Positions 1 to 64,000 of a DNA stretch of 64,000 nucleotides are shown piece by piece (positions within the stretch are counted from its first letter, which is position 1; each line of letters begins with the position of its first letter). The notes below the pieces were generated by a model. That model ran no database searches. It was not told where the DNA came from and was given only the letters and a program-made list of their open reading frames with translations. Source of the DNA: Pseudovirgaria hyperparasitica (Eukaryota; Ascomycota; Dothideomycetes; Acrospermales; Acrospermaceae); NCBI RefSeq assembly GCF_010093815.1, contig NW_022985551.1, forward strand, positions 1,933,087 through 1,997,086, given 5' to 3'. The position numbers were made by a program, and so were the translations under genes.

Positions 1-3000
1 TGAGCAATGGCGGCTACAATAGCGGAAACCAAATGACCGGCGAGGTGTGTATCTCGTACTGTAGCCAGAACGGCTTCATCTATGCTGGAACAGAGTATGC
101 CGGGGAGTGCTGTATGTTGATCTCGTCACACTTTTGTTGTATTAAAGGCGCCCCAATGCTGGATCATGGCTTTGTCGATCCATACTACAATCACTGACCA
201 TGTTGCTCCTCTGATTTAGACTGCGGAGCTCGTCTCTCGAGCACAGCGACCGAGAGTCCGGATTCGGACTGTAACATGGCCTGTAATGGTGATGCGGCGC
301 AGGCATGTGGTGGTCCAGGCCGTCTTACAGTATATTGGAACGGACAGTCCCCTGCTGCGGATCCTATCGTCAATCCAGGTCCAGCTGGATGGAAGTCTTT
401 GGGCTGTTATGAGTACGTGAAATTCAATCCTGCCATGATACACCCCCTATATCACACATCTCGATCAACCCCAGTCTCCAATTGCTTGGCACTATTGTAC
501 ATACTAACAAAAGGGGCAGAGATGGCGGTTCCCGCACGCTCTCCCAGGGCGTTGCCGTACAGGGAGATTTGACCGTCGCCAAGTGTACGGCTGCGTGCAA
601 GGCGGGCAAATACAAGTATGCTGGGGTCGAATACTCGTACGAATGCTGTGAGTCGGTCCAAACGACCTAGACCGTCCCGGAAGCCGTCTAATGTCTGCTA
701 GATTGCGGTAACACAATCGACAACGGCCATGGCCCCAAGTCTGATGGCTGTACGATGACATGCAAGGGGAACAGTACCGAGTTTTGTGGTGGTGCGAACC
801 GCATCAACCTGTACGGACCGCCAGACGCCGTTCAGTCGTCTGCACCAAATTCTCAACCTTCCCCGACTGTTGATCCGGGCACCGCCGTTGATCGGCCAAA
901 CACTGATGCTCCAGTACCTGCTCAGACCACACCGTCTGAGGTTGATGTAGCCACCACGCCTACTGGTGCTGTTGCCACGGCGGCACCGAGAGAGACTGGC
1001 TCGGCTAACCAGCTGCCGCAAGGCTGGACCTATGCAGGCTGCTATGTAGATGGCCAATATGGCCGTATTCTGGTGCATGGACCGCCCGATAGCGACTCTT
1101 TGACCATCAATGGGTGTGTGTCGACATGCGTGCAGATGGGATACTCTGTTGCAGGGATGGAATACTCCAGGCAGTGCTTCTGTGACAACTACATCCGTAA
1201 TGGCGCGCTCAACACTACGGACTCGGACTGTAGCATGGCTTGTTCCGGGGCTGCTGACCAGAAGTGCGGTGGACCGGACAGAGTGAGTGTGTATGGTCAA
1301 GCGCCGGTGAAGATCATTCAGCGGCCCGAACAGCAGACGGATAACTTGCCTGGTAACTTCAAGTATATTGGCTGTCGCACGTGGGTTACCCTGGGGCGTT
1401 TCCACGACGATACTTTGATATACTAATTCATGACAGGGACGACTCTGGTGGTACAAGGACATTACCGTACAAAGCTGTCTACGCAAACACCAACAATGCC
1501 ACCACATGCCTGACCTCATGCATGACGTTCGGCTACAACGCGGGCGGCATGGAGTACGGCGAGGAGTGCTACTGCGGCGACCCAGACATGGTCCCGGCGG
1601 GAACCACCTTTGTCGATGATTCCGAGTGCAACACTCCTTGTCCCGGGAATCCGGAAGCGTTCTGCGGCGCCGGAAATCGCATGTCCTACTACGAATATCA
1701 GGGCGATCAGCTCCAGGTCTGGAACTACCCCTCTGGCAATGATGCTGGAAGGTACGAGTTTCTCATCTACGCGCCGACTGTTGCCCTCATCACCACTTTG
1801 GGGGTCAATGGGAAGGTTACTTTCCAGGAGAAGTTCGGTACTCAGTACAATGGCACTGGCTCATACGAGTTTGACCCCTTTTACGAGGACAATTACGATG
1901 CGGCCTGGCGCGAGATGATTGGTCTTCGGACGGACATTTTCTGCGCAGCCGGTCTCGTTCTTCCGGATAGAGCTGGTCGACAAGTCACCTTTGGCGGCTG
2001 GGCAGGCACGTCGACCATGGGCATCCGCCTCTACTGGCCAGATGGTGCGCCTGGCGAGCAGAGTGTCAACGACTGGGAGGAAAACGCCGACGAGCTTCAA
2101 CTACAGAACGGTCGCTGGTACCCCAGTGCCATGCAAATGGCCAACGGCTCCATCCTCATCGTCGGTGGCGAGACAGGCTCCAACGGACCTGCTGTCCCTA
2201 CCATCGAAATCGTGCCTCGCGTCGGCCCTGTACTTACCATGGACTGGCTACAGCGAACCGACCCCCTGAACCTCTACCCCTTCCTCGTCGTCCTCCCAGG
2301 CGGCGGCATCTTCGTCGGCTACTACAACGAAGCCCGCATCCTCGACGAAAACACCATGGCCACCATCAAAACCCTCCCCAACATCCCCGGCGCCGTCAAC
2401 AACCCCCTCGGCGGCCGCACATATCCGCTCGAAGGCACCCTCATGATCTTCCCCCAGCACGCTCCCTACACCGACCCCCTCGAAGTCCTCATCTGCGGCG
2501 GCTCAACCCCCGGCTACCCAGTCCCACTCGACAACTGCGTCTCCACCCAGCCCGAAGCCGCAAACCCGCAATGGACTATCGAGCGCATGCCCAGCAAGCG
2601 CGTCCTCTCCTGCATGACCGCCCTGCCGGACGGCACTTTCCTCATCCTCAACGGCGCACACTTCGGCGTCGCGGGCTTCGGCCTTGCCTCCGACCCGAAC
2701 TTCAACGCCCTGCTCTACGACCCCCGGAAACCCGTCAATCAACGTATCAGTGTCATGGCAAATACCACCATCCCCCGCCTCTACCACAGCGAAGCCCTCC
2801 TCCTCCCCGACGGCCGCGTCCTCGTTTCAGGCTCCAACCCAGACGATGGACCCGACGCAGTCTCGACAAACGAATACCGCGTCGAGGTCTTCCTCCCACC
2901 GTACCTGCTCTCCGGCCTCCCCCGCCCCACCTTCACCCTCCCCTCCTCACTCTCCCCATCATCCTCCACAGCAGCAGTAAACACAACCGCTATCCCCTAC

Positions 3001-3321
3001 GCCTCCACATTCACACTCACCCTCACATCCGCACTCTCCTCCCCGCTCTCCAGCCTCCGCATCTCCCTCCTCGGCACTACTAGTAATACTCACGGCAATA
3101 CGTTTGGCCAACGCACGTTTTTCCCCGAGTTTAGCTGTCGGGGAAACACGTGTACGGTTACGGCGCCGCCGGATGCGCATGTTTGTCCGCCCGGGTGGTT
3201 TATGGTGTTTGTGCTTGATGGGCAGGTGCCGAGTGTGGGGCAGTTTGTGAGGATTGGCGGGGATGTTGGGGGGCTGGGAGACTGGCCGCGAGTGGAGGGG
3301 TTTGTGGTGCCTGGGGTTTGA
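1..3321 (+). CDS. WSC-domain copper-radical oxidase (glyoxal-oxidase type), 5' end outside the window
   Basis: Secreted or wall-anchored AA5-type oxidase: the family oxidises aldehydes or alcohols and makes H2O2. Exons read as 1-111, 220-412, 520-647, 702-1380 and 1437-3321, all in frame. Four WSC modules are visible, with repeated motifs such as YAGTEYAGECYCG, GVEYSYECYCGN, GMEYSRQCFCDN and GMEYGEECYCGD. A Ser/Thr/Pro linker lies between modules 2 and 3. The catalytic part begins near 1710. FCAAG supplies the cysteine of the Cys-Tyr cofactor, and GRWYPSAMQ its probable tyrosine partner. RLYHSEALLLPDGRV carries the axial Tyr and a His ligand, and DAHVCPPGWFMVF in the DUF1929 region carries the second His. 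The key residues therefore look intact. The signal peptide and any further WSC modules would lie left of the window. The substrate cannot be told from the sequence. Confidence 0.9.
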
Positions 3322-3675
3322 TTTCGGAACGAAGGAGGGAGGGGATAGTGGGGGGGTGGAGGGGGAGAGGGTGGTTTGAAGTGCTTGTTAGGTATACGAG
3401 TGATGTTCTTCGTTGAGAGGGTGGGGGGATATATGTATAGCCGTGATATGAGTCTATGATTTTTTTGTGCTTCTACTACCTCCTTCGTACTTCCCTGCTT
3501 CTGCCACGTCCTCTCTGGCCCTTGACAACTATGCTTATGAACACGCCCTGCCTGACGTGCATGTGGCTGTATATATTGCTCTAGCCCCAGCTAGAGAAGA
3601 TGTAGATGGTATAACTCGTCAATAAAGATCAGGCCTATCTACATATCCATCTAGACGTTATCCACAAGACACTCC
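3322..3675. other. Convergent intergenic spacer
   Basis: Spacer between the convergent oxidase and AAA-ATPase genes. It opens with a purine-rich G/A tract and carries an AATAAA on the plus strand at 3621-3626 that could serve 3' processing. No gene seen. Confidence 0.5.
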
Positions 3676-6071
3676 CTACAACAACTTCGACACCCCGCCC
3701 GGCGCCCACTCCTCATACCGCCTCCTCATATCCGCCGTAATCATCCTCGGCACATCCCCCAACGCCTTCTCAAAATGCCTCATCCCCACCCTCGGCATCT
3801 CCCCCTTCTCCCCACCCTCCCACTCCGCCGCCGCCTCCTCCGCCGCAACATCGCAGATCCGCACTACTTCCGCGCCGGAACATCCCTCTGTGCGCTCCGC
3901 CAGCACATCGACGTCGACGTCCTGCTCAAGCTCTCTGCGACGGTTGCGCAAGGTGAAGATCTCGCGGCGGGCGGGGGTGGTCGGGGGCCCGACGTATAGA
4001 ATCGTGTCTATGCGGCCAGGGCGCAGGAGGGCGGGGTCGAGGGCCTCGGGGGCGTTAGTAGCTGCGATGACGAGGACGTTGCTGAGGGTTTCGATGCCGT
4101 CCATTTCGTTGAGGAGGGTGGTGACGACGTTGAGGCCTGGAGTGTGTATGTTGTTGTTGCGGGAGGAGGCGGCGATGGCGTCGATTTCGTCGAAGAAGAT
4201 GACGCTGGGGGAGGCGGCGCGGGCGCGGGTGAAGAGGGCGCGGATGGCGCGTTCGGATTCGCCGACGTACATGTTTAGGAGCTCGGCGCCTTTGACGGCG
4301 AGGAAGTTGAGGCCTGCTGAGGAGGCGACGGCTTGGGCGGTGAGGGTCTTGGAGCAGCCTGGGGGACCGTAGAGGAGGATGCCTTTTTGCGGGGTGAGGG
4401 AGAGGTGTTTGATTAGGGCTGGATACTGTGTTTCGGGGTGGGTTTGTTAGTTTTCGGTTTGGGGGTGGGGAGGAAAAAAGGGGGGAGGAGGATTTGTTTA
4501 CGTACTTTGTAGGGACGCACGGTGACTTTGTACATTGCTTCTTTGACGGCTTCGGCGCCGCCGATGTCTTCCCAGCGGACTTTGGGGGTTTCGAGGAATA
4601 CTTCTTTCATGGCGCTGGGGCGCACTTCGTGGAGTGCTGAGGTGAAGTCTTGTTCGGTTAAGATGTCGGTCGAGATGTGTGCTGGGGGTTGGTCGGTGTC
4701 TGGGATGGGCTCGGAAGGGGGTGCGGCGTCGACTCGCTCTTCGGCCTTCTCGAGTGCGACTATGCATAGTTCGACGAGGTCTCGGCCTACGTATCCGTGG
4801 GTGCGTTCGCCGATGCGCTCGCAGAGCGGGTCTTGTTTAGTGGTGTCGAGGATCGATTTGAGGATACTGCCACGCGCCCTGGCATCAGGAACTGGTATCT
4901 CGATGACTTTGCTGAACGTGTCGTAGGACCTCAGGGACTTGTCGACGGCCTGGAGACTGCGCGCAGCTGCCACTACAAGCGTCCGCTCTCCCTTCAAAGC
5001 ACGTAACCGAGACGCCAGACTGTCAAGCAAATCTCTTCGAGCAGACTCTGCGTCTCCAAAGACGGTTTCCCAGTGATCTATGGTGACGAGACTTGGTTGG
5101 ACCTGCTCAGCTTTTGCGAATATCTCTTTCAGCTTGGCATGTGCATCCTTTGCGGTCGTGCCTAGAGTTGCCGGGCTGATCTCGAAGACGTGCGGTCCGA
5201 AGGCTGCTGCGAGGCCTTGGATGGTCATGGTCTTGCCTGTTCCCTCAGGGCCATGAAGGAGGATACCGGCGCCGCGTCGGCATTTTGGTGGCCTCGTCCA
5301 GTTTGTCTTCGTCTTATTGTCATCTATCATGCGAGAAATGGACTTTGTCAAGATGTCCAATTGCTGCTCAAGACCACCAATGGTTGCAAAGTCAGGCTTG
5401 GGCGCAGCTTTCAATACTATTTGCGGACATTCCTCTACGAGCGAATTGACATCACCAGGCGTGTCTAGAACGATCTTCGTTCTGTGGTCGACTTTGTATA
5501 AAGTACTAGACGTGGCTGCTGGCTCAATAGCATGTATCTGCAACTGACGCTTCCTAGACTTGATCTTCGACACCACATCGATTGTGTATGGAGAGCACGC
5601 ACTCGAAGCAGCAACTGACAGCGTCAGTCATGGAGAAGCCAAAAGATCTACGCATCTATACATACACAACAAAATATGGATACAGAACAACGCCTGTTCA
5701 AGGTCCGCAAAATCCTCTAGCAAAGACCCACGTTCGCTGATATCTGTAGACCTAAGGTACACCGTGTCTGCATGTATCCTACCATCAGCGCCCTTTTCTA
5801 TGCTGACCTTTTCCTGGAAAGAGAGGCCGTAAAAGTTCTTGAAGGATTCTGTGACCTTCGCTATAGGCTTTGCATTATTTGCATTGGGGCTTTTATACAG
5901 CCAAGCAAATCCGTATACTGGCTTTCCACTGGCGTCTTTCAGTATGCATAGCTCGCCATTCTTCAAGCCGCACTGCGTCAGGCTTGAGCTAGTGAGATAT
6001 ATTCGAAAAGCTGCTTCCAGCGAGTTCGAGTCGCTGCCTCCTTCGTAGGGTCTGACTGTGAAGTCAGGCAT
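3676..6071 (-). CDS. AFG2: Afg2/Drg1-type two-ring AAA ATPase
   Basis: Family role: hexameric ATPase that strips shuttling factors such as Rlp24 from cytoplasmic pre-60S ribosomes. Exons 6071-5666, 5614-4506 and 4425-3676 give 754 residues, close to yeast Afg2 (780). The 51-nt and 80-nt introns have GTATGT/CAG and GTACGT/CAG ends. Residues 1-140 form an N-domain-like region. D1 has a good Walker A, GPEGTGKT (about 257-264). D2 has GPPGCSKT, the Cys-containing P-loop typical of Afg2/SPATA5. D2 also has an intact Walker B (VIFFDEIDA) and arginine-finger region (ALLRPGRID). D1 is odd: Walker B reads VTIDHWE, and the arginine-finger stretch reads SLRSYDTFSK where RRPGRFD is usual. D1 may bind but not hydrolyse ATP. 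Convergent with the oxidase, divergent from the next gene. Confidence 0.88.
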
Positions 6072-6285
6072 TCTGCGACGTGTGCTGTCCTGCTATGGTG
6101 CACTATTTGATTCCCAAGAAGAGAAAGTATAAAATTGCAATTGGAAATTATTAGCAAAATCATGATATGTGTCACCGCTCCGTATAAATAGGAGCTCGGT
6201 TTATGATTACGTAATTAATATTCCCTTAGGCTTCCGTGATGCGGTGACTCCAGTCCTTCTGGATATAATTGCCCGACACCTCTAC
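6072..6285. promoter_or_regulatory. Shared divergent promoter, with plus-strand TATA box
   Basis: The 214 bp separating two divergently transcribed start codons must hold both promoters. TATAAATA at 6183-6190 is about 100 bp before the plus-strand ATG. The middle (6115-6180) is AT-rich. Confidence 0.45.
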
Positions 6286-7981
6286 ATGAAGCGCTCACTG
6301 TGCCTGCCGCCCGACTTTCTGATACCCGCCTTTGCGACTCCATCTCAAAATTTATTCGCGAGATGCTCGCACAACGTTGCCCACCGACGATATGCCTCTG
6401 ATGGCAAATCCAATTCTTACCCGGTGAAACCCGACACAGCGAGCCAAACGCCTCTAAGGATCTCTCGAAGCACATCACTTAAAGGTTCAGGCTTCTCAGC
6501 AAAATGGCCGAGAGATACCAGTGGAAATGTTCCAATCAGGTTCTTTCCTGCTCTACCTGGTGCAAGACAAGCACGAGCTTCACCTGCACATTTCAGAAGA
6601 ATAAAACTTGAATCGGCGCGAGACAGTGATCTCAAACAGCCCGAGCGCAGTACTGAAATCGCAAGATCAGGTAAAGCGAACTCCAAGACGAATTCTTTAT
6701 TGAACGAGCTGTTTCCAGAGGTAGCGCAAAACAAGCCGGACGCCGATGATACACTTCGGAATTCAACGACAGCATATGCGCCCCCTCGAAGGGCACCTGA
6801 AATCACCTTTGACAAAGGGATCCACAATGATGAAAAGTCAAAGTCAACTTCGCTCCTGGATGAGCTATTCCCAAAAACAAGACTCAGTAAAATGAGAGAC
6901 CTGAAAACACTTGGCCACATTCCGGTCCCTCGACTTCATATTTCAACTGCGCGTGCTGGCGAGACTCGTAGTCCTGACCCGTCGATATCTGCCGAGGACA
7001 AGTATGCTCCCGGTGGGCAAAGTCGCAAGGAGGACATACGTGCACAATACGAGTTCAATCGACAGGAATTCTCGGTTTTGATGCTGAAGGGTGCCTCTCG
7101 AAACCTGAGCGAGGATGACTTTAGAAGAATTATTCCTCGAGGTAAGCACATTGCTGAGTGGCCAATTGGATCCGACATTCAAAGAGGTAAGTCTTGTAAT
7201 TGCTTCAACAGCTTGAATAAGCGTGCTCATGTATATCCCAGTCATTCCATTGCGCAATACATGGTCATTAGAGCGGACTGGGTCGTATTGCATCGTTTTT
7301 GCGAACAAAAGGGCTGCCATGGAGTACAGTGCACACGCGCACAAAGCAGCAAGGCTAAGTTCTATGGCAGCGCCGACTTCGCTCTTGGGAGCAATTCCAG
7401 CTGCGCCCGGATGCGAAGAGGATGGCATTGATTTGTATGCTTTGAGGCAATCCTTCACTCTAGCGCCCGACGGAAACGACTTCTCGCTCGAATATCTGGA
7501 ACGTCCGTACCTTGGCCACATGTACCATTTGTTAGCCAACGGCGGTTACTGCCCAATAGTCGAACACAATGCAGCAGCTCCATCCTCATCGTCTAAACTA
7601 GACAGTCCGCCGCCTAAGACAAAAGTCCTGCTGACCGCACATGGAGGATCTACCATGGCAAAAAGAAGCCTTATCGCTGCGATTAGAGCCGACGGAAAAG
7701 AGCGCGGAGAGCTTTGGAATCTCAAACATTGGCTTTATGGCATACAGAGGTTGCAAGACGTGCTATACACAGCTGCAAGGAACGGCTATATGCGCTGTGA
7801 TGAAGTCTCCCTGGAACAACTAGAGGAGCAAACATACAATCGATGGATACTGGACTTTGAGGATCCTGTGAGTGCGAGACAATTTGTACAGACATGGCAT
7901 GGCAGACAGCTGAGCCCTCCGGAGCATCATGATAAGAATTACATGCATCCCGACCTTGTCGTGACTGAAGTTCTCTGGTAG
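6286..7981 (+). CDS. Probable mitochondrial protein, weak RRM-like segment, function unknown
   Basis: Exons 6286-7186 and 7242-7981 (55-nt intron, GTAAGT/CAG) give 546 residues. The ATG at 6286 is preferred over the in-frame 6169 codon because it yields a basic, acid-free leader (MKRSLCLPPDF... ending near HRRYASDG) that looks like a mitochondrial presequence. Residues 40-240 are mostly disordered. A motif of the form SLLDELFP / SLLNELFP occurs twice (near 145 and 200). Residues 270-370, spanning the intron, alternate like a degenerate RNA-recognition fold (FSVLMLKGASRNLSEDDFRR, then GSYCIVFANKRAAMEYSAHA). The C-terminal half is well ordered and has no motif I can name. I do not recognise the family; mitochondrial RNA handling is only an inference. 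Confidence 0.7.
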
Positions 7982-8213
7982 GGTTTGTAGAGTATGTACA
8001 CTACAAATAGACTTGGCTTCTTCATTTGGCGATCGCATATCTACACACCAGAAGCTAGACTGAAGAATGCGCGTTGAGCATCCCAGAGGGTAATGACGTA
8101 CTTCAGCGAAGCGCTTGAGGTTACTCGGCTGGAAATGGTATCCTGATTCAATGACGGCCTGCTTTTCCCGGAGTTCAAAGGTGCTACTACCAGGGCATTT
8201 ACAAAGCTGCATT

Positions 8214-9233
8214 CTATGCATCCATCTGCCAGGCATATTCCAATTCTTGTCTGTTGACCTTCTTGTTCTTTGCCGCAAAATATTCCTTTTCAAAACCATT
8301 ACTCCTATCGACGCCATCCCACCGATATCCAGGTCGAATCCCGTATCGATTAGGTGCTGCAGCACCCTTGTACAACGGCTTACCCGTAACGCTTCGGCCC
8401 TCTTTCTTCTTAACCAGAAAGCCTGCCGCCGGATCGTTCCACCGATCCTTGTCTTTCATCTTATCGTTCAATTCCTCGTCATCAGCATATCTCGATAATG
8501 TCATATACTTTGCATCCTTGAGCTGTTGTTTCCGTGCCGCCTGTTCAGCGAGCTGAACATCTCCTTTCGCCATTCGTACCTCCGCGACTTTCTTCCGCTC
8601 CTCTTCCTCTGCCTTCTTACGCGCCTCCGCACGCTTCATTGCCACATTTATAATTCGCCCCGATGCGTCACGATATATTGTTTCATGCTCCTTGCCTGAC
8701 CGTGCAGCACTTGCCGCACCATACGCCTCTCGTTCTTCCCGCTCTTTGATTTTGATGGCGGCTTCGACCTGCGCGGCTGTCTGTAGACCGGCGAAGGCAC
8801 CAGACTCCATCTTCATAATGTTTTCTGAATCTTCGACCGTCGGCGCTTCATCTTCAGCACCTGCGCGGACCGAGTTTTCGGCCGCGGCAGATGCAATGAT
8901 GGCGTCTGCGGCAGCTTGCTCGGCATTGGATGGCGCTGCACTCCCGACAGTTTTCCAGCCGGACTTCTTGAGCTTGCGGCGTTCTATGCTCTGGCCAGAT
9001 ACTACGGCAACATCAGCATTATACTGGCTGGTAGACCTATGAGACCTACTTGTTGTCGGTCCATCGTCATCTTCTTCGTTTTGCTTGCCATTCCGCCAAC
9101 TGTTGTCCTCATCCTCTATGATGAGTCCTTCTGTGGGAGCGGCGGTACCCTTGCGCTTCCTCTTCTTGCTCTTCTTTTCCGATCTATCATCCGCATTCAG
9201 ATAGTTCTTTGCGAGATAGTCTGCGAGCGACAT
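8214..9233 (-). CDS. BUD13: Bud13/Cwc26 pre-mRNA splicing factor
   Basis: Subunit of the RES (retention and splicing) complex, joining Bud13, Snu17 and Pml1 on the spliceosome; a nuclear protein. A single exon encodes 339 residues. The N-terminus MSLADYLAKNYL followed by a KKSKKRKRK basic run is diagnostic for the family. So is the C-terminus: NRYGIRPGYRWDGVDRSNGF, then the EYFAAKNKK tail. The central part has a strongly charged helix (near 180-250, KRAEARKKAEEEERKK). The gene is convergent with its left neighbour (233 bp) and divergent from the GCIP-like gene on the right (212 bp apart). Confidence 0.92.
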   Translation of the reverse strand: MSLADYLAKNYLNADDRSEKKSKKRKRKGTAAPTEGLIIEDEDNSWRNGKQNEEDDDGPTTSRSHRSTSQYNADVAVVSGQSIERRKLKKSGWKTVGSAAPSNAEQAAADAIIASAAAENSVRAGAEDEAPTVEDSENIMKMESGAFAGLQTAAQVEAAIKIKEREEREAYGAASAARSGKEHETIYRDASGRIINVAMKRAEARKKAEEEERKKVAEVRMAKGDVQLAEQAARKQQLKDAKYMTLSRYADDEELNDKMKDKDRWNDPAAGFLVKKKEGRSVTGKPLYKGAAAPNRYGIRPGYRWDGVDRSNGFEKEYFAAKNKKVNRQELEYAWQMDA

Positions 9234-9445
9234 CTTGTGTTGACTGGAAGTGTTGTAGTGTTTTGACTAACCTTGAGCCCGACTTGTGACGTTTAAGTTG
9301 CGGATATGGGCGATGCGCGACTGGCTAAGGAGCAGGCATTTTCGCGCTCCAACTTTCTTGTGACTCCAACATCAATTTCACTTTACCCCTCCTCGATTGT
9401 CGACCCAGAAGTACGCCGTTCACAAACTCGACACACGTCTCAGAT
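9234..9445. promoter_or_regulatory. Shared divergent promoter between BUD13 and GCIP-like gene
   Basis: 212 bp between two outward-facing start codons. A pyrimidine-rich stretch (9350-9400, plus strand) precedes the plus-strand ATG. No clear TATA box. Confidence 0.4.
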
Positions 9446-10633
9446 ATGCCTCCAAAGAAGCCTACTGCCGCAACTCAACCCTCTTCAAAGCCAGACATGG
9501 ACAATCTCCTCTCCTATACGATCCGCACTCAAACTCTCCTCACACAGCTGTTGACCTCTGTGACGAATCCCCCGACGTCCATTCCTACTCTTCCTCCAGA
9601 TCAGCGTGTCCTGAATCCTCTCACTATTCTCCGCGACTCAGGGAAGCTCCTTCACGCTCACACCACCAAGCTGTCCCTCATGATCATGAACAAACCGTTC
9701 GGCGCAAAGTCAATGACGGCCGAACTGAAGGCATGCGTGGAAAAGTGCATTATGGGCATGATGGGTGCAGTGGACATATTGTCTTGCTCATGGCATCCGA
9801 TTTCCCCAAACTCCGATAATCCGGGTAGTGCAGACGTCAGCGATCAGAGCATCTGGGGAGATATGATGATTAGGGAAGCACGCACCCGGGTCGCGCGCGT
9901 AATCAGAGAGATGTTGGTCATGGTACAAGAGCTACGTACGCTCACCGAGACAGAAGCTGGGATCTTAGACTCTCCTAGCTCGGACGCAGTCTCTCAACGC
10001 GACAACTTATCCTCAACTGGCGTTGTATGGGAAGCATGCGACTCGCTCGTCGCATTAGAGAAGCTTAGTCTGCCCGGTCTCGCCGTAATGAAAGCAACTC
10101 AATATCACCAAACACTGAAAGATGCTTTGGCAGAGCTGAAAGAGTGGGCGGAAGAAGTCGACGGGGACGAGGCCGACTTCTCCGATGAAGGATTTTCAGA
10201 CGAAGACGATGAGCTAGACGCTATATTCGGCGCATCAAAGAGATTACCCAAAAACGATACTGCCCTACGTGAGCAGGTAGAACGCACAAACAAAAAGTTA
10301 TCTTCAATCGCTGTGTTATACCAAGCTTTAATCAAGCGTCGACTGAAACCATTCATATTCACATTTCCACCAAGTGCAGCGACAGAGCATACCTTGTTAC
10401 GTCGCACAAAACGATTAAACCAGATCATAGATGAGCTGAAGAGTATCCCCGACGAAGTCGATGAATTGGCTGGGGCTCTGTATGAGCTGGACGGCGGGTC
10501 TGCAGAGGCAAGGCTGAAAAACTGTATCGATATGGCGTCGGAAGCTGCTGCTCTTGCGAAGCTAAATTGGGACGGACAGGAGGACGAGTTTACTGTATGG
10601 AGTGGAAAATGGAAAGGCAGTGTAGAGTCATGA
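9446..10633 (+). CDS. GCIP-like protein (Grap2/cyclin-D-interacting family)
   Basis: A single exon encodes 395 residues. The layout matches fungal members of the GCIP (CCNDBP1, PF13324) family, an all-helical fold. The helical N-terminal bundle includes LLSYTIRTQTLLTQLLTSV and LHAHTTKLSLMIMNKPFGAK, then VEKCIMGMMGAVDIL with SIWGDMMIREART further on. A highly acidic segment (about 232-260, DEADFSDEGFSDEDDELDAIF) is followed by a second helical bundle (270-385). The human relative binds cyclin D and dampens Rb phosphorylation; what the fungal proteins do is not established. The start ATG follows a pyrimidine-rich leader and is the first in frame. Confidence 0.75.
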   Translation: MPPKKPTAATQPSSKPDMDNLLSYTIRTQTLLTQLLTSVTNPPTSIPTLPPDQRVLNPLTILRDSGKLLHAHTTKLSLMIMNKPFGAKSMTAELKACVEKCIMGMMGAVDILSCSWHPISPNSDNPGSADVSDQSIWGDMMIREARTRVARVIREMLVMVQELRTLTETEAGILDSPSSDAVSQRDNLSSTGVVWEACDSLVALEKLSLPGLAVMKATQYHQTLKDALAELKEWAEEVDGDEADFSDEGFSDEDDELDAIFGASKRLPKNDTALREQVERTNKKLSSIAVLYQALIKRRLKPFIFTFPPSAATEHTLLRRTKRLNQIIDELKSIPDEVDELAGALYELDGGSAEARLKNCIDMASEAAALAKLNWDGQEDEFTVWSGKWKGSVES

Positions 10634-11265
10634 TGGCAGAATATTGCGCACTCCAGCGACCATTTTCTGACCTATGAGTCTCATCTGTCACATAGAAAAT
10701 GGAGGCACAGGGACGCTTGACAATGCGTTGTCGCCGGGTTAACAACTCTCATACGGCCACTGCTTGTCAACCGCATACGTGCAGAGAGCCACGCTCTTAT
10801 GAGACTCTGTCTACGACTGCGCGACCTCCGCACCCGTTCAAAGCTTTAGGAAACCCCTGTCGAAAATGGTCAGGCCTCTAGCCAAGGTGCAGCAGATCTC
10901 CGCTTGGGCGCATAAAGCAGATTCCGCGCTGGTAGATATATCAAGCTGATACAGTAAATAATTCAAGTCAGTGTGAAGGCGAGTCAAAAATGTTATGTTC
11001 AATCGAAGAAATAGGGGAGCAGTATATTCCCGATCTAACTATATACTACCTAGTATCCATGACAGATCCTCCTCAAGCAACAGGGGTCGGCGCCCGCACT
11101 ATGTATGACGTGGGCGTGGATTGCGCCAAGGGCGTCCGACAGCTCGCTGGATTCTTGCTTCAGCGCACATGCAGCATTCTCTCTTCAAATTCCTGGATAT
11201 CCCTATATGGACGAGCTCCATACCCTTTGATCTCTATAACCTATATTCCTTAGAGTTGGCTCAGC
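10634..11265. other. Intergenic, no gene seen
   Basis: Tandem-oriented genes flank this 632-bp stretch. Small open frames exist (up to 87 codons at 10990-11253) but have no family resemblance, no splice-site support and no coding bias I can see. Presumably the 3' region of one gene and the promoter of the next. Confidence 0.5.
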
Positions 11266-13690
11266 ATGACCTCATCACCTAAGAACTCTGGTCCCCAAAC
11301 AAACCTGGATGTTGACTATGTAATCAGCTACAGATTCGCAGACAGTGGTTGGCACACTCGTGATCTGAAGCTTCAAGGCATATTCTAACTTCTGTAGACA
11401 AAGCCACAGCTGCGGCAAAGTTTGAGAAGCTCTGTCATAGCCTATCATCTGCGGGTCTCGCTACGGAGGTACGCAACGGCGAAAACCATTCGCTCCTCCT
11501 GTTCGTGAAGGTCGCTTCCGAAGAGCATCTCTACGGCGAGGTATACCGATCGAGGTAAGATCTTTATCCCGTTGGAGTTGGCCTGCGCTCACCCATATTA
11601 GGGTACATGATTGGATCCATGGCGTAAGAGCCGCGGCGCCACCAAAAGACACTCGAACAGCACTTGAATCCGAACCTCTCTCGGAAGCCGAGCGCCTGAG
11701 GATTATATATCAGCTCATCACAAATCCAGAAGATGAGGGGGGCGCGGGCATTACGCCTAAAGAGGGAGAATGGAAAGAAGTGGAGAGCATCTTCGCCCTT
11801 CACGACCACTCGTATAACAAGGACTGGATCAAACAGTGGAGCAGAGTCTGGTATCTGAAGACGGAGGATTTAGATGAGATACGAAACCGTCTCGGTGAAA
11901 AGGTGAGCGTTATTTCTGATATCAGTGAAATCTTTGACTAATCTCTCCAGATTGCCTTTTACTTTGCATTCACGCAGTCCTATTTTGCGTTCCTCGTATT
12001 TCCCGCAATCTTCGGCGCATCAGCGTGGCTACTCCTCGGAAACTTTTCCCCCTTGTATGCGATTGTGAACGGCATATGGTGCATAGTTTTTACAGAGTGG
12101 TGGAAGCACCAAGAGAGCGACCTCGCAGTCCGCTGGGGTGTCCGCAATGTCTCCAAGATTGATGTCAAAAGGAAGGATTTCGAGCACGAAAGGGAAATCA
12201 AAGATCCGGTCACTGGGGAGACAATTAGGATCTTCTCTGGCACGAAACGTTTGCAGAGGCAACTATTGCAGTTGCCATTTGCTCTGGGTGCTGCAGCATT
12301 ACTCGGGACCCTGATCGCCACGTGCTTTGGCATCGAGGTTTTCATTTCAGAAGTCTACAATGGGCCGTTCAAGACTGTTTTGGTACGTCTCTTGACTTCT
12401 CGGTCGATTCCATACAGCTTACATGCAGCAGGTTTTCCTACCGACTGGTATATTGACAATCGTTATGCCCATTTTGACTGGCCTCTTGACGGACTTTGCG
12501 ACTCGTCTCACCGCATTCGAAAACTATGAGACCCATAGTGCCTACGAGGCTGCTCTTACCAGAAAGATATTCATTATCAACTTCATTACCTCGTACCTGC
12601 CGATCTTCCTAACAGCTTTTGTCTACGTTCCCTTCGGCAGCATCATTGTCCCATATCTTGATGTTTTCAGTCTTACTGTCAAGCCATTCGCAGAGAATGA
12701 AAAGCAACTCACCTCACCAAAGGTTGGATTTGCGATCAATCCTGATCGATTGAAGAAGCAGGTCATATACTTCACTGTGACCGCTCAGGTAGTCAACATG
12801 GCAATGGAGGTCATTGTGCCATACCTTAAGAGACAGGGCTTCATGAAATACAAGGAGATTCAGAGCAAGCGGGCTGGAAACAATGGAACCCTTGACGTCG
12901 CTGCGAATGATCCACCAGAAGAACACCAGTTTCTGAAAAGAGTCCGCAACGAGGCAACTCTATCTATATACGACGTAACAAGTGACCTCAGAGAGATGGT
13001 TGTCCAAGTGAGTATTATTATTCTGTGTGGAATCCGCCGACTAACAAGGTACAGTTTGGATACCTCTCGCTATTCAGTGTGGTCTGGCCTGTCACCGCGG
13101 TTTCTTTCCTCGTGAATAATTGGTTCGAACTCCGAGCCGATGCTATCAAGATCTGCGTCGAGATGCAACGGCCGGTCCCATGGCGCTCAGACACAATCGG
13201 CCCGTGGCTAGACAGCCTTGAGTTCCTCGCATGGGTCGGAAGTATGTCTACAGCCGCACTTGTCTTTCTGTTCAGCGACGACGAAGCAGGCCCGCATGGT
13301 ACTCCGTACGGCATCAAAGTCTGGGGCCTCCTGCTCGCCGTGTTCTTTTCCGAGCACATCTTTCTCACGGTCAGATGGGGAGTTCGCGTGGCAATCAGCA
13401 AACTCGAATCCCCTGGTCTTCAAAAGGAGCGACGGGAACGGTTCATGGTACGAAAGCAGTATTTCAATGAGAGCTTGGGGCAGCTCAGCAAGTCTCCAGC
13501 GATGGGTGAGAGTTACACGGAAATATCCCGCCAATCTCTCGAAGATGATGCTAGGGACGCAAGCCTGAGTGCCAGCAGTCCAGAATCGAGATTCTGGAGT
13601 AGGCAGAAAGGGTGGCAAGAGAGTGCCAAGGCTGGTACAGGACTGATGGAGAAGTACGCTGCTGGAAACGAAACGAAGAAAAGCCAGTGA
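11266..13690 (+). CDS. Anoctamin/Ist2-type membrane protein
   Basis: Anoctamin (TMEM16) family. In yeast Ist2 tethers cortical ER to the plasma membrane; relatives are scramblases or Ca-activated channels. Six exons (11266-11344, 11398-11554, 11602-11902, 11951-12382, 12432-13007, 13055-13690) sum to 2181 nt, giving 726 residues. All five introns are 47-53 nt with canonical ends. The soluble N-terminal region (1-180) has the DYVISYRF start found in fungal members. Multiple membrane spans follow, including IAFYFAFTQSYFAFLVFPAIF, LPFALGAAALLGTLIATCF, FLPTGILTIVMPILTGLLT, IINFITSYLPIFLTAFVYVP, FGYLSLFSVVWPVTAVSFLV and YGIKVWGLLLAVFFSEHIFL. The hallmark LTRKIFIINFITSY (anoctamin ETEYEAxLxxKxFxFxFxNxY region) is clear. 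The C-tail (about 610-726) is polar and serine-rich. Confidence 0.9.
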
Positions 13691-13914
13691 GACTGGTTAC
13701 AGACACAGTTAGGCACATTTCCATAGGCAACGACACCGCATGACAAGGTGATGAGCGGCTCGTTCGGTCCTTAGTACATTACATATAGCTTAGTTTCTGT
13801 CTGGGTACGGAACTATTCGACATCACTACTAAACAAAGACTTTCCTCTCCTAACGTCAAAATATCGCAAGTATATTAGGCGGACTTGCCACACCACCAGG
13901 AACCTACACATATT

Positions 13915-15244
13915 AGCCTAGCCTCCTCCATGGCTGCACCCCACCCCTCGTACCACTCACATTGCAAACCTCACTCGTCACAAAAGAACTCATACCTCCC
14001 AACCTTCTTCCAATGCGCCCCCAGCCTCTCCAAATCAAACAGCTCACCAATCGGGCACCCCCCCACCCACCAAGCAAGACCTCATACAGATGCCAATCCC
14101 GCTACGTCAGCCAACACTCAAAACTCGGGCTGAATCGCCCGCAACAGCCGAGAAGTTACTCCCATATCCATATCCACTCCAGCACGGCCTCGGACTGCTC
14201 CACGCCCGCCCAGCATGGTGCGGTAGGCTTTTCGCCATCGTCGTCAGCGTCTCCCCGCGGGTGGTGCTGTTGTACGCGGCCATGTAGCCGGAGCGAATGA
14301 TAATGATGAGGATGTCGCCGTGTTTGATGACGGTGCGCTGTGCTTCGGCGACGGCTTTGAGGTGCGTTAGGGGATCGTTGGCGTCGTGGAAAAGGCGTCG
14401 TGGGGGAGGGAGTTTGCGCGAGGCGCTGGGTGTGGTAGTTGAGGAGGATGGTGTGGCTGACGATGCTGGATTCGGACCATGCTGTGTGTGTGGATCAACT
14501 GGGTTCTGTATGGTACGGGGACGAGGGGGCTTTTCCGGGGACTTACCTCCGATTCCGAGATGGGAACTTCCGGGTTTGTGGATGTCCTCTAGCGTCGCGC
14601 CGTTGTAGAATCTGCGTTCTTGCTGGTAGCCGAAGTGGCGGGGTCCGTCCCCTAGTGATTGATTTGCTTGAGTGAAAGTGGTATGGGGGAAGGAGAGGCA
14701 CGTGGTTTATACAGAGGACAAGGCAGGCAAGGATGGGAGGGAGTCATGTTTCATGTTCCATGTTTCATGTACATACATTGGCTGGAGGACTGGGTGTTTA
14801 GTGTCCAGACATCGTCGTTTACGCAGCGCGGAGGCTTGGAGTAGAGGTTTTGGTGGAAGGCTTGGCGGGCGAAGAAGGGGGTTTCGGCTTGGGCGTCGAG
14901 GGGCCAGTTGAGGGAGATGCTGTTTGAGAGTTTGGGGTGTGAGTGCGTGGAGATGTCGGGTTTGAATGTGGGAATGGTGTGCTTTATTCGTCGATGCTCA
15001 AGGGACTCAGGATGTGCCTACCGAACCCCGGTCTTGATCTCTTTGGCAGCCTCAAGCACGACCTCGTCCGTCAGGCGATTGAGGGTGCCGAGCTGGTCGT
15101 CTTTGCCATATCTGGGAATGTGAGCTTGGGTGATGTGCGGGCGTTGGTTGAACGGGTGGGTGTTTACAAGCCCCATGCTGAGTGGAATGGGTCGTCTTTG
15201 TTTAGTGGTAGGTCGGAGAAGCGTGGTATTTTGGTTGGGGCCAT
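13915..15244 (-). pseudogene. Broken cyclase-family gene (PF04199, kynurenine-formamidase-like fold)
   Basis: The 5' half still splices well: exons 15244-15168, 15111-15022, 14919-14777 and 14651-14547, then from 14481. It encodes MAPTKIPRFSDLPLNKDD, YGKDDQLGTLNRLTDE, RISLNWPLD, then WDGPRHFGYQ and RRFYNGATLEDIHK, all typical of fungal cyclase-like proteins. From about 14440 onward the reading frame is lost repeatedly. Homologous pieces such as LKAVAEAQ, GDILIII, VEQSEAVLEWIW, SAVAGDS, DWHLYEVLLGGWG, PIGELFDLERLGAHWKKVGRYEFF and SEVCNV fall in different frames, with an in-frame TAG before RDWHLYEV. At least four frame changes plus that stop are needed. One break sits in a G-homopolymer, so sequencing error could explain part, but not all, of the damage. 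Function is presumably lost. Confidence 0.8.
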
Positions 15245-15941
15245 TCTGACAATTGGTCTTCAAAGTGAGTAGAGTGATGCTTGATGTAGTGGAAATGCTG
15301 TTGCTATGTATGTAGATGATTCAGTAGTTCGGTACAGGTATGGATTGATATGCGGGGTCTCGGCTCTTAAGAAGACTACTGTCAGCATTGCTGGAATCCC
15401 CTGTGCAGATGTCGGAACCAAGAATTGCACACAAGCGGGATGATGTGTATGGGCACAGTTTACATGTATCCGTATCAAGACATGCCTAGCAGCGATTCAG
15501 ACATCCATAGTTCAGGTCTCCAGACCAGGCCCAGTCGAAGCTGTGACCTGGACTGACCAGCAGAAGCACCTGTAATGTTCAAAACAATCAGCCCTGATGC
15601 GACTTCAGTATGCCACATCTGTATATATCGAGACAAATGTACAACAGCACTGAGCACTCACTCCAAGATAACGCCCTGCACGGAGCCACCTCGGCTGAAC
15701 CCCGAACCCTGCCAAGCCTCACAACAACCTAACCTACCTATGAATGACCTCCGCAAACCTCAAAAAAGGATCCATCCATCCGTTCAATTCCATTCTTCCA
15801 TCGCGCAACACCCACGCGCATCCCATCACACCACCACACCAAAACCCCTCCCTCCACACAACCTCAACCTACATCTCCAAAGAAAGTCACACAACCCCAT
15901 CAAGCTCACACGAGCTACCTACACCCTCCATCCAAACCACA
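15245..15941. other. Intergenic spacer upstream of PAM16
   Basis: Separates the divergent pseudogene and PAM16. The right part (15700-15940) is C/A-rich on the plus strand, as is common for leaders of expressed fungal genes. No gene recognised. Confidence 0.5.
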
Positions 15942-16435
15942 ATGGTACGCAACTACACCCCCAAGAACCACCGCCTCACAAACCCCCCAACTAACCACCC
16001 CTCCCCCCCTAGGCCCACCGCATAATATTCCAAGTCCTCACCACCGGAACCCGCATCTTCGGCCGCGCAGTAACAGAAGCATGGACCCAAGCCTCCGCCT
16101 CGCAAAAATACGCCGCCCAAGCCGCAAAGACCGGCCAGCCCAACTCCTTCGCCACATCCTCCTCCGGCCTCACCCTCGACGAAGCATGCAAGATCCTGAA
16201 TGTCGCGCCGCCGAAAGCAGGTGCGGAAGCTGCTACTGCAAACCTGGAGGCAGTCGGGGAGCGGTTCAAGAAGCTGTTTGATCTGAATGATCCGAAGAAG
16301 GGCGGGAGCTTCTATTTGCAGAGTAAGATTTTGAGGGCGAGGGAGAGGATTGAGGCGGAGGTTGGGAATGCGAGGGGTGTGGCGGAGAGGGAGGCGGAGG
16401 TTAAGGGGGGTTGGAGGCCGAGGGTTTATAAGTGA
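15942..16435 (+). CDS. PAM16: Pam16/Tim16, J-like subunit of the mitochondrial import motor
   Basis: Peripheral inner-membrane partner of Pam14/Tim14 in the TIM23 import motor; its degenerate J domain restrains Hsp70 stimulation. The first coding exon is only the ATG (15942-15944). A 68-nt intron (15945-16012, GTACGC/TAG) follows, then 16013-16435, giving 141 residues. The N-terminus AHRIIFQVLTTGTRIFGRAV is the membrane-proximal segment of the family. The J-like region contains LTLDEACKILNV and FDLNDPKKGGSFYLQSKI, with DPKKGGS replacing the HPD loop, as is diagnostic for Pam16. The C-tail is basic and reads WRPRVYK. The length is normal for the family. Confidence 0.93.
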
Positions 16436-16530
16436 GGGGGTGTTTTTGGGGGGGTTTTGGGGGATGGGGGATGGGGGATGTGTGACAAAAGCGGGTATGG
16501 AGGGACGGGATGTAGGAATAAAGCAATGAC

Positions 16531-16568
16531 GGAGGAGGAGGAGGAGGAGGAGGAGGAGGAGGAGGAGA
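16531..16568. repeat. (GGA)n microsatellite
   Basis: About 12 perfect GGA units immediately downstream of PAM16. Confidence 0.95.
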
Positions 16569-16844
16569 TGGGACAGAGTCTTGAACGTAGTCAAGGGGGG
16601 CATCATCCAGCACGGCGTTTCTTTCTTTCTTTCTGGGGGCATGCATGCATGAATGGCGAATCCATTTTCTGCGTTCAACCGGGGCGATGATGTAGAAGTC
16701 GAGATACACGCACACAGCAGTATCAAGATATCATCTCGATCCCCTGGGCAGGGGGAGCGCGGGCTTTTCGCTCTCAGGTCCGATATCCGGGCTGGAGGGG
16801 ACTCTTGCTCTCCACTCCTTTGATATGTACATATTATATACAAA

Positions 16845-16995
16845 TACATACACACGCATACACGCATACACACATACACACACGCGTACACGCGTACACG
16901 CATACACGCATACACGCATACACGCATACACACATACACACACGCATACACACATACACACGCGTACACACGCATACACACACAGACACACATAC
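16845..16995. repeat. Compound CA-rich tract
   Basis: Interspersed ACACGCATAC, ACACATAC and ACACGCGTAC units over about 150 bp, alternating purine-pyrimidine almost throughout; a candidate Z-DNA-forming stretch. Confidence 0.9.
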
Positions 16996-17022
16996 AATTG
17001 GATTTGAACCATGACTTTGTTA

Positions 17023-17143
<121 letters not shown>

Positions 17144-17385
17144 TTACCAGAGCGCTGTTGCCCCTTTTAGTTATGAGGGGAGCGGCGAAAGAAATGAAGT
17201 TATATCAATACACAGCGACGCTGAAGCACTATTGGCCAGGTCTATATGCAAAACGAACTGAGTTGGGTAGTACTGATAGTATGCTATATCGAGTTTCGAG
17301 CTCATGTCATGCCCATGCCCTCCCCTCCTCTCTCCTATATCAACGCACACCCTCCCACCCCCTACCCCCTACCCTACCCCCTACC

Positions 17386-19596
17386 CTACCCCTCAGGAAC
17401 AGCCGGCAGCGGCTTCTCCAAATCACATGCCCGCACCCTCATACTCGTCCTGACACTGCCCCTCAGCCCCCGACTCTCCCTTAGTCCCCGATTCTCCCTC
17501 AGCCCCCGACTCACCCGCCGCCCATCACCGGTCAATCTAGCAGAATGACGAGCACCCGCACGGATATCCCCCTTCCTAGAAACCTCGGCCCTGCACACCC
17601 CGCCATCCCGCACGGGCGCGCAGGGCATGGGTATAGCGATGCCGGAGGTGAGTTTGTGCGGGTGTAGGGGGGAGCCTATCTTTGGTTTTGGGGGTGGGGT
17701 TGGTTTTGGGGTTTGGGGTGGGTTTGAGGTGTAGTTGGGTGAGGACATAGGGATAGGAGTGAAAAGGGATGGGGTTTTGGCAAAGGGAATTAAAGGGGTG
17801 GAAGTGCTGGAAACGGGGAATCTGATGGCGAAAAACCGGACCCACGCGGCGAGCATTTTGGCGCGGAAGACGAGGGCGAAGACTTGGATGCCGCAGATCT
17901 GCGCGTTGATAGTCAGTCAATCAGCCAGCCAGCTAACAATACACAGTTCGCAACAAACGACGTGTAAAAAAAGCAAGGGCACGCAACAAAACCCACCGAA
18001 GCCAAAATGAACGCGCCCAGGATGACCCCACGCGGGACGGTAAGATGCGCCGCATCCGCCAGACACCTCTCCCTGCTACCTACGTTCTCGACCAGACACT
18101 TGCTCCAGCGCGCCGTGGCCTGGCGTTCGGCGCTGTCATCGCCGAGAGAGACGCTTTTGCCGAGTTTGCGGTCCTGCGACCAGAAGACGACGGTGAAGAA
18201 GATGGCTTGGGTGACGACGGCGATGCTGGTGAGCATGTTGCGCCATTGCATGGTGAGGTAGTGCTTGAGGAGCATGGGGGAGATGTGTTTGGTTGGGGAG
18301 GTGCCGTCGCCGCCGCCGTAGGCGGGGAGGGCATGTAGTTGTTGGTGTTGCGGGGAGGTGAGAGGGGTGTGCGTGCTGGTGTCTTCGATGAAGGATTTGG
18401 TGTCGTGATGTCGTGACGGCGGCGGAAGAGGATGTGGATGCGGATGCGGAAACCTCCCCGCGGAAGTATCCCCACGATTCCATCCCGACAACGCACACAA
18501 CCGCGTCCAAAACGCAGCGAGCACGACCAACACCGGTCTCCGCTCACGCATATGCCGCCGATTCATGTTCTTGAACTTGCGCAGTCTGCGCACAATGACC
18601 ACCGTCGTGGCGCAGAAACACGCCAGCGAGCCGCCCGAGAACGCGAGAAGCCAGGACCACAGCGTGGCAATGCTGTGTTCGTGGTTGGGTAGACAGGTCT
18701 GGCCGATGCGGTAGCTGGCGCCTGTCACGGTTAGGGTGACGGTCAGGAGCGTGCCGGGCACGAGGATGCCGAGGAGGATGCCGGTGACGCGTAGAATGGG
18801 GCTGTCGTCGACGGATTTGCTCTGTTTCGTGAAGAGGATGAGCAGGTTGAGCATTTTGAGGAAGACTGCATGCAGTACGGTCTTAGATTTGTGTCGATGG
18901 ACTTGGTTGGGGGCAGTACTCACCCCAGAATGTCGCTCCGAGAGCGCCGGCGCCTAGGAGGCTGGCGGTCCAGGCACAGGACATGTCGTCCTGGAGGCGA
19001 TTCGGAGTTATGCTATCATAGCACAAATCCGGGTCTGATCCCAGCGGTATCAAGAATGCTAGCTGCAACCTCGTCAGCGTAAAGACCATCGAACTAGGAC
19101 TCATGGTATGCACAGAGATCAGAAGTATGGGGACCAACAACCCAATGTGCGTGTATCGCTTGTGCTTGACAGCGGCGCCTCTCATGCTCGCGGGCGAGAT
19201 CGCATAACTGGACGGCGGCAAGACAAGTATCGTGGTGATCAGAAACACACACAGCACCGTCGAGATGACGGCGAGGTAATTGCCAATCTTCAGGTCCTCG
19301 ATCCAATCTGTGCGTGTTCAGCTAGGCCTGGCTTTCTGCAGTAGGAAAAAACATGGAAAACGCACCAGTCGGATAGATCCACTGCTGTATCGGGCATGGC
19401 AAACAGCACTGTATGCTTGAGTCTTGTGGTGACGCGCCGCAGTATCGACCCTCGATGTCTATCCACGGTCAGTATACCATTACTAGTAGAGTAGGCAAGG
19501 CGACAAGATACATCCACCAGTGCCGTCCACGCTGTCACTGCGAAGAAACGGCTGTGGACAAGCATTCGAAGAGTTTGTGAGAGACCTAAGATCCAT
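17386..19596 (-). CDS. Seven-transmembrane receptor (fungal GPCR with Cys-rich ectodomain)
   Basis: Reconstructed from five exons: 19596-19518, 19458-19366, 19307-18924, 18865-17997 and 17898-17386. They sum to 1938 nt (645 residues) with all junction phases matching. The ectodomain (1-58) carries the motif series of a known fungal receptor class (MG00532/GprM-like): CPQPFL at 13-18, GRYCGA at 30-35, CCLPCP at 44-49, then WIYPTD. Membrane spans begin with YLAVISTVLCVFLITTILVL and continue through HIGLLVPILLISV, SLLGAGALGATFW, VTGILLGILVPGTLL, WSWLLAFSGGSLACFCATT, IAVVTQAIFFTVVFW and VILGAFILAS. Conserved CYDSITPN and DMSCAW sit in the first large loop. A long His/Pro-rich third intracellular loop lies near 370-410. 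The C-tail is long, basic and proline-rich with short RGLRE-type repeats. The ligand is unknown; signalling through a G protein is inferred from class. Confidence 0.78.
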
Positions 19597-20238
19597 GTCA
19601 CGCAGACACTCAAGGCCGGAGAAGTGCTACAACAGACAAACTAGACCGTGCTGCCGCTCTCGCACCTTGAAAGCAGAGTCGAGATGGATGATGGAAAGGA
19701 GAACCGAGTGAAGCAATAGAGGACGTAGGACGAGCTAGGGTCAAATCGACCACCGACATCACTATACTCGAGCACACTAGAACAGTCTTATCAGCGTAGA
19801 GAACGTGCGCAATGTACAAGGGTCCGGATATGATTTGACGTCAAGCTGTTTGCAGTAGTTATGATGTCTGGCATATGGAATGTGCCAAGAGTCCCTTGTT
19901 TGGAAACGTAGAACGCTCAAGGATAGAAAAGAATGTGAAGGAGTAAGTAGCACGACCATGCAGTGATGGCCAAGTCGGCACTGAAACATGAAGAGAAGAT
20001 CTTTGGTTCGCCTGAGACTTGGGTATTATGCATCGATCTGCGATGATGTCATGAGATAATGTTGGATTGAATCAAATTGGAAGCTACTGCCCCATGGCCA
20101 GGCCAGACCGCACAACGCCGTAAACGATTTGCTCCCGCAAGCAGTGGAACGCACACACCCGAATCCGTCGCATACATATACTCCTAGCCTGGAAATAGAA
20201 CCACAAGATGGAAAGAGAAAGTCCGGATCAGATAGTCA
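19597..20238. other. Intergenic, promoter side of the GPCR gene
   Basis: 642 bp between the GPCR start and the 3' end of the RSC7-like gene (both minus strand). Presumably holds the GPCR promoter. No motif or gene I can support. Confidence 0.5.
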
Positions 20239-21900
20239 TCAGACCGGCACACCGGAGAATCCAATCCGTAGTGTGGCTCGAGCTCCGTGTTGTGATTCTG
20301 TGCCCCAGCCTTGCTTCCATTCGAGCTCCACTCGTTTCGTGTCTTCGAACGCCTCTCGACATTCTGCGGGCAGATCCTCGAGTATGCTGTCTGGAATGCT
20401 GGCAAGGCCATTCGTGCCAACGTCGTAAAAGTCGCCCTCTGGTCCTGGTATGCCAAGATTGGAGATAGCTGGTGATTGCGAGTAGGCATCTGTGACGAGA
20501 AAGTTGCGTGAAACAACAGGTGGCACGGACGAGAACATACTACTCGCATTCGTGGTCACGGGATCGGTCGAGTCTACTAAGTGTGTCGTTTCGGTTGCAC
20601 CATTAGCCAAGAGAAGTCCCTCTCGTACAGCCGGACGTTCAGTGTCCTCTGCTGAAATCTCTTCCCACTTTGCATGTGTTGGCTGTGTTGCTCTGGGGAA
20701 GTGCATCATGTTTGTATGTGGATCGTAGATTCCGCTCATATTTGCGTGGCGATCGGCCACAAGCTTCGAGTTAAATCGACTGCGAGTGGTAAGTTACACG
20801 TAGAAGAAGATGCTGAATTGTATGACTTCACCTTGATGATCTTGCGTGCTCAAACATCCAGTTCGCAGATGTGATGTTAACTTTACGTTTGCCGACCACG
20901 GGTTTGCCATTCTGAAGCGGAACACTGGGTGCGCCGGTATGGTAGACCGCACTGGCACCATGCCAGGCCACGTACTGGTTTTTGTTGTATGGCTCACCCG
21001 GTGCTGGAAGTCGGTCATTCGGCTCCGCGATCTCCCCCTCTACATCTCCCCGCTCTCTCGCGGCCGACGCATAGTAGTCATCGATAACCTTCTTGCCGCC
21101 AATGACGATCTTGGCACCGAATTCTCGAAAGACGGAACGAGCAGTCACCACACCAATGGAACGGCCCTTGTATGAATGTGGAATGAGATCTCTTGCGATC
21201 AGATCCATTTTCTCGTGGTCGTCGATTATGATCTTGTACAGCTGCATGTGCTTGGTGAAGAAGAGATAGCTGTCTCGAAAGCCAATGCATCGTGCCGGCT
21301 CTGTCGACAACATGTAAAGACGGTCACCTCTTCCAGTAATTGTAAAGACTCGCACGCGATAATCTCTTCCACCTTGCAAGTTGCCCATCTTGTCAACCTT
21401 CTCTTCACCCTCCGGATCCTCAGGCAGCGCAACTTCATCGCCCACCACGTCCATCATGTTGCCTTCTTTGTCGATGGCTACCCGTGTGCTCTGCGAAGCT
21501 CCACCCCGAGAACCCCGTCCGCGTGGACCCATGGACGGACGTCCTCGACGACGTTTTTGCGGCGTACCGCCTTCCGAGTTCGCATCAACCTCCGAGGTAT
21601 TCCAGTCTGGAGGGCGATTCTTAGGCGGCCTACCAAGGCGCTTCTTCCGTGGAAATTGCTGAATGACTGGCGGCGAGGCAGCATCTGAAGCAGCGGGTTG
21701 GGCATCGGAATCTTGCGCGTCGCCCTCGTCTTCTAAGGGTGTCTGCACACGCGACTCATCTACATCAACCATCTCTTGATCCGACTCCTGTTCAACTGGA
21801 GTAGGAGTTCCTTGAGTAATAATCAGCGACACAGGGTCTAGAAGCTACGACCTGACTTACGAGCTGCGGCGCGCCTGGACCCACGTCCGCGACGTGCCAT
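20239..21900 (-). CDS. NPL6: RSC7/Npl6-type chromatin-remodelling subunit
   Basis: Subunit of the RSC/SWI-SNF remodelling complex (CRC_subunit family, PF08624); nuclear. Exons 21900-21861, 21810-20832 and 20779-20239 give 519 residues; the introns are 50 and 52 nt. The start MARRGRGSRRAAA follows directly from the exon-1 ATG. Two AT-hook-like motifs are visible: RKKRLGRPPK near 68-77 and QKRRRGRPSMGPRGRG near 98-113. The conserved domain (about 165-320) includes GGRDYRVRVFTITGRGDRLY, then CIGFRDSYLFF, LYKIIIDD, LIPHSYKGRSIGVVTARSVF and FGAKIVIGGKKVIDDY. After the second intron, HANMSGIYDPHTNMMHFP is also typical. The tail is polar. Yeast has two paralogues (Rsc7 and Swp82); the symbol is by best family match. 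Confidence 0.85.
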
Positions 21901-23343
21901 TGTGAAGTTACGCAAAGATGGGTGCGGAGGAAGCAGAGATCAGGACGGACGCTAGTGTTGAGCGGGGTATTTGGTGAGGATGCGGTGATCGCAGTGAGCT
22001 CGAGATGAAGCGAGTCTGCCAGCTCGTAGTTCTTTCAGTCGGCAAGACGCGCAGGAGAGAGATGTGGCGTCCAGGCGTCGTAGGGCTGAAGCAAGCTAGA
22101 CTGTTATGAGCTAGCGTGGACCTGTAACTATCAGGCACCTAGGCATGAACTTCACGCGTGTGCACACCACGCCGTGTTCTACATCACTCACTCCTCAGGT
22201 GAAGCACTAATTACGCCATACTATGTTTGTATTCCCGGTCACTCGAGTAGGTTCAATATAAACTTTGTGGATTTTGTATGTCGTCATTTCACATCTCATC
22301 CGATGGTGGAGTCAACTCCGAGCGGAGCAGCGATCTGAGCTGACCCTCGTGGTGACGTATGCTTGCACATGTCTACTCGCAGGCACAGCTACATCTTGTC
22401 TAATTGACAAGGAGTAATGATACTTTATTTTCATATCACACGTTACTGGGTCGTGGGTGGGATAGACGAGTAAAGTCGACAGCTTTGCCGGGCTGAAACG
22501 TCAATGTTGTAATAGTTGCCCACATATCCTTTGATTGGATGACTTGGTCCCAAGAGAGAAAGTGAAGGGGTGGCGTGGAGTAGACGGGGAGTAGACGGGA
22601 GTGACAAAGGCAGGCAACACGCGAGGCCAAGCCGTAGCTTTGCATGCATATCGGATACGGCATGGCTGGCAAGGAGGTGGTACCTAATAAAGGTAGTTTG
22701 TGACACGTCCGGGGGCAAATGAGGGCGAAGGTCCTTGATCATGGAATGGTGGACCAGTAAAGGGATTGCCGATATGCTTGAAAGACTGAAACAAATCGGC
22801 AGTGCAGCAGTAGTGCCACTTTCACCTTCTCTTCTCTCTGTAGTGTGTGCAAGATTAGTCGGCCAGGAGCAGATTGAAGTTTGGGTGATAAGCATGGATG
22901 TGTGATGGGAGGAGGTACAAGAGCTACCGGGACAGATGCACAGACGGGGCTGCCGAAAGAACAAGCTTGGAACCATGGAACGCTGGAAAGGAGAGTTTAG
23001 GGAGGAAGAATGGAAGAATGGATGGGTGGATGAAGCAACAAGCAAGTAGGGTGGTGAGTGAATATGGTGACTGGCGAATCAAGGACGGAGGGACAAAGGA
23101 AGTAGCAGGAGCTGATGGAAGTCAAAAAGGGAACAAAGGACAGGAGGAGCACAAGGCAAGGTTAGCTACTGCTAGGTGAACATTATTCAGCTCATCTCAC
23201 ATTTCACTCTTCACTTGCACATTCGCTTTCACGTTCACTTGCATCTCACGTCGGACACATCTCAATGAACAATCGGACAGGGTGAAGGAAAGCGTGGCAG
23301 ATTCAGCCCTGCAAGCAAGCGGTCACGACGACATAGTACTAGA

Positions 23344-23376
23344 TACAGTACAATACAGTACAGTACAGTACAGTAC
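23344..23376. repeat. (TACAG)n microsatellite
   Basis: About six imperfect TACAG units in the long spacer upstream of the Sch9-type gene. Confidence 0.8.
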
Positions 23377-23763
23377 CATCATAGTGGCACTGACATCTGC
23401 ATGCCCCCCTCAGCTACAGTAGACTGCATCTGATATCAGCAGCAGCGGCGGCGATTGGAGAGCGACAGGAGCAGTTGTGACCGCCAGAAACGAATGGGCT
23501 TGTCCGGAAGGCTAGAAGTGGCCAGCTGCATTGCATCCTCTCACACAGGAGAGCGTTGCGGTAGGTAGGGCAGGACAGGGAGTGTGGAGTGGAAATCGTC
23601 GGCTCGTGAAGGGGGTGAAGATTTGACTGGGGCTGCATGTGGCTGGCTTGGGTTGGGATGCATCAGATGCTCGAGCCTGCTTACGCCATTACGCTTCACA
23701 ACACAACACAGACCGGCAGTGAGGAGTGAGCAGTGGAAAGGAGAGAGAGAGAGAAGAGACGGG

Positions 23764-23857
23764 CAGTCAGTCAGTCAGTCAGCCAGTCGTCAAACAGTCA
23801 AACAAGACCAGTCAGTCAGTCAGTCAGTCAGCCAGCCAGCCAGCCAACCAGCCAGCC
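23764..23857. repeat. CAGT/CAGC tetranucleotide repeats
   Basis: Two blocks of CAGT units, the second grading into CAGC/CAAC units, separated by about 30 bp of diverged sequence. Confidence 0.85.
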
Positions 23858-24284
23858 GAGGAGGGTCTACACTGTCACGTTCCACCGGTCGGTCTATGGG
23901 AGAGAAAAAAAAGAGGAGAGTGAGATTTAAGATTGAGCAGTGGAGTGGAGTGTGGACTGTGCATGAGAAAAGCGAGGAGCTTTGACAGAGAGAGGAGAGA
24001 GGCAGAGGCAAAGAAAGGCAGAAGAGGCAGAGAGGCAGAGAGAGAAGAGAGGCTGGGGAGGGACCAACCGTTGCAGCCAGCAGCACCAGCACCAGCCAGC
24101 AGCACCAAGCACCCAAGTACCCAAGCACCCAAGCAACAAAGCACACCAACCAACCAATCAACCAACCAGTAAAGTAAAGGGCAAAGAATAATTAGAACGA
24201 CGAGAAAGAAAAAAAAAGGATGACGGCACCAAGACGAGACGAGGACGAGGACAAGGACGGCCAACCCTCAGGCCCACATCCAGC

Positions 24285-24315
<31 letters not shown>

Positions 24316-24888
24316 TTACCAGCACAAGAAGCACCAGCAGCTCCAGCTCCAGCTCCAGCGCGTGAAGGCAGCATTAATCCTGCCCGCACTAATCCTCCTG
24401 CCCGCACTGTCGGCTCCTCTTCGTCGTTCTCGTCGTCTGCCATCATCAATTCATGCACCAGCAGCACTACTACCACTACTACTACCACCACCACTTTTCC
24501 ATCTACTATCCCTTCTCCACCTCTTCCTCCTCTCACTTCCACCTCCAACCTCCTCCTCCTCCATGACCGCTCTTCCACCGCTGCTGCTGCAGACGACACT
24601 TCGAGTTCGCTGAAGTTGCTTCGTCCAGGCCTTGTCAGCACTCTTCAACGTCGTCTGACAAGCTATCTACCTGCCACTTCCTCGGCTCTTCATCTTCAAT
24701 CTGCATCTGCATCTGCATCTGCATCATCATCATCATCTTCTGCTTCACAATCCACCTGCACGCAGCGTCCGGCAGCTCGCTCGTACTGTAAGAGCTCCAG
24801 TGCGGTGCCCACCTTGAACACCATAGTCGCTACATCCGGCCCTGCTGCAGCCAACACCACCACCACCAGAAATACCCCACCACGCAGA

Positions 24889-27800
24889 ATGACTTCCCAC
24901 GACGGCCTCAATCCGCATACTGCTTCGGATTTGCTCAGGCAGGCAATGATGCAAAGGTATGTTCACTTGTTTTCTCCTTCTGTCCCTTTTAACCATCCTC
25001 CCTCTTTTTTCAACATCTGCCTTGTATTCGCAATTGGATGTCCCTGCCCCCCCCCCTAGCCAGCCACGAGCGTCGTGGTACCTCAACCCACCCCAGCATG
25101 TGCTACAAAACCACAACCACAACCACAAAAAACCTTCTCGAACGGCAAATGGAGGCGTCAAGGCCCTGCTTGGCTTCTGTGCTTCTTGGCTACATTGCCA
25201 CCTCAAACCGCATCACTGCAATTACCATGGCGGCACCTGCTTGCCGCGCGACACACAGACACACACATACATACATACCCCCATGCAGAGCTCCGCCACA
25301 TTCTCGACTGGACGCCTGCATACTGCACCATTCTACTCTCCATGGAGCCTATAGCAGTTACATGTCTAGGACAACAAGACAACTGACCTGCGGACTTTGT
25401 TCCAACGTTGCGTCCAAGTACCCATCTAGCACTCTCTACTATCACTCAGCCTGCCCGTCACCGCCTCGCCCCCCCTCCCTCCCCCGGTGCTGCTGTCCAC
25501 TTTGCATTTGCTACCGCCACTCACTAGCATCTATCCCATCCTGAAATAGAATCGTCAGCTTTGGCTCAGCTGCCCTGCCCTGTCTCTCTTTCTCTCTCTT
25601 CCCTTTATCCATCAAACTTCTGTTTCTTCTTTGTTGTTGGCAAACCACTCTCCTTCACAATGCTCTCTGCTAACCCTCGCTGTCCACTTAGCCGGCCAGC
25701 TGCCGACGACGACCACGACCACATCGGTTCGAATAGCTCCACGCCTCCAGGTGCTGCGACACCGCGACCAGACCCTACGGATAAGCGACTGCCAGGCATA
25801 CTTCACAGTTACTTTGGCCAGGTTCGTGATTCCTTCCGTAATCACCCAAAGTCTGAGGATCTTCATAATATCATCAATACCCCGCCCCCCGCACCTCTTC
25901 CAACCACCACCACCACCACCACCACCACAAAACATGCCCTTTCTGCGAACAATGATGTTGTTGCCCTCCACAATGCGCACAATCTCGGCCGCAACACACT
26001 ACCCACCGCCCCGTGTTCCCCTTCAGAAACACAAGACCCAAAAGATTCCTCCTCTTCCCCATCACTGCCTCTTTCTCCTCAACCAGACCTTTCACCACCA
26101 CCACCACCACCACCACCCCCGACAACCTTTATGAATCCTCTCTCTTTCTTCTACCCCACCCCTCCAGCCTCTTCGTCCTCTTCAATGCATCAGGTCAGCA
26201 AGGAAGAGCTGGATCACATTGGGTCTGGTCGTACTTCTGGTCGTACCTTGTCCACGCGCGATCAGAAAGATGCCGACTCTCACTCTGCCCCCACCAAGTC
26301 GCGCAGGCACACTCTTGTAACATCAAGTCCACTTTGCGGTGTCGTCACCACCTCTACCGTTCCTGCCGTTCATATTTCAAATCCTGCTACCCGTCGCCCG
26401 TCAGAAGCTCTACCGCCTGATTCCGCTGATTCCTCTCATTCTTCTTCTACCACTCAAGAATGTGTAGAGAAGCTAACTGAAGGCGGTGTCACGCCGCCAC
26501 TTTCACAGAATACCCCGCCTCAAACCCCGCGATCGCAATCCCACGAGAGCAGATCTGCTCAAACACCCTCAAAACTCGGAAGGAACGCCTCGACCCAAAG
26601 TACCGGTCTCAAGCCACCAAAAGGAAAACTGAGTGTCTCCATCACCGAAGGTCGTGGACTGCGTCCCAGCATCGACCCATATGTCGTGTGTCAGTTTCAA
26701 TGGGCAGAATACATATCAGACGGTCCGCGAGGGGACGCGTCGGCTAAGCGGGATGGCCACGGCCCTGGTGGCATCACAATGAAGCGTACCGAGAGCGACA
26801 TGGGACGTCCAATGGCGATTCCAATGCGCAGTCGACAGAGCAGCAACACGGGTATGAGCTCGGATCCTAAAGAAAATGAAAAATACATCACGCAGCCCCA
26901 CTGGGATCATGAAGCCATATTGTAAGCAATGGGGATTTACCGCGTGCTGCTTGCACATGACGCACATGCTAACTTCCTAGCAGTGACGTCGTAGGGGACC
27001 TGTCGGAAATTGACGTCTCCGTCTTTGACAAGTCAAACGGCGAAGCATTCCTGGGCCATGTACGATTCTGTCCGAATCTCGTCGAGTACGAACGACCAAT
27101 CGACAGCTGGTTTCCCTTGGTCGCCCGCGAAGGAGAGGCGGATGAGGTGAGCGGGGAGATTCATCTCCGGATCAACTTCCAAAAGGATGTTGAGAAGAGG
27201 CATATCGGCCCTGAAGATTTCTCAATCCTCAAGTTGATCGGCAAGGGCACTTTCGGCCAAGTGTTCCAGGTGAGGAAGAAGGACACACGACGCATATACG
27301 CCATGAAGGTTTTGTCGAAAAAGGTCATTGTACAGAAGAAAGAGGTTGCTCACACGCTCGGTGAGCGCAACATCCTCGTACGCACCGCCATGTCCGATTC
27401 GCCATTCATTGTCGGTCTCAAGTTCTCGTTTCAGACCCCAGCAGACCTGTACCTAGTAACTGACTTCATGTCCGGCGGTGAACTGTTCTGGCACTTGCAA
27501 AAAGAAGGAAGATTTCTGGAGGCGCGTGCAAAGTTCTACATTGCCGAGCTCATCCTGGCCCTGCAACATCTGCACAACCACGACATTGTCTACCGAGACC
27601 TCAAACCCGAAAACATTCTTCTAGATGCCAAAGGCCATATCGCGCTTTGCGATTTCGGTCTGTCAAAGGCCAATCTGACCGACGATGCCACTACAAACAC
27701 ATTTTGTGGTACCACCGAATACCTTGCCCCCGAGGTCTTGTTGGACGAGCATGGCTACACCAAGATGGTTGACTTTTGGTCGCTCGGTGTCCTCGTCTTT

Positions 27801-28418
27801 GAGATGTGCTGTGGCTGGAGTCCCTTCTACGCCGAAGACACGCAGCAGATGTACAAAAATATCGCATTTGGAAAGGTTCGCTTCCCGCGCGACGCTCTCA
27901 GCACAGAAGGCAGGAATTTTGTCAAAGGCCTTCTCAACCGTAACCCGAGGCATCGTCTGGGAGCAACCCGCGATGCCGAAGAACTCAAGGCTCATCCATT
28001 CTTTGCAGACATTGATTGGGTAGCACTGGCAAAGAAGAATGTTGCACCGCCATTCAAGCCAAAGTTGAAGTCTGAGGAAGACACGTCCAACTTCGATCCC
28101 GAATTCACGAATGCACTCAACGGAGGCGTTGGTTCCTTGAATGCCCGCGCTGCCGCGTTGACTTCTGGTGCTCACCCCGCCTCTACCCCGCTATCACCTA
28201 CCATGCAGGCAAACTTCAAGGGATTCACCTTTGTTGACGAAAGTGCAATGGACAGACAGTTTGGTGGCAGAGACGTGATGGACCGAATGGAAGAAGACGA
28301 TGATGATGACTGGGACAAGCATTACTCGAACCCAAAGGCTTACAACCGTATGAGCGGCATCATTTCCAACGACAATGATGACAGTTTCTTCGGCAGTGGC
28401 CGTCTCGACGACGTGTGA
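24889..28418 (+). CDS. SCH9: Sch9-type AGC protein kinase with C2 domain
   Basis: Nutrient-responsive Ser/Thr kinase downstream of TORC1 in fungi. Proposed exons: 24889-24956, 25692-26921 and 26984-28418, 910 residues. The 735-nt first intron is inferred from a GTATGT donor, a CTTAG acceptor and matching phase; it would join TSHDGLNPHTASDLLRQAMM to the conserved TPRPDPTDKRLPGILHSYFG. Starts at 24220 (in frame) or 25661 remain possible. The C2 domain spans about 380-500 (KGKLSVSITEGRGLRPSIDP to VDLGGE-like strands). The kinase domain has GKGTFGQVF, AMKVL (Lys), YRDLKPEN, DFGLSK and the activation loop TNTFCGTTEYLAPE. The turn region reads STPLSP and the hydrophobic motif FKGFTF, so all AGC regulatory sites are present. 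Acidic run MEEDDDDDWD near the C-terminus. The N-terminal third is disordered, with CAC/CCA repeats. Confidence 0.88.
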
Positions 28419-29604
28419 GCCCGAATCATTTGTACACTCTGTCCGGGCGAATGATGAGTTTTGGTGGCATTCCTTGGCGTCCAAAAGTTTGACCTCCCCT
28501 TTGGAGGCTCCCCCCTTGACACACATTTTCACCCAGGCAACAGCTCGCATAATCCTGACCTGGCCATTACGCAAACGCGCACTTCGAGTCAACCGGACCA
28601 AGAACTACCAATTCGTAATTACCCTCCCTCACTTCCGTTACATTCAGTCAGCAAAGTTCGGAGGATCATCAGCAGGCCACATCAGCTTCAACGATGATGC
28701 ATTGGTCGACCTATCGTATCTCATATATATATATGAAGGAGGCAGGCAATTATTGATACCCATGCTGTTCCACACCCCTTTCTTAGTTGCTTTTTTCATC
28801 ACTTGTGTTCCACATTTCTGGTTCTGCATTGCGTGGCCTGGGGCATGGTTCGTAATGCATCATTCATGATGGACGTACACATTCCGTACGAGCTGCTTTT
28901 GGGTGGAAAATCGTCTTGTTTTGAGAGATTTTCTAATGGGAGATGGTGACGTAATCGAAACTGGGTCTGGCGTTGTGTTACGTCGAGCATCTATGACGTT
29001 TGCTCGTGTGGAACTCCGTATGTTGAGGAAACAATGGTAATGCGCTATGTATATACGGTCCGAATGAGAAGCACATCAGACTGTGACATTGATTGGTCGT
29101 ATGCTCGCTGTAGCGACAGCTTGAATTAAGAAATGAGAGGCTCATGCGTCTGTCTGCATGTCTGTCGATCAATTTGATGCCCCATGTCACTGTCGATGAA
29201 TCGTTGTCTTCTTACTTTCCAGCGACCGTTGTGCATATCAACCAGACTTTGATCGGCCGAGAACTTACAAGGATTATGGGCCACCTCGGCATTCGGTAAG
29301 GACAAGCTAGTACTTTCGTACAACTCCGCCATCAACTCCCGATTTCGTCTTCCCCCCCGCGTACATTAACTCAATTAACGTATAGCATTGCATTCCTCTG
29401 CCGGATTTCTCGGCGTAAGACAGTCCACAATAAGAAGCTTGCACTAGCCTGTCAAAACTCTTCCTTCTTGCCCTCCCCCTCCTCCAACCTCCCCCAGGTC
29501 GTACTCTAGCTTTAGCTAATTAGTACTTCCATCGCATCCTAAATCTTATCTTATCAATCTTCCTATATTACGGCTAGCTCTGTGCAACATACATCCATCA
29601 AGTC
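28419..29604. other. Intergenic, 3' region of SCH9 and promoter of hydratase gene
   Basis: 1.2 kb with no gene I can support. Pyrimidine-rich sequence with CTTCC and TATC runs (29450-29570) lies just ahead of the hydratase ATG, as in many fungal promoters. Confidence 0.5.
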
Positions 29605-30634
29605 ATGGCTCCGGACCCAGAGAAGAACTTTGGCGTTGGCTTCGTCCACCCGGAAGTGCCTGTCAGCTGGCTGAAGCGCGACCTGCTCCTCTTCGCCAAC
29701 AGCATTGGCGCTACCGAGGACGAGCTGCACTTTCTCTATGTATGCGCTCTCACTCATGCACATCCTCCCACACAAAAGCCAATACCAGCACCAGTAACTA
29801 ACCCGAACAACACAGGAACTCCATCCTTCCTTCGCCGCCTTCCCCACCTACCCAATCATCCTCCCCTTCAAGCACACCGACACCGACGTAATCGACTTCT
29901 ACGCCCGCAACTCCTCCACCCCAATCCCCGGCGTCCCCAAATTCGACTCCAAGCGCGTCGTCGACGGCGAGCGCAAAATCATCCTCTTGCACCCGATCCC
30001 GCTCTCCTCCGCCGGCCGCACATTCGTCTCCCGCACCATCGTCCTCGGCGTCTACGACAAGGGCGCCCCCGGCAGCGTCGTCGAGACCGAGACCCAGCTC
30101 CTCGAGAAGCTCCCCGGTGGAGACGAGAAGGTGTACAGCAAAGTGATTGGCAGCGCCTTCTTCGTCAAGCAAGGCGGCTGGGGCGGGCCCAAGGGTCCCA
30201 AGGGCGTGAATTACCCGCCGCCCGAGGGCAAGAAGGCAGACGTGAGCTTCTCACACGCCACCACGAAGACGTCGGCGCTGCTGTACCGTCTGAACGGCGA
30301 CTATAACCCGCTGCATGCGAGTCCCGAGGCTGGGGCCAAGATGGGGTTTGGAGGCGCGATCATGCATGGGTTGTATAGCTGGAACACGACGTGTCATGGC
30401 ATTCTGAAGGCGCTTGGTGGGAGCGACCCCGCGAATATGCGGGAGTTTGCGGCGCGGTTTGCGAGTCCCGTTTTGCCGGGCGATGTGTTGGAGACGGATG
30501 TCTGGGTTCTGGACGGGGAGGGCGAGTGGAGGGAGGTGCGGTTTGTGACGAAGGTTAAGGGTGGGAAGGTTTGTTTGAGTAACGGCCGGGCGATGGTCAG
30601 GTTGGTGGCTGGGAAGAAGGAGAGTAAGTTGTAG
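29605..30634 (+). CDS. Peroxisomal (R)-specific enoyl-CoA hydratase 2 (MaoC-like)
   Basis: Hydrates trans-2-enoyl-CoA to (3R)-hydroxyacyl-CoA in peroxisomal beta-oxidation; in fungi usually the hydratase part of multifunctional enzyme 2, here a stand-alone protein. Exons 29605-29739 and 29816-30634 give 317 residues. The N-terminal hot-dog half includes VPVSWLKRDLLLFANSIGA and FPTYPIILPFKHTDTDVIDF. The catalytic hydratase-2 motif in the second half reads YRLNGDYNPLHASPEAGAKM, then GFGGAIMHGL, with the Asp and His of the active site present. The C-terminus is SKL, a perfect type-1 peroxisomal targeting signal. Size and two-fold architecture match eukaryotic hydratase 2. Confidence 0.9.
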
Positions 30635-31074
30635 ATTTTGATGCGGATATATGTGCTTTGAGCATTACGTCCATGCAGTCAAGTGTACGTTACAAGATGT
30701 CAAACTCCGAGTATCCGCCCAGCTACGAGAACCACGCTCAGAAGAGCTAGTTTAACATGAATTGAGAGAGCCTAGGTTCCGTCAAACGACAAATTAAAGC
30801 ATCAGAAACCTATACATCCACATACTTTCAACTAGTAACATGGCTCGACCGTCAATAGCTCCTCCGAGGCTCCGTCTGGCATCGAATCTGATATGCGTGG
30901 TGGTCCGTGCGCTTATCCGCCTGTCTGCGTATCAAGCTGCGTCAATCTTTGCTCGACACATGCTCGTGTCGCACACATCTTGCGTGCGGAGCTCTCAGCT
31001 AACTTGCAGCCCATCTGCATGCCATTGAACCTTCGCAATCGCTCCGCAAGACTCAACCAAGCTTCACTGTCAGC
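30635..31074. other. Intergenic, tandem genes
   Basis: 440 bp with no gene seen. An open frame from 30840 runs toward the cyclin gene but has no recognisable product and is not in the cyclin frame. Confidence 0.45.
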
Positions 31075-32092
31075 ATGGCTTCAGCACCGCCAAAGCTCAT
31101 CGGCAACCCTATGGCCACAGTCGAGCAATTAGAAACCTCAGCCTCTCAAATTGATGGCATACCAAAGGAGCTCGAAGACTCCATTCACTTTGCTGGCGCC
31201 CGTCTTACCCAATTAGCAGGCATTCTCCTGCGACTTCCTCAAGACATCATCGCCATCGCAATCGTCAACTACACAAGATTCTGGCTCGGCCCAGAAGGAG
31301 GCAGCTTGAAGAAGTACGGAGCCAAGGTCAGACAGAGCAGTCACAACAACAACCATCCCACCGCCTCCTAGCTGACCCTCACACCAGGACATCTCCATCG
31401 CATCCCTCTACGTCACCGCCAAACTCTCCGCCTACCCCAGATCACCCCGCAGCGTCATAAACGTATACGCCTACTTTGACGCCCACGAGACCACCTTCGA
31501 GCACCACGCCCCCAACTCCCCCAACCCCCTCGACCCACAAACCTACTTTGTCTCCGAAGGCACATACCAAGCCCGCCGCCTCGCGCTCATGCGCACCGAA
31601 GCCCTCCTCCTCCGCACCCTCGGCTTCACCACCGACACCGCCCTGCCCTACGCCCTGGCCATCACATACATGCAGACGCTCGACGCCTTCGCCGACCACG
31701 CCGCCGGCTCAGCACTGACGAAGCGCGTGCTGGCACACCTCAACAGCGCCCTCTTCAGCCCGCAAAAGCTGTACCTGACGCATCAGCCGGCGGCGCTGGC
31801 CACGGCGGCGATCTACCTGGCGGGCCATGAGCGGGAGATGAAGCTGGCTGGGGAGGACTGGTGGGAGGTGTTTGATGTGGGGAGGGAGGAGCTGGGGTTT
31901 CTCGTCTTTTCGCTGAATAGTCAGAATGGGTTTGCGGAGAGGGAGGTGGAGAGGTGGGCGGGGAGGAAGGTGCCGTTGACGGTGCTGGAGGTGGAGAGGG
32001 AGATGGGCGTGGGCGTGGGCATGGGCGTGGGCATGGGCGTGGGCATGGGCGTGGGCATGGGCGTGGGCATGGGCGTGGGCATGGAGGTATAG
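31075..32092 (+). CDS. Cyclin of the L/K transcription-cyclin group
   Basis: Cyclin-box protein likely pairing with a transcription- or splicing-linked CDK. Exons 31075-31326 and 31388-32092 (61-nt intron, GTCAGA/CAG) give 318 residues. The first cyclin fold holds ATVEQLETSASQIDGIPKEL and LRLPQDIIAIAIVNYTRFW, then DISIASLYVTAKLSAYPRS and ALMRTEALLLRTLGF. The second fold is ALPYALAITYMQTLDA, VLAHLNSALFSP and ALATAAIYLAGH. This order matches fungal cyclin-L-like proteins; assignment within the group (L, K or Ctk2-like) is not certain. The last about 28 residues are an in-frame GMGV repeat from a 12-bp minisatellite that reaches the stop codon, unlike any cyclin tail I know. Confidence 0.8.
32002..32083 (+). 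repeat. 12-bp coding minisatellite
   Basis: About seven tandem copies of GGGCATGGGCGT, in frame, at the 3' end of the cyclin gene; each copy encodes four residues (GMGV). The first copy is variant (GGGCGTGGGCGT-like). Confidence 0.92.
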
Positions 32093-32656
32093 ATCTGTAA
32101 AGGATCAATGGTTGTGTGTTGTTGATGGCCTGGATTTTTGTGATACCCCTATAGAGCTTTTTATGGTTCTTTACTGCGAACCAATTGATAGAGAGCGCAT
32201 TTTTACCTGCGATTGTTCTGCTTGATGGGGCGTCTTTGTGGGTATATATATACCAGGGTAGCCTTTACCAATCTGATCTAACTTCTACTTATACTAATCT
32301 GAATATCTATCTATCGCAGCGACTCGCATGCCCTCTCCTAGGTCATCAGTTCAGTCTTACCTACACATGAAGCCTAAGGCCTCCACTAATCCCTCGACCC
32401 CCGAACTTTACCCACCAAAGTCTTGGCATACACGCAACGCACGGGGCTCCACTTACACGCACACCGTGCACACAAGCGAGACCACACACGCACTAGCTTC
32501 TTTCTCTATCTACCCGCAAAAACTACACCTTTCTCTCACCACAACGCCCAACGCCCAACGCCAACAACGTCAACGACAAAGACAACGATCGTATTCGACC
32601 CTCAACCCTCGACCCTCGACGGAACGAAGATCTAAAGCAAAAATTCAATCACAATC
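32093..32656. other. Intergenic, promoter/leader of uS14 gene
   Basis: No gene seen. The right half is C/A-rich with CAAC/CGAC runs just before the ribosomal-protein ATG. The strong plus-strand C/A bias suggests a transcribed leader. Confidence 0.5.
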
Positions 32657-33469
32657 ATGGCCCACGATACCGTCTACTACTCGCGCCCGCGCACGTATGG
32701 AAAGGCGGCGCTTGGTTGGTATGTTGTTTGACCTTTTTTTTATCTCTCTTTGTGTTTGTTTCGATTTTGTTTTGGTTTCGATTTGCTTGAGTTGCGTTGT
32801 CTGTGTTTGGGTGGGTGTGTTTGGGTGGAAGAGGAGGAGTTGGAGGGTTATGAGGAAGAGAATAGATAGGGATGTTTGCATGGAGAAGAAGATTGGAGAG
32901 GACGAGATGAGGGAGAAGAGGAGGGATGGATGGATGGGTGGAGAATAGGACAGAGGGTGGATGAGGAGTTGAGGAAGAGAGAGGGAGAAGATGAGGCTGA
33001 GAATTATGAGGAGAGATAGGGAGAGAGAGGATGAGAGAAGATATGGGAGAGAGAAGGATACGATGGCTTCGCATTCGCTCGTCGCTGGACATGCACACAC
33101 CCATCCATCCGCCCACACACAACATTCTTGTCTCTCCTTCTCTCTCTCTCTCCCTCCCGGCATGCTCTTCTCACTACATCCTGCTCCACACTCATGCTCC
33201 ATTCCCCCTTCCATCTCCCTTTTTTTTCCCTTTTCGCAAACCTCCAGCCGCGCACCCACGCTGACAACTCCCGTGCACAGTGTCGTCACCGGCGACCGGA
33301 AGAAATCGGGTATCATCCGCAAATACGGCCTGAACATGAGCCGACAGGCCTTCCGCGAGCACGCAAAGGAGATTGGGTTTGTCAAGGTGAGTTCTTGGAT
33401 CTGTTGTCGGTGGTGCAGCGAGGGGAGAGGAGCGGTGTGCTGATCGTGTCTGGGTTGTAGTACCGTTAA
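32657..33469 (+). CDS. RPS29: Ribosomal protein uS14 (S29), lacking most zinc-site cysteines
   Basis: Small-subunit protein of the cytoplasmic ribosome. Three exons, 32657-32718, 33281-33386 and 33461-33469, give 58 residues. The phases fit exactly, and the last exon is only TAC CGT TAA. The N-terminus reads [11 protein letters not shown], the core IIRKYGLN, and the C-terminus [14 protein letters not shown], all family signatures. Usual family members have a CxxC...CxxC zinc site. Here only Cys21 remains; the other three positions are Thr24, Ser41 and Ala44, and two residues are inserted in the loop (GDRKKSG). The first intron is 562 nt, long for this window, and very pyrimidine/purine biased. 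It could be a divergent main gene or a zinc-free paralogue; the rest of the genome is not visible. Confidence 0.82.
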
Positions 33470-33879
33470 AGGATGGACGAGTGAGGGGATGAGCGGGTTG
33501 ATGGATGGATGGATGGATGATATGGAGATAAGGGCATGAATGGGAAGGGGATGGAGGATGTAGGGTTATGCGTGGTGGGTGAGGTGCGCGTTCGGCACTT
33601 GTTCGTACATACGTACGTACATGCAGAATCCACGATGTAGCCATGCAATCGCCACGATGTTCCTAAATCAAAAGCTCCGACTTCATCCATAAACCCAATA
33701 CCGCTCCTGATGCGCAGATTCAAAATTTCATTTCATCTCATTTCATGTCATCAGCACTCATCCATGCATACACACATACACATCATTCATCTCGTCTCGT
33801 CCATGCATACAAACATACACTTCATTCATCTCATCCCCACCTAACCCACCACTCCCCCAACTCCCTCAACACTCCCCAA
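33470..33879. other. Convergent spacer between uS14 and P450 genes
   Basis: 410 bp with GGAT, TACG and CATTTCAT short repeats and a C-rich tract that continues into the P450 3' end. No gene seen. Confidence 0.5.
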
Positions 33880-35521
33880 TCACACCCCCTCCCCCTCCCC
33901 CTCCCCCTCCTCAACCCTCAACCCAACCCTAACCCCATCCCCACAAGCAAGCGTCAAACTCAACCCCTCAACCCACCCCCTCCCCTCCTCCCCCCTCGCC
34001 TCCACCCCACCAAACCCCTGCGCCAACCTAACAGTAACATACCCCGCCTCCGTCAACGCATACTGCTGCCCCAAACAAATCCGCGGGCCCCCATTAAACG
34101 GCAAATACTCCCACCCAGGCCTCAAGCTCGCCCAGCGCTCGGGGCGGAACTCGAGCGCGTCGGCGCCGTAGTAATCTTGTCGGCGGTGCATGGCGTACGG
34201 CGAGTAGATGACCTGTGTGCCTTTGGGGACGAAGAGAGGGGAGGTGCCGGTGGGCCCGCCGCCGAGGGGGAGGACGGTGTCTACTTTTGCGACGCGGCCG
34301 TTGTTGGGGACGACGGGGTGGAGGCGGAGGGCTGTGTTGGGTGGGTGGGTTAGTGTGGTTTTCATTGGGAAGGGGGGTGGGTAGATTGGACGTACATTCG
34401 TTCATGCAGTACTTGAGATACTTCATATTGCGCAGCTGCTCGTACGAGGGCGGGGCGCCACCCAGCTGCGCGACTTCGGCACGGAGCTTCGCCCAGATAT
34501 CCGGGCGACGGGCGAGGACGAAGAAGAGATTGCTCAGCAGCGAGGCGGTGGTGTCGCGGCCGGCAAGGAGGACGTTGAGGAGCTCGTCGCGGAGCCGGAC
34601 GGGGTCGGTGGTGGATTTGGCGAGTTCGTGGAGGAAGACGTATTTGGCGTCGGATGGGGGCGCGGCTTTTTCGGGGTCGAGGTCGAGGTGCTTGCGGTAG
34701 AGCAGGGCGTCGTTGACGTATTTCTGGACGAAGGCGTGGCAGATGCGGGTGGAGGCTGTGTCTTTGGAGTCGGAGTAGAAGACGCGGAGGGCGCCGAGGC
34801 GGGAGCGGGTGGCGCAGGCGCGCTGGGCGTAGTTGAAGGCGTCGGCGAAGGAGGAGGAGGGGTCTGCGGCGCCGTGCAGGGCGGGCTGGTCGCGGCACTG
34901 GCGCTGGGAGTCGACGGATTCGCCGAAGAGGAACTCGGTTGCGGAGTCGATGGTGGTGCGGAAGAAGAGGTCTTGGAGGTCGATGGTGGTGCCGTCGCGC
35001 GGGATGCTCTTGAGCAGTTCCTGCACGTGGCTTTCGAGCATTTGGAGGTCTGCGACCTGGTCGCGGGCGAAGTTGGGGCGGATCATGTGTCTGCTGTGCG
35101 CCCAGTGGTCGCCGTCCATGGTGAAGATGCCTTTGCCGAGGAGGGGGGCGAAGGGGAGGAGGCGTTCGCCGAGGCCGAAGTCTTTGAATCGGGTGGATAG
35201 GACGGTCTTGACGTTCTCGGGCTCGATGGTGACGATGAGGGGCTTGGTGACCATCTTTGAGGTGAAGGTGGTGCCGTATTTTTGGAAGCGGTTGTATGAG
35301 GTCTCGAGGTAGGTTCTGCTTTTGGCGGCCCGGATGTTGGTGAGGATCAGGTCGAGGCCGAAGATGGGGTCCTTGAACTGATAGCGGGAGTATGAAGGTT
35401 CGCAGCCATGCTCTTTCTTGAATGCGCGTCTGCGGAAGTAGAGGGCGACTTTTTGATAGATGTATGCTGCTGCGAGGGCAACAGCAATGATGACCAGCAG
35501 ATTCTTGTGTTGGAACAACAT
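33880..35521 (-). CDS. CYP52-like cytochrome P450
   Basis: Family role: terminal (omega) hydroxylation of alkanes or fatty acids at the ER. Exons 35521-34396 and 34331-33880 (64-nt intron, GTACGT/CAG) give 525 residues. The N-terminal anchor is [20 protein letters not shown] (8-27). CYP52 landmarks are the [20 protein letters not shown] segment, followed by [20 protein letters not shown]. The I-helix reads [12 protein letters not shown]. The ExxR site is ESLRLHP across the intron, and RPERW follows. The heme loop is [12 protein letters not shown], with the Cys ligand. All catalytic elements are present. The short C-terminal EGEGEGEG run comes from a CCCCCT hexamer repeat. Subfamily and substrate are inferred; a fatty-acid hydroxylase would fit. 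Confidence 0.88.
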
Positions 35522-35568
35522 GGCTCGAAACGTGATCCAGTAAAGTCGCTAGAGAGGGGCTGCCAGCT

Positions 35569-35576
35569 CTATATAC
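35569..35576 (-). promoter_or_regulatory. Possible TATA box of the P450 gene
   Basis: TATATAG on the minus strand about 50 bp before the P450 start codon; position plausible for a fungal TATA element with a short leader. Confidence 0.4.
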
Positions 35577-36287
35577 CCAAACACTGAATGTGATGCTCTC
35601 CTCCGCCTCCTGCTCGTGTTGTGGTTGGGCCGGGAGTCGCGACGGTGATAATTGAAGGATTCCACAGGCGTCGTCTCACTAAGCATGCGAGCTATATAAA
35701 ACCTCATCAACAATCGGGGTCGGGCAAAACACCAAAAGTCGTCAGTGAAAAAAGTGTAAGGCGACGACCGGAGACGGACAACGGACACGGCCGGACTTAG
35801 TCACAAGGACATGGGCAGGGCAGGACGATGTTGACCGCAGGGGGAGGGGCGCGGCGATCCAACTTTTAAGCAGAACTCCAGCAAGAGAAAGTTTGAAGTC
35901 AGCCGGGCGAATGGCCCAAAAGGGAGAGTGTAGACTCGACACTTTAGAGTCGTGAGAGGATTTAGATCATGTCACATGTGCCGGCCGACTCGGTAGCTAC
36001 GGGAGAAGCGGAGGCGCCGGGAGAGCACTGGTAGTGAATGGGCCAATGCTGGGGTGGATTGCATGGTTTGTGCGACGGCGGAACTGCTACAGTCTGCAAC
36101 ATCACCGAAACAGTAAGTGAGCACTGATGGCGAAACTGCTGAGACAGTCGTGTTGCAGATACTTATAGGCCCTTTTATGGATACAGCCTACGTCGACGGG
36201 TTGATGGAGGTGTGTTGACTGTCGGATGAGCCATTTCGATGCGAACAGCTCCCCACCGCGCGGCTGTGTCTTGGACTTGGGAAGAGT

Positions 36288-36323
36288 AATGATGATGATG
36301 ATGATGATGACGACGACGACGGT
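36288..36323. repeat. (ATG)n/(ACG)n triplet tract
   Basis: About seven GAT/ATG triplets grading into four GAC triplets by a T-to-C step. Confidence 0.85.
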
Positions 36324-36659
36324 GATGACAATAACGGTGACGAGTTCAGCGACAAAGAAGACAAAGACGATGGAGCGGACATCCTTTGTCCCTTCAGACT
36401 TGAACCCAATGTATGAAGTGGTGGAGCGGTTTGTTTTGGCTCTGCCGTGCGCCACCATGGGATGCCAGTCTTGGATTGCATGGCAGACATCCTTACAAAG
36501 CCAAAGTATCAGTGTCAGCTGATGTCTCGAGATTATGCAAATATGCGAAGGCGAGATTGCAAGGAAAGTAACCCTTTGTCTTCCAACGCCATGAATTGTA
36601 ATCCACGATATATAAGATGGCTACTGTATTTTCGCTGGTCAAGCACGTGCGTTAGCATA

Positions 36660-36731
36660 CACTGACTGACTGACTGACTGACTGACTGACTGACTGACTG
36701 ACTGACTGACTGACTGACTGACTGACTGACT
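36660..36731. repeat. (CTGA)18 microsatellite
   Basis: About 18 perfect ACTG units without interruption, so probably recent and length-variable. Confidence 0.97.
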
Positions 36732-37276
36732 CTGTCTCCTTACGTATGTTGATCCACTGCGTTGATATGTTTGCATTCCAAACACACCAAATCATGTTTC
36801 ATCCATGCATCCACCATCGGCCTAGCTATCGCGCCGCATTCCGTCCTGCGTAATTTTCAGCCACCATGACACGAATCACGAGTCAAGCATCGTGGCGCAT
36901 ATAACAACCACAACAATCACAAGCGCTTACGCGCGATACTCATCTTTGTGGGATACAATACATTCAGAGACTAATCACTCTCGCCGTCTGATGTTCAATC
37001 TTCAAGAACGCTCTTGGATCGATTACTAAGCCTCCGCTGAGTAATCCGGTCGCTGTATGCTTTCACTTTCACAGGTTTTTCGTCAGAAGACTACATTTCG
37101 TATTGGTTTTTTCTTTGGCGGCTAAGTCTCGCTGATCGATAACTGTCGTTCGAAGCTTCCATACACGCCAGACAGGTCGTCCCTTAATCGTACAATCATA
37201 CTTCATCATCGTTGCAACGCATCCTGGTGACCCATCACATCCTAAACTCCTTGTTTCCGTGTTATTCACCCATCAC

Positions 37277-38653
37277 TTATTCAGACGGCTTGACAGGCTC
37301 AACGATCACGATATGTGCTGATCGTCGATTATCAGCCTTGTTGTCATCCTCCTCCTCGGACGATTGTTCACGCGCTCTTCGCATACTAGCGCACCCACTG
37401 CGTGGGAAGAAGTGTACTGGTCGATCCTGGGCGATTTGTGTCATAGCCTGTGCTTCATGTTGAGGTTTCGGTCTTGAGATTCGTGCTCTCGCAACTGCAA
37501 GTGAGTCTTTGCGAGCAAATCGTTCTGGCTGGATACCGCTGGTCTTGAACAGTCGATCCCGTGCAAGCGCCACTGAATCTCGATGAAAGCCAAATTTCGG
37601 ATCAGTAAGTAGCTGAGGACTGTTTGTTCCATCCGAAGAGTCCGAGCTACTCTGATCCCGTCGAGTCGGAACCAGATCGGGTACTTCGAGGTGATCACCT
37701 CCTGAAATTTGTTTGATTAGGCGTTCGTCTGCCTCGTTGAGATTGGGTGGAAGTGGGGAAGCTTGTCGAGACTGCTGAGATGAGTGCCCACTTGTTCGCT
37801 GACTTGTACGCATACTGTTTGGTGGGACAGGCAGCGAGGGTGTTGCTTCCATCGTTGTCGATTGGGGTTGCACCACCGGAAGAATTTCAAGTGAAGGCTC
37901 GGACCGGGAACGCTGGAGGGGATGTTCAAGTCCGGACCAGGCCCAGTATGACAATTTCTTGGTGACGATGTCGATACCTGCGGTAGGGCGAAGCGGTGGT
38001 TCGACCTCGTCAACCTTTGTCGGACTAATAAGACCAGACTGCTCCCGTTCACCCAATTGTTCGTCCCAGATGACGTCGTAGCGACCTGCTGGCGAATTGA
38101 CTATCTCAACGGCGGGACCAGTCTTACTAGGACTCACAGTCACATGAGTTACAGCCGGTTCTGCTAGGGCACTTTTAGGACTGGATGACGTTGACGAAGC
38201 TGATCGTAGTAAGGGTGACCTATGCGACGATGTGTTGCTAGATAGATGTCCGGTATTGATCCTTAGGATAGGCACGTCTTTCTCTCTGGTTTCGCTGAGA
38301 TCTGTGGTAGAAGACGCAAATGAGCTAAAGCCTGAAGATATATCACCGTCATCTGATACGTTCGTCTGCCACTGTACTCCGCTCCGCTCCGCAGGTGCGA
38401 GAACAGGCTCCGCGGACGATCTTATGCGCAATGACACCGATGGTTCAGCTCGATCAGGGGTCACAGCGGTCTTGACGTCTGTCATTGTGAGACTTCGCCG
38501 ATCCCTTGTGATTCTCGAGCCTCGTGCTTGGGTTGTATCTGGAGCAGCGTTTGGCTCAACCGAAGATCGAGGGCTCGATGAGGCGTTTTGTGAAACCGTC
38601 CGTTGCATATTATAGAATTTGAAAGAGCGCATCAAACTGAATGTGTGATGCAC
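37277..38653 (-). CDS. Disordered Ser/Pro-rich protein, function unknown
   Basis: A single open frame of 458 codons from the first in-frame ATG (38653); internal ATGs at residues 8 and 16 are also possible starts. Composition is Ser, Pro, Arg and Glu rich, with many proline-directed sites. Short conserved-looking blocks stand out: GPAVEIVNSPAGRYDVIWDE (about 180-199), IVTKKLSYWAWSGLEHPLQR (about 228-247) and DPKFGFHRDSVALARDRLFK (about 348-367). The last is echoed by FARKDSLAVARARI (about 378-391), a degenerate internal repeat. The tail has an acidic SSEEEDDNKAD run. No enzyme motif, membrane span or signal peptide. The blocks suggest short linear binding motifs. I do not recognise the family. 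Confidence 0.7.
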   Translation of the reverse strand: MHHTFSLMRSFKFYNMQRTVSQNASSSPRSSVEPNAAPDTTQARGSRITRDRRSLTMTDVKTAVTPDRAEPSVSLRIRSSAEPVLAPAERSGVQWQTNVSDDGDISSGFSSFASSTTDLSETREKDVPILRINTGHLSSNTSSHRSPLLRSASSTSSSPKSALAEPAVTHVTVSPSKTGPAVEIVNSPAGRYDVIWDEQLGEREQSGLISPTKVDEVEPPLRPTAGIDIVTKKLSYWAWSGLEHPLQRSRSEPSLEILPVVQPQSTTMEATPSLPVPPNSMRTSQRTSGHSSQQSRQASPLPPNLNEADERLIKQISGGDHLEVPDLVPTRRDQSSSDSSDGTNSPQLLTDPKFGFHRDSVALARDRLFKTSGIQPERFARKDSLAVARARISRPKPQHEAQAMTQIAQDRPVHFFPRSGCASMRRAREQSSEEEDDNKADNRRSAHIVIVEPVKPSE

Positions 38654-39565
38654 CTCGCCGAGTGTTGAGCAGGGTTAATACGGAAGTCTCAGAAGTTGAT
38701 AGTGTAGCATGTAAAGGAAGAAACAGAGTGAAAAGAATCCTTGTAGTAGTAGGGATTATTCGTGGAGGAGATGGATAGGAATAGCGAATGTGTCTGGATA
38801 TAAGAGGCTGCAGGGACAAGAAGGTCGATACCTCGACGGTACCGAATGCGGAAGTCCCCATACGTGCAACGTCTAGTAGGTGCAGGATGACCCATTAGTT
38901 AGGACATAGAGGATGCTGAGCCCTGATCCAAAGATAGTCTGTCTTAGTATCCGCTCACCGAAATAGTCCAGAAGGCTCCAGGGTCCAATGAGGCTGTCTT
39001 GTCGTCATCTCTGTTGAGCAAGACGATGGAAGATCACTCATTGACGGGACTGATAGACTTCCGTCAACATACGGAACCATGGCACGGAGAGTTTTTCCTC
39101 ACAACGTGCAATGGCATACAGACCACTTCTTTGGTATACATTTAGCACATCAAACAAAGCCATGCCCTTGGCGATTCCTTCTGCGTATTGTGCTTCTCGT
39201 CCTGATCAATCGGTGGTGGAAGACAGTTTTTGGAGTTTTCTGGGCATGGCCTGGAGGTGTCGAAACACGAAGGAACAAAACATTCGAACATTGTGGGGTT
39301 GTATGACGCACTCTCACCATCTAGATTGCAGTAATATAACATTTACGACCAGGCCCGGAGTTTGTGCTCGTCAAACATTCGATGGTAGACGTATTTACTC
39401 GGGGCTTTGAATTGTGGTCTGTTGAGTGCCAAGTCCTAGTGCCGCGTGATTGGTTGGACTGAGTGTCGGCACTAGCGCCACTATATCGGTTTGTAGTAAC
39501 AAGCCAGCTGTCTTGAAATTGAGCTATAGAACACAATACGGGCAATAGATGCACATAGACCAACA
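38654..39565. other. Divergent intergenic region
   Basis: 912 bp between outward-facing genes; must hold the promoters of the disordered-protein gene and of glucosidase II beta. No motif or gene I can support. Confidence 0.5.
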
Positions 39566-41348
39566 ATGAGGACAGTGCAGCTAGAGGCTCTAATACTTCT
39601 TGCTCCAGCAATTACCCCGGTCCTTGCTGCTTCAGACTCATCTCGACCGCGGGGTGTAGGTCCTGAATGTGAGCTTCCGGAACAAGCTATCTCGTTATTG
39701 ATCAATGCTCATTATACACAGTTGCAAAGTTCTTCAAAGATGCAAACACATTCACTTGCATCTCGAGTCCGTCTGTCAAGATTCCTTTCTCCCGCGTCAA
39801 CGACGACTACTGCGACTGCCCGGACGGCTCTGATGAGCCAGGCACTTCCGCGTGCTCCTATATCTCGCCCTTGTCGCCTCCCACCGTCGAAGAGAACACC
39901 TCACTAGCCCTACCTGGCTTCTACTGTAAGAACAAGGGTCATTTGCCTGCATATGTACCATTTACGAACGTCAATGACGGTATATGTGACTACGAACAAT
40001 GTTGTGATGGCAGTGAAGAGTGGGAGGGTGTCGGAGGCGTGAAGTGCGAGGACAAATGCAAAGAGATTGGCAAGGAGTGGAGGAAACTAGACGATGCCCG
40101 GCAAAAGTCGTTGAACAATGCAAATCGCAAGCGAAAGGAGCTCGTAACTGAAGCCGCGCGGTTGCGCAAAGAGGTGGAAGATAGGCTTCAAACGCTGGCC
40201 ACTGAGATTCAAGGATCAGAGCTCAAGGTTAGCGGGCTTGAAAAGGAGCTCACTGACATCGAGCGCGCCGAGAAAGGCAAGGTTATCAGAGGAGCGGGCA
40301 AGGGTGGAAGAATGACTGTTCTGATCTCACTCGCAAAGGGACGGACAGAAGAGCTGAGAAGTCAATTGGAGAAGACGCGAACAGAACGAAATGACTTGAA
40401 AAAAAGAATCGTGGATCTTGAATCGATCTTGACTCAATTCAAGGTCGAGTACAATCCAAACTTTAATGACGAAGGCGTCAAAAGCGCTGTCAGAAGATGG
40501 GAGGACTATGCTGCCAAAGACCATCCCAAAGACGACCCTACTCGCGAAGCCGACCTAGATGAAATCCTTGAACCAGACGAATCTCACGGTCTGACCTGGG
40601 CAGACTATGAGAAAGATGACGAGGAATCCGATGTCGACGTCCGTAAGTTAACCTATCATCATCCCCTTTTTAATTGACCGGGAACTAACGTCATCCAGTC
40701 TATCAATTCGAAAAATATCTCCCCGCCTCCCTTCGCACCTGGATTGACCAGAAACTCCGCGACCTACGCATCATGCTCATCGAGAACGGCATCCTCGCCT
40801 CTCCCGCCGCAGAAGGCGACGAGCCGCAAGCCATCAAAGACGCGCGCGAGCGCCTCAAGTCCGCACAAGATGATCTCAAAAAGAATCGCGACGAGCTCGA
40901 AAAGCACAAAGCAGATCTTGACACAGACTACGGCCCAGCCGAGGTCTTCCGCGCGCTCAAGTCCAAATGTGTCTCTCACGAATCTGGCGAGTACACCTAC
41001 GAGGTCTGCTACCTGGATAAGACGAAGCAGATCCCCAGAAAAGGAGGTGCGCATACGGGCATGGGGAATTTCGTGCGTATCGAGAAGATCATGGTGGACG
41101 ACGAGCTACCGCCAGACGGCAAGGGGCTTGGCAGTGGGGAAAGATGGGCATTGAAGTATGAAAACGGCAATCACTGCTGGAACGGACCGAACCGCAGTAC
41201 GCTTGTCGTGCTGGCTTGTGCGGACAGCGATGAGGTGTGGAAGACGGTCGAGGAAGAGAAGTGCGTGTACAGAATGGAGGTGGGCACACCGGCGGTGTGT
41301 GAAGGGGCGAAAAAGGCAGATGATGAGAGAGCAAAGGATGAATTGTGA
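39566..41348 (+). CDS. GTB1: Glucosidase II beta subunit
   Basis: Non-catalytic, ER-luminal partner of glucosidase II, which trims glucose from N-glycans during calnexin-cycle quality control. Exons 39566-39668, 39722-40642 and 40699-41348 give 557 residues; the introns are 53 and 56 nt. The signal peptide is LEALILLAPAITPVLAA. The N-terminal GIIb domain has LDL-receptor-A-like repeats: VNDDYCDCPDGSDEPGTSAC and VNDGICDYEQCCDGSEEW. A long charged coiled coil (about 120-270) is followed by an acidic segment. The C-terminal mannose-6-phosphate-receptor-like domain has FRALKSKCVSHESGEYTYEV, then GNFVRIEKIMVD, YENGNHCWNGPNRS and EEKCVYRMEV. The protein ends in KDEL, a canonical ER-retention signal. 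Length and layout are normal for the family. Confidence 0.95.
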
Positions 41349-41918
41349 TGGACTGTATCACCTCATAACAAGACGAAGATCTATGGAAGGGGCCGAGGGA
41401 TGTGTTCGCAACACCTAGCGATCATGACGAATCTCAAACGCTCACAATTTTGGGGACAGATAAAGAGTGTCTGCGGATAGAGCAATTTTAGATACTTACT
41501 ACAGGCATATAAAGCATCAGTTTTGAGTCTCATCGTGCGTACAACGATGTCGAGAAGGTGCAGGCGCACAACCCATGTTAAATGCTTCGTCGTCAGATAC
41601 GCTTCAAGAGTGGTCGCGAAACATAGTCGAGTCCGAAGAGGAATCATGCTCCTTGATATGGCAGCAATTATAAGTTATCCTGTTGGCAAGACTTATAACA
41701 TGGTCGTCGTGTTAAATGCCCGGTATTTGGTCAAGACTTGATTCTGATGGAAACTGATCCCATGATAGGTCCATACCGGCCACGCCTTTCTTATCGTGTG
41801 ACACCAAATCATTTGATTAAACACAACTGAGTTAGTTCATCAAGCTTATCTGAGACGTTCAGTCTGCTTTGACAGCGAAAAGAGGAAGGATCCCATGGTG
41901 ATCTATCGATGATCATGT
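41349..41918. other. Convergent spacer
   Basis: 570 bp between the 3' ends of glucosidase II beta and GatA. No gene seen. Confidence 0.5.
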
Positions 41919-43582
41919 CTATGTACACTCCTCAATGCGCTCTGCGACGTCGAAGACTAAGTGGTCGTCTCCGAACTGGCCAATGACTTGTATGCCGATG
42001 CCATTACTCTTGTTTCCACCAACTGGCATACTAAGTGCTGGCAGACCAGCAAGACTAGCAGGAACAGTAAAGACGTCATTCGTGTACGCATCTACCGGCT
42101 GCTGATCCCTCAGCCTCTCGAGCTCAGGGGGTGGCGTTGGCGCAGTAGGACATATCAGGACATCAACGCCTTCTGCGTTTGACGTACGGTGCTCAGGATA
42201 CAGGGGATTTGGCTTCCTGAAGGCCTTGTTGAAGTCATCCTGCACCAGTTTACGGACCTTTTGTGCTTGGATGAAGTAGTTGTCCTTCGCTTCTGCGCTG
42301 AGGGAGTAGGCTCCCAGCAGGATTCGCCGCTTGGCTTCTGCGCCAAGCTCGCCTCGGGTCTTTGCGAATAGGACGGAGTCTGAGGTACCATCGGGGCCTG
42401 AGGTCCTTTCGCCGTAGCGCACCCCGTCGTATTTTGCCAGGTTCGATGATACCTCAGCTGGTGCCAGAACGTAGTATGCAGACAACGCATGACGGGTTGT
42501 CTGCAGTTCAACAGGTACCAGTGTTGCCCCCTGACCCTGTAGGGCTTGCAATGTAGTAATCCAGGCGTTTTTAACTGCCGTGTCCAGCTCATCGATATTG
42601 TAGTCAGTTGGGACCCCAACTCGCAACGAGACCACGTCTTTTCCATTCTCCATGCATACGTTAGAACGCATTCGGGCGCGGATGTGCTCAGAAAGACTTG
42701 TGGGGTCGCGTGCATCGAATGCGTTGAGGGCATCTATGCTCGTGTTAGCTGGGTAAAGTGGCCGGTTCATGATATCTACCAAACATGATTCGCGTGTCTC
42801 CGAGGTTTCTTCCAAACACGCCAACGGTATCGAGGGAGTTTGCATATGCTATTACGCCCCATCGAGAAACCAGTCCGTACGAGGGTTTAAAGCCTACGAC
42901 ATTATTATACGCAGCCGGGAGTCTGACTGAGCCACCTGTGTCTGTACCAACCGCCCTGTAGTTCTTTCAGTAAGTGTCTCGAATCAGGACCATCAAGTTT
43001 CATACGCATGGCACTGTCCAGTAGCAACGGCTACAGCGCTGCCTCCTGAGCTTCCTCCGACACTAGTTATTTGACCACTTGCAGAAACTTGCGATACTGG
43101 GCCGAAGTGCGAATGTGTAGAGTGGGATCCCATGCCAAACTCATCCAGATTGGTTTTGCCTGCTATCACAGCTCCAGACGCACGTAGCTTCTCAATTATG
43201 GTCGCATCGTACGGACTCGTAAAATGTCTCAGGAGGCGCGAGCCAGCAGTTGTCGGAAGGCTAGAGGTACATATGTTGTCTTTGACAGCTATAAGTTTCC
43301 CAGACAAAGGGCCTGAAGCAAGTCAGTCTTGTGCACATGTATTCTTATATTTTTGACTTCACCTTTGGCTGGTGCTGCTTCATGTTCTGCAACCTCTCGA
43401 AGCAGGATGTCCGCGTTCGGAACACTTATGAAGGCATTCAGACTCTTGAACGCGGATTGTGCGACCAGAGCCTTCTCAGCTTCTTGCAGCAGGGTAGCTT
43501 TTTGCCCTAGACTGCGCAACATAGAGTGCGGCGAATTTCGTTCTGAGCCATGCGATATATCGATTCTGAATTTCCTAAGCAT
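41919..43582 (-). CDS. HER2: Mitochondrial Glu-tRNA(Gln) amidotransferase subunit A
   Basis: Glutaminase subunit of the GatFAB/GatCAB-type complex that converts Glu-tRNA(Gln) to Gln-tRNA(Gln) in mitochondria. Exons 43582-43363, 43312-43006, 42955-42780 and 42733-41919 give 505 residues; the third intron is only 46 nt. Amidase-signature catalytic residues are present: the Lys of KLIAVKDNI, the cis-Ser in [16 protein letters not shown] and the nucleophile Ser in [14 protein letters not shown]. GatA-specific stretches include [31 protein letters not shown] and [14 protein letters not shown]. The C-terminal block is CPTAPTPPP, then [18 protein letters not shown]. The N-terminus ([16 protein letters not shown]) could act as a mitochondrial signal. 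Divergent from the peroxin gene. Confidence 0.93.
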
Positions 43583-44154
43583 GTGCTTAGGCCGCGTCGC
43601 GAGTCGCGAGCTGTAACCCCGGAGCTAGGTGGGCTTCGCACCGCTGACGTTGTACCAAGGTAGCCTCGGTCTCACTCACATGCACATAGAGCATTCGTTC
43701 ATGTGCATCATTACTAGAACTGCATGTAATACAGCGTAGATGTATTGTACATATAGCCTCTACACCACTAATTACTATTGTACGGCATCAGATTTCACCA
43801 GCTCTCTATCACAAGTAGCTTCAGCATCAAGCCCGAGCTTCCACATCCCCGCGAGTGACCTCATCACCAGATAACCGCCTGATCACTCATATTCATACAC
43901 TCACGTTCTGCTTCACGGGTAGAGACATTCTAGCGCGTGTCCTTCAGCTAGACTAAGAGTCCAAGGTCTTCTTCTGCACGCGCGAGCCTCTCATTACGGA
44001 ATAAAGTCTGGCAGACGTAATAACATGACGCAGTAGCTTCCACGCATGCATGGCCGCACTTGGCAAGTTTCCTCTGTCTTTCTCATCAACAAGCTGCAAC
44101 AACTTGTCTGTACGGTGAACTAATGCTTCACCAGATTCCCCGTGGACAGATTAC
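43583..44154. promoter_or_regulatory. Shared divergent promoter of HER2 and peroxin gene
   Basis: 572 bp between outward-facing start codons. No clear TATA box or named site; two short CGCGAGTCGCGAG-type palindromic letters near 43590-43612. Confidence 0.35.
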
Positions 44155-45847
44155 ATGTCGAACTCACATCGAAACTCCTACGATGGACCATCGCAAGCGG
44201 CGGCGGATCCCAACCCTCCCACCTACGCCGCCTTCGCGCCTTCGTCTGGTCCACAGAGTAGCACTGTGTCGCAACAACGTTCGACCATACTAGTACACCA
44301 AAAGAGCCCTCTTCTGGTCGCAACTCCACCACAAGTCACACGAGTACTCGCATTCTCGCATCCGTTCATCTTGACATTGAGCAAGATCGTAGGGCTGATA
44401 ACATGGACAACAGGAGATCCCTGGGAAAGTTTTCTTATGGTAGCCGGCTTCTGGCTACTGACAATATATGGAGATTTGGTTGTAAGATGGGCCGGGCCAC
44501 TCGTGGTGGTCGTAGGGATCATAATCGGAATGTATTCAAGAAGATATTCTCCTCTGTCATCCACAGGCTGGACCGGCGAGAAACAGAAAGGGCACAGAAG
44601 AGGCGATCCCGAGACCACCAACACGAGGCACCATAAGAGCCTAGAAGAGATCGTAAATACCGTCAAACTGTTCACTTCAAGGTGTAACATACTACTGGAC
44701 CCTTTTCTACGATTTACAGACTTCCTATCCACGCAAAGAACAGCAACATCAGCAACCACTAGGCCCGCCCTGACAACAATGTTTATTCGCATATTGCTCA
44801 TCACTCCTGTCTGGATTCTCATGACGTTGCCGCCATTGTATTTGATAACAACGAAAAGAGTAATTCTAAGCGTTGGGACTGTGATTCTGAGTTGGCACTC
44901 AAGGCCTGCAAGAGTATCTCGGCTTGTCTTATGGCGGTCAAAAACAGTTCGAAAGGTATGTGCGACGGTGACGGGCTTGAATTTCGAAAGTCTGGAAAAC
45001 CAAAACGGCAAGAACAAAACGGATAGACCACCCCCACTCCCACCACGGACCAGGAGTGCAAACGCAATCGCGGCATCTCTCGCTGCGAAGAGAAGGTCTG
45101 ATTCCCCAGGTATCCGCTTCACATTCTCCATATTCGAGAACCAGAGAAGATGGCTTGGTATTGGCTGGACTGCATCGATGCTAGCTTATGAGCGGGCTGC
45201 GTGGACTGATGAGACTCTATTTCCAGCACCGTCGAAAGATGCTTTCGATCTACCGGAGGTTGAAGGAGGACATGCAAAATGGAGATGGGTTGATGGCAGT
45301 ATATGGAGAGTCGATGGTGCTGAATATAGTGAATCCGATCCTTCCGGGAGTCAATCCGTTAATGGGTGGCTTTTTTACGATAACAAGGTGAGATATCAAT
45401 ACTGGCTATTGTCCCTGGCCCTAACATCCATAATAGTGGCGAGATGGTCGAAGAGGGTTAGATGGCTGGGGCCGTTATACTCGGCGCCGAAAGTGGTATA
45501 GAGACGCCGAGCTTGTTGAGATCTCCCCTTCGATGGACGTCACGCCTTCACCAACGCCTCGACTGAGCTCGTCGCCAAAAGCTGGCTCAGTCGTCGGGTC
45601 AGAGTCTGAAGCAACATTGTTGGATGACACAGCCAATGAGAGCGACGCTAACAGTCAAGGCACAAGGCGCCGACGTTGGTTCAGAAGAAGCAGCAACTCT
45701 GGGAGCATGAAGAGTGGTGACACAGAAGGAAGTGCGGCGAGCTCTCGTAGGAGTGACGATGATAATGACCTCCACACGCCTGTGCGGCATCAGCAGCGCC
45801 AAGATGAATGGAATTTTGGAGATGAGGCCCGCATGCAGCTAGGATAG
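44155..45847 (+). CDS. Dysferlin-domain peroxin (Pex28-32/Pex24 group)
   Basis: Integral membrane protein of peroxisomes or peroxisome-ER contact sites that controls peroxisome size and number in fungi. Exons 44155-45387 and 45437-45847 (49-nt intron, GTGAGA/TAG) give 547 residues. The cytosolic N-tail is followed by hydrophobic segments (PFILTLSKIVGLITW, SFLMVAGFWLLTIYGDLVV, AGPLVVVVGIIIGMY, then FIRILLITPVWILMTLPPLY and TTKRVILSVGTVILSW). A bipartite dysferlin domain comes next: FTFSIFENQRRWLGIGWT and ERAAWTDE, then KWRWVDGSIWRVD. After the intron it continues with GWLFYDNKWRDGRRGLDGWG and YTRRRKWYRDAELVE. The tail is Ser-rich and probably phosphorylated. Which of Pex28-Pex32 it corresponds to is not decided. 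Confidence 0.87.
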
Positions 45848-48800
45848 AAACATGACATTAGCGCGGAGTTACAGGAGCACATCGCGATACCATTAGGATG
45901 TTGACACGCGGTCCCAATCTGATAATGGTGGCTCGAGGCTTGGTCACATTTGATCAAGATTGGTGTGTGCCATGTCTCATGCGTGAGTACAATGTTGACC
46001 TGCCAACATCACGTAATCATAGATTTAAGCATGTATGTACCATGTTGTCCACCACCTGCCAACACACCTCATTTCTACTCCCACTTCCATCTCCCTTGCT
46101 TGAATATTGACAGTCCTGATACTGCATCTATCACGCTCTCTACGCCGGTTGGTGGTGTTGGTCTCGCATGGCACGTACTCTTGGTCCATTGTACCAATCG
46201 CAAACCTAAGTGGATCCGCAACGGAACTCAAATACTGTCGCAGATGCATTCATGCGTTCGCAAACATATGACAGATGGCTTTCAGAACTGTCTAACGAAT
46301 GGATGCAAGTCAGATCCGCAATTTGCCTGCCAATCCACGATCTCGGTCACCTACCGCGACGACGTTGTCGTGGTTTCACCCACTGAAACGTAGCGAGCAC
46401 GCCATCGACGGCAGATTCGAACGACCGCAGACGTCCTCCTACAAGTAGTTCCTTTGCCTCGGGGTCTATGGCCGCATGATTTCACCACGAAATCGCCATA
46501 TGGTTCTTTAGTCTTAACAGGATCTATGGGCCAGCCGATTATTCTTCTACTTGCTGGAAGACGTCAAATGCAAGACCAAACCAGAGCATCTCGTCTCGCG
46601 TACCTCGATCGCGCAGAACGGCACGTCTCTCGGCGACCTTCCCAGACAGTCTTATCTTGGTCTCGATTAAACGGATCACGCGTTGGTACGACCTTCACCC
46701 TGGCTAGTGAGCTCTAGTAGACGACTTGCGGCCGACTTCCCTACTTTGAGCGAGCAGGGTTGTGGTTCAGCATGCCTATCTCTGGGATCGCGGATGAAGA
46801 AGCTTTGCTTGTTGACTTCAGCTTCATCGTTGGGCCAGTATTACCCCAAAGCGCACTCTGGTGTATAGCCACTCCTCTGTCGCCGTATATTTCTTTCCTC
46901 TACATGTTCGAGCTGTCGGAAATGCGAGCACTTGCCCATGGTCCTGTGCAGAACTTGCACCCGTAGTCATTGGCGAGCGGACCAACAAGTATTATGTGAA
47001 GCATTTGTACCGGCTACGGCTGCCTTCTGAGTAACCGAGTATCCTAACTTCACAAGCTCAGCTCTGTTATATTTCGAGGATATCAATTGTTCAAGGATCT
47101 ACCATTCATAGCACTCTAGGATTCGCAGTAGGACAATTCAACCGCCTCTTGCATACTCAGCCTACGAACACCTCCGGACCCAGGTCCCAAGTCTTGCTGT
47201 TAGGGCGGCGCCGGATGATTCAAGCAAATTGCTCCGTTCCTGGTCCCGAAGCCAATGAAGACAATGACCAATTCGCCTGAATGTCTAGAGTCTTGTGCTT
47301 GCAGTCTCGTGACGATATGCCTGTGTGTCGGGTCAAAGACTGAGCTATCGCTCTGTGGAAAGAGGACGCAACACGAAGTCCGACTATCTGCGAACTATCA
47401 GTAACGTCTTGATTCTATCTCCTTCGATTCACGAGTGGAGCTAAAAGCGGTCTCCTGGGCTTCGTTGAAAGAGTCGACCAAGGTGAAGATGGGACGGCAG
47501 ACAGGCCTGGATGATCGAGACGTGCAAATACACACCCGAAAATCATCAAGCCAAGGCCGAGCATGCCAGTTGTAAGTCTCGTAATTACGGACACATGCGA
47601 TTTAACAATTGCTCAGAAGTGGCAGCACATGTCAACTGTAGCATGTCTTAGGTATCGACTTCGACTTCATCGTACGACTAAGCACAACCTCCATCAGACG
47701 CAACACGAAGCCTGTAACGGTTCTGTAATTCTCGCTATTTTCACAATAGGGACGCAGTCCGACAATCCCACGTCCCCACTACAGCTCTACCGACACACTT
47801 TCAATTACGTTACTTTAGAGGATTCGATTTACGATATCGGACTTCGCCAATAATTGACATTCAAATCACGAAGCCCTCTCGACACAGCACTAATGGAAAC
47901 ATGGCGAACTTATCAGGCCAATCAACAGCCATGTTGTGACGAATAGGAAGTCAACTGCAACAATCGGCCCTTCCAACGTCAGCTGCTATACCAATGTCGC
48001 TCATACAAAATGAGTACTCGAACGCAAGTCTCGATGCTATCTAGCCGTGTGCAATCACTTCCGCTACCATTCATGCACAGTTCCATGAAAGAGGCAGTGA
48101 TGGACTCTAGACGAAGCACGTAGTAGCTGTGCGTATGAGATATCTCCTTCGAGCAAAGACGCCGCGCAAATAGCGCATCGAGCATCCCACGTCCCAGGAT
48201 AATGGTGTATGCATATAATTCTTGCATACAATCGAAATCCTGAAAGGCTGCAGGCGAGGATCTCCAACGACACGGACATTCCCAATCGATCTTCAGTCGC
48301 GTTAGCCGCTTGGATTGGTATCCACTTCGACTGACCTCTATGTACGCAAAGGAAAAGGCTCTAAGAGTGGCATCGAAAGGGACGGTCCCACTTAATTTTC
48401 CACTTTGCATGATACACAAAGAGGTCACTTGAAGTAAAGAGCAAAGGGAATCATCAAGAAACCTGGAGCCCCCACACCTGTCACGCATTGCCAAGCTGAT
48501 TTCACCCTATCATTCGCAAGCACTAGCGTCGTCGGCGCAAGGCCAGATCGTAAAGCCGAGACACTTTCCGCTGACCAACGCCGCATCCATCAGCTTCACG
48601 GCCACCGTTGCCCGACGGCTATAACCACATCGGCCCATCTAGTGATCGTGGAATATACACAGCGACTTATATCAAGGAATTCTGTCAGCTCCATCCGGAG
48701 CGCCAGGACGATGAAATGACCTTGTAAAATATACTACTTTACGGAGCTTCGATGCGCCTCGGAGCTGTACCAACGGTCCGGGCTTCTGGACCTCCCTTAC

Positions 48801-50255
48801 GGACCGTCGGCGGGACGTACACGCTGTGGTTGCACGCATCTCATCACGGGCCATGATGAACTCCTGATTGGGCTACTGGCCAAGCCGGAGCATCCTTGAG
48901 CTGGCTCACATTGGACGCCGCAAAATACGCGAGTCATCAGTCCCACGATGCAGGATGACCAGAAGTTGGAGCTCAGAGACCGCTAGCGCTTGATGGAGTA
49001 TGCCAACAACATATCTGATAGTCGTCAGGCTTCACACATTCGACCGCACATCACTACCACAATCGGCCTGGGTCGTAGCATCAAACCCTGTTCTGTCGTG
49101 GAGTCCTGCATAGGTCTGGGCACACGCCGGGCGAGCCACCAAACATCGCAGTGTACGGGTCGCTCTGTCTATACGATATCATTCATGGCAGGTCGATACA
49201 TATCATGCTCGTTTTCCGATGACCCGGCGTCCGGGTACCTCCGATACGGTAGGCTGTGATTACCAGTATAGCGCGTCAAATAGGGCACGCAACGCCGGGT
49301 GGGTCACACGGCTTGGAGAAGAGTGAGTAGGCCATCCATTGCCATCTCAGGTGATTTAACATGTAGCCGGAATAAGCGACACGAAGGCCAGGTAGAAATG
49401 CCAAAGCCGAAGGGTTCCAAAGCCGTCCCTGCACAGATGCAACTTAGCGCAGTATTAAGATGCGCTAAGCAGCCTTGATTTACCCACGTCACATCGTACA
49501 GGTCAAGTTTGAGGTAAGGTCAGAGATGCGTTTGCAGCTGCATCCGCATGTATTCGTGTAGTGGTTGGGTAAATGGACCCCACGCCATGTCTCTGATTCC
49601 GACGGGTGTTGATCTTACCCGATGGCAGTTGTCGTCAATGTCATCCACGTGCATGCTCTGCTGCTGGCTGGTCGACGAGCCCCCGGCTCGTTCCCATCCT
49701 TGCTAGGCCACTCCATCCCCACGCCACATACATGCTGCAGTAGATGTACTCTTGGCATTCAGTACTCTGGCAGACATATTGTGTATAGTACCGGTAAGTT
49801 TATGGTCCATGTTTGATGTCTAGATACACTGCTGTGATCATGCCTGGCCTGGCGAGAGGTAGAGGACAGCAAAGATATGCAGTATGTTGACATGCCGCGA
49901 CGACCGAGAGCAGCGCCGAGACGCAGACGTGTCGATGAGATGGATGGGTACAGGAACGGGTGGGTGGCATGGCGCTACGCCGGCCAGACGAGTCTGACCC
50001 TGTCCGGGAGGTGTAGGTATGTCTGATGGTTGGAGGGAGCAGTGTGGGATGGTTGTATTGGACCAAACACACGTATCCTGCATATCTCGCGACGGGGGTG
50101 AGCAACCCTTGGGAAAGTGTATATAAGGAGTGCTGGCTCGCGGTCTGTGAAGGTCGATTCTTCATCCGCGATCGATATCTTTGCAATACTACAAGCTTTT
50201 ACTACTACTACAACCAAATTCTTTCGATTTTTAAATCAACCAACTCTGTCAACAT
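45848..50255. other. Gene-poor 4.4-kb region
   Basis: No frame exceeds about 170 codons, and none of the frames (for example 47979-48494 minus, 46454-46717 plus, 48990-49259 plus) shows a known motif, codon pattern or linked splice sites. Base composition is mixed rather than AT-rich, and no terminal repeats or duplicated blocks were noticed. It ends in the promoter of the first metallothionein gene. It may hold a decayed gene or non-coding transcripts, but I see nothing I can name. Confidence 0.5.
50120..50127 (+). promoter_or_regulatory. TATA box of metallothionein gene 1
   Basis: TATATAAG lies 129 bp before the metallothionein ATG, consistent with a strongly inducible gene with a leader of about 90-100 nt. 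Confidence 0.55.
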
Positions 50256-50591
50256 GTCTCCCTGGTGAGTCCTCTCTCCCTTCTCGTGACGGGCTGGTCG
50301 AGCTGGTAACGTCTTGTGCATTACCACTTGACATCATCAGCTCGGCTTCGACAGTATATGTATACCCTTGACAAGGATAACGCTGACCTCAATGCCTATT
50401 CACAGTAGCTGCTCCTCTTGCTCTTGCTCCGGCAACTGCAACTCGTGCGGCTGTGGTGCCTGCAGCGTACGTTCCTCTCTCCCATCACTCATCTCTTTCA
50501 CCCACTTCACTTCCCTACCCTTCCCTTCCTCCCACTCCTTCCCAAGAGCCAGCAAAACACCACTACCGTACTGACAACCACCAAGCACTAA
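50256..50591 (+). CDS. Metallothionein 1 (25 residues, 8 Cys)
   Basis: Small metal-chelating protein. Exon 1 (50256-50266) ends inside a Cys codon. A 139-nt intron (GTGAGT/CAG) leads to exon 2 (50406-50466), which carries nearly the whole protein. A 119-nt intron (GTACGT, branch CTGAC, AAG acceptor) leads to the last exon (50586-50591, His-stop). The product begins MSPC and contains the metal-binding series CSCSSCSCSGNC then NSCGCGAC. Cysteines sit at 4, 6, 9, 11, 15, 18, 20 and 23, with no aromatic residue. The CxC/CxxC spacing is that of fungal copper metallothioneins. The last splice is the least certain; reading through the GTACGT would give a much longer, unrelated tail. It faces a second metallothionein gene 770 bp downstream. 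Confidence 0.82.
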
Positions 50592-51360
50592 GCTTTCCCA
50601 ACAACCGTCTCCCTACTCCCTTTCCATCGACAACAATAACAACGCATCTCTGAGCACGTTTTGAGCCGCAGCACAATACACATACAAACAACCTCTTTTC
50701 TTCTCTACTTGCTTGCTAGCTGGGAAGGAAGAGCCGGACATGAGCGGGTTCTAAACCACTGTAAGGGTACGACATGATGGGATCGTGAGCGTTGGAGCTT
50801 TTGGGTTGTGTTATGTAGGATGGTGTATATCTGAATATATAACTTGGAGAGAAAATTCTCGAGACTTTGTGTATGTGATGTGAATGTGATGTGATGTTAT
50901 GAGTGACTGGGCTTTGAAGTCTTAGGTACGTGGCGGTGGTGGTTTGTACTGGTGGTCAGATCGATAGGGCTGATGTGCCTTATCTGCGTAAGTATGAAAC
51001 AATGTTCAGGGATTGTGCCTGATGCTCGAAGTAAGGGGAGTGAGTCTGTGCAGAGGGAGAGGATGGACCACAGTGGAGGAGGATATAGTGAAGCATGTAT
51101 GGTATGGAACAAAAATGTCGTATTCAATGGTGTATGTGTCAATTTGGTATCTCAAAGCTCGATTTGTTTGCGAAGAGAGAGGATGATAGCGTTTGCCTTG
51201 TACATCATCCCATTAATCCGTCGGCCTGGAAAGTAACAACCACGAATCCTGATCAACCAAGCAAGCAATAGCAAATTTGAAGGAGTGACATCCTAGCAAA
51301 AACTCCGAATCATGCAATCTGTGTATCCGAAGGGGGGTTGTTGGTGTGTTGTGGATTGGG
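50592..51360. other. Spacer between the two convergent metallothionein genes
   Basis: 769 bp, containing the 3' ends of both genes. GTGATGT-type short repeats occur near 50870-50900. No further gene seen. Confidence 0.5.
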
Positions 51361-51485
51361 TTATTTCTGTGTGACTATGTTAGCATTCACTTGGGTCGTG
51401 AATTGGGTTGAAAGGAGGGGGTACGTACGCCGCAAGTGCAGTTGGCACCGCAGGCGCAGGAGTCTCCGCAAGAGCAGCCGTGCAT
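51361..51485 (-). CDS. Metallothionein 2 (20 residues, 6 Cys)
   Basis: Two exons, 51485-51429 and 51366-51361, are split by a 62-nt intron (GTACGT donor, TGCTAAC branch, CACAG acceptor); the second exon is just Lys-stop. The product starts MHGCSC and continues GDSCAC, GANCTC, GK. The cysteines at 4, 6, 10, 12, 16 and 18 therefore form three evenly spaced CxC pairs with no aromatic residue, a compact copper-metallothionein design. Spacing and sequence differ from metallothionein 1, so the two are probably distinct types rather than a recent tandem duplicate. On its promoter side, a GATAAG occurs at about 51654 and TATATGATAAGG near 51625 (plus-strand coordinates). Confidence 0.82.
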
Positions 51486-52829
51486 GTTGGATGGTATGTT
51501 TGTTGTTGAAGGGTTGTGGATTGAAAGTGTAGCTGGGTCTGAGACGAGGATGCTTTGAGAGGAAGTGTGTAACTGGTGTTGCTGGAGGTAAGTCGAGGGG
51601 TATCAGACGAGCGGGGTCTTCTTATATGATAAGGCGCGATTATTGCGATAAGAAACACGTGCCGCGCCCCCCAACCGACTAACCGACCAACGCGACCGAG
51701 CGAGCCCTTCGAGGCAAGGAGCGGCCCGTCAAGGACTTCCAGGCGTCGCCGATCGACGACCTGCCAGCCAATCAGCCGTGTTGCGCGCATTGTGCGGTCG
51801 GATCTGCGCGTCTTGTGCGTCGCAAATTTCTCCACTCGTGGGGTTTGGACGTGTTTGCGTGCCTTGAAGAGGGTGTTTGAGTCAGTTGTGCGGTGCTGCG
51901 CGACTTGTGCGGACAAGCCACTACGACTTATGACGGGGGGGGCGAGCGACTTGTGCGGACGCTGACTTGGTCAGGATGGCTGGCGAGACTCCTCCGTCGC
52001 TCGGTGATGCCGTTTATTGGAAGCATTGCAACGTGGCTTGGCTCTGCTACGACGATTGAGGCTACATCGTCTATAGTCGGTGTGCAGAGTCGTATTGAGA
52101 AGGATGAGAGGAATGAGGGCTTTGCCACACGATATTAGCAATGAAGTTATGGATCGGCCGTGATCAAAGGACATTAGATATCCTGCTTTGGCCGACAACT
52201 TTACGTGTCCTTGATCAGCAGAGTTCTCCATCTGGATTTCCAATACAACAGAAGCGAGACTCCGCTTAGTCTACACTGCTATGCCTTCGAGGGTTAAAGG
52301 AGGTGATAACTCATGGTTCTCCTACTGAGCCGCAGACAGTACATCATACGTAGAATCCCCCCGACTGTCACAGTAGAACACCGAAAGAGAGATATACATC
52401 TGCTAAAGAGGTAATAGCCAGTATTAAGTCTTACAAGAGTAGTTTCTTCTATGTTTACTCTCCTTACTATCTATACTTTGATATCTCCTACTATTCATTT
52501 AGTTCTTGAGTACCCTTTATATATCTCGACTGAGAGAATGGTAGATAAATATATTATATACTACGATTAAGACCAGTATCACATTTAGCTTAACAGTGGT
52601 ATGCTTTCACCAAACTCTGTAACAGTCAAAAGCTCATCAGTCGAGGTCAGCCCTACATACAACGCCAAGGTATGACGACGTTCTTACGCTAGTCCAGTTC
52701 AGGCTAGAGGACTTCGAGATTTCAGTCCCGTCGCGCGCGCGCGTTTCAATCCACACACAAACTTCTTTCCTCCACCTTCACTCGCACCCCAATAAACCTA
52801 CAAGTGTTGGTCCATTGAACTTCTTTACA
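51486..52829. other. Intergenic region with AT-rich island
   Basis: The left part (51486-52140) is the promoter side of metallothionein 2. The part from about 52340 to 52620 is clearly AT-rich and TA-dinucleotide-rich compared with its surroundings. The right end has a GCGCGCGCGCG run (52733-52743) and the leader of the next gene. No gene seen. Confidence 0.55.
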
Positions 52830-55800
52830 ATGGGCGACTCGTATCGCCCTATGTTCCCTCCACCTCCTGCGAAAAGCGATAGCTACCGCCCAACGTCGCA
52901 ACGACATTCCGACTCCACATCGCATCGTGGCCCGGACACGTACAGACCGTCTGGTCGCAATGCATACCGTGACTACAACGTACCTCCGGCTCGTGATGAT
53001 TTCTCCTTCCAGCCTCCCCCAAACGCACCGCGCTTTCCTCCCGCATCTCAGCAAGATATCCCACAACATCCTCCTCGTCGTCGCGCACCTCGTGGTGCTG
53101 GCTTCCGTCGGGGCCAGTACTCTGGTCCTGTAGCGGCCCATGATCGCGCGCTACTCCGAAATAACACCTTGTCTCGCGATGAGCAGTTCCTTGGAGTTGC
53201 AGACGGCGCCTTGAAATTCAATGATCTGGGCGATTCAACAAGCGAGGATGAGGACAACGGAGCATCTGATTCAGCTGCTGATCAGCCAGGGCCAGACGCA
53301 AAGAAACCGCGCAACCAGTTCAATCAAGCTGATGGTGACTCTGTCCCGAAGTGGTCGAATCCAGACCCGTACACAGCTTTGCCTCCACCAGACGAGTCGT
53401 TGAAGAAGAAGAAGGATGTTGTACAACTGATCAGAAAAGCCAAAGTCGACCAGGAAAAGACAGCCGACGGATCTAACGCGGTCAGTCAGAACGTAGACTT
53501 CATATCTCTCAATTTCGATGACGGTGGTAATGATGAAGACGACGGCGAAGCGACCGTGTCGGAACATGAGTCTCCGCCACCTGGAAAGCGACATACTGGA
53601 TCTTTGAATGACTTTGCCGCAAGACCTGAGTTCGCTAGAGCCCCAGTAGATGCGCCGAAGAGACCAAGGGCAGCTTCTCCTGCGCCTCAGAAGTCGAAGA
53701 AGAGAAAGCTCCGGGCTAATGAAATCGATGGAACCGTTGTCGAGCAGTGGTTACCCATCAAAGGGCAAGATTCCACTCCTTGGTGCACCATAGATCATTC
53801 TCGGACCGCGGACGTCGGACTTTGGCTCCACAAAGAAATCTGTGACTTCTACGAGTACGTCCGGCCGCATGACTTTGAAGCTGAAATCAGAAAGGATCTG
53901 GTTGACCGGATAGAGAAGGTGATTCGCAAAAGACATGGCAGTTGCCGTCTCATGGCTTTCGGATCTTACGCCGCTGGACTGTATTTGCCTACTGCTGACA
54001 TGGACCTCGTCATGGTGTCCAACTCTTACTATGACTACGGCCCTCCGGTTTTTGGACGGAGGACTAAGGATCTCCATTCACTCCTACAATATCTGTTGCA
54101 CCAAGGCATAGCCGAGCCTAACGGCGAAGTAATTCCTAGTGCAAAAGTGCCGATTATAAAGTTCATTGATCATCGCACTGGTCTCAAAGTGGACATGTCC
54201 TTTGAGAACATGAGTGGCGTCACGGCCAACAAAACATTCTATGACTGGAGTGATAAATACCCTGCGATGCCAAAGATTGTGACACTGATTAAACATTTCC
54301 TGCTGATGCGCGGGCTGAACGAAGTTTTTCTTGGAGGCATCGGTGGCTTCACGGTTACTTGTCTTGTGACTCACCTGATAGCCAGTCTTCCGGCTGTGCA
54401 AAGCGGCAACATGGACCCCAGTCAGCATCTTGGCGAGATTCTGCTCGAGTTCTTCGACCTGTATGGCAACAAATTCAACTACGATGGGGTCATGTTACGA
54501 ATGAACCCAATCAAGTACGAGAAGAAGGTAAGAGGCCTACTCATCATGATATCTGGGGTCACGCTGACGTACTTCCGCCAGGGACGATGCGGCCCAGACG
54601 GCAAGCTGACCAAGAAGGATCGCCTCTGTATCGTCGATCCGAATAATGAATCGAACGACATATCTGGTGGCTCAAGCAAGATCCCACTCATCTTCCGTTT
54701 GTTCTCGGACGCTCACCGGGACCTGAAACAGCATATGGCTGCGTTGGAGTCGCAAAACGTGGCAGATCGTAAGCATAGCAGTATACTTGGCTGTATATTC
54801 GCGGGAGATTACTCGTCATTTCGTTGGCAGCGTGATCATCTGCGCCGGATATATGAGAACAGGTAACTGCTATCGGCTTAGACTGACCAATCCATATTGA
54901 ACTTGTATTAACACCAATTTATAGAGCAGGAAATGCGTCAACTGAAGACGATGTTCAGGTCTGTGATAGGGAAGTCAATATGGAAGCTCCTGAGCCCCGC
55001 TTGGCTGCCACGCCTAAGAAAGGTAAGTTGCTTCTCGTTGTAGTAGTGTCTAACTACCTTTTGTCTCTGTGACTGATACAGATTCACACACCCACAAGCA
55101 TGCAGATTCTAATTTGAGGTAACACAGTAGACACTCGTCGTTTGGGAGCCATACGACATAAGGCAAGATTGGAAGAAGCGGCAGCAAGTGTATCACGACT
55201 AAAGGCGAAATTGCGTGGCGGAGCTTCGAAACTCGAGATGGACGACACCGAGAACGTCATGAAGGATGACATGGAGGTCGAAGATGGACGAAATGAGGTA
55301 GACCAGGAAGTCGAACGTGTGACCAGGCCGGCCAATACCTTCTTTACGCGACAAGAGATTGACAGGGCAAATTTCTTCCGGACACTCCATCCAAATCTCG
55401 CATACGAGCACAAAGGGATGTCTGAAGCACTTTTTCGGGAGCTGTCCCTCAAGGCTCTGTTCCCCGGCATCCTTCATACTTTTCCAGCGTTGCCCAGCAA
55501 ATTTCTTTACAATCGATTGAGGCAGGAGGGACAACGCCGACTTGAGTTACTGGCAGCGAGTCCAGAGCCACCACTCACACAAGACCTGCTGGACACTAAG
55601 AAGCCTGAGAGTGCCGTGCTCGTTACCGACGCCTTCGCCGACCAGCAAAAGCAAGCTTACAAGGAGCCTGTCAGACTCAGGCGGCCCAAAAGCAGTGACC
55701 CACAGCAGATTGTCTCGAAGCCCGCTGTCCCAGCGCCGACTAAGCCTCGGAATTTAGAAGAAAGGTTCGCTCAGGAATTCAACAAGGAGTTTCCAGCGTG

Positions 55801-56023
55801 GCCGACCCCGCCTTCATCGTTGACGGAGGGGGAGTACAACGCACTCCTCATTCGAGCGCGCTATGGCCACGTGCTTTCTGACCTTCCGTTCCGCATGAAC
55901 AGAATGCAGTTCAATGCCTGGGAGGCAGCAGGGAGACGCAAAGCCCAGAATATCGAGCGCTTGTCCACTCAGCAGCCCACACCCGCCGCGACTACGATTG
56001 TGGATCTTACTATAAATGACTAG
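52830..56023 (+). CDS. Trf4/Cid14-type non-canonical poly(A) polymerase
   Basis: Nuclear nucleotidyltransferase of TRAMP-like RNA surveillance. Proposed exons: 52830-54527, 54582-54862, 54925-55022 and 55128-56023. The first intron is exactly 54 nt and free of stops. The N-terminal 290 residues are disordered with FPPPP and RRRAPRGAG stretches. The catalytic core has FGSYAAGLYLPTADMDLVM (GS and two Asp), VPIIKFIDHRTGLKVDMSFE (third Asp) and FLLMRGLNEVFLGGIGGFTV, then LGEILLEFFDLYGNKFNYD. The nucleotide-recognition motif is RLCIVDPNNESNDISGGS. Beyond about residue 680 lies a 300-residue extension (coiled coil LEEAAASVSRLKAKLR, then an unknown conserved-looking block) joined by phase-compatible introns. 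A short end at 55122 (stop after HADSNLR), or a separate downstream gene, is also possible. Confidence 0.85.
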
Positions 56024-56611
56024 CTGCCATTGCTTCTAGCCTGTTAGTCCATCTATCATGCAACACCAGGAGTATCGACGGAATAGTACCTTATTAAACG
56101 AATATTTGTGGCCCTCTACAGGACGTGGGGATGGTGGCTTGTCCGGGAATGATATCGACCAGAGGCGTTGAAGAGCGGGAAAGGAAAAGGCGGAGAAAAC
56201 CTTTGTCTGCCACGAATGAATGGCTTTTTACTGAGTGCATTGCGACTTGCATAGCTTGGTTCCCTCTGCTGAATTTGAGCATAGGTACGGTACCTACTAT
56301 ACTATGCTATAGGCTCGAACGTCAGGCTCGAAAGACTCGCATCCGAGTTGAAGCAGCAGCGACCAAAAACCTCTTTGTAGCGCGACCTAATCCCGCAAAC
56401 CTTGAAACTTTTGCTGTCCAAAAGAATGAAGGGATGGAATGTAATACCTACCTACCTACCTACTACTACTACTACAACCTTTGATTTAGCACGGAATGTT
56501 CTTTTCCTCCTTGACAGGACACTACATTTTTCTCCTCTCTAGGCTTCTTTTTCTTCTCTGTCTCTCTCTGCTTCTTCTTCTTCTTCTGTCTTTCTCTATC
56601 CCCATTACTCT

Positions 56612-56650
56612 CTGACTGACTGACTGACTGACTGACTGACTGACTGACTA
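56612..56650. repeat. (CTGA)n microsatellite
   Basis: About nine CTGA units following a CTTCTT tract; same unit as the tract near 36.7 kb. Confidence 0.92.
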
Positions 56651-56971
56651 ACTCTCTGGCTATGTAGCTAGCTAGCTAGCTATCTAACGATCCAACAAAT
56701 CTAGTTACCACCAGTAGCCAGTCTGGCGTCTTCTGCTCCTACTACTACTACTACTAATACTGCTGACATATACAGTCATTCATTCATTCATTTCATACAT
56801 CTCATACATGCACTGCGTGTATCTATCTACTTGTGATGGATGAGCGGCTGCTTTTTCCGCAGGGAGAAACACAGTCAAATATACTGTGTATGTATGCATG
56901 CACACATACATGCATGCACAGATATATACACCCTTTTCTCATCATTGCTCCGGGCCTTTTGTGCTGGGCTT

Positions 56972-57068
56972 TGGGGAGGGGAGGGGAGGGGAGGGGAGGG
57001 GAGAGGACAGAGAGGGAGGAGACGGAAGGGAAGGGAAGGAAAGGGAAGGGAAGGGAAGGGAAGGAAAA
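56972..57068. repeat. Purine tract of GGGGA then GGGAA units
   Basis: Seven or so GGGGA units, a short unique purine stretch, then GGGAA/GGAAA units; one strand is almost pure purine for about 95 bp. Confidence 0.92.
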
Positions 57069-57217
57069 TGGTCGACTTGAGTGTTTTGTTTATTTGTTGT
57101 TGGTTAGTCATTTGGTTGGTTGATTGGTTTACAGTAAACCAGGGCACGCGCATGCATCAAGTCTAATGGAACAACACCTTTTTCTTCAGGCACACAGACA
57201 GTCCCAGGCTGCAAAGT

Positions 57218-57276
57218 GAGTGTAGTGTAGTGTAGTGTAGTGTAGTGTAGTGTAGTGTAGTGTAGTGTAGTGTAGT
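57218..57276. repeat. (GTGTA)n pentanucleotide repeat
   Basis: About twelve perfect TGTAG units. Confidence 0.95.
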
Positions 57277-57509
57277 GCGTTGACTACAGGTTTATATTCA
57301 ATGTTTCCCCCCACCCCCCTGAACCCCTTGACTGTAGATGTGTATTGTGTGTATATATATATATATGGCAGACCAAAACAAGCGAGCGAGCAAGGAAGTA
57401 AGTGCGCTCGTGTTAGTGTTGGTGTGTTTGGTAGTCGTAGTCGTAGTCGTGGTCGTGGTCGTGTTCGTTATTAATTAGTTAATGTTAATTAATTGGTATT
57501 GGCAACTTG

Positions 57510-57720
57510 AAGAATAAATGAATCAGAGCAAAGCATAAACAGGGCATAGACAGGGCAAACAAACCCAGAGACGAAAAACAAGGCATATAATAACCAAGGC
57601 AAACAAACCCAAAAAGGCGAAAATCAGGGGCATAACCAAGGCGTAAACAGGTATAAACAGGCATAAACAAGCATAAACATGCAAAACCAGACAGAGCAGG
57701 CATAAGCATGCAAAAAAACA
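57510..57720. repeat. Degenerate AAACAGGCAT minisatellite
   Basis: Loose tandem copies of a 10-12 bp unit resembling GGCATAAACA (variants with GGCAAACAAACC); best copies at 57640-57690. The minus-strand open frame across it is a by-product. Confidence 0.75.
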
Positions 57721-58668
57721 AAAGGCATCATGACCTACATATGCTAGCTAGCACGACATGCATAACGTAACAACATACCTGCTTACACGGAGCATTCCGT
57801 AGCGCGCGTCAAAAAGCACACAGCAAAAATAAAAAAAAAGACGCTCGATGTATGTAGGTCGGTCCGTCGGTCGGCAAGGCAGGCTTAGGTACCTGTATAT
57901 CAATCATATCATGTCATGCATAGTCACCACGGCAGTCGTCTGGACTACACACAACACTGTCACACACAAGCCGTGACTAGAGACCGATACATGTATGGAG
58001 CATTTCATTCTTTGGTGTTGTTACTCGGTAATCGCCAGAATTGCAAATCAAGGCGTAGATGCTCCTCCTGCTTTGTGCAATACATCCCGTATTTTTCTCT
58101 CGACCACCACCACACCCACCCTTGCTCGTTCAATCTATTCTTGACAAGAGAAAAAGAAACAAAAAGGCACCTTGATGTGCAAAGTAATTTGGTATTTCCC
58201 CCCCATCACACCCCATGCCATGCATGTAGCCATCGATGCCCAGATGGAAAATTGAGTACAAGATAGAACGCCCCATGCTCGCAAGGGCTAAATTAGCTCA
58301 GACAGGAAAGAAAATGAAAATGGTTACGTGTACGTCTGCCCACTATTGGTGTTGCGCAGCTCGGTGAAATCAAGGAAATGGGCGCGCAAGAGCCTGTGCC
58401 AGAAGAGTCGTTGTGAAATGATGATTATGCTGCGCCTGACAAAAGTCGCCGTTTGCCATATGGGTTGGGTGGGGAATGGGTACAAGTGAAAGATCAAGAA
58501 AAATCGTGCCGCGAACGCCGGGAGCTTTTGATTGATTCCCTTAACCAGCGCATAAGGCGGATAAAACTGCCTTGCGCCGAAGGGTTCATCCAAGTTTGCG
58601 GCCGTATCGTGATGAAAGATATTGACAGCAAGAAGAATAATTATAGCACAAAGAAGTGGTTCTGCGAT

Positions 58669-61600
58669 CTAGTACCGGCGTGTTCGTGGAGGTGACTGGC
58701 TTGGGGGAGCACGAGCTTGATATTGAGAAATCTCGCGAAGTCCATGACCCTCGCTAGATGTCTTCCGGAGCTTCTGTCGCTGCCTGCGAAGTTTCTCGGC
58801 ATCGTCACCAGAATAGGTTCGCGCCTGAAGAAAAGGGCCGTCAATCTCCGCAGTGGGGCTGCTCGAAGTGGGTGTCTGGGCAGGGCTGTTTGGGCTGGAT
58901 CGACCAAAGCCGAATCGTCTGCGTGGATTCATTGGTGGCAAAGGCGGTACAAAGTCCTGGCCGTTCTTGAGAGAGGCGCCGGGTGGAAGAGCGACGGTCT
59001 CTTGCACAGACGTAGAGGACAGTAGGGTAGGCTCGGAAATGTCCTGCTTGTTGACAGTACGTCGACGGGGCTGCTGGCGGTTAGGGCCAAAAGCTGTGCC
59101 TGTGGGTGTGTTGACCGCCGACAGTGGAGGCGTAGCACTGACAGCATAGCCTGTTTGGATAGGGCGTTGGAGAGACATTGGGCCATTTGTCGGGCCTGGA
59201 GATGGACGAGGTGAGGGTGGAAAGGCTCCGGAAAGACCAATCGCTGGGCTAGGCATAGATGGCACTTGGTGCGAGGTATTGAGATGAGATGGATGCAGCG
59301 AGTGCTCGGAATATTGACTTGTCGCCGTTGACTTGCTGTTGCTGCGGCTTCGATTCGATGACGGGACTGCAAAGGTGGCGTCAGGCGTTGTGCTCGTCGA
59401 CCCAGTCTCCTCTGCCATTGACCTGTCCAGCTCGTCGTGATAGGCACGGCTGCGGGATCGCCCAGACGAGATATCAGAGCTGGATCGATTGCGAACTGAG
59501 CTGGCCTGGGAAGCGGGAGATCGGCCAACGGGTGGTCTGCTATGCTCACGACTACTTTCGCGCCCAGCATCAAAATGATACTGGTTGTCATACGTGTTTC
59601 CTCCATATCTGGGCCTGGAATGGGAGGAGCCTCGAGACCTCAGCGAGGCGTGCCGCTCATCCTCGGATCGCCATTGGTCTCGACCGATCTTGTTCACACT
59701 TGTGGAAGAGCCACTGTATCCAGGCATCTTCATCCTGCTGGGCTCATGGCGGAGGCTTGAGGCCATTGAGTCCTTGCTCGACTTTGACCTGAGCATGCCA
59801 AACGCCTTCCGTGCATTGGAGACTGAGTGACTGTCCTCTTCCACTTGGCGCATCCTTTCCGCAATGGCCTTCTGGCGTTGGGCGAGCTCTTGCTGGAATG
59901 CATCGCGCTCCTCAACACTAGGTTGTCGTTTGTGTTTAGTCATCATCTCAAGCTCCCAGGCTGCTCTTCTGGCCTCGGCCTCCTGTTGGATCTCAAACGC
60001 GCGAGCTTCCATCTCGTCGAGCGTGAGTTTACGACCGGTAGTAGTAGTAGAAGTCGACTGTGGTGCCTGCTGGTCGACAGGGCTGACAGAACTCATGCTG
60101 TCATTCTCCATGTAATCGCTCCGGTCAAAGTCTTCGAGGTCCCAGGGGTTAGAGTGGCTGTGAGCCGAATGGGCAGCCGTGTCAGAGACGGAAGGCGCCA
60201 GATTCTGACTCGAGTAGCTCTGCTGGTAGAAGTTGTCTTGCGGGCCGGTTGTGTCTGAATTGTGGTCCGAGTAATTGGATGAGACGTTGCTGACGTTGCG
60301 CAGGTGCTGACGAACAAGACCACTCAAGCATCCACCGTTTGGGCCGAGTGTGGGCGAGTCGAGATCGATGCCTTTGGCGCCATCTAGGTCGAGAGCAGGA
60401 GCTGCAGACTGTGGGATTGGGCGTGTATCCTCGATTCGTTTCCGTGCCGGGACATGGTCAGACTGCTGCTGCTGAGACCGCAAAGCAGGATGCTCATGGA
60501 TAGGAGGGGCGACTAATTTGGGCGCGAGCGGGCTTCTCGAGGCATCAGAGTCGACATCTGCTCCATCTGCAGAGGCAGAGAACGATCGTTGTTGACCAGA
60601 AGCCAAGGTCTGAGGCTGCGAACTTTGAGCGCCATTCACCCGCATCTGGTTGGCGGCATTTTGGAAGACACTGAAGGCGGTAGGGGCGGCGGCGGCCTTG
60701 GGGGCAGTCTGGGCTTGATCACTCTCTCTTCGTGACGAATCACCCTCACCGTCATCACCATCGTCACCTCGTCGGGGTGGAGGGGTGTCTCGGCCGCCTT
60801 GGTGAAGGTGCATTTGGCGTTGCAGATATTGTTCCTCACTAAAAGCTTTCGGCTTGTTGAACGCTCCGAGAGCCGTGGCCTTTCCTCGGTCATTGGGATT
60901 GAGCGCACTCGTCAGTTCATCTTGGTCAGCTTGAACGGGACTGATTGGTGGTGTGCTTGAGTGGCCCAAGACAGGACTGGAGGCATTCGAAAAGTTATCT
61001 CTCGGTGCAATGGCGTGGTTGTTATACGTCACCGGAGGTGGGCTGACCGTTCTCGAGGCAGGGTTGGAGCGCTGATATCGGTCGCTCAAGTTGCTAGCGC
61101 TCCGAGCCTGCGACAGGGCAGTTGGAGAGGATTTCCCGCTTGCGGTACCGCCGTGTTGTTGTCTCTGAACTGTGTTGAGTCTGTTGAGCTGGGAGGTCTG
61201 CTGTTCGTGCATGTGCTGATCCAAGCCCTGTTCGTAGAGTCTTCTGGTCTTGGTGACTGAACGCTCGAGCGGCGCTTGTGACTGACTGGTGGGTGAGACT
61301 GCAGTTGCACCCTGTGATGCGATTGAGGTTGCTGCTGTTGAGGATCGGGAGTTTGATGGTCCTGAATTCGTAGATGAGGATGTTTCACGCCGCTTGTCGT
61401 AGCCGGACAAGGCTGCCAGAGTGTCGTCCCTGAGAGAGGCAGTATTGACCTGATCGCGTAGCTCTTGCTCCCGCCTCTCCTTTTCTTCTTTCCGCAGCCT
61501 CTGAAAGGACGACATGCTGACATCATCTTCATACAAAGCTCTTCCTCGGTTATTGCCGGTGCCAGAAATCTTGTACACTTTTTGACGACCACCAAACAGG

Positions 61601-62070
61601 ATATTGCCTTCGCCCGGGCGTGCTCGACTCATGACACTGCCACCATCCATATCATCAGAGGTAGTGCGAAGAGTCTCCATTGAGGTCTGTCTCTCCATCA
61701 AGAATGGAGGTTTGATAGAGCCATTGATGGACATCTCATCAATGTCGGCGAGGGTTGATGATTTGAAGCCAAAGTCGTAAAGGCGTGACTGTCTGTTGGA
61801 GGATAGAACACTGTCGTCGCTAGCCTTGCCCAGCTTCGACTTTGGATCGTCTTGCTCTCTTAGCATGCTGAAGCGCGCCGACAGGTTTGGCATGATCAAG
61901 CTGGTACGAAAGTCATCGGAGCTCGGTAGGGCAGCAGCCAGATCAAGCTCTGGTTTTTGCTCGACCTGACCTTTCTTACCCTTTTTTGGTTTCTTCGTTC
62001 CAAACGAGGCGGAAGAGTTGCCCAGGTCTTCTGTGGCGTCCTTTCTGGACTTTGTGAAGAATCTGTTCAT
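58669..62070 (-). CDS. Large disordered protein with central coiled coil, function unknown
   Basis: An uninterrupted frame encodes 1133 residues from the ATG at 62070; an in-frame ATG at 62175 would add 35. I favour 62070 because MNRFFTKSRK opens an ordered-looking block (PELDLAAALPSSDDFRTSLI, then MPNLSARFSMLREQDDPKSK) that resembles conserved fungal proteins. Other ordered islands are LYDFGFKSSTLADIDEMS, EGNILFGGRQKVYKI, TLGPNGGCLSGLVRQHLRNV, and a coiled coil near 730-810 (LTLDEMEARAFEIQQEAEAR, AFQQELAQRQKAIAERMRQV). Everything else is Ser/Pro/Gln-rich. The C-terminal KLRRQRQKLRKTSSEGHGLR is basic. No catalytic motif, membrane span or signal peptide. A scaffold or cortical adaptor is a guess only. 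Confidence 0.78.
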   Translation of the reverse strand: MNRFFTKSRKDATEDLGNSSASFGTKKPKKGKKGQVEQKPELDLAAALPSSDDFRTSLIMPNLSARFSMLREQDDPKSKLGKASDDSVLSSNRQSRLYDFGFKSSTLADIDEMSINGSIKPPFLMERQTSMETLRTTSDDMDGGSVMSRARPGEGNILFGGRQKVYKISGTGNNRGRALYEDDVSMSSFQRLRKEEKERREQELRDQVNTASLRDDTLAALSGYDKRRETSSSTNSGPSNSRSSTAATSIASQGATAVSPTSQSQAPLERSVTKTRRLYEQGLDQHMHEQQTSQLNRLNTVQRQQHGGTASGKSSPTALSQARSASNLSDRYQRSNPASRTVSPPPVTYNNHAIAPRDNFSNASSPVLGHSSTPPISPVQADQDELTSALNPNDRGKATALGAFNKPKAFSEEQYLQRQMHLHQGGRDTPPPRRGDDGDDGEGDSSRRESDQAQTAPKAAAAPTAFSVFQNAANQMRVNGAQSSQPQTLASGQQRSFSASADGADVDSDASRSPLAPKLVAPPIHEHPALRSQQQQSDHVPARKRIEDTRPIPQSAAPALDLDGAKGIDLDSPTLGPNGGCLSGLVRQHLRNVSNVSSNYSDHNSDTTGPQDNFYQQSYSSQNLAPSVSDTAAHSAHSHSNPWDLEDFDRSDYMENDSMSSVSPVDQQAPQSTSTTTTGRKLTLDEMEARAFEIQQEAEARRAAWELEMMTKHKRQPSVEERDAFQQELAQRQKAIAERMRQVEEDSHSVSNARKAFGMLRSKSSKDSMASSLRHEPSRMKMPGYSGSSTSVNKIGRDQWRSEDERHASLRSRGSSHSRPRYGGNTYDNQYHFDAGRESSREHSRPPVGRSPASQASSVRNRSSSDISSGRSRSRAYHDELDRSMAEETGSTSTTPDATFAVPSSNRSRSNSKSTATSQYSEHSLHPSHLNTSHQVPSMPSPAIGLSGAFPPSPRPSPGPTNGPMSLQRPIQTGYAVSATPPLSAVNTPTGTAFGPNRQQPRRRTVNKQDISEPTLLSSTSVQETVALPPGASLKNGQDFVPPLPPMNPRRRFGFGRSSPNSPAQTPTSSSPTAEIDGPFLQARTYSGDDAEKLRRQRQKLRKTSSEGHGLREISQYQARAPPSQSPPRTRRY

Positions 62071-62197
62071 TGTGGCTTTGCAAAGGTTAGCTATGATGGA
62101 ACGTTTGCGGACAAGACACTTGGGGTGGTTGGAGAGAGAGATGGGCGAATCGCCAGTAGTAGTATGCTGGACCATTGAAGGGAAGCTGTCTTACAAG

Positions 62198-62200
<3 letters not shown>

Positions 62201-62241
<41 letters not shown>
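62201..62241. repeat. (GT)20 microsatellite
   Basis: About 20 perfect TG dinucleotides just upstream of the large disordered-protein gene, within its likely 5' region. Confidence 0.95.
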
Positions 62242-62244
<3 letters not shown>

Positions 62245-64000
62245 AGGTGTTGCAATGCGTGCAATTACGACACTAACGTTTGTCCGGGAAGGTCTACTTC
62301 TGTGGATAAGTCTGTTGCACGCGCAGCTTGAGATAACCGGCGGCAACGACTTTCACGGTTTGATCCGAGTATATTCGACGTGCTTACAGTGAGGATTCAA
62401 TTGTCTTCGCTTTCGAGCGTGTCCACGCGGGTGAGCAGTCGTGGCTGAGCAGCTAGGCGACTGGCGTGGATGATACGCGATCGTGATGGTGTATCTTTTA
62501 GGTCTAGGCCCAGCACAACTGTCTCCATACACACCAAGCTGCTGTGAATTGGTTTGAGAGGATGGTATCAAAGTAGCAGGATCGGCTGAATGAATGCGGA
62601 CGGCGGGAGTAATGCTATATCGAGCAGAGAATGGTACGGTTGAGGGTAATGTTCCGAGGCGGAGGAATTGATAGGTTTCGGAGGTCAAGGCGGTGCGAGC
62701 AAGGAGCGTCAGTTGAATCGAGATGGAGTATGGAGCAGGGGTGTGGTAAAAGAGTGTTTCTAGAGAGTGGACAGATACAGAAGCGAAGGACGACGGTAAA
62801 GAGTAGTGAGCGAGGAAGGAGCAAAGAAGACGTTGCCAGCGTCTTGAGCAAAAAGGACTGTGAGGATGGTTAGAAAAAGCTGTCAGAGGGGGAAACAGGA
62901 CGAGAGCGCACGAGGAAAAGAAAGGTGTGTGAGAGAGAAGCCGCCGGGCAGTCTCCCGCTCTGGTTCCTGAGTCTGAAGGGGGACAAGGCTAGTTTTGGG
63001 GGGGGGAGGACCATGTACGTACCTTGCAGCGTAAGGGGGGCAAGATGGAAAAAAGACGAGAGCACAAAGCTCGACTGTGACTGGACCAGCACGCCCGTTT
63101 TCTCCACGCTGAGGAGAGATGACAAGGGGGGAGGGGAGGGGGAAGGGGTTTGCAGAAAAGCAGCACAGCAGAAAAGTAGGCTCTTAGCGTCGACGATCCC
63201 GGCCAATTGACAAAGGTCCGCTGGTCGATGGTTCGACGAGCTGATGGTGTAGACGGCCCGGCGACGGCAGCAATCGTGGCGCGCTCAGTTCCGGACTTGG
63301 GGGAGACTTGGGTGTGTGGGCCTGGCTGCTGGCAAGGTTGTGTGAAGAAAGTGGGCAGAGGAGGCGAAGGGATTGGAGCAAGTGGTGGTGGTGGTCAAGG
63401 CAGGATTAACGTTTGTGTCGGTGTTGAGGAAGCGAGGTATGGGGGGAGTCAAGGAGGGTGGTGGTAGTAGGCAGGGCAGCAGCCCAACGAAAGACGTGGA
63501 AGAAACGGAATTGTTTCAGTGGAGATGGGCGAGAAGCGGAGGCTCGAAATGAGAAGTGTGATGATGAAGAGGATGGATGGATGGATGGATGGATGGCGAA
63601 ACGTAGTGTATGGATGGACGGATGGTGATAGGTGAGTGGTGGTGGTGGTGGTGGTGGTATGGTAGTAGGTTGGTCAGCGGGAATGGAGGCCTGCCCGTGA
63701 AGCCTCGTACTCGCACATTCGCACACTCGCACACTCGCACAAACACCACCACACTGTCCACACACATTGTCAGTATGCACCTTTGCAGTCCTAGTGGCTG
63801 CACAACACAACACGCTCTGGTGGTGAGTTGGTGGCAGCTGTACGGCATCAATGGTTGGGCTGACTGTTGATATGTCTGTCTCTTGTGGCAAGGTAGATAA
63901 TTGGTGTAGCTAATGAACGAGGATATCAATTTAGTAGACTCGTGGCTGGACACGGATACGGGATGAAGAAGGGCATGCTCTCTCTCATGCACAGCACAGC
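62242..64000. other. Right-edge region, no gene recognised
   Basis: Probable promoter and leader of the disordered-protein gene. A minus-strand donor-like AAGGTACGTAC near 63013-63023 hints at a 5'-UTR intron. Simple repeats: GGAT at 63574-63595, GGT near 63637-63660 and a CACTCGCA run near 63715-63740. Open frames here are low-complexity. Confidence 0.45.

What the first reader, a model, noticed from the sequence alone, without database searches (positions are those of the whole stretch)
50256..51485. Two tiny, intron-split, convergent metallothionein genes
Seen: two frames encode 25- and 20-residue cysteine-rich peptides (8 and 6 Cys, all in CxC/CxxC spacing, no aromatics), each ending in an exon of only one residue plus stop. 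Known: such spacing is typical of fungal copper metallothioneins. Inference: a metal-tolerance pair of two different metallothionein designs facing each other 770 bp apart, isolated in an otherwise gene-poor stretch, with a TATA box on one promoter and GATA-type sites on the other. ORF callers and most gene predictors would miss both.
Basis: partly seen in the sequence, partly recalled or inferred. Interest (0 to 1): 0.78.

Follow-up and report, generated by a model that had tools for sequence, protein, structure and literature searches.

The report
Two tiny convergent fungal metallothionein genes
Two very small, intron-split genes that face each other in a mould's genome very probably make two different cysteine-rich peptides that bind and store metals, one of them resembling a known cadmium-binding peptide; they look like new members of an old family rather than something new in kind.

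Summary
The window lies in the genome of Pseudovirgaria hyperparasitica (Dothideomycetes, Acrospermales). Spliced as proposed, the plus strand gives a 25-residue peptide with 8 Cys (MT-A) and the minus strand a 20-residue peptide with 6 Cys (MT-B), stops about 770 bp apart. All three introns are GT..AG with a CTRAC branch site. Filtered metallothionein-like stretches: 2 in the window (these two), 0 in 200 kb sampled from the same genome, 1 in 82 Mb simulated. Chance is unlikely. No transcript and no fungal relative could be tested.

Metallothioneins: very probably. Copper for both: not supported. MT-A has the make-up reported for the Cd-specific, 8-Cys, His-containing metallothionein of Heliscus lugdunensis. 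MT-B is a short CXC-only peptide, nearer in style to Neurospora copper metallothionein, but it fails that family's 7-Cys pattern. The promoter contrast is wrong: both genes have a TATAAG element, and GATA sites are at chance level. Best reading: two real metallothionein genes of different design, perhaps divided between divalent metals and copper. Moderate interest.

The parts
50120..50126 (+). TATA-type element TATATAA, 134 bp upstream of the MT-A start codon
   Evidence: 1 match in 800 bp upstream, 0.21 expected; function not tested
50254..50264 (+). MT-A exon 1 (ATG TCT CCC TG)
   Evidence: unspliced the frame stops after 4 residues
50265..50405 (+). MT-A intron 1, 141 bp, GTGAGT..CAG, branch site CTGAC at 50383-50387
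   Evidence: splice consensus only
50406..50466 (+). MT-A exon 2, holds 8 Cys codons including the one split by intron 1
   Evidence: only match of the peptide in the own genome
50467..50585 (+). MT-A intron 2, 119 bp, GTACGT..AAG, branch site CTGAC at 50571-50575
   Evidence: splice consensus only
50586..50591 (+). MT-A exon 3, CAC TAA (His, stop)
   Evidence: inferred. A single His is also reported for the 8-Cys Heliscus MT (title seen)
51361..51366 (-). MT-B exon 2, AAA TAA (Lys, stop)
   Evidence: inferred. C-terminal Lys also in N. crassa MT (Table 1 of PMC4755600)
51367..51428 (-). MT-B intron, 62 bp, GTACGT..CAG, branch site CTAAC at 51379-51383
   Evidence: splice consensus only
51429..51485 (-). 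MT-B exon 1, 19 codons with all 6 Cys (every Cys codon TGC)
   Evidence: only match of the peptide in the own genome
51621..51627 (-). TATA-type element ATATAAG, 142 bp upstream of the MT-B start codon
   Evidence: 1 match in 800 bp upstream, 0.06 expected; function not tested
51627..51651 (+). two HGATAR sites (TGATAA 51627-51632, CGATAA 51646-51651)
   Evidence: 2 found, 1.53 expected in 800 bp, so no more than chance

Best explanation
Two real protein-coding genes for two different small metallothioneins. Each peptide is made in the cytosol and folds around metal ions through its Cys thiolates. MT-A (8 Cys plus a C-terminal His) most likely binds divalent metals (Cd, Zn) in the manner of the Heliscus lugdunensis peptide; MT-B (6 Cys, three CXC units) most likely forms a small Cu(I)-thiolate cluster. 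Together they would buffer or detoxify metals. Shown: frames, splice signals, Cys patterns, excess over chance. Inferred: splicing, expression, metal binding and the split of metals between the two.
For: Spliced frames with good donors, CTRAC branch sites and acceptors for all three introns. Two filtered Cys-rich stretches within 1.1 kb against 0 in 200 kb of the same genome and 1 in 82 Mb simulated. Codon third bases as in well-expressed genes of filamentous fungi (recalled): pyrimidine in 23 of 24 and 17 of 19 codons. Both start codons sit in CAACATG and both have a TATA-type element at -134/-142. MT-A make-up equals that reported for the Heliscus MT: eight Cys (PMC13107397, passage) and one His, Cd-specific (title of Perinelli et al. 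2020 in the reference list of PMC8003315). With the Heliscus letters as I recall them, 16 of 24 residues match without a gap, all 8 Cys in register, and 8 of 16 non-Cys positions match, reached by 116 of 20000 shuffles. Copper-fist regulator domain found at two places in the genome.
Against: No transcript, no relative: the protein search refuses queries under 40 aa, the 71- and 80-aa open frames around the exons found nothing. No Pfam family above cut-off (MT-A none, MT-B Metallothio_2 at E 0.58, 11.6 bits against 23) and no metallothionein among PDB matches. No Ace1/Cuf1-type HTHNNGCTGD site upstream of either gene (0 found, 0.7 and 0.6 expected). The Heliscus letters are recalled, not seen in a call. 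Metal preference cannot be read from such short sequences with confidence.
Confidence: 0.8

Rival explanations
1. Both are copper metallothioneins (Cu-thioneins) of the filamentous-fungus kind; no division of labour.
For: Most characterised fungal MTs are Cu-thioneins, and the N. crassa and A. bisporus 7-Cys MTs bind about six Cu (PMC13107397, passages). CXC-rich patterns in both. Copper-fist domains in the genome.
Against: MT-A shares 8 Cys plus His with a peptide described as cadmium-specific; neither has the family-8 Cys pattern; no copper-fist consensus site upstream (an uninformative absence).
Confidence: 0.3
2. The peptides serve something other than metal tolerance, such as antioxidant or cell-wall roles during growth on the host fungus, as proposed for Magnaporthe Mmt1.
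For: Mmt1 is reported to be needed for appressorium function and to act as an antioxidant in infection structures (PMC9036806, passage; PMC12089313, passage). The species name points to hyperparasitism.
Against: Nothing in the locus speaks for it; no secretion signal is possible in peptides this short.
Confidence: 0.1
3. One or both exons belong to a longer protein, and the one-residue last exons are wrong.
For: Other acceptors give longer C-termini for MT-B (one search lists them), and the last exons rest on splice consensus only.
Against: The chosen acceptors are the ones next to a CTRAC branch site; the C-termini CSH and GK fit known or recalled MTs; a Podospora PaMT1 primer printed in PMC2654708 reads, reversed, as a short last stretch ending in Lys and stop.
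Confidence: 0.1
4. Chance Cys-rich frames in non-coding DNA.
For: Unfiltered, Cys-rich frames are common in this genome because of GT-rich repeats.
Against: The filtered pattern occurs twice within 1.1 kb and 0 times in 200 kb and once in 82 Mb simulated; splice signals and leaders fit both frames.
Confidence: 0.05

Closest known systems
Metallothionein of Heliscus (Neonectria) lugdunensis, Cd-specific
   Same: Eight Cys (PMC13107397) and a His (title), as in MT-A; by recalled letters the same length, Cys spacing and CSH end, 16 of 24 residues identical
   Different: 8 of 24 residues differ by recalled letters; metal preference of MT-A untested; gene structure of the Heliscus gene not seen
Neurospora crassa copper metallothionein (Binz-Kagi family 8, fungi-I; UniProt P02807)
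   Same: Very short, CXC units, no large hydrophobic residues, C-terminal Lys as in MT-B (sequence in Table 1 of PMC4755600)
   Different: 7 Cys with gaps 1,5,1,3,1,2 against 1,3,1,3,1 in MT-B (lacks the last Cys) and 1,2,1,3,2,1,2 in MT-A
Podospora anserina PaMT1
   Same: Copper-induced ascomycete MT whose 3' primer (PMC2654708, passage) reads as an intron-end-like CTATAG followed by a short stretch ending in Lys and stop, so a late intron is likely there too (my reading of the primer)
   Different: Full sequence not seen in any call; ends in Cys-Lys
Magnaporthe Mmt1
   Same: Very short ascomycete MT (recalled: 22 aa, 6 Cys), nearest in size to MT-B
   Different: Sequence not compared here (Tucker et al. 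2004 is not held); role in infection structures reported

Membership tests
Metallothionein superfamily (general) | Low-mass, Cys-rich peptide with CXC/CXXC motifs and few or no aromatic residues | tested here: met
   8 of 25 and 6 of 20 residues are Cys, no F, W or Y
Metallothionein superfamily (general) | Binds metals through thiolates | not testable with these tools
   Needs purified peptide
Metallothionein superfamily (general) | Matches a curated metallothionein model | tested here: not met
   Pfam: MT-A none, MT-B PF01439 at 11.6 bits against cut-off 23; models for such short fungal MTs may not exist
Binz-Kagi family 8 (fungi-I, Neurospora/Agaricus type) | Cys pattern X2-[CXC]-X5-[CXC]-X3-[CXC]-X2-C-X3, 7 Cys | tested here: not met
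   Pattern from PMC4755600; gaps of MT-A and MT-B differ
Heliscus-type 8-Cys Cd metallothionein | Eight Cys plus a single His | tested here: met
   MT-A has 8 Cys and one His; Heliscus make-up from PMC13107397 and a title; that the His is single is recalled
Heliscus-type 8-Cys Cd metallothionein | Same Cys spacing | tested here: inconclusive
   Identical spacing with the letters as recalled; no call printed the Heliscus sequence
Heliscus-type 8-Cys Cd metallothionein | Cd-induced, Cd-specific | not testable with these tools
   Needs expression and metal-binding data

The most novel reading that the evidence does not exclude
A two-metal locus: a divalent-metal (Cd/Zn) metallothionein and an independent copper metallothionein, of different ancestry, kept as a convergent pair sharing one 770-bp 3' region, so that one locus covers both classes of metal and read-through or antisense transcription from either gene could dampen the other. 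MT-B, at 20 residues, would be among the smallest genetically encoded eukaryotic metallothioneins.
Probability: 0.2. Interest if true: 0.5.

Novelty: new member of a known kind. Interest (0 to 1): 0.35.

Why it matters
Metallothioneins of filamentous fungi are few, very short and often misannotated (PMC4755600). A pair of unlike designs side by side in a dothideomycete gives a clean test of whether Cys spacing alone decides between copper and divalent metals, and shows that genes of 20-25 codons with one-residue last exons can be found from sequence alone.

Tried and rejected
The protein search refuses under 40 aa, related-loci runs the peptides too short, and the natural stop-to-stop frames that hold the exons gave nothing (no candidate; one candidate, none at E <= 10). 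That is no evidence of absence.

More MT genes in this genome: each peptide finds only itself (one candidate scored each). The recalled Heliscus and the N. crassa MT found nothing, but the tool says an empty answer shows nothing, and it also failed to find MT-A with the Heliscus letters, so it is too insensitive to count copies. The sample scan of 200 kb found none.

PDB: no metallothionein among matches (0; 4 weak, best a carbonic anhydrase at E 0.15; 0). As a control the N. crassa letters find 1t2y, so short MTs can be found when nearly identical.

Phytochelatin synthase: no match, but no control rang either, so nothing follows. Regulatory sites: Ace1/Cuf1-type, Zap1-type, STRE, MRE and others scanned; nothing convincing. 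The bacterial promoter/terminator scan is not meaningful here. Structure prediction was not tried: the peptides are below the 30-aa minimum and fold only with metal.

Considered and dropped: that the two genes are recent duplicates. Their Cys gaps and residues differ.

Full report
Where the window comes from. A peroxin ORF at 44155-45501 is 100% identical over 92% of its length to a protein named Pex24p-domain-containing protein of Pseudovirgaria hyperparasitica, whose contig length of 2,322,540 equals that of contig C3 in which the window lies. Mapped back, that protein covers 44155-45393 (99.8%) and 45437-45844 (100%). The genome held is 35.03 Mb in 59 contigs. NCBI taxonomy places the species in Dothideomycetes, Acrospermales.

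The genes. MT-A on the plus strand has exons 50254-50264, 50406-50466 and 50586-50591 and gives MSPCSCSSCSCSGNCNSCGCGACSH. MT-B on the minus strand has exons 51485-51429 and 51366-51361 and gives MHGCSCGDSCACGANCTCGK. The finding's coordinates for the MT-A start and first donor are 2 bases off; the rest is exact. Unspliced, MT-A would stop after four codons. Introns are 141, 119 and 62 bp, each GT..AG, with CTGAC, CTGAC and CTAAC at 23, 15 and 17 bases before the intron end. Both start codons follow CAAC. Codons end in a pyrimidine in 23 of 24 (MT-A) and 17 of 19 (MT-B) cases.

Is it chance? Counting any 15-residue stretch with six or more Cys is a poor test: 8 in the window, of which 6 are valine-cysteine runs at about 16.9-17.0 and 62.2 kb, 18 in 200 kb of the same genome, and 217 in 36 Mb simulated. 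Adding what marks metallothioneins, no adjacent Cys and only small or polar residues between (a set I chose after seeing the peptides), leaves 2 in the window, exactly these genes, 0 in the 200 kb sample, 1 in 41 Mb of order-2 and 0 in 41 Mb of order-5 simulated sequence. Two such frames 1.1 kb apart, each with fitting splice signals, are not chance.

Surroundings. The PEX24 gene ends at 45844 and a poly(A)-polymerase-like ORF begins at 52815. Of 78 stop-to-stop frames of 55 aa or more listed around the stretch I scanned 10 against Pfam: one is the second PEX24 exon, 9 others had nothing above the curated cut-off. Gene-poor is fair, not proven. Upstream, TATATAA lies at -134 of MT-A and ATATAAG at -142 of MT-B; two HGATAR sites upstream of MT-B compare with 1.5 expected; no HTHNNGCTGD copper-fist site lies within 800 bp of either gene, with 0.7 and 0.6 expected. 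The genome has two copper-fist domain matches above cut-off, so a copper-sensing regulator family exists, though nothing links it to these genes.

What kind of metallothionein. The Neurospora copper metallothionein is MGDCGCSGASSCNCGSGCSCSNCGSK, and its family-8 pattern is X2-[CXC]-X5-[CXC]-X3-[CXC]-X2-C-X3 (PMC4755600, introduction read). Neither peptide fits it. MT-A has 8 Cys and a C-terminal His. [quoted passage not shown] That paper is not held. With the Heliscus letters as I recall them the match is 16 of 24 without gaps, all 8 Cys in register, and 8 of 16 non-Cys positions, reached by 116 of 20000 shuffles of the non-Cys residues. This would also vouch for the one-residue last exon (His, stop), which was inferred before the comparison. 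I mark the letters as recalled; a search of the paper library for pieces of them found no paper. MT-B has three CXC units and ends in Gly-Lys; a terminal Lys is shared with Neurospora MT and, by my reading of a primer, Podospora PaMT1 (PMC2654708, passage).

How it most likely works. Shown: frames, splice signals, Cys patterns. Inferred: expression; metal binding by thiolates; Cd/Zn for MT-A by likeness to Heliscus; Cu(I) for MT-B by its CXC-only make-up and likeness to Neurospora, whose 7 Cys hold six Cu (PMC13107397, passage). Confidence that both are genuine metallothionein genes is about 0.8; for the split of metals about 0.4.

What speaks against. No Pfam model above cut-off, no PDB metallothionein match, no homologue from the open frames, no transcript data. 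The tools cannot search such short queries well: the Neurospora and recalled Heliscus peptides did not find even these loci in the own genome, and the answers say that this shows nothing.

Verdict. A correct and careful observation of two very small genes. They are new members of a known kind. The most interesting untested reading is a single locus with one divalent-metal and one copper metallothionein.

Noticed in passing
window 51337-51358 and 51502-51523: A 22-nt CA-rich stretch (86% identical) occurs both just upstream of the MT-B start codon and just downstream of its stop; possibly only similar low-complexity leader sequence.
   Followed up: no
window about 16880-17000 and 62178-62250: GT-rich repeat-like runs whose frames read as valine-cysteine repeats; they mimic Cys-rich peptides and must be filtered out in such searches.
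   Followed up: partly
window 58669-62175 (-): An open frame of 1168 aa without any Pfam family at E 0.001.
   Followed up: no
window 47979-48506 (-): A 175-aa open frame in the gene-poor stretch with no Pfam family; gene or chance not settled.
   Followed up: no
G000 C9:1274258-1274338 and C4:693509-693583: Two copper-fist DNA-binding domains above the Pfam cut-off: candidate copper regulators in this genome.
   Followed up: no
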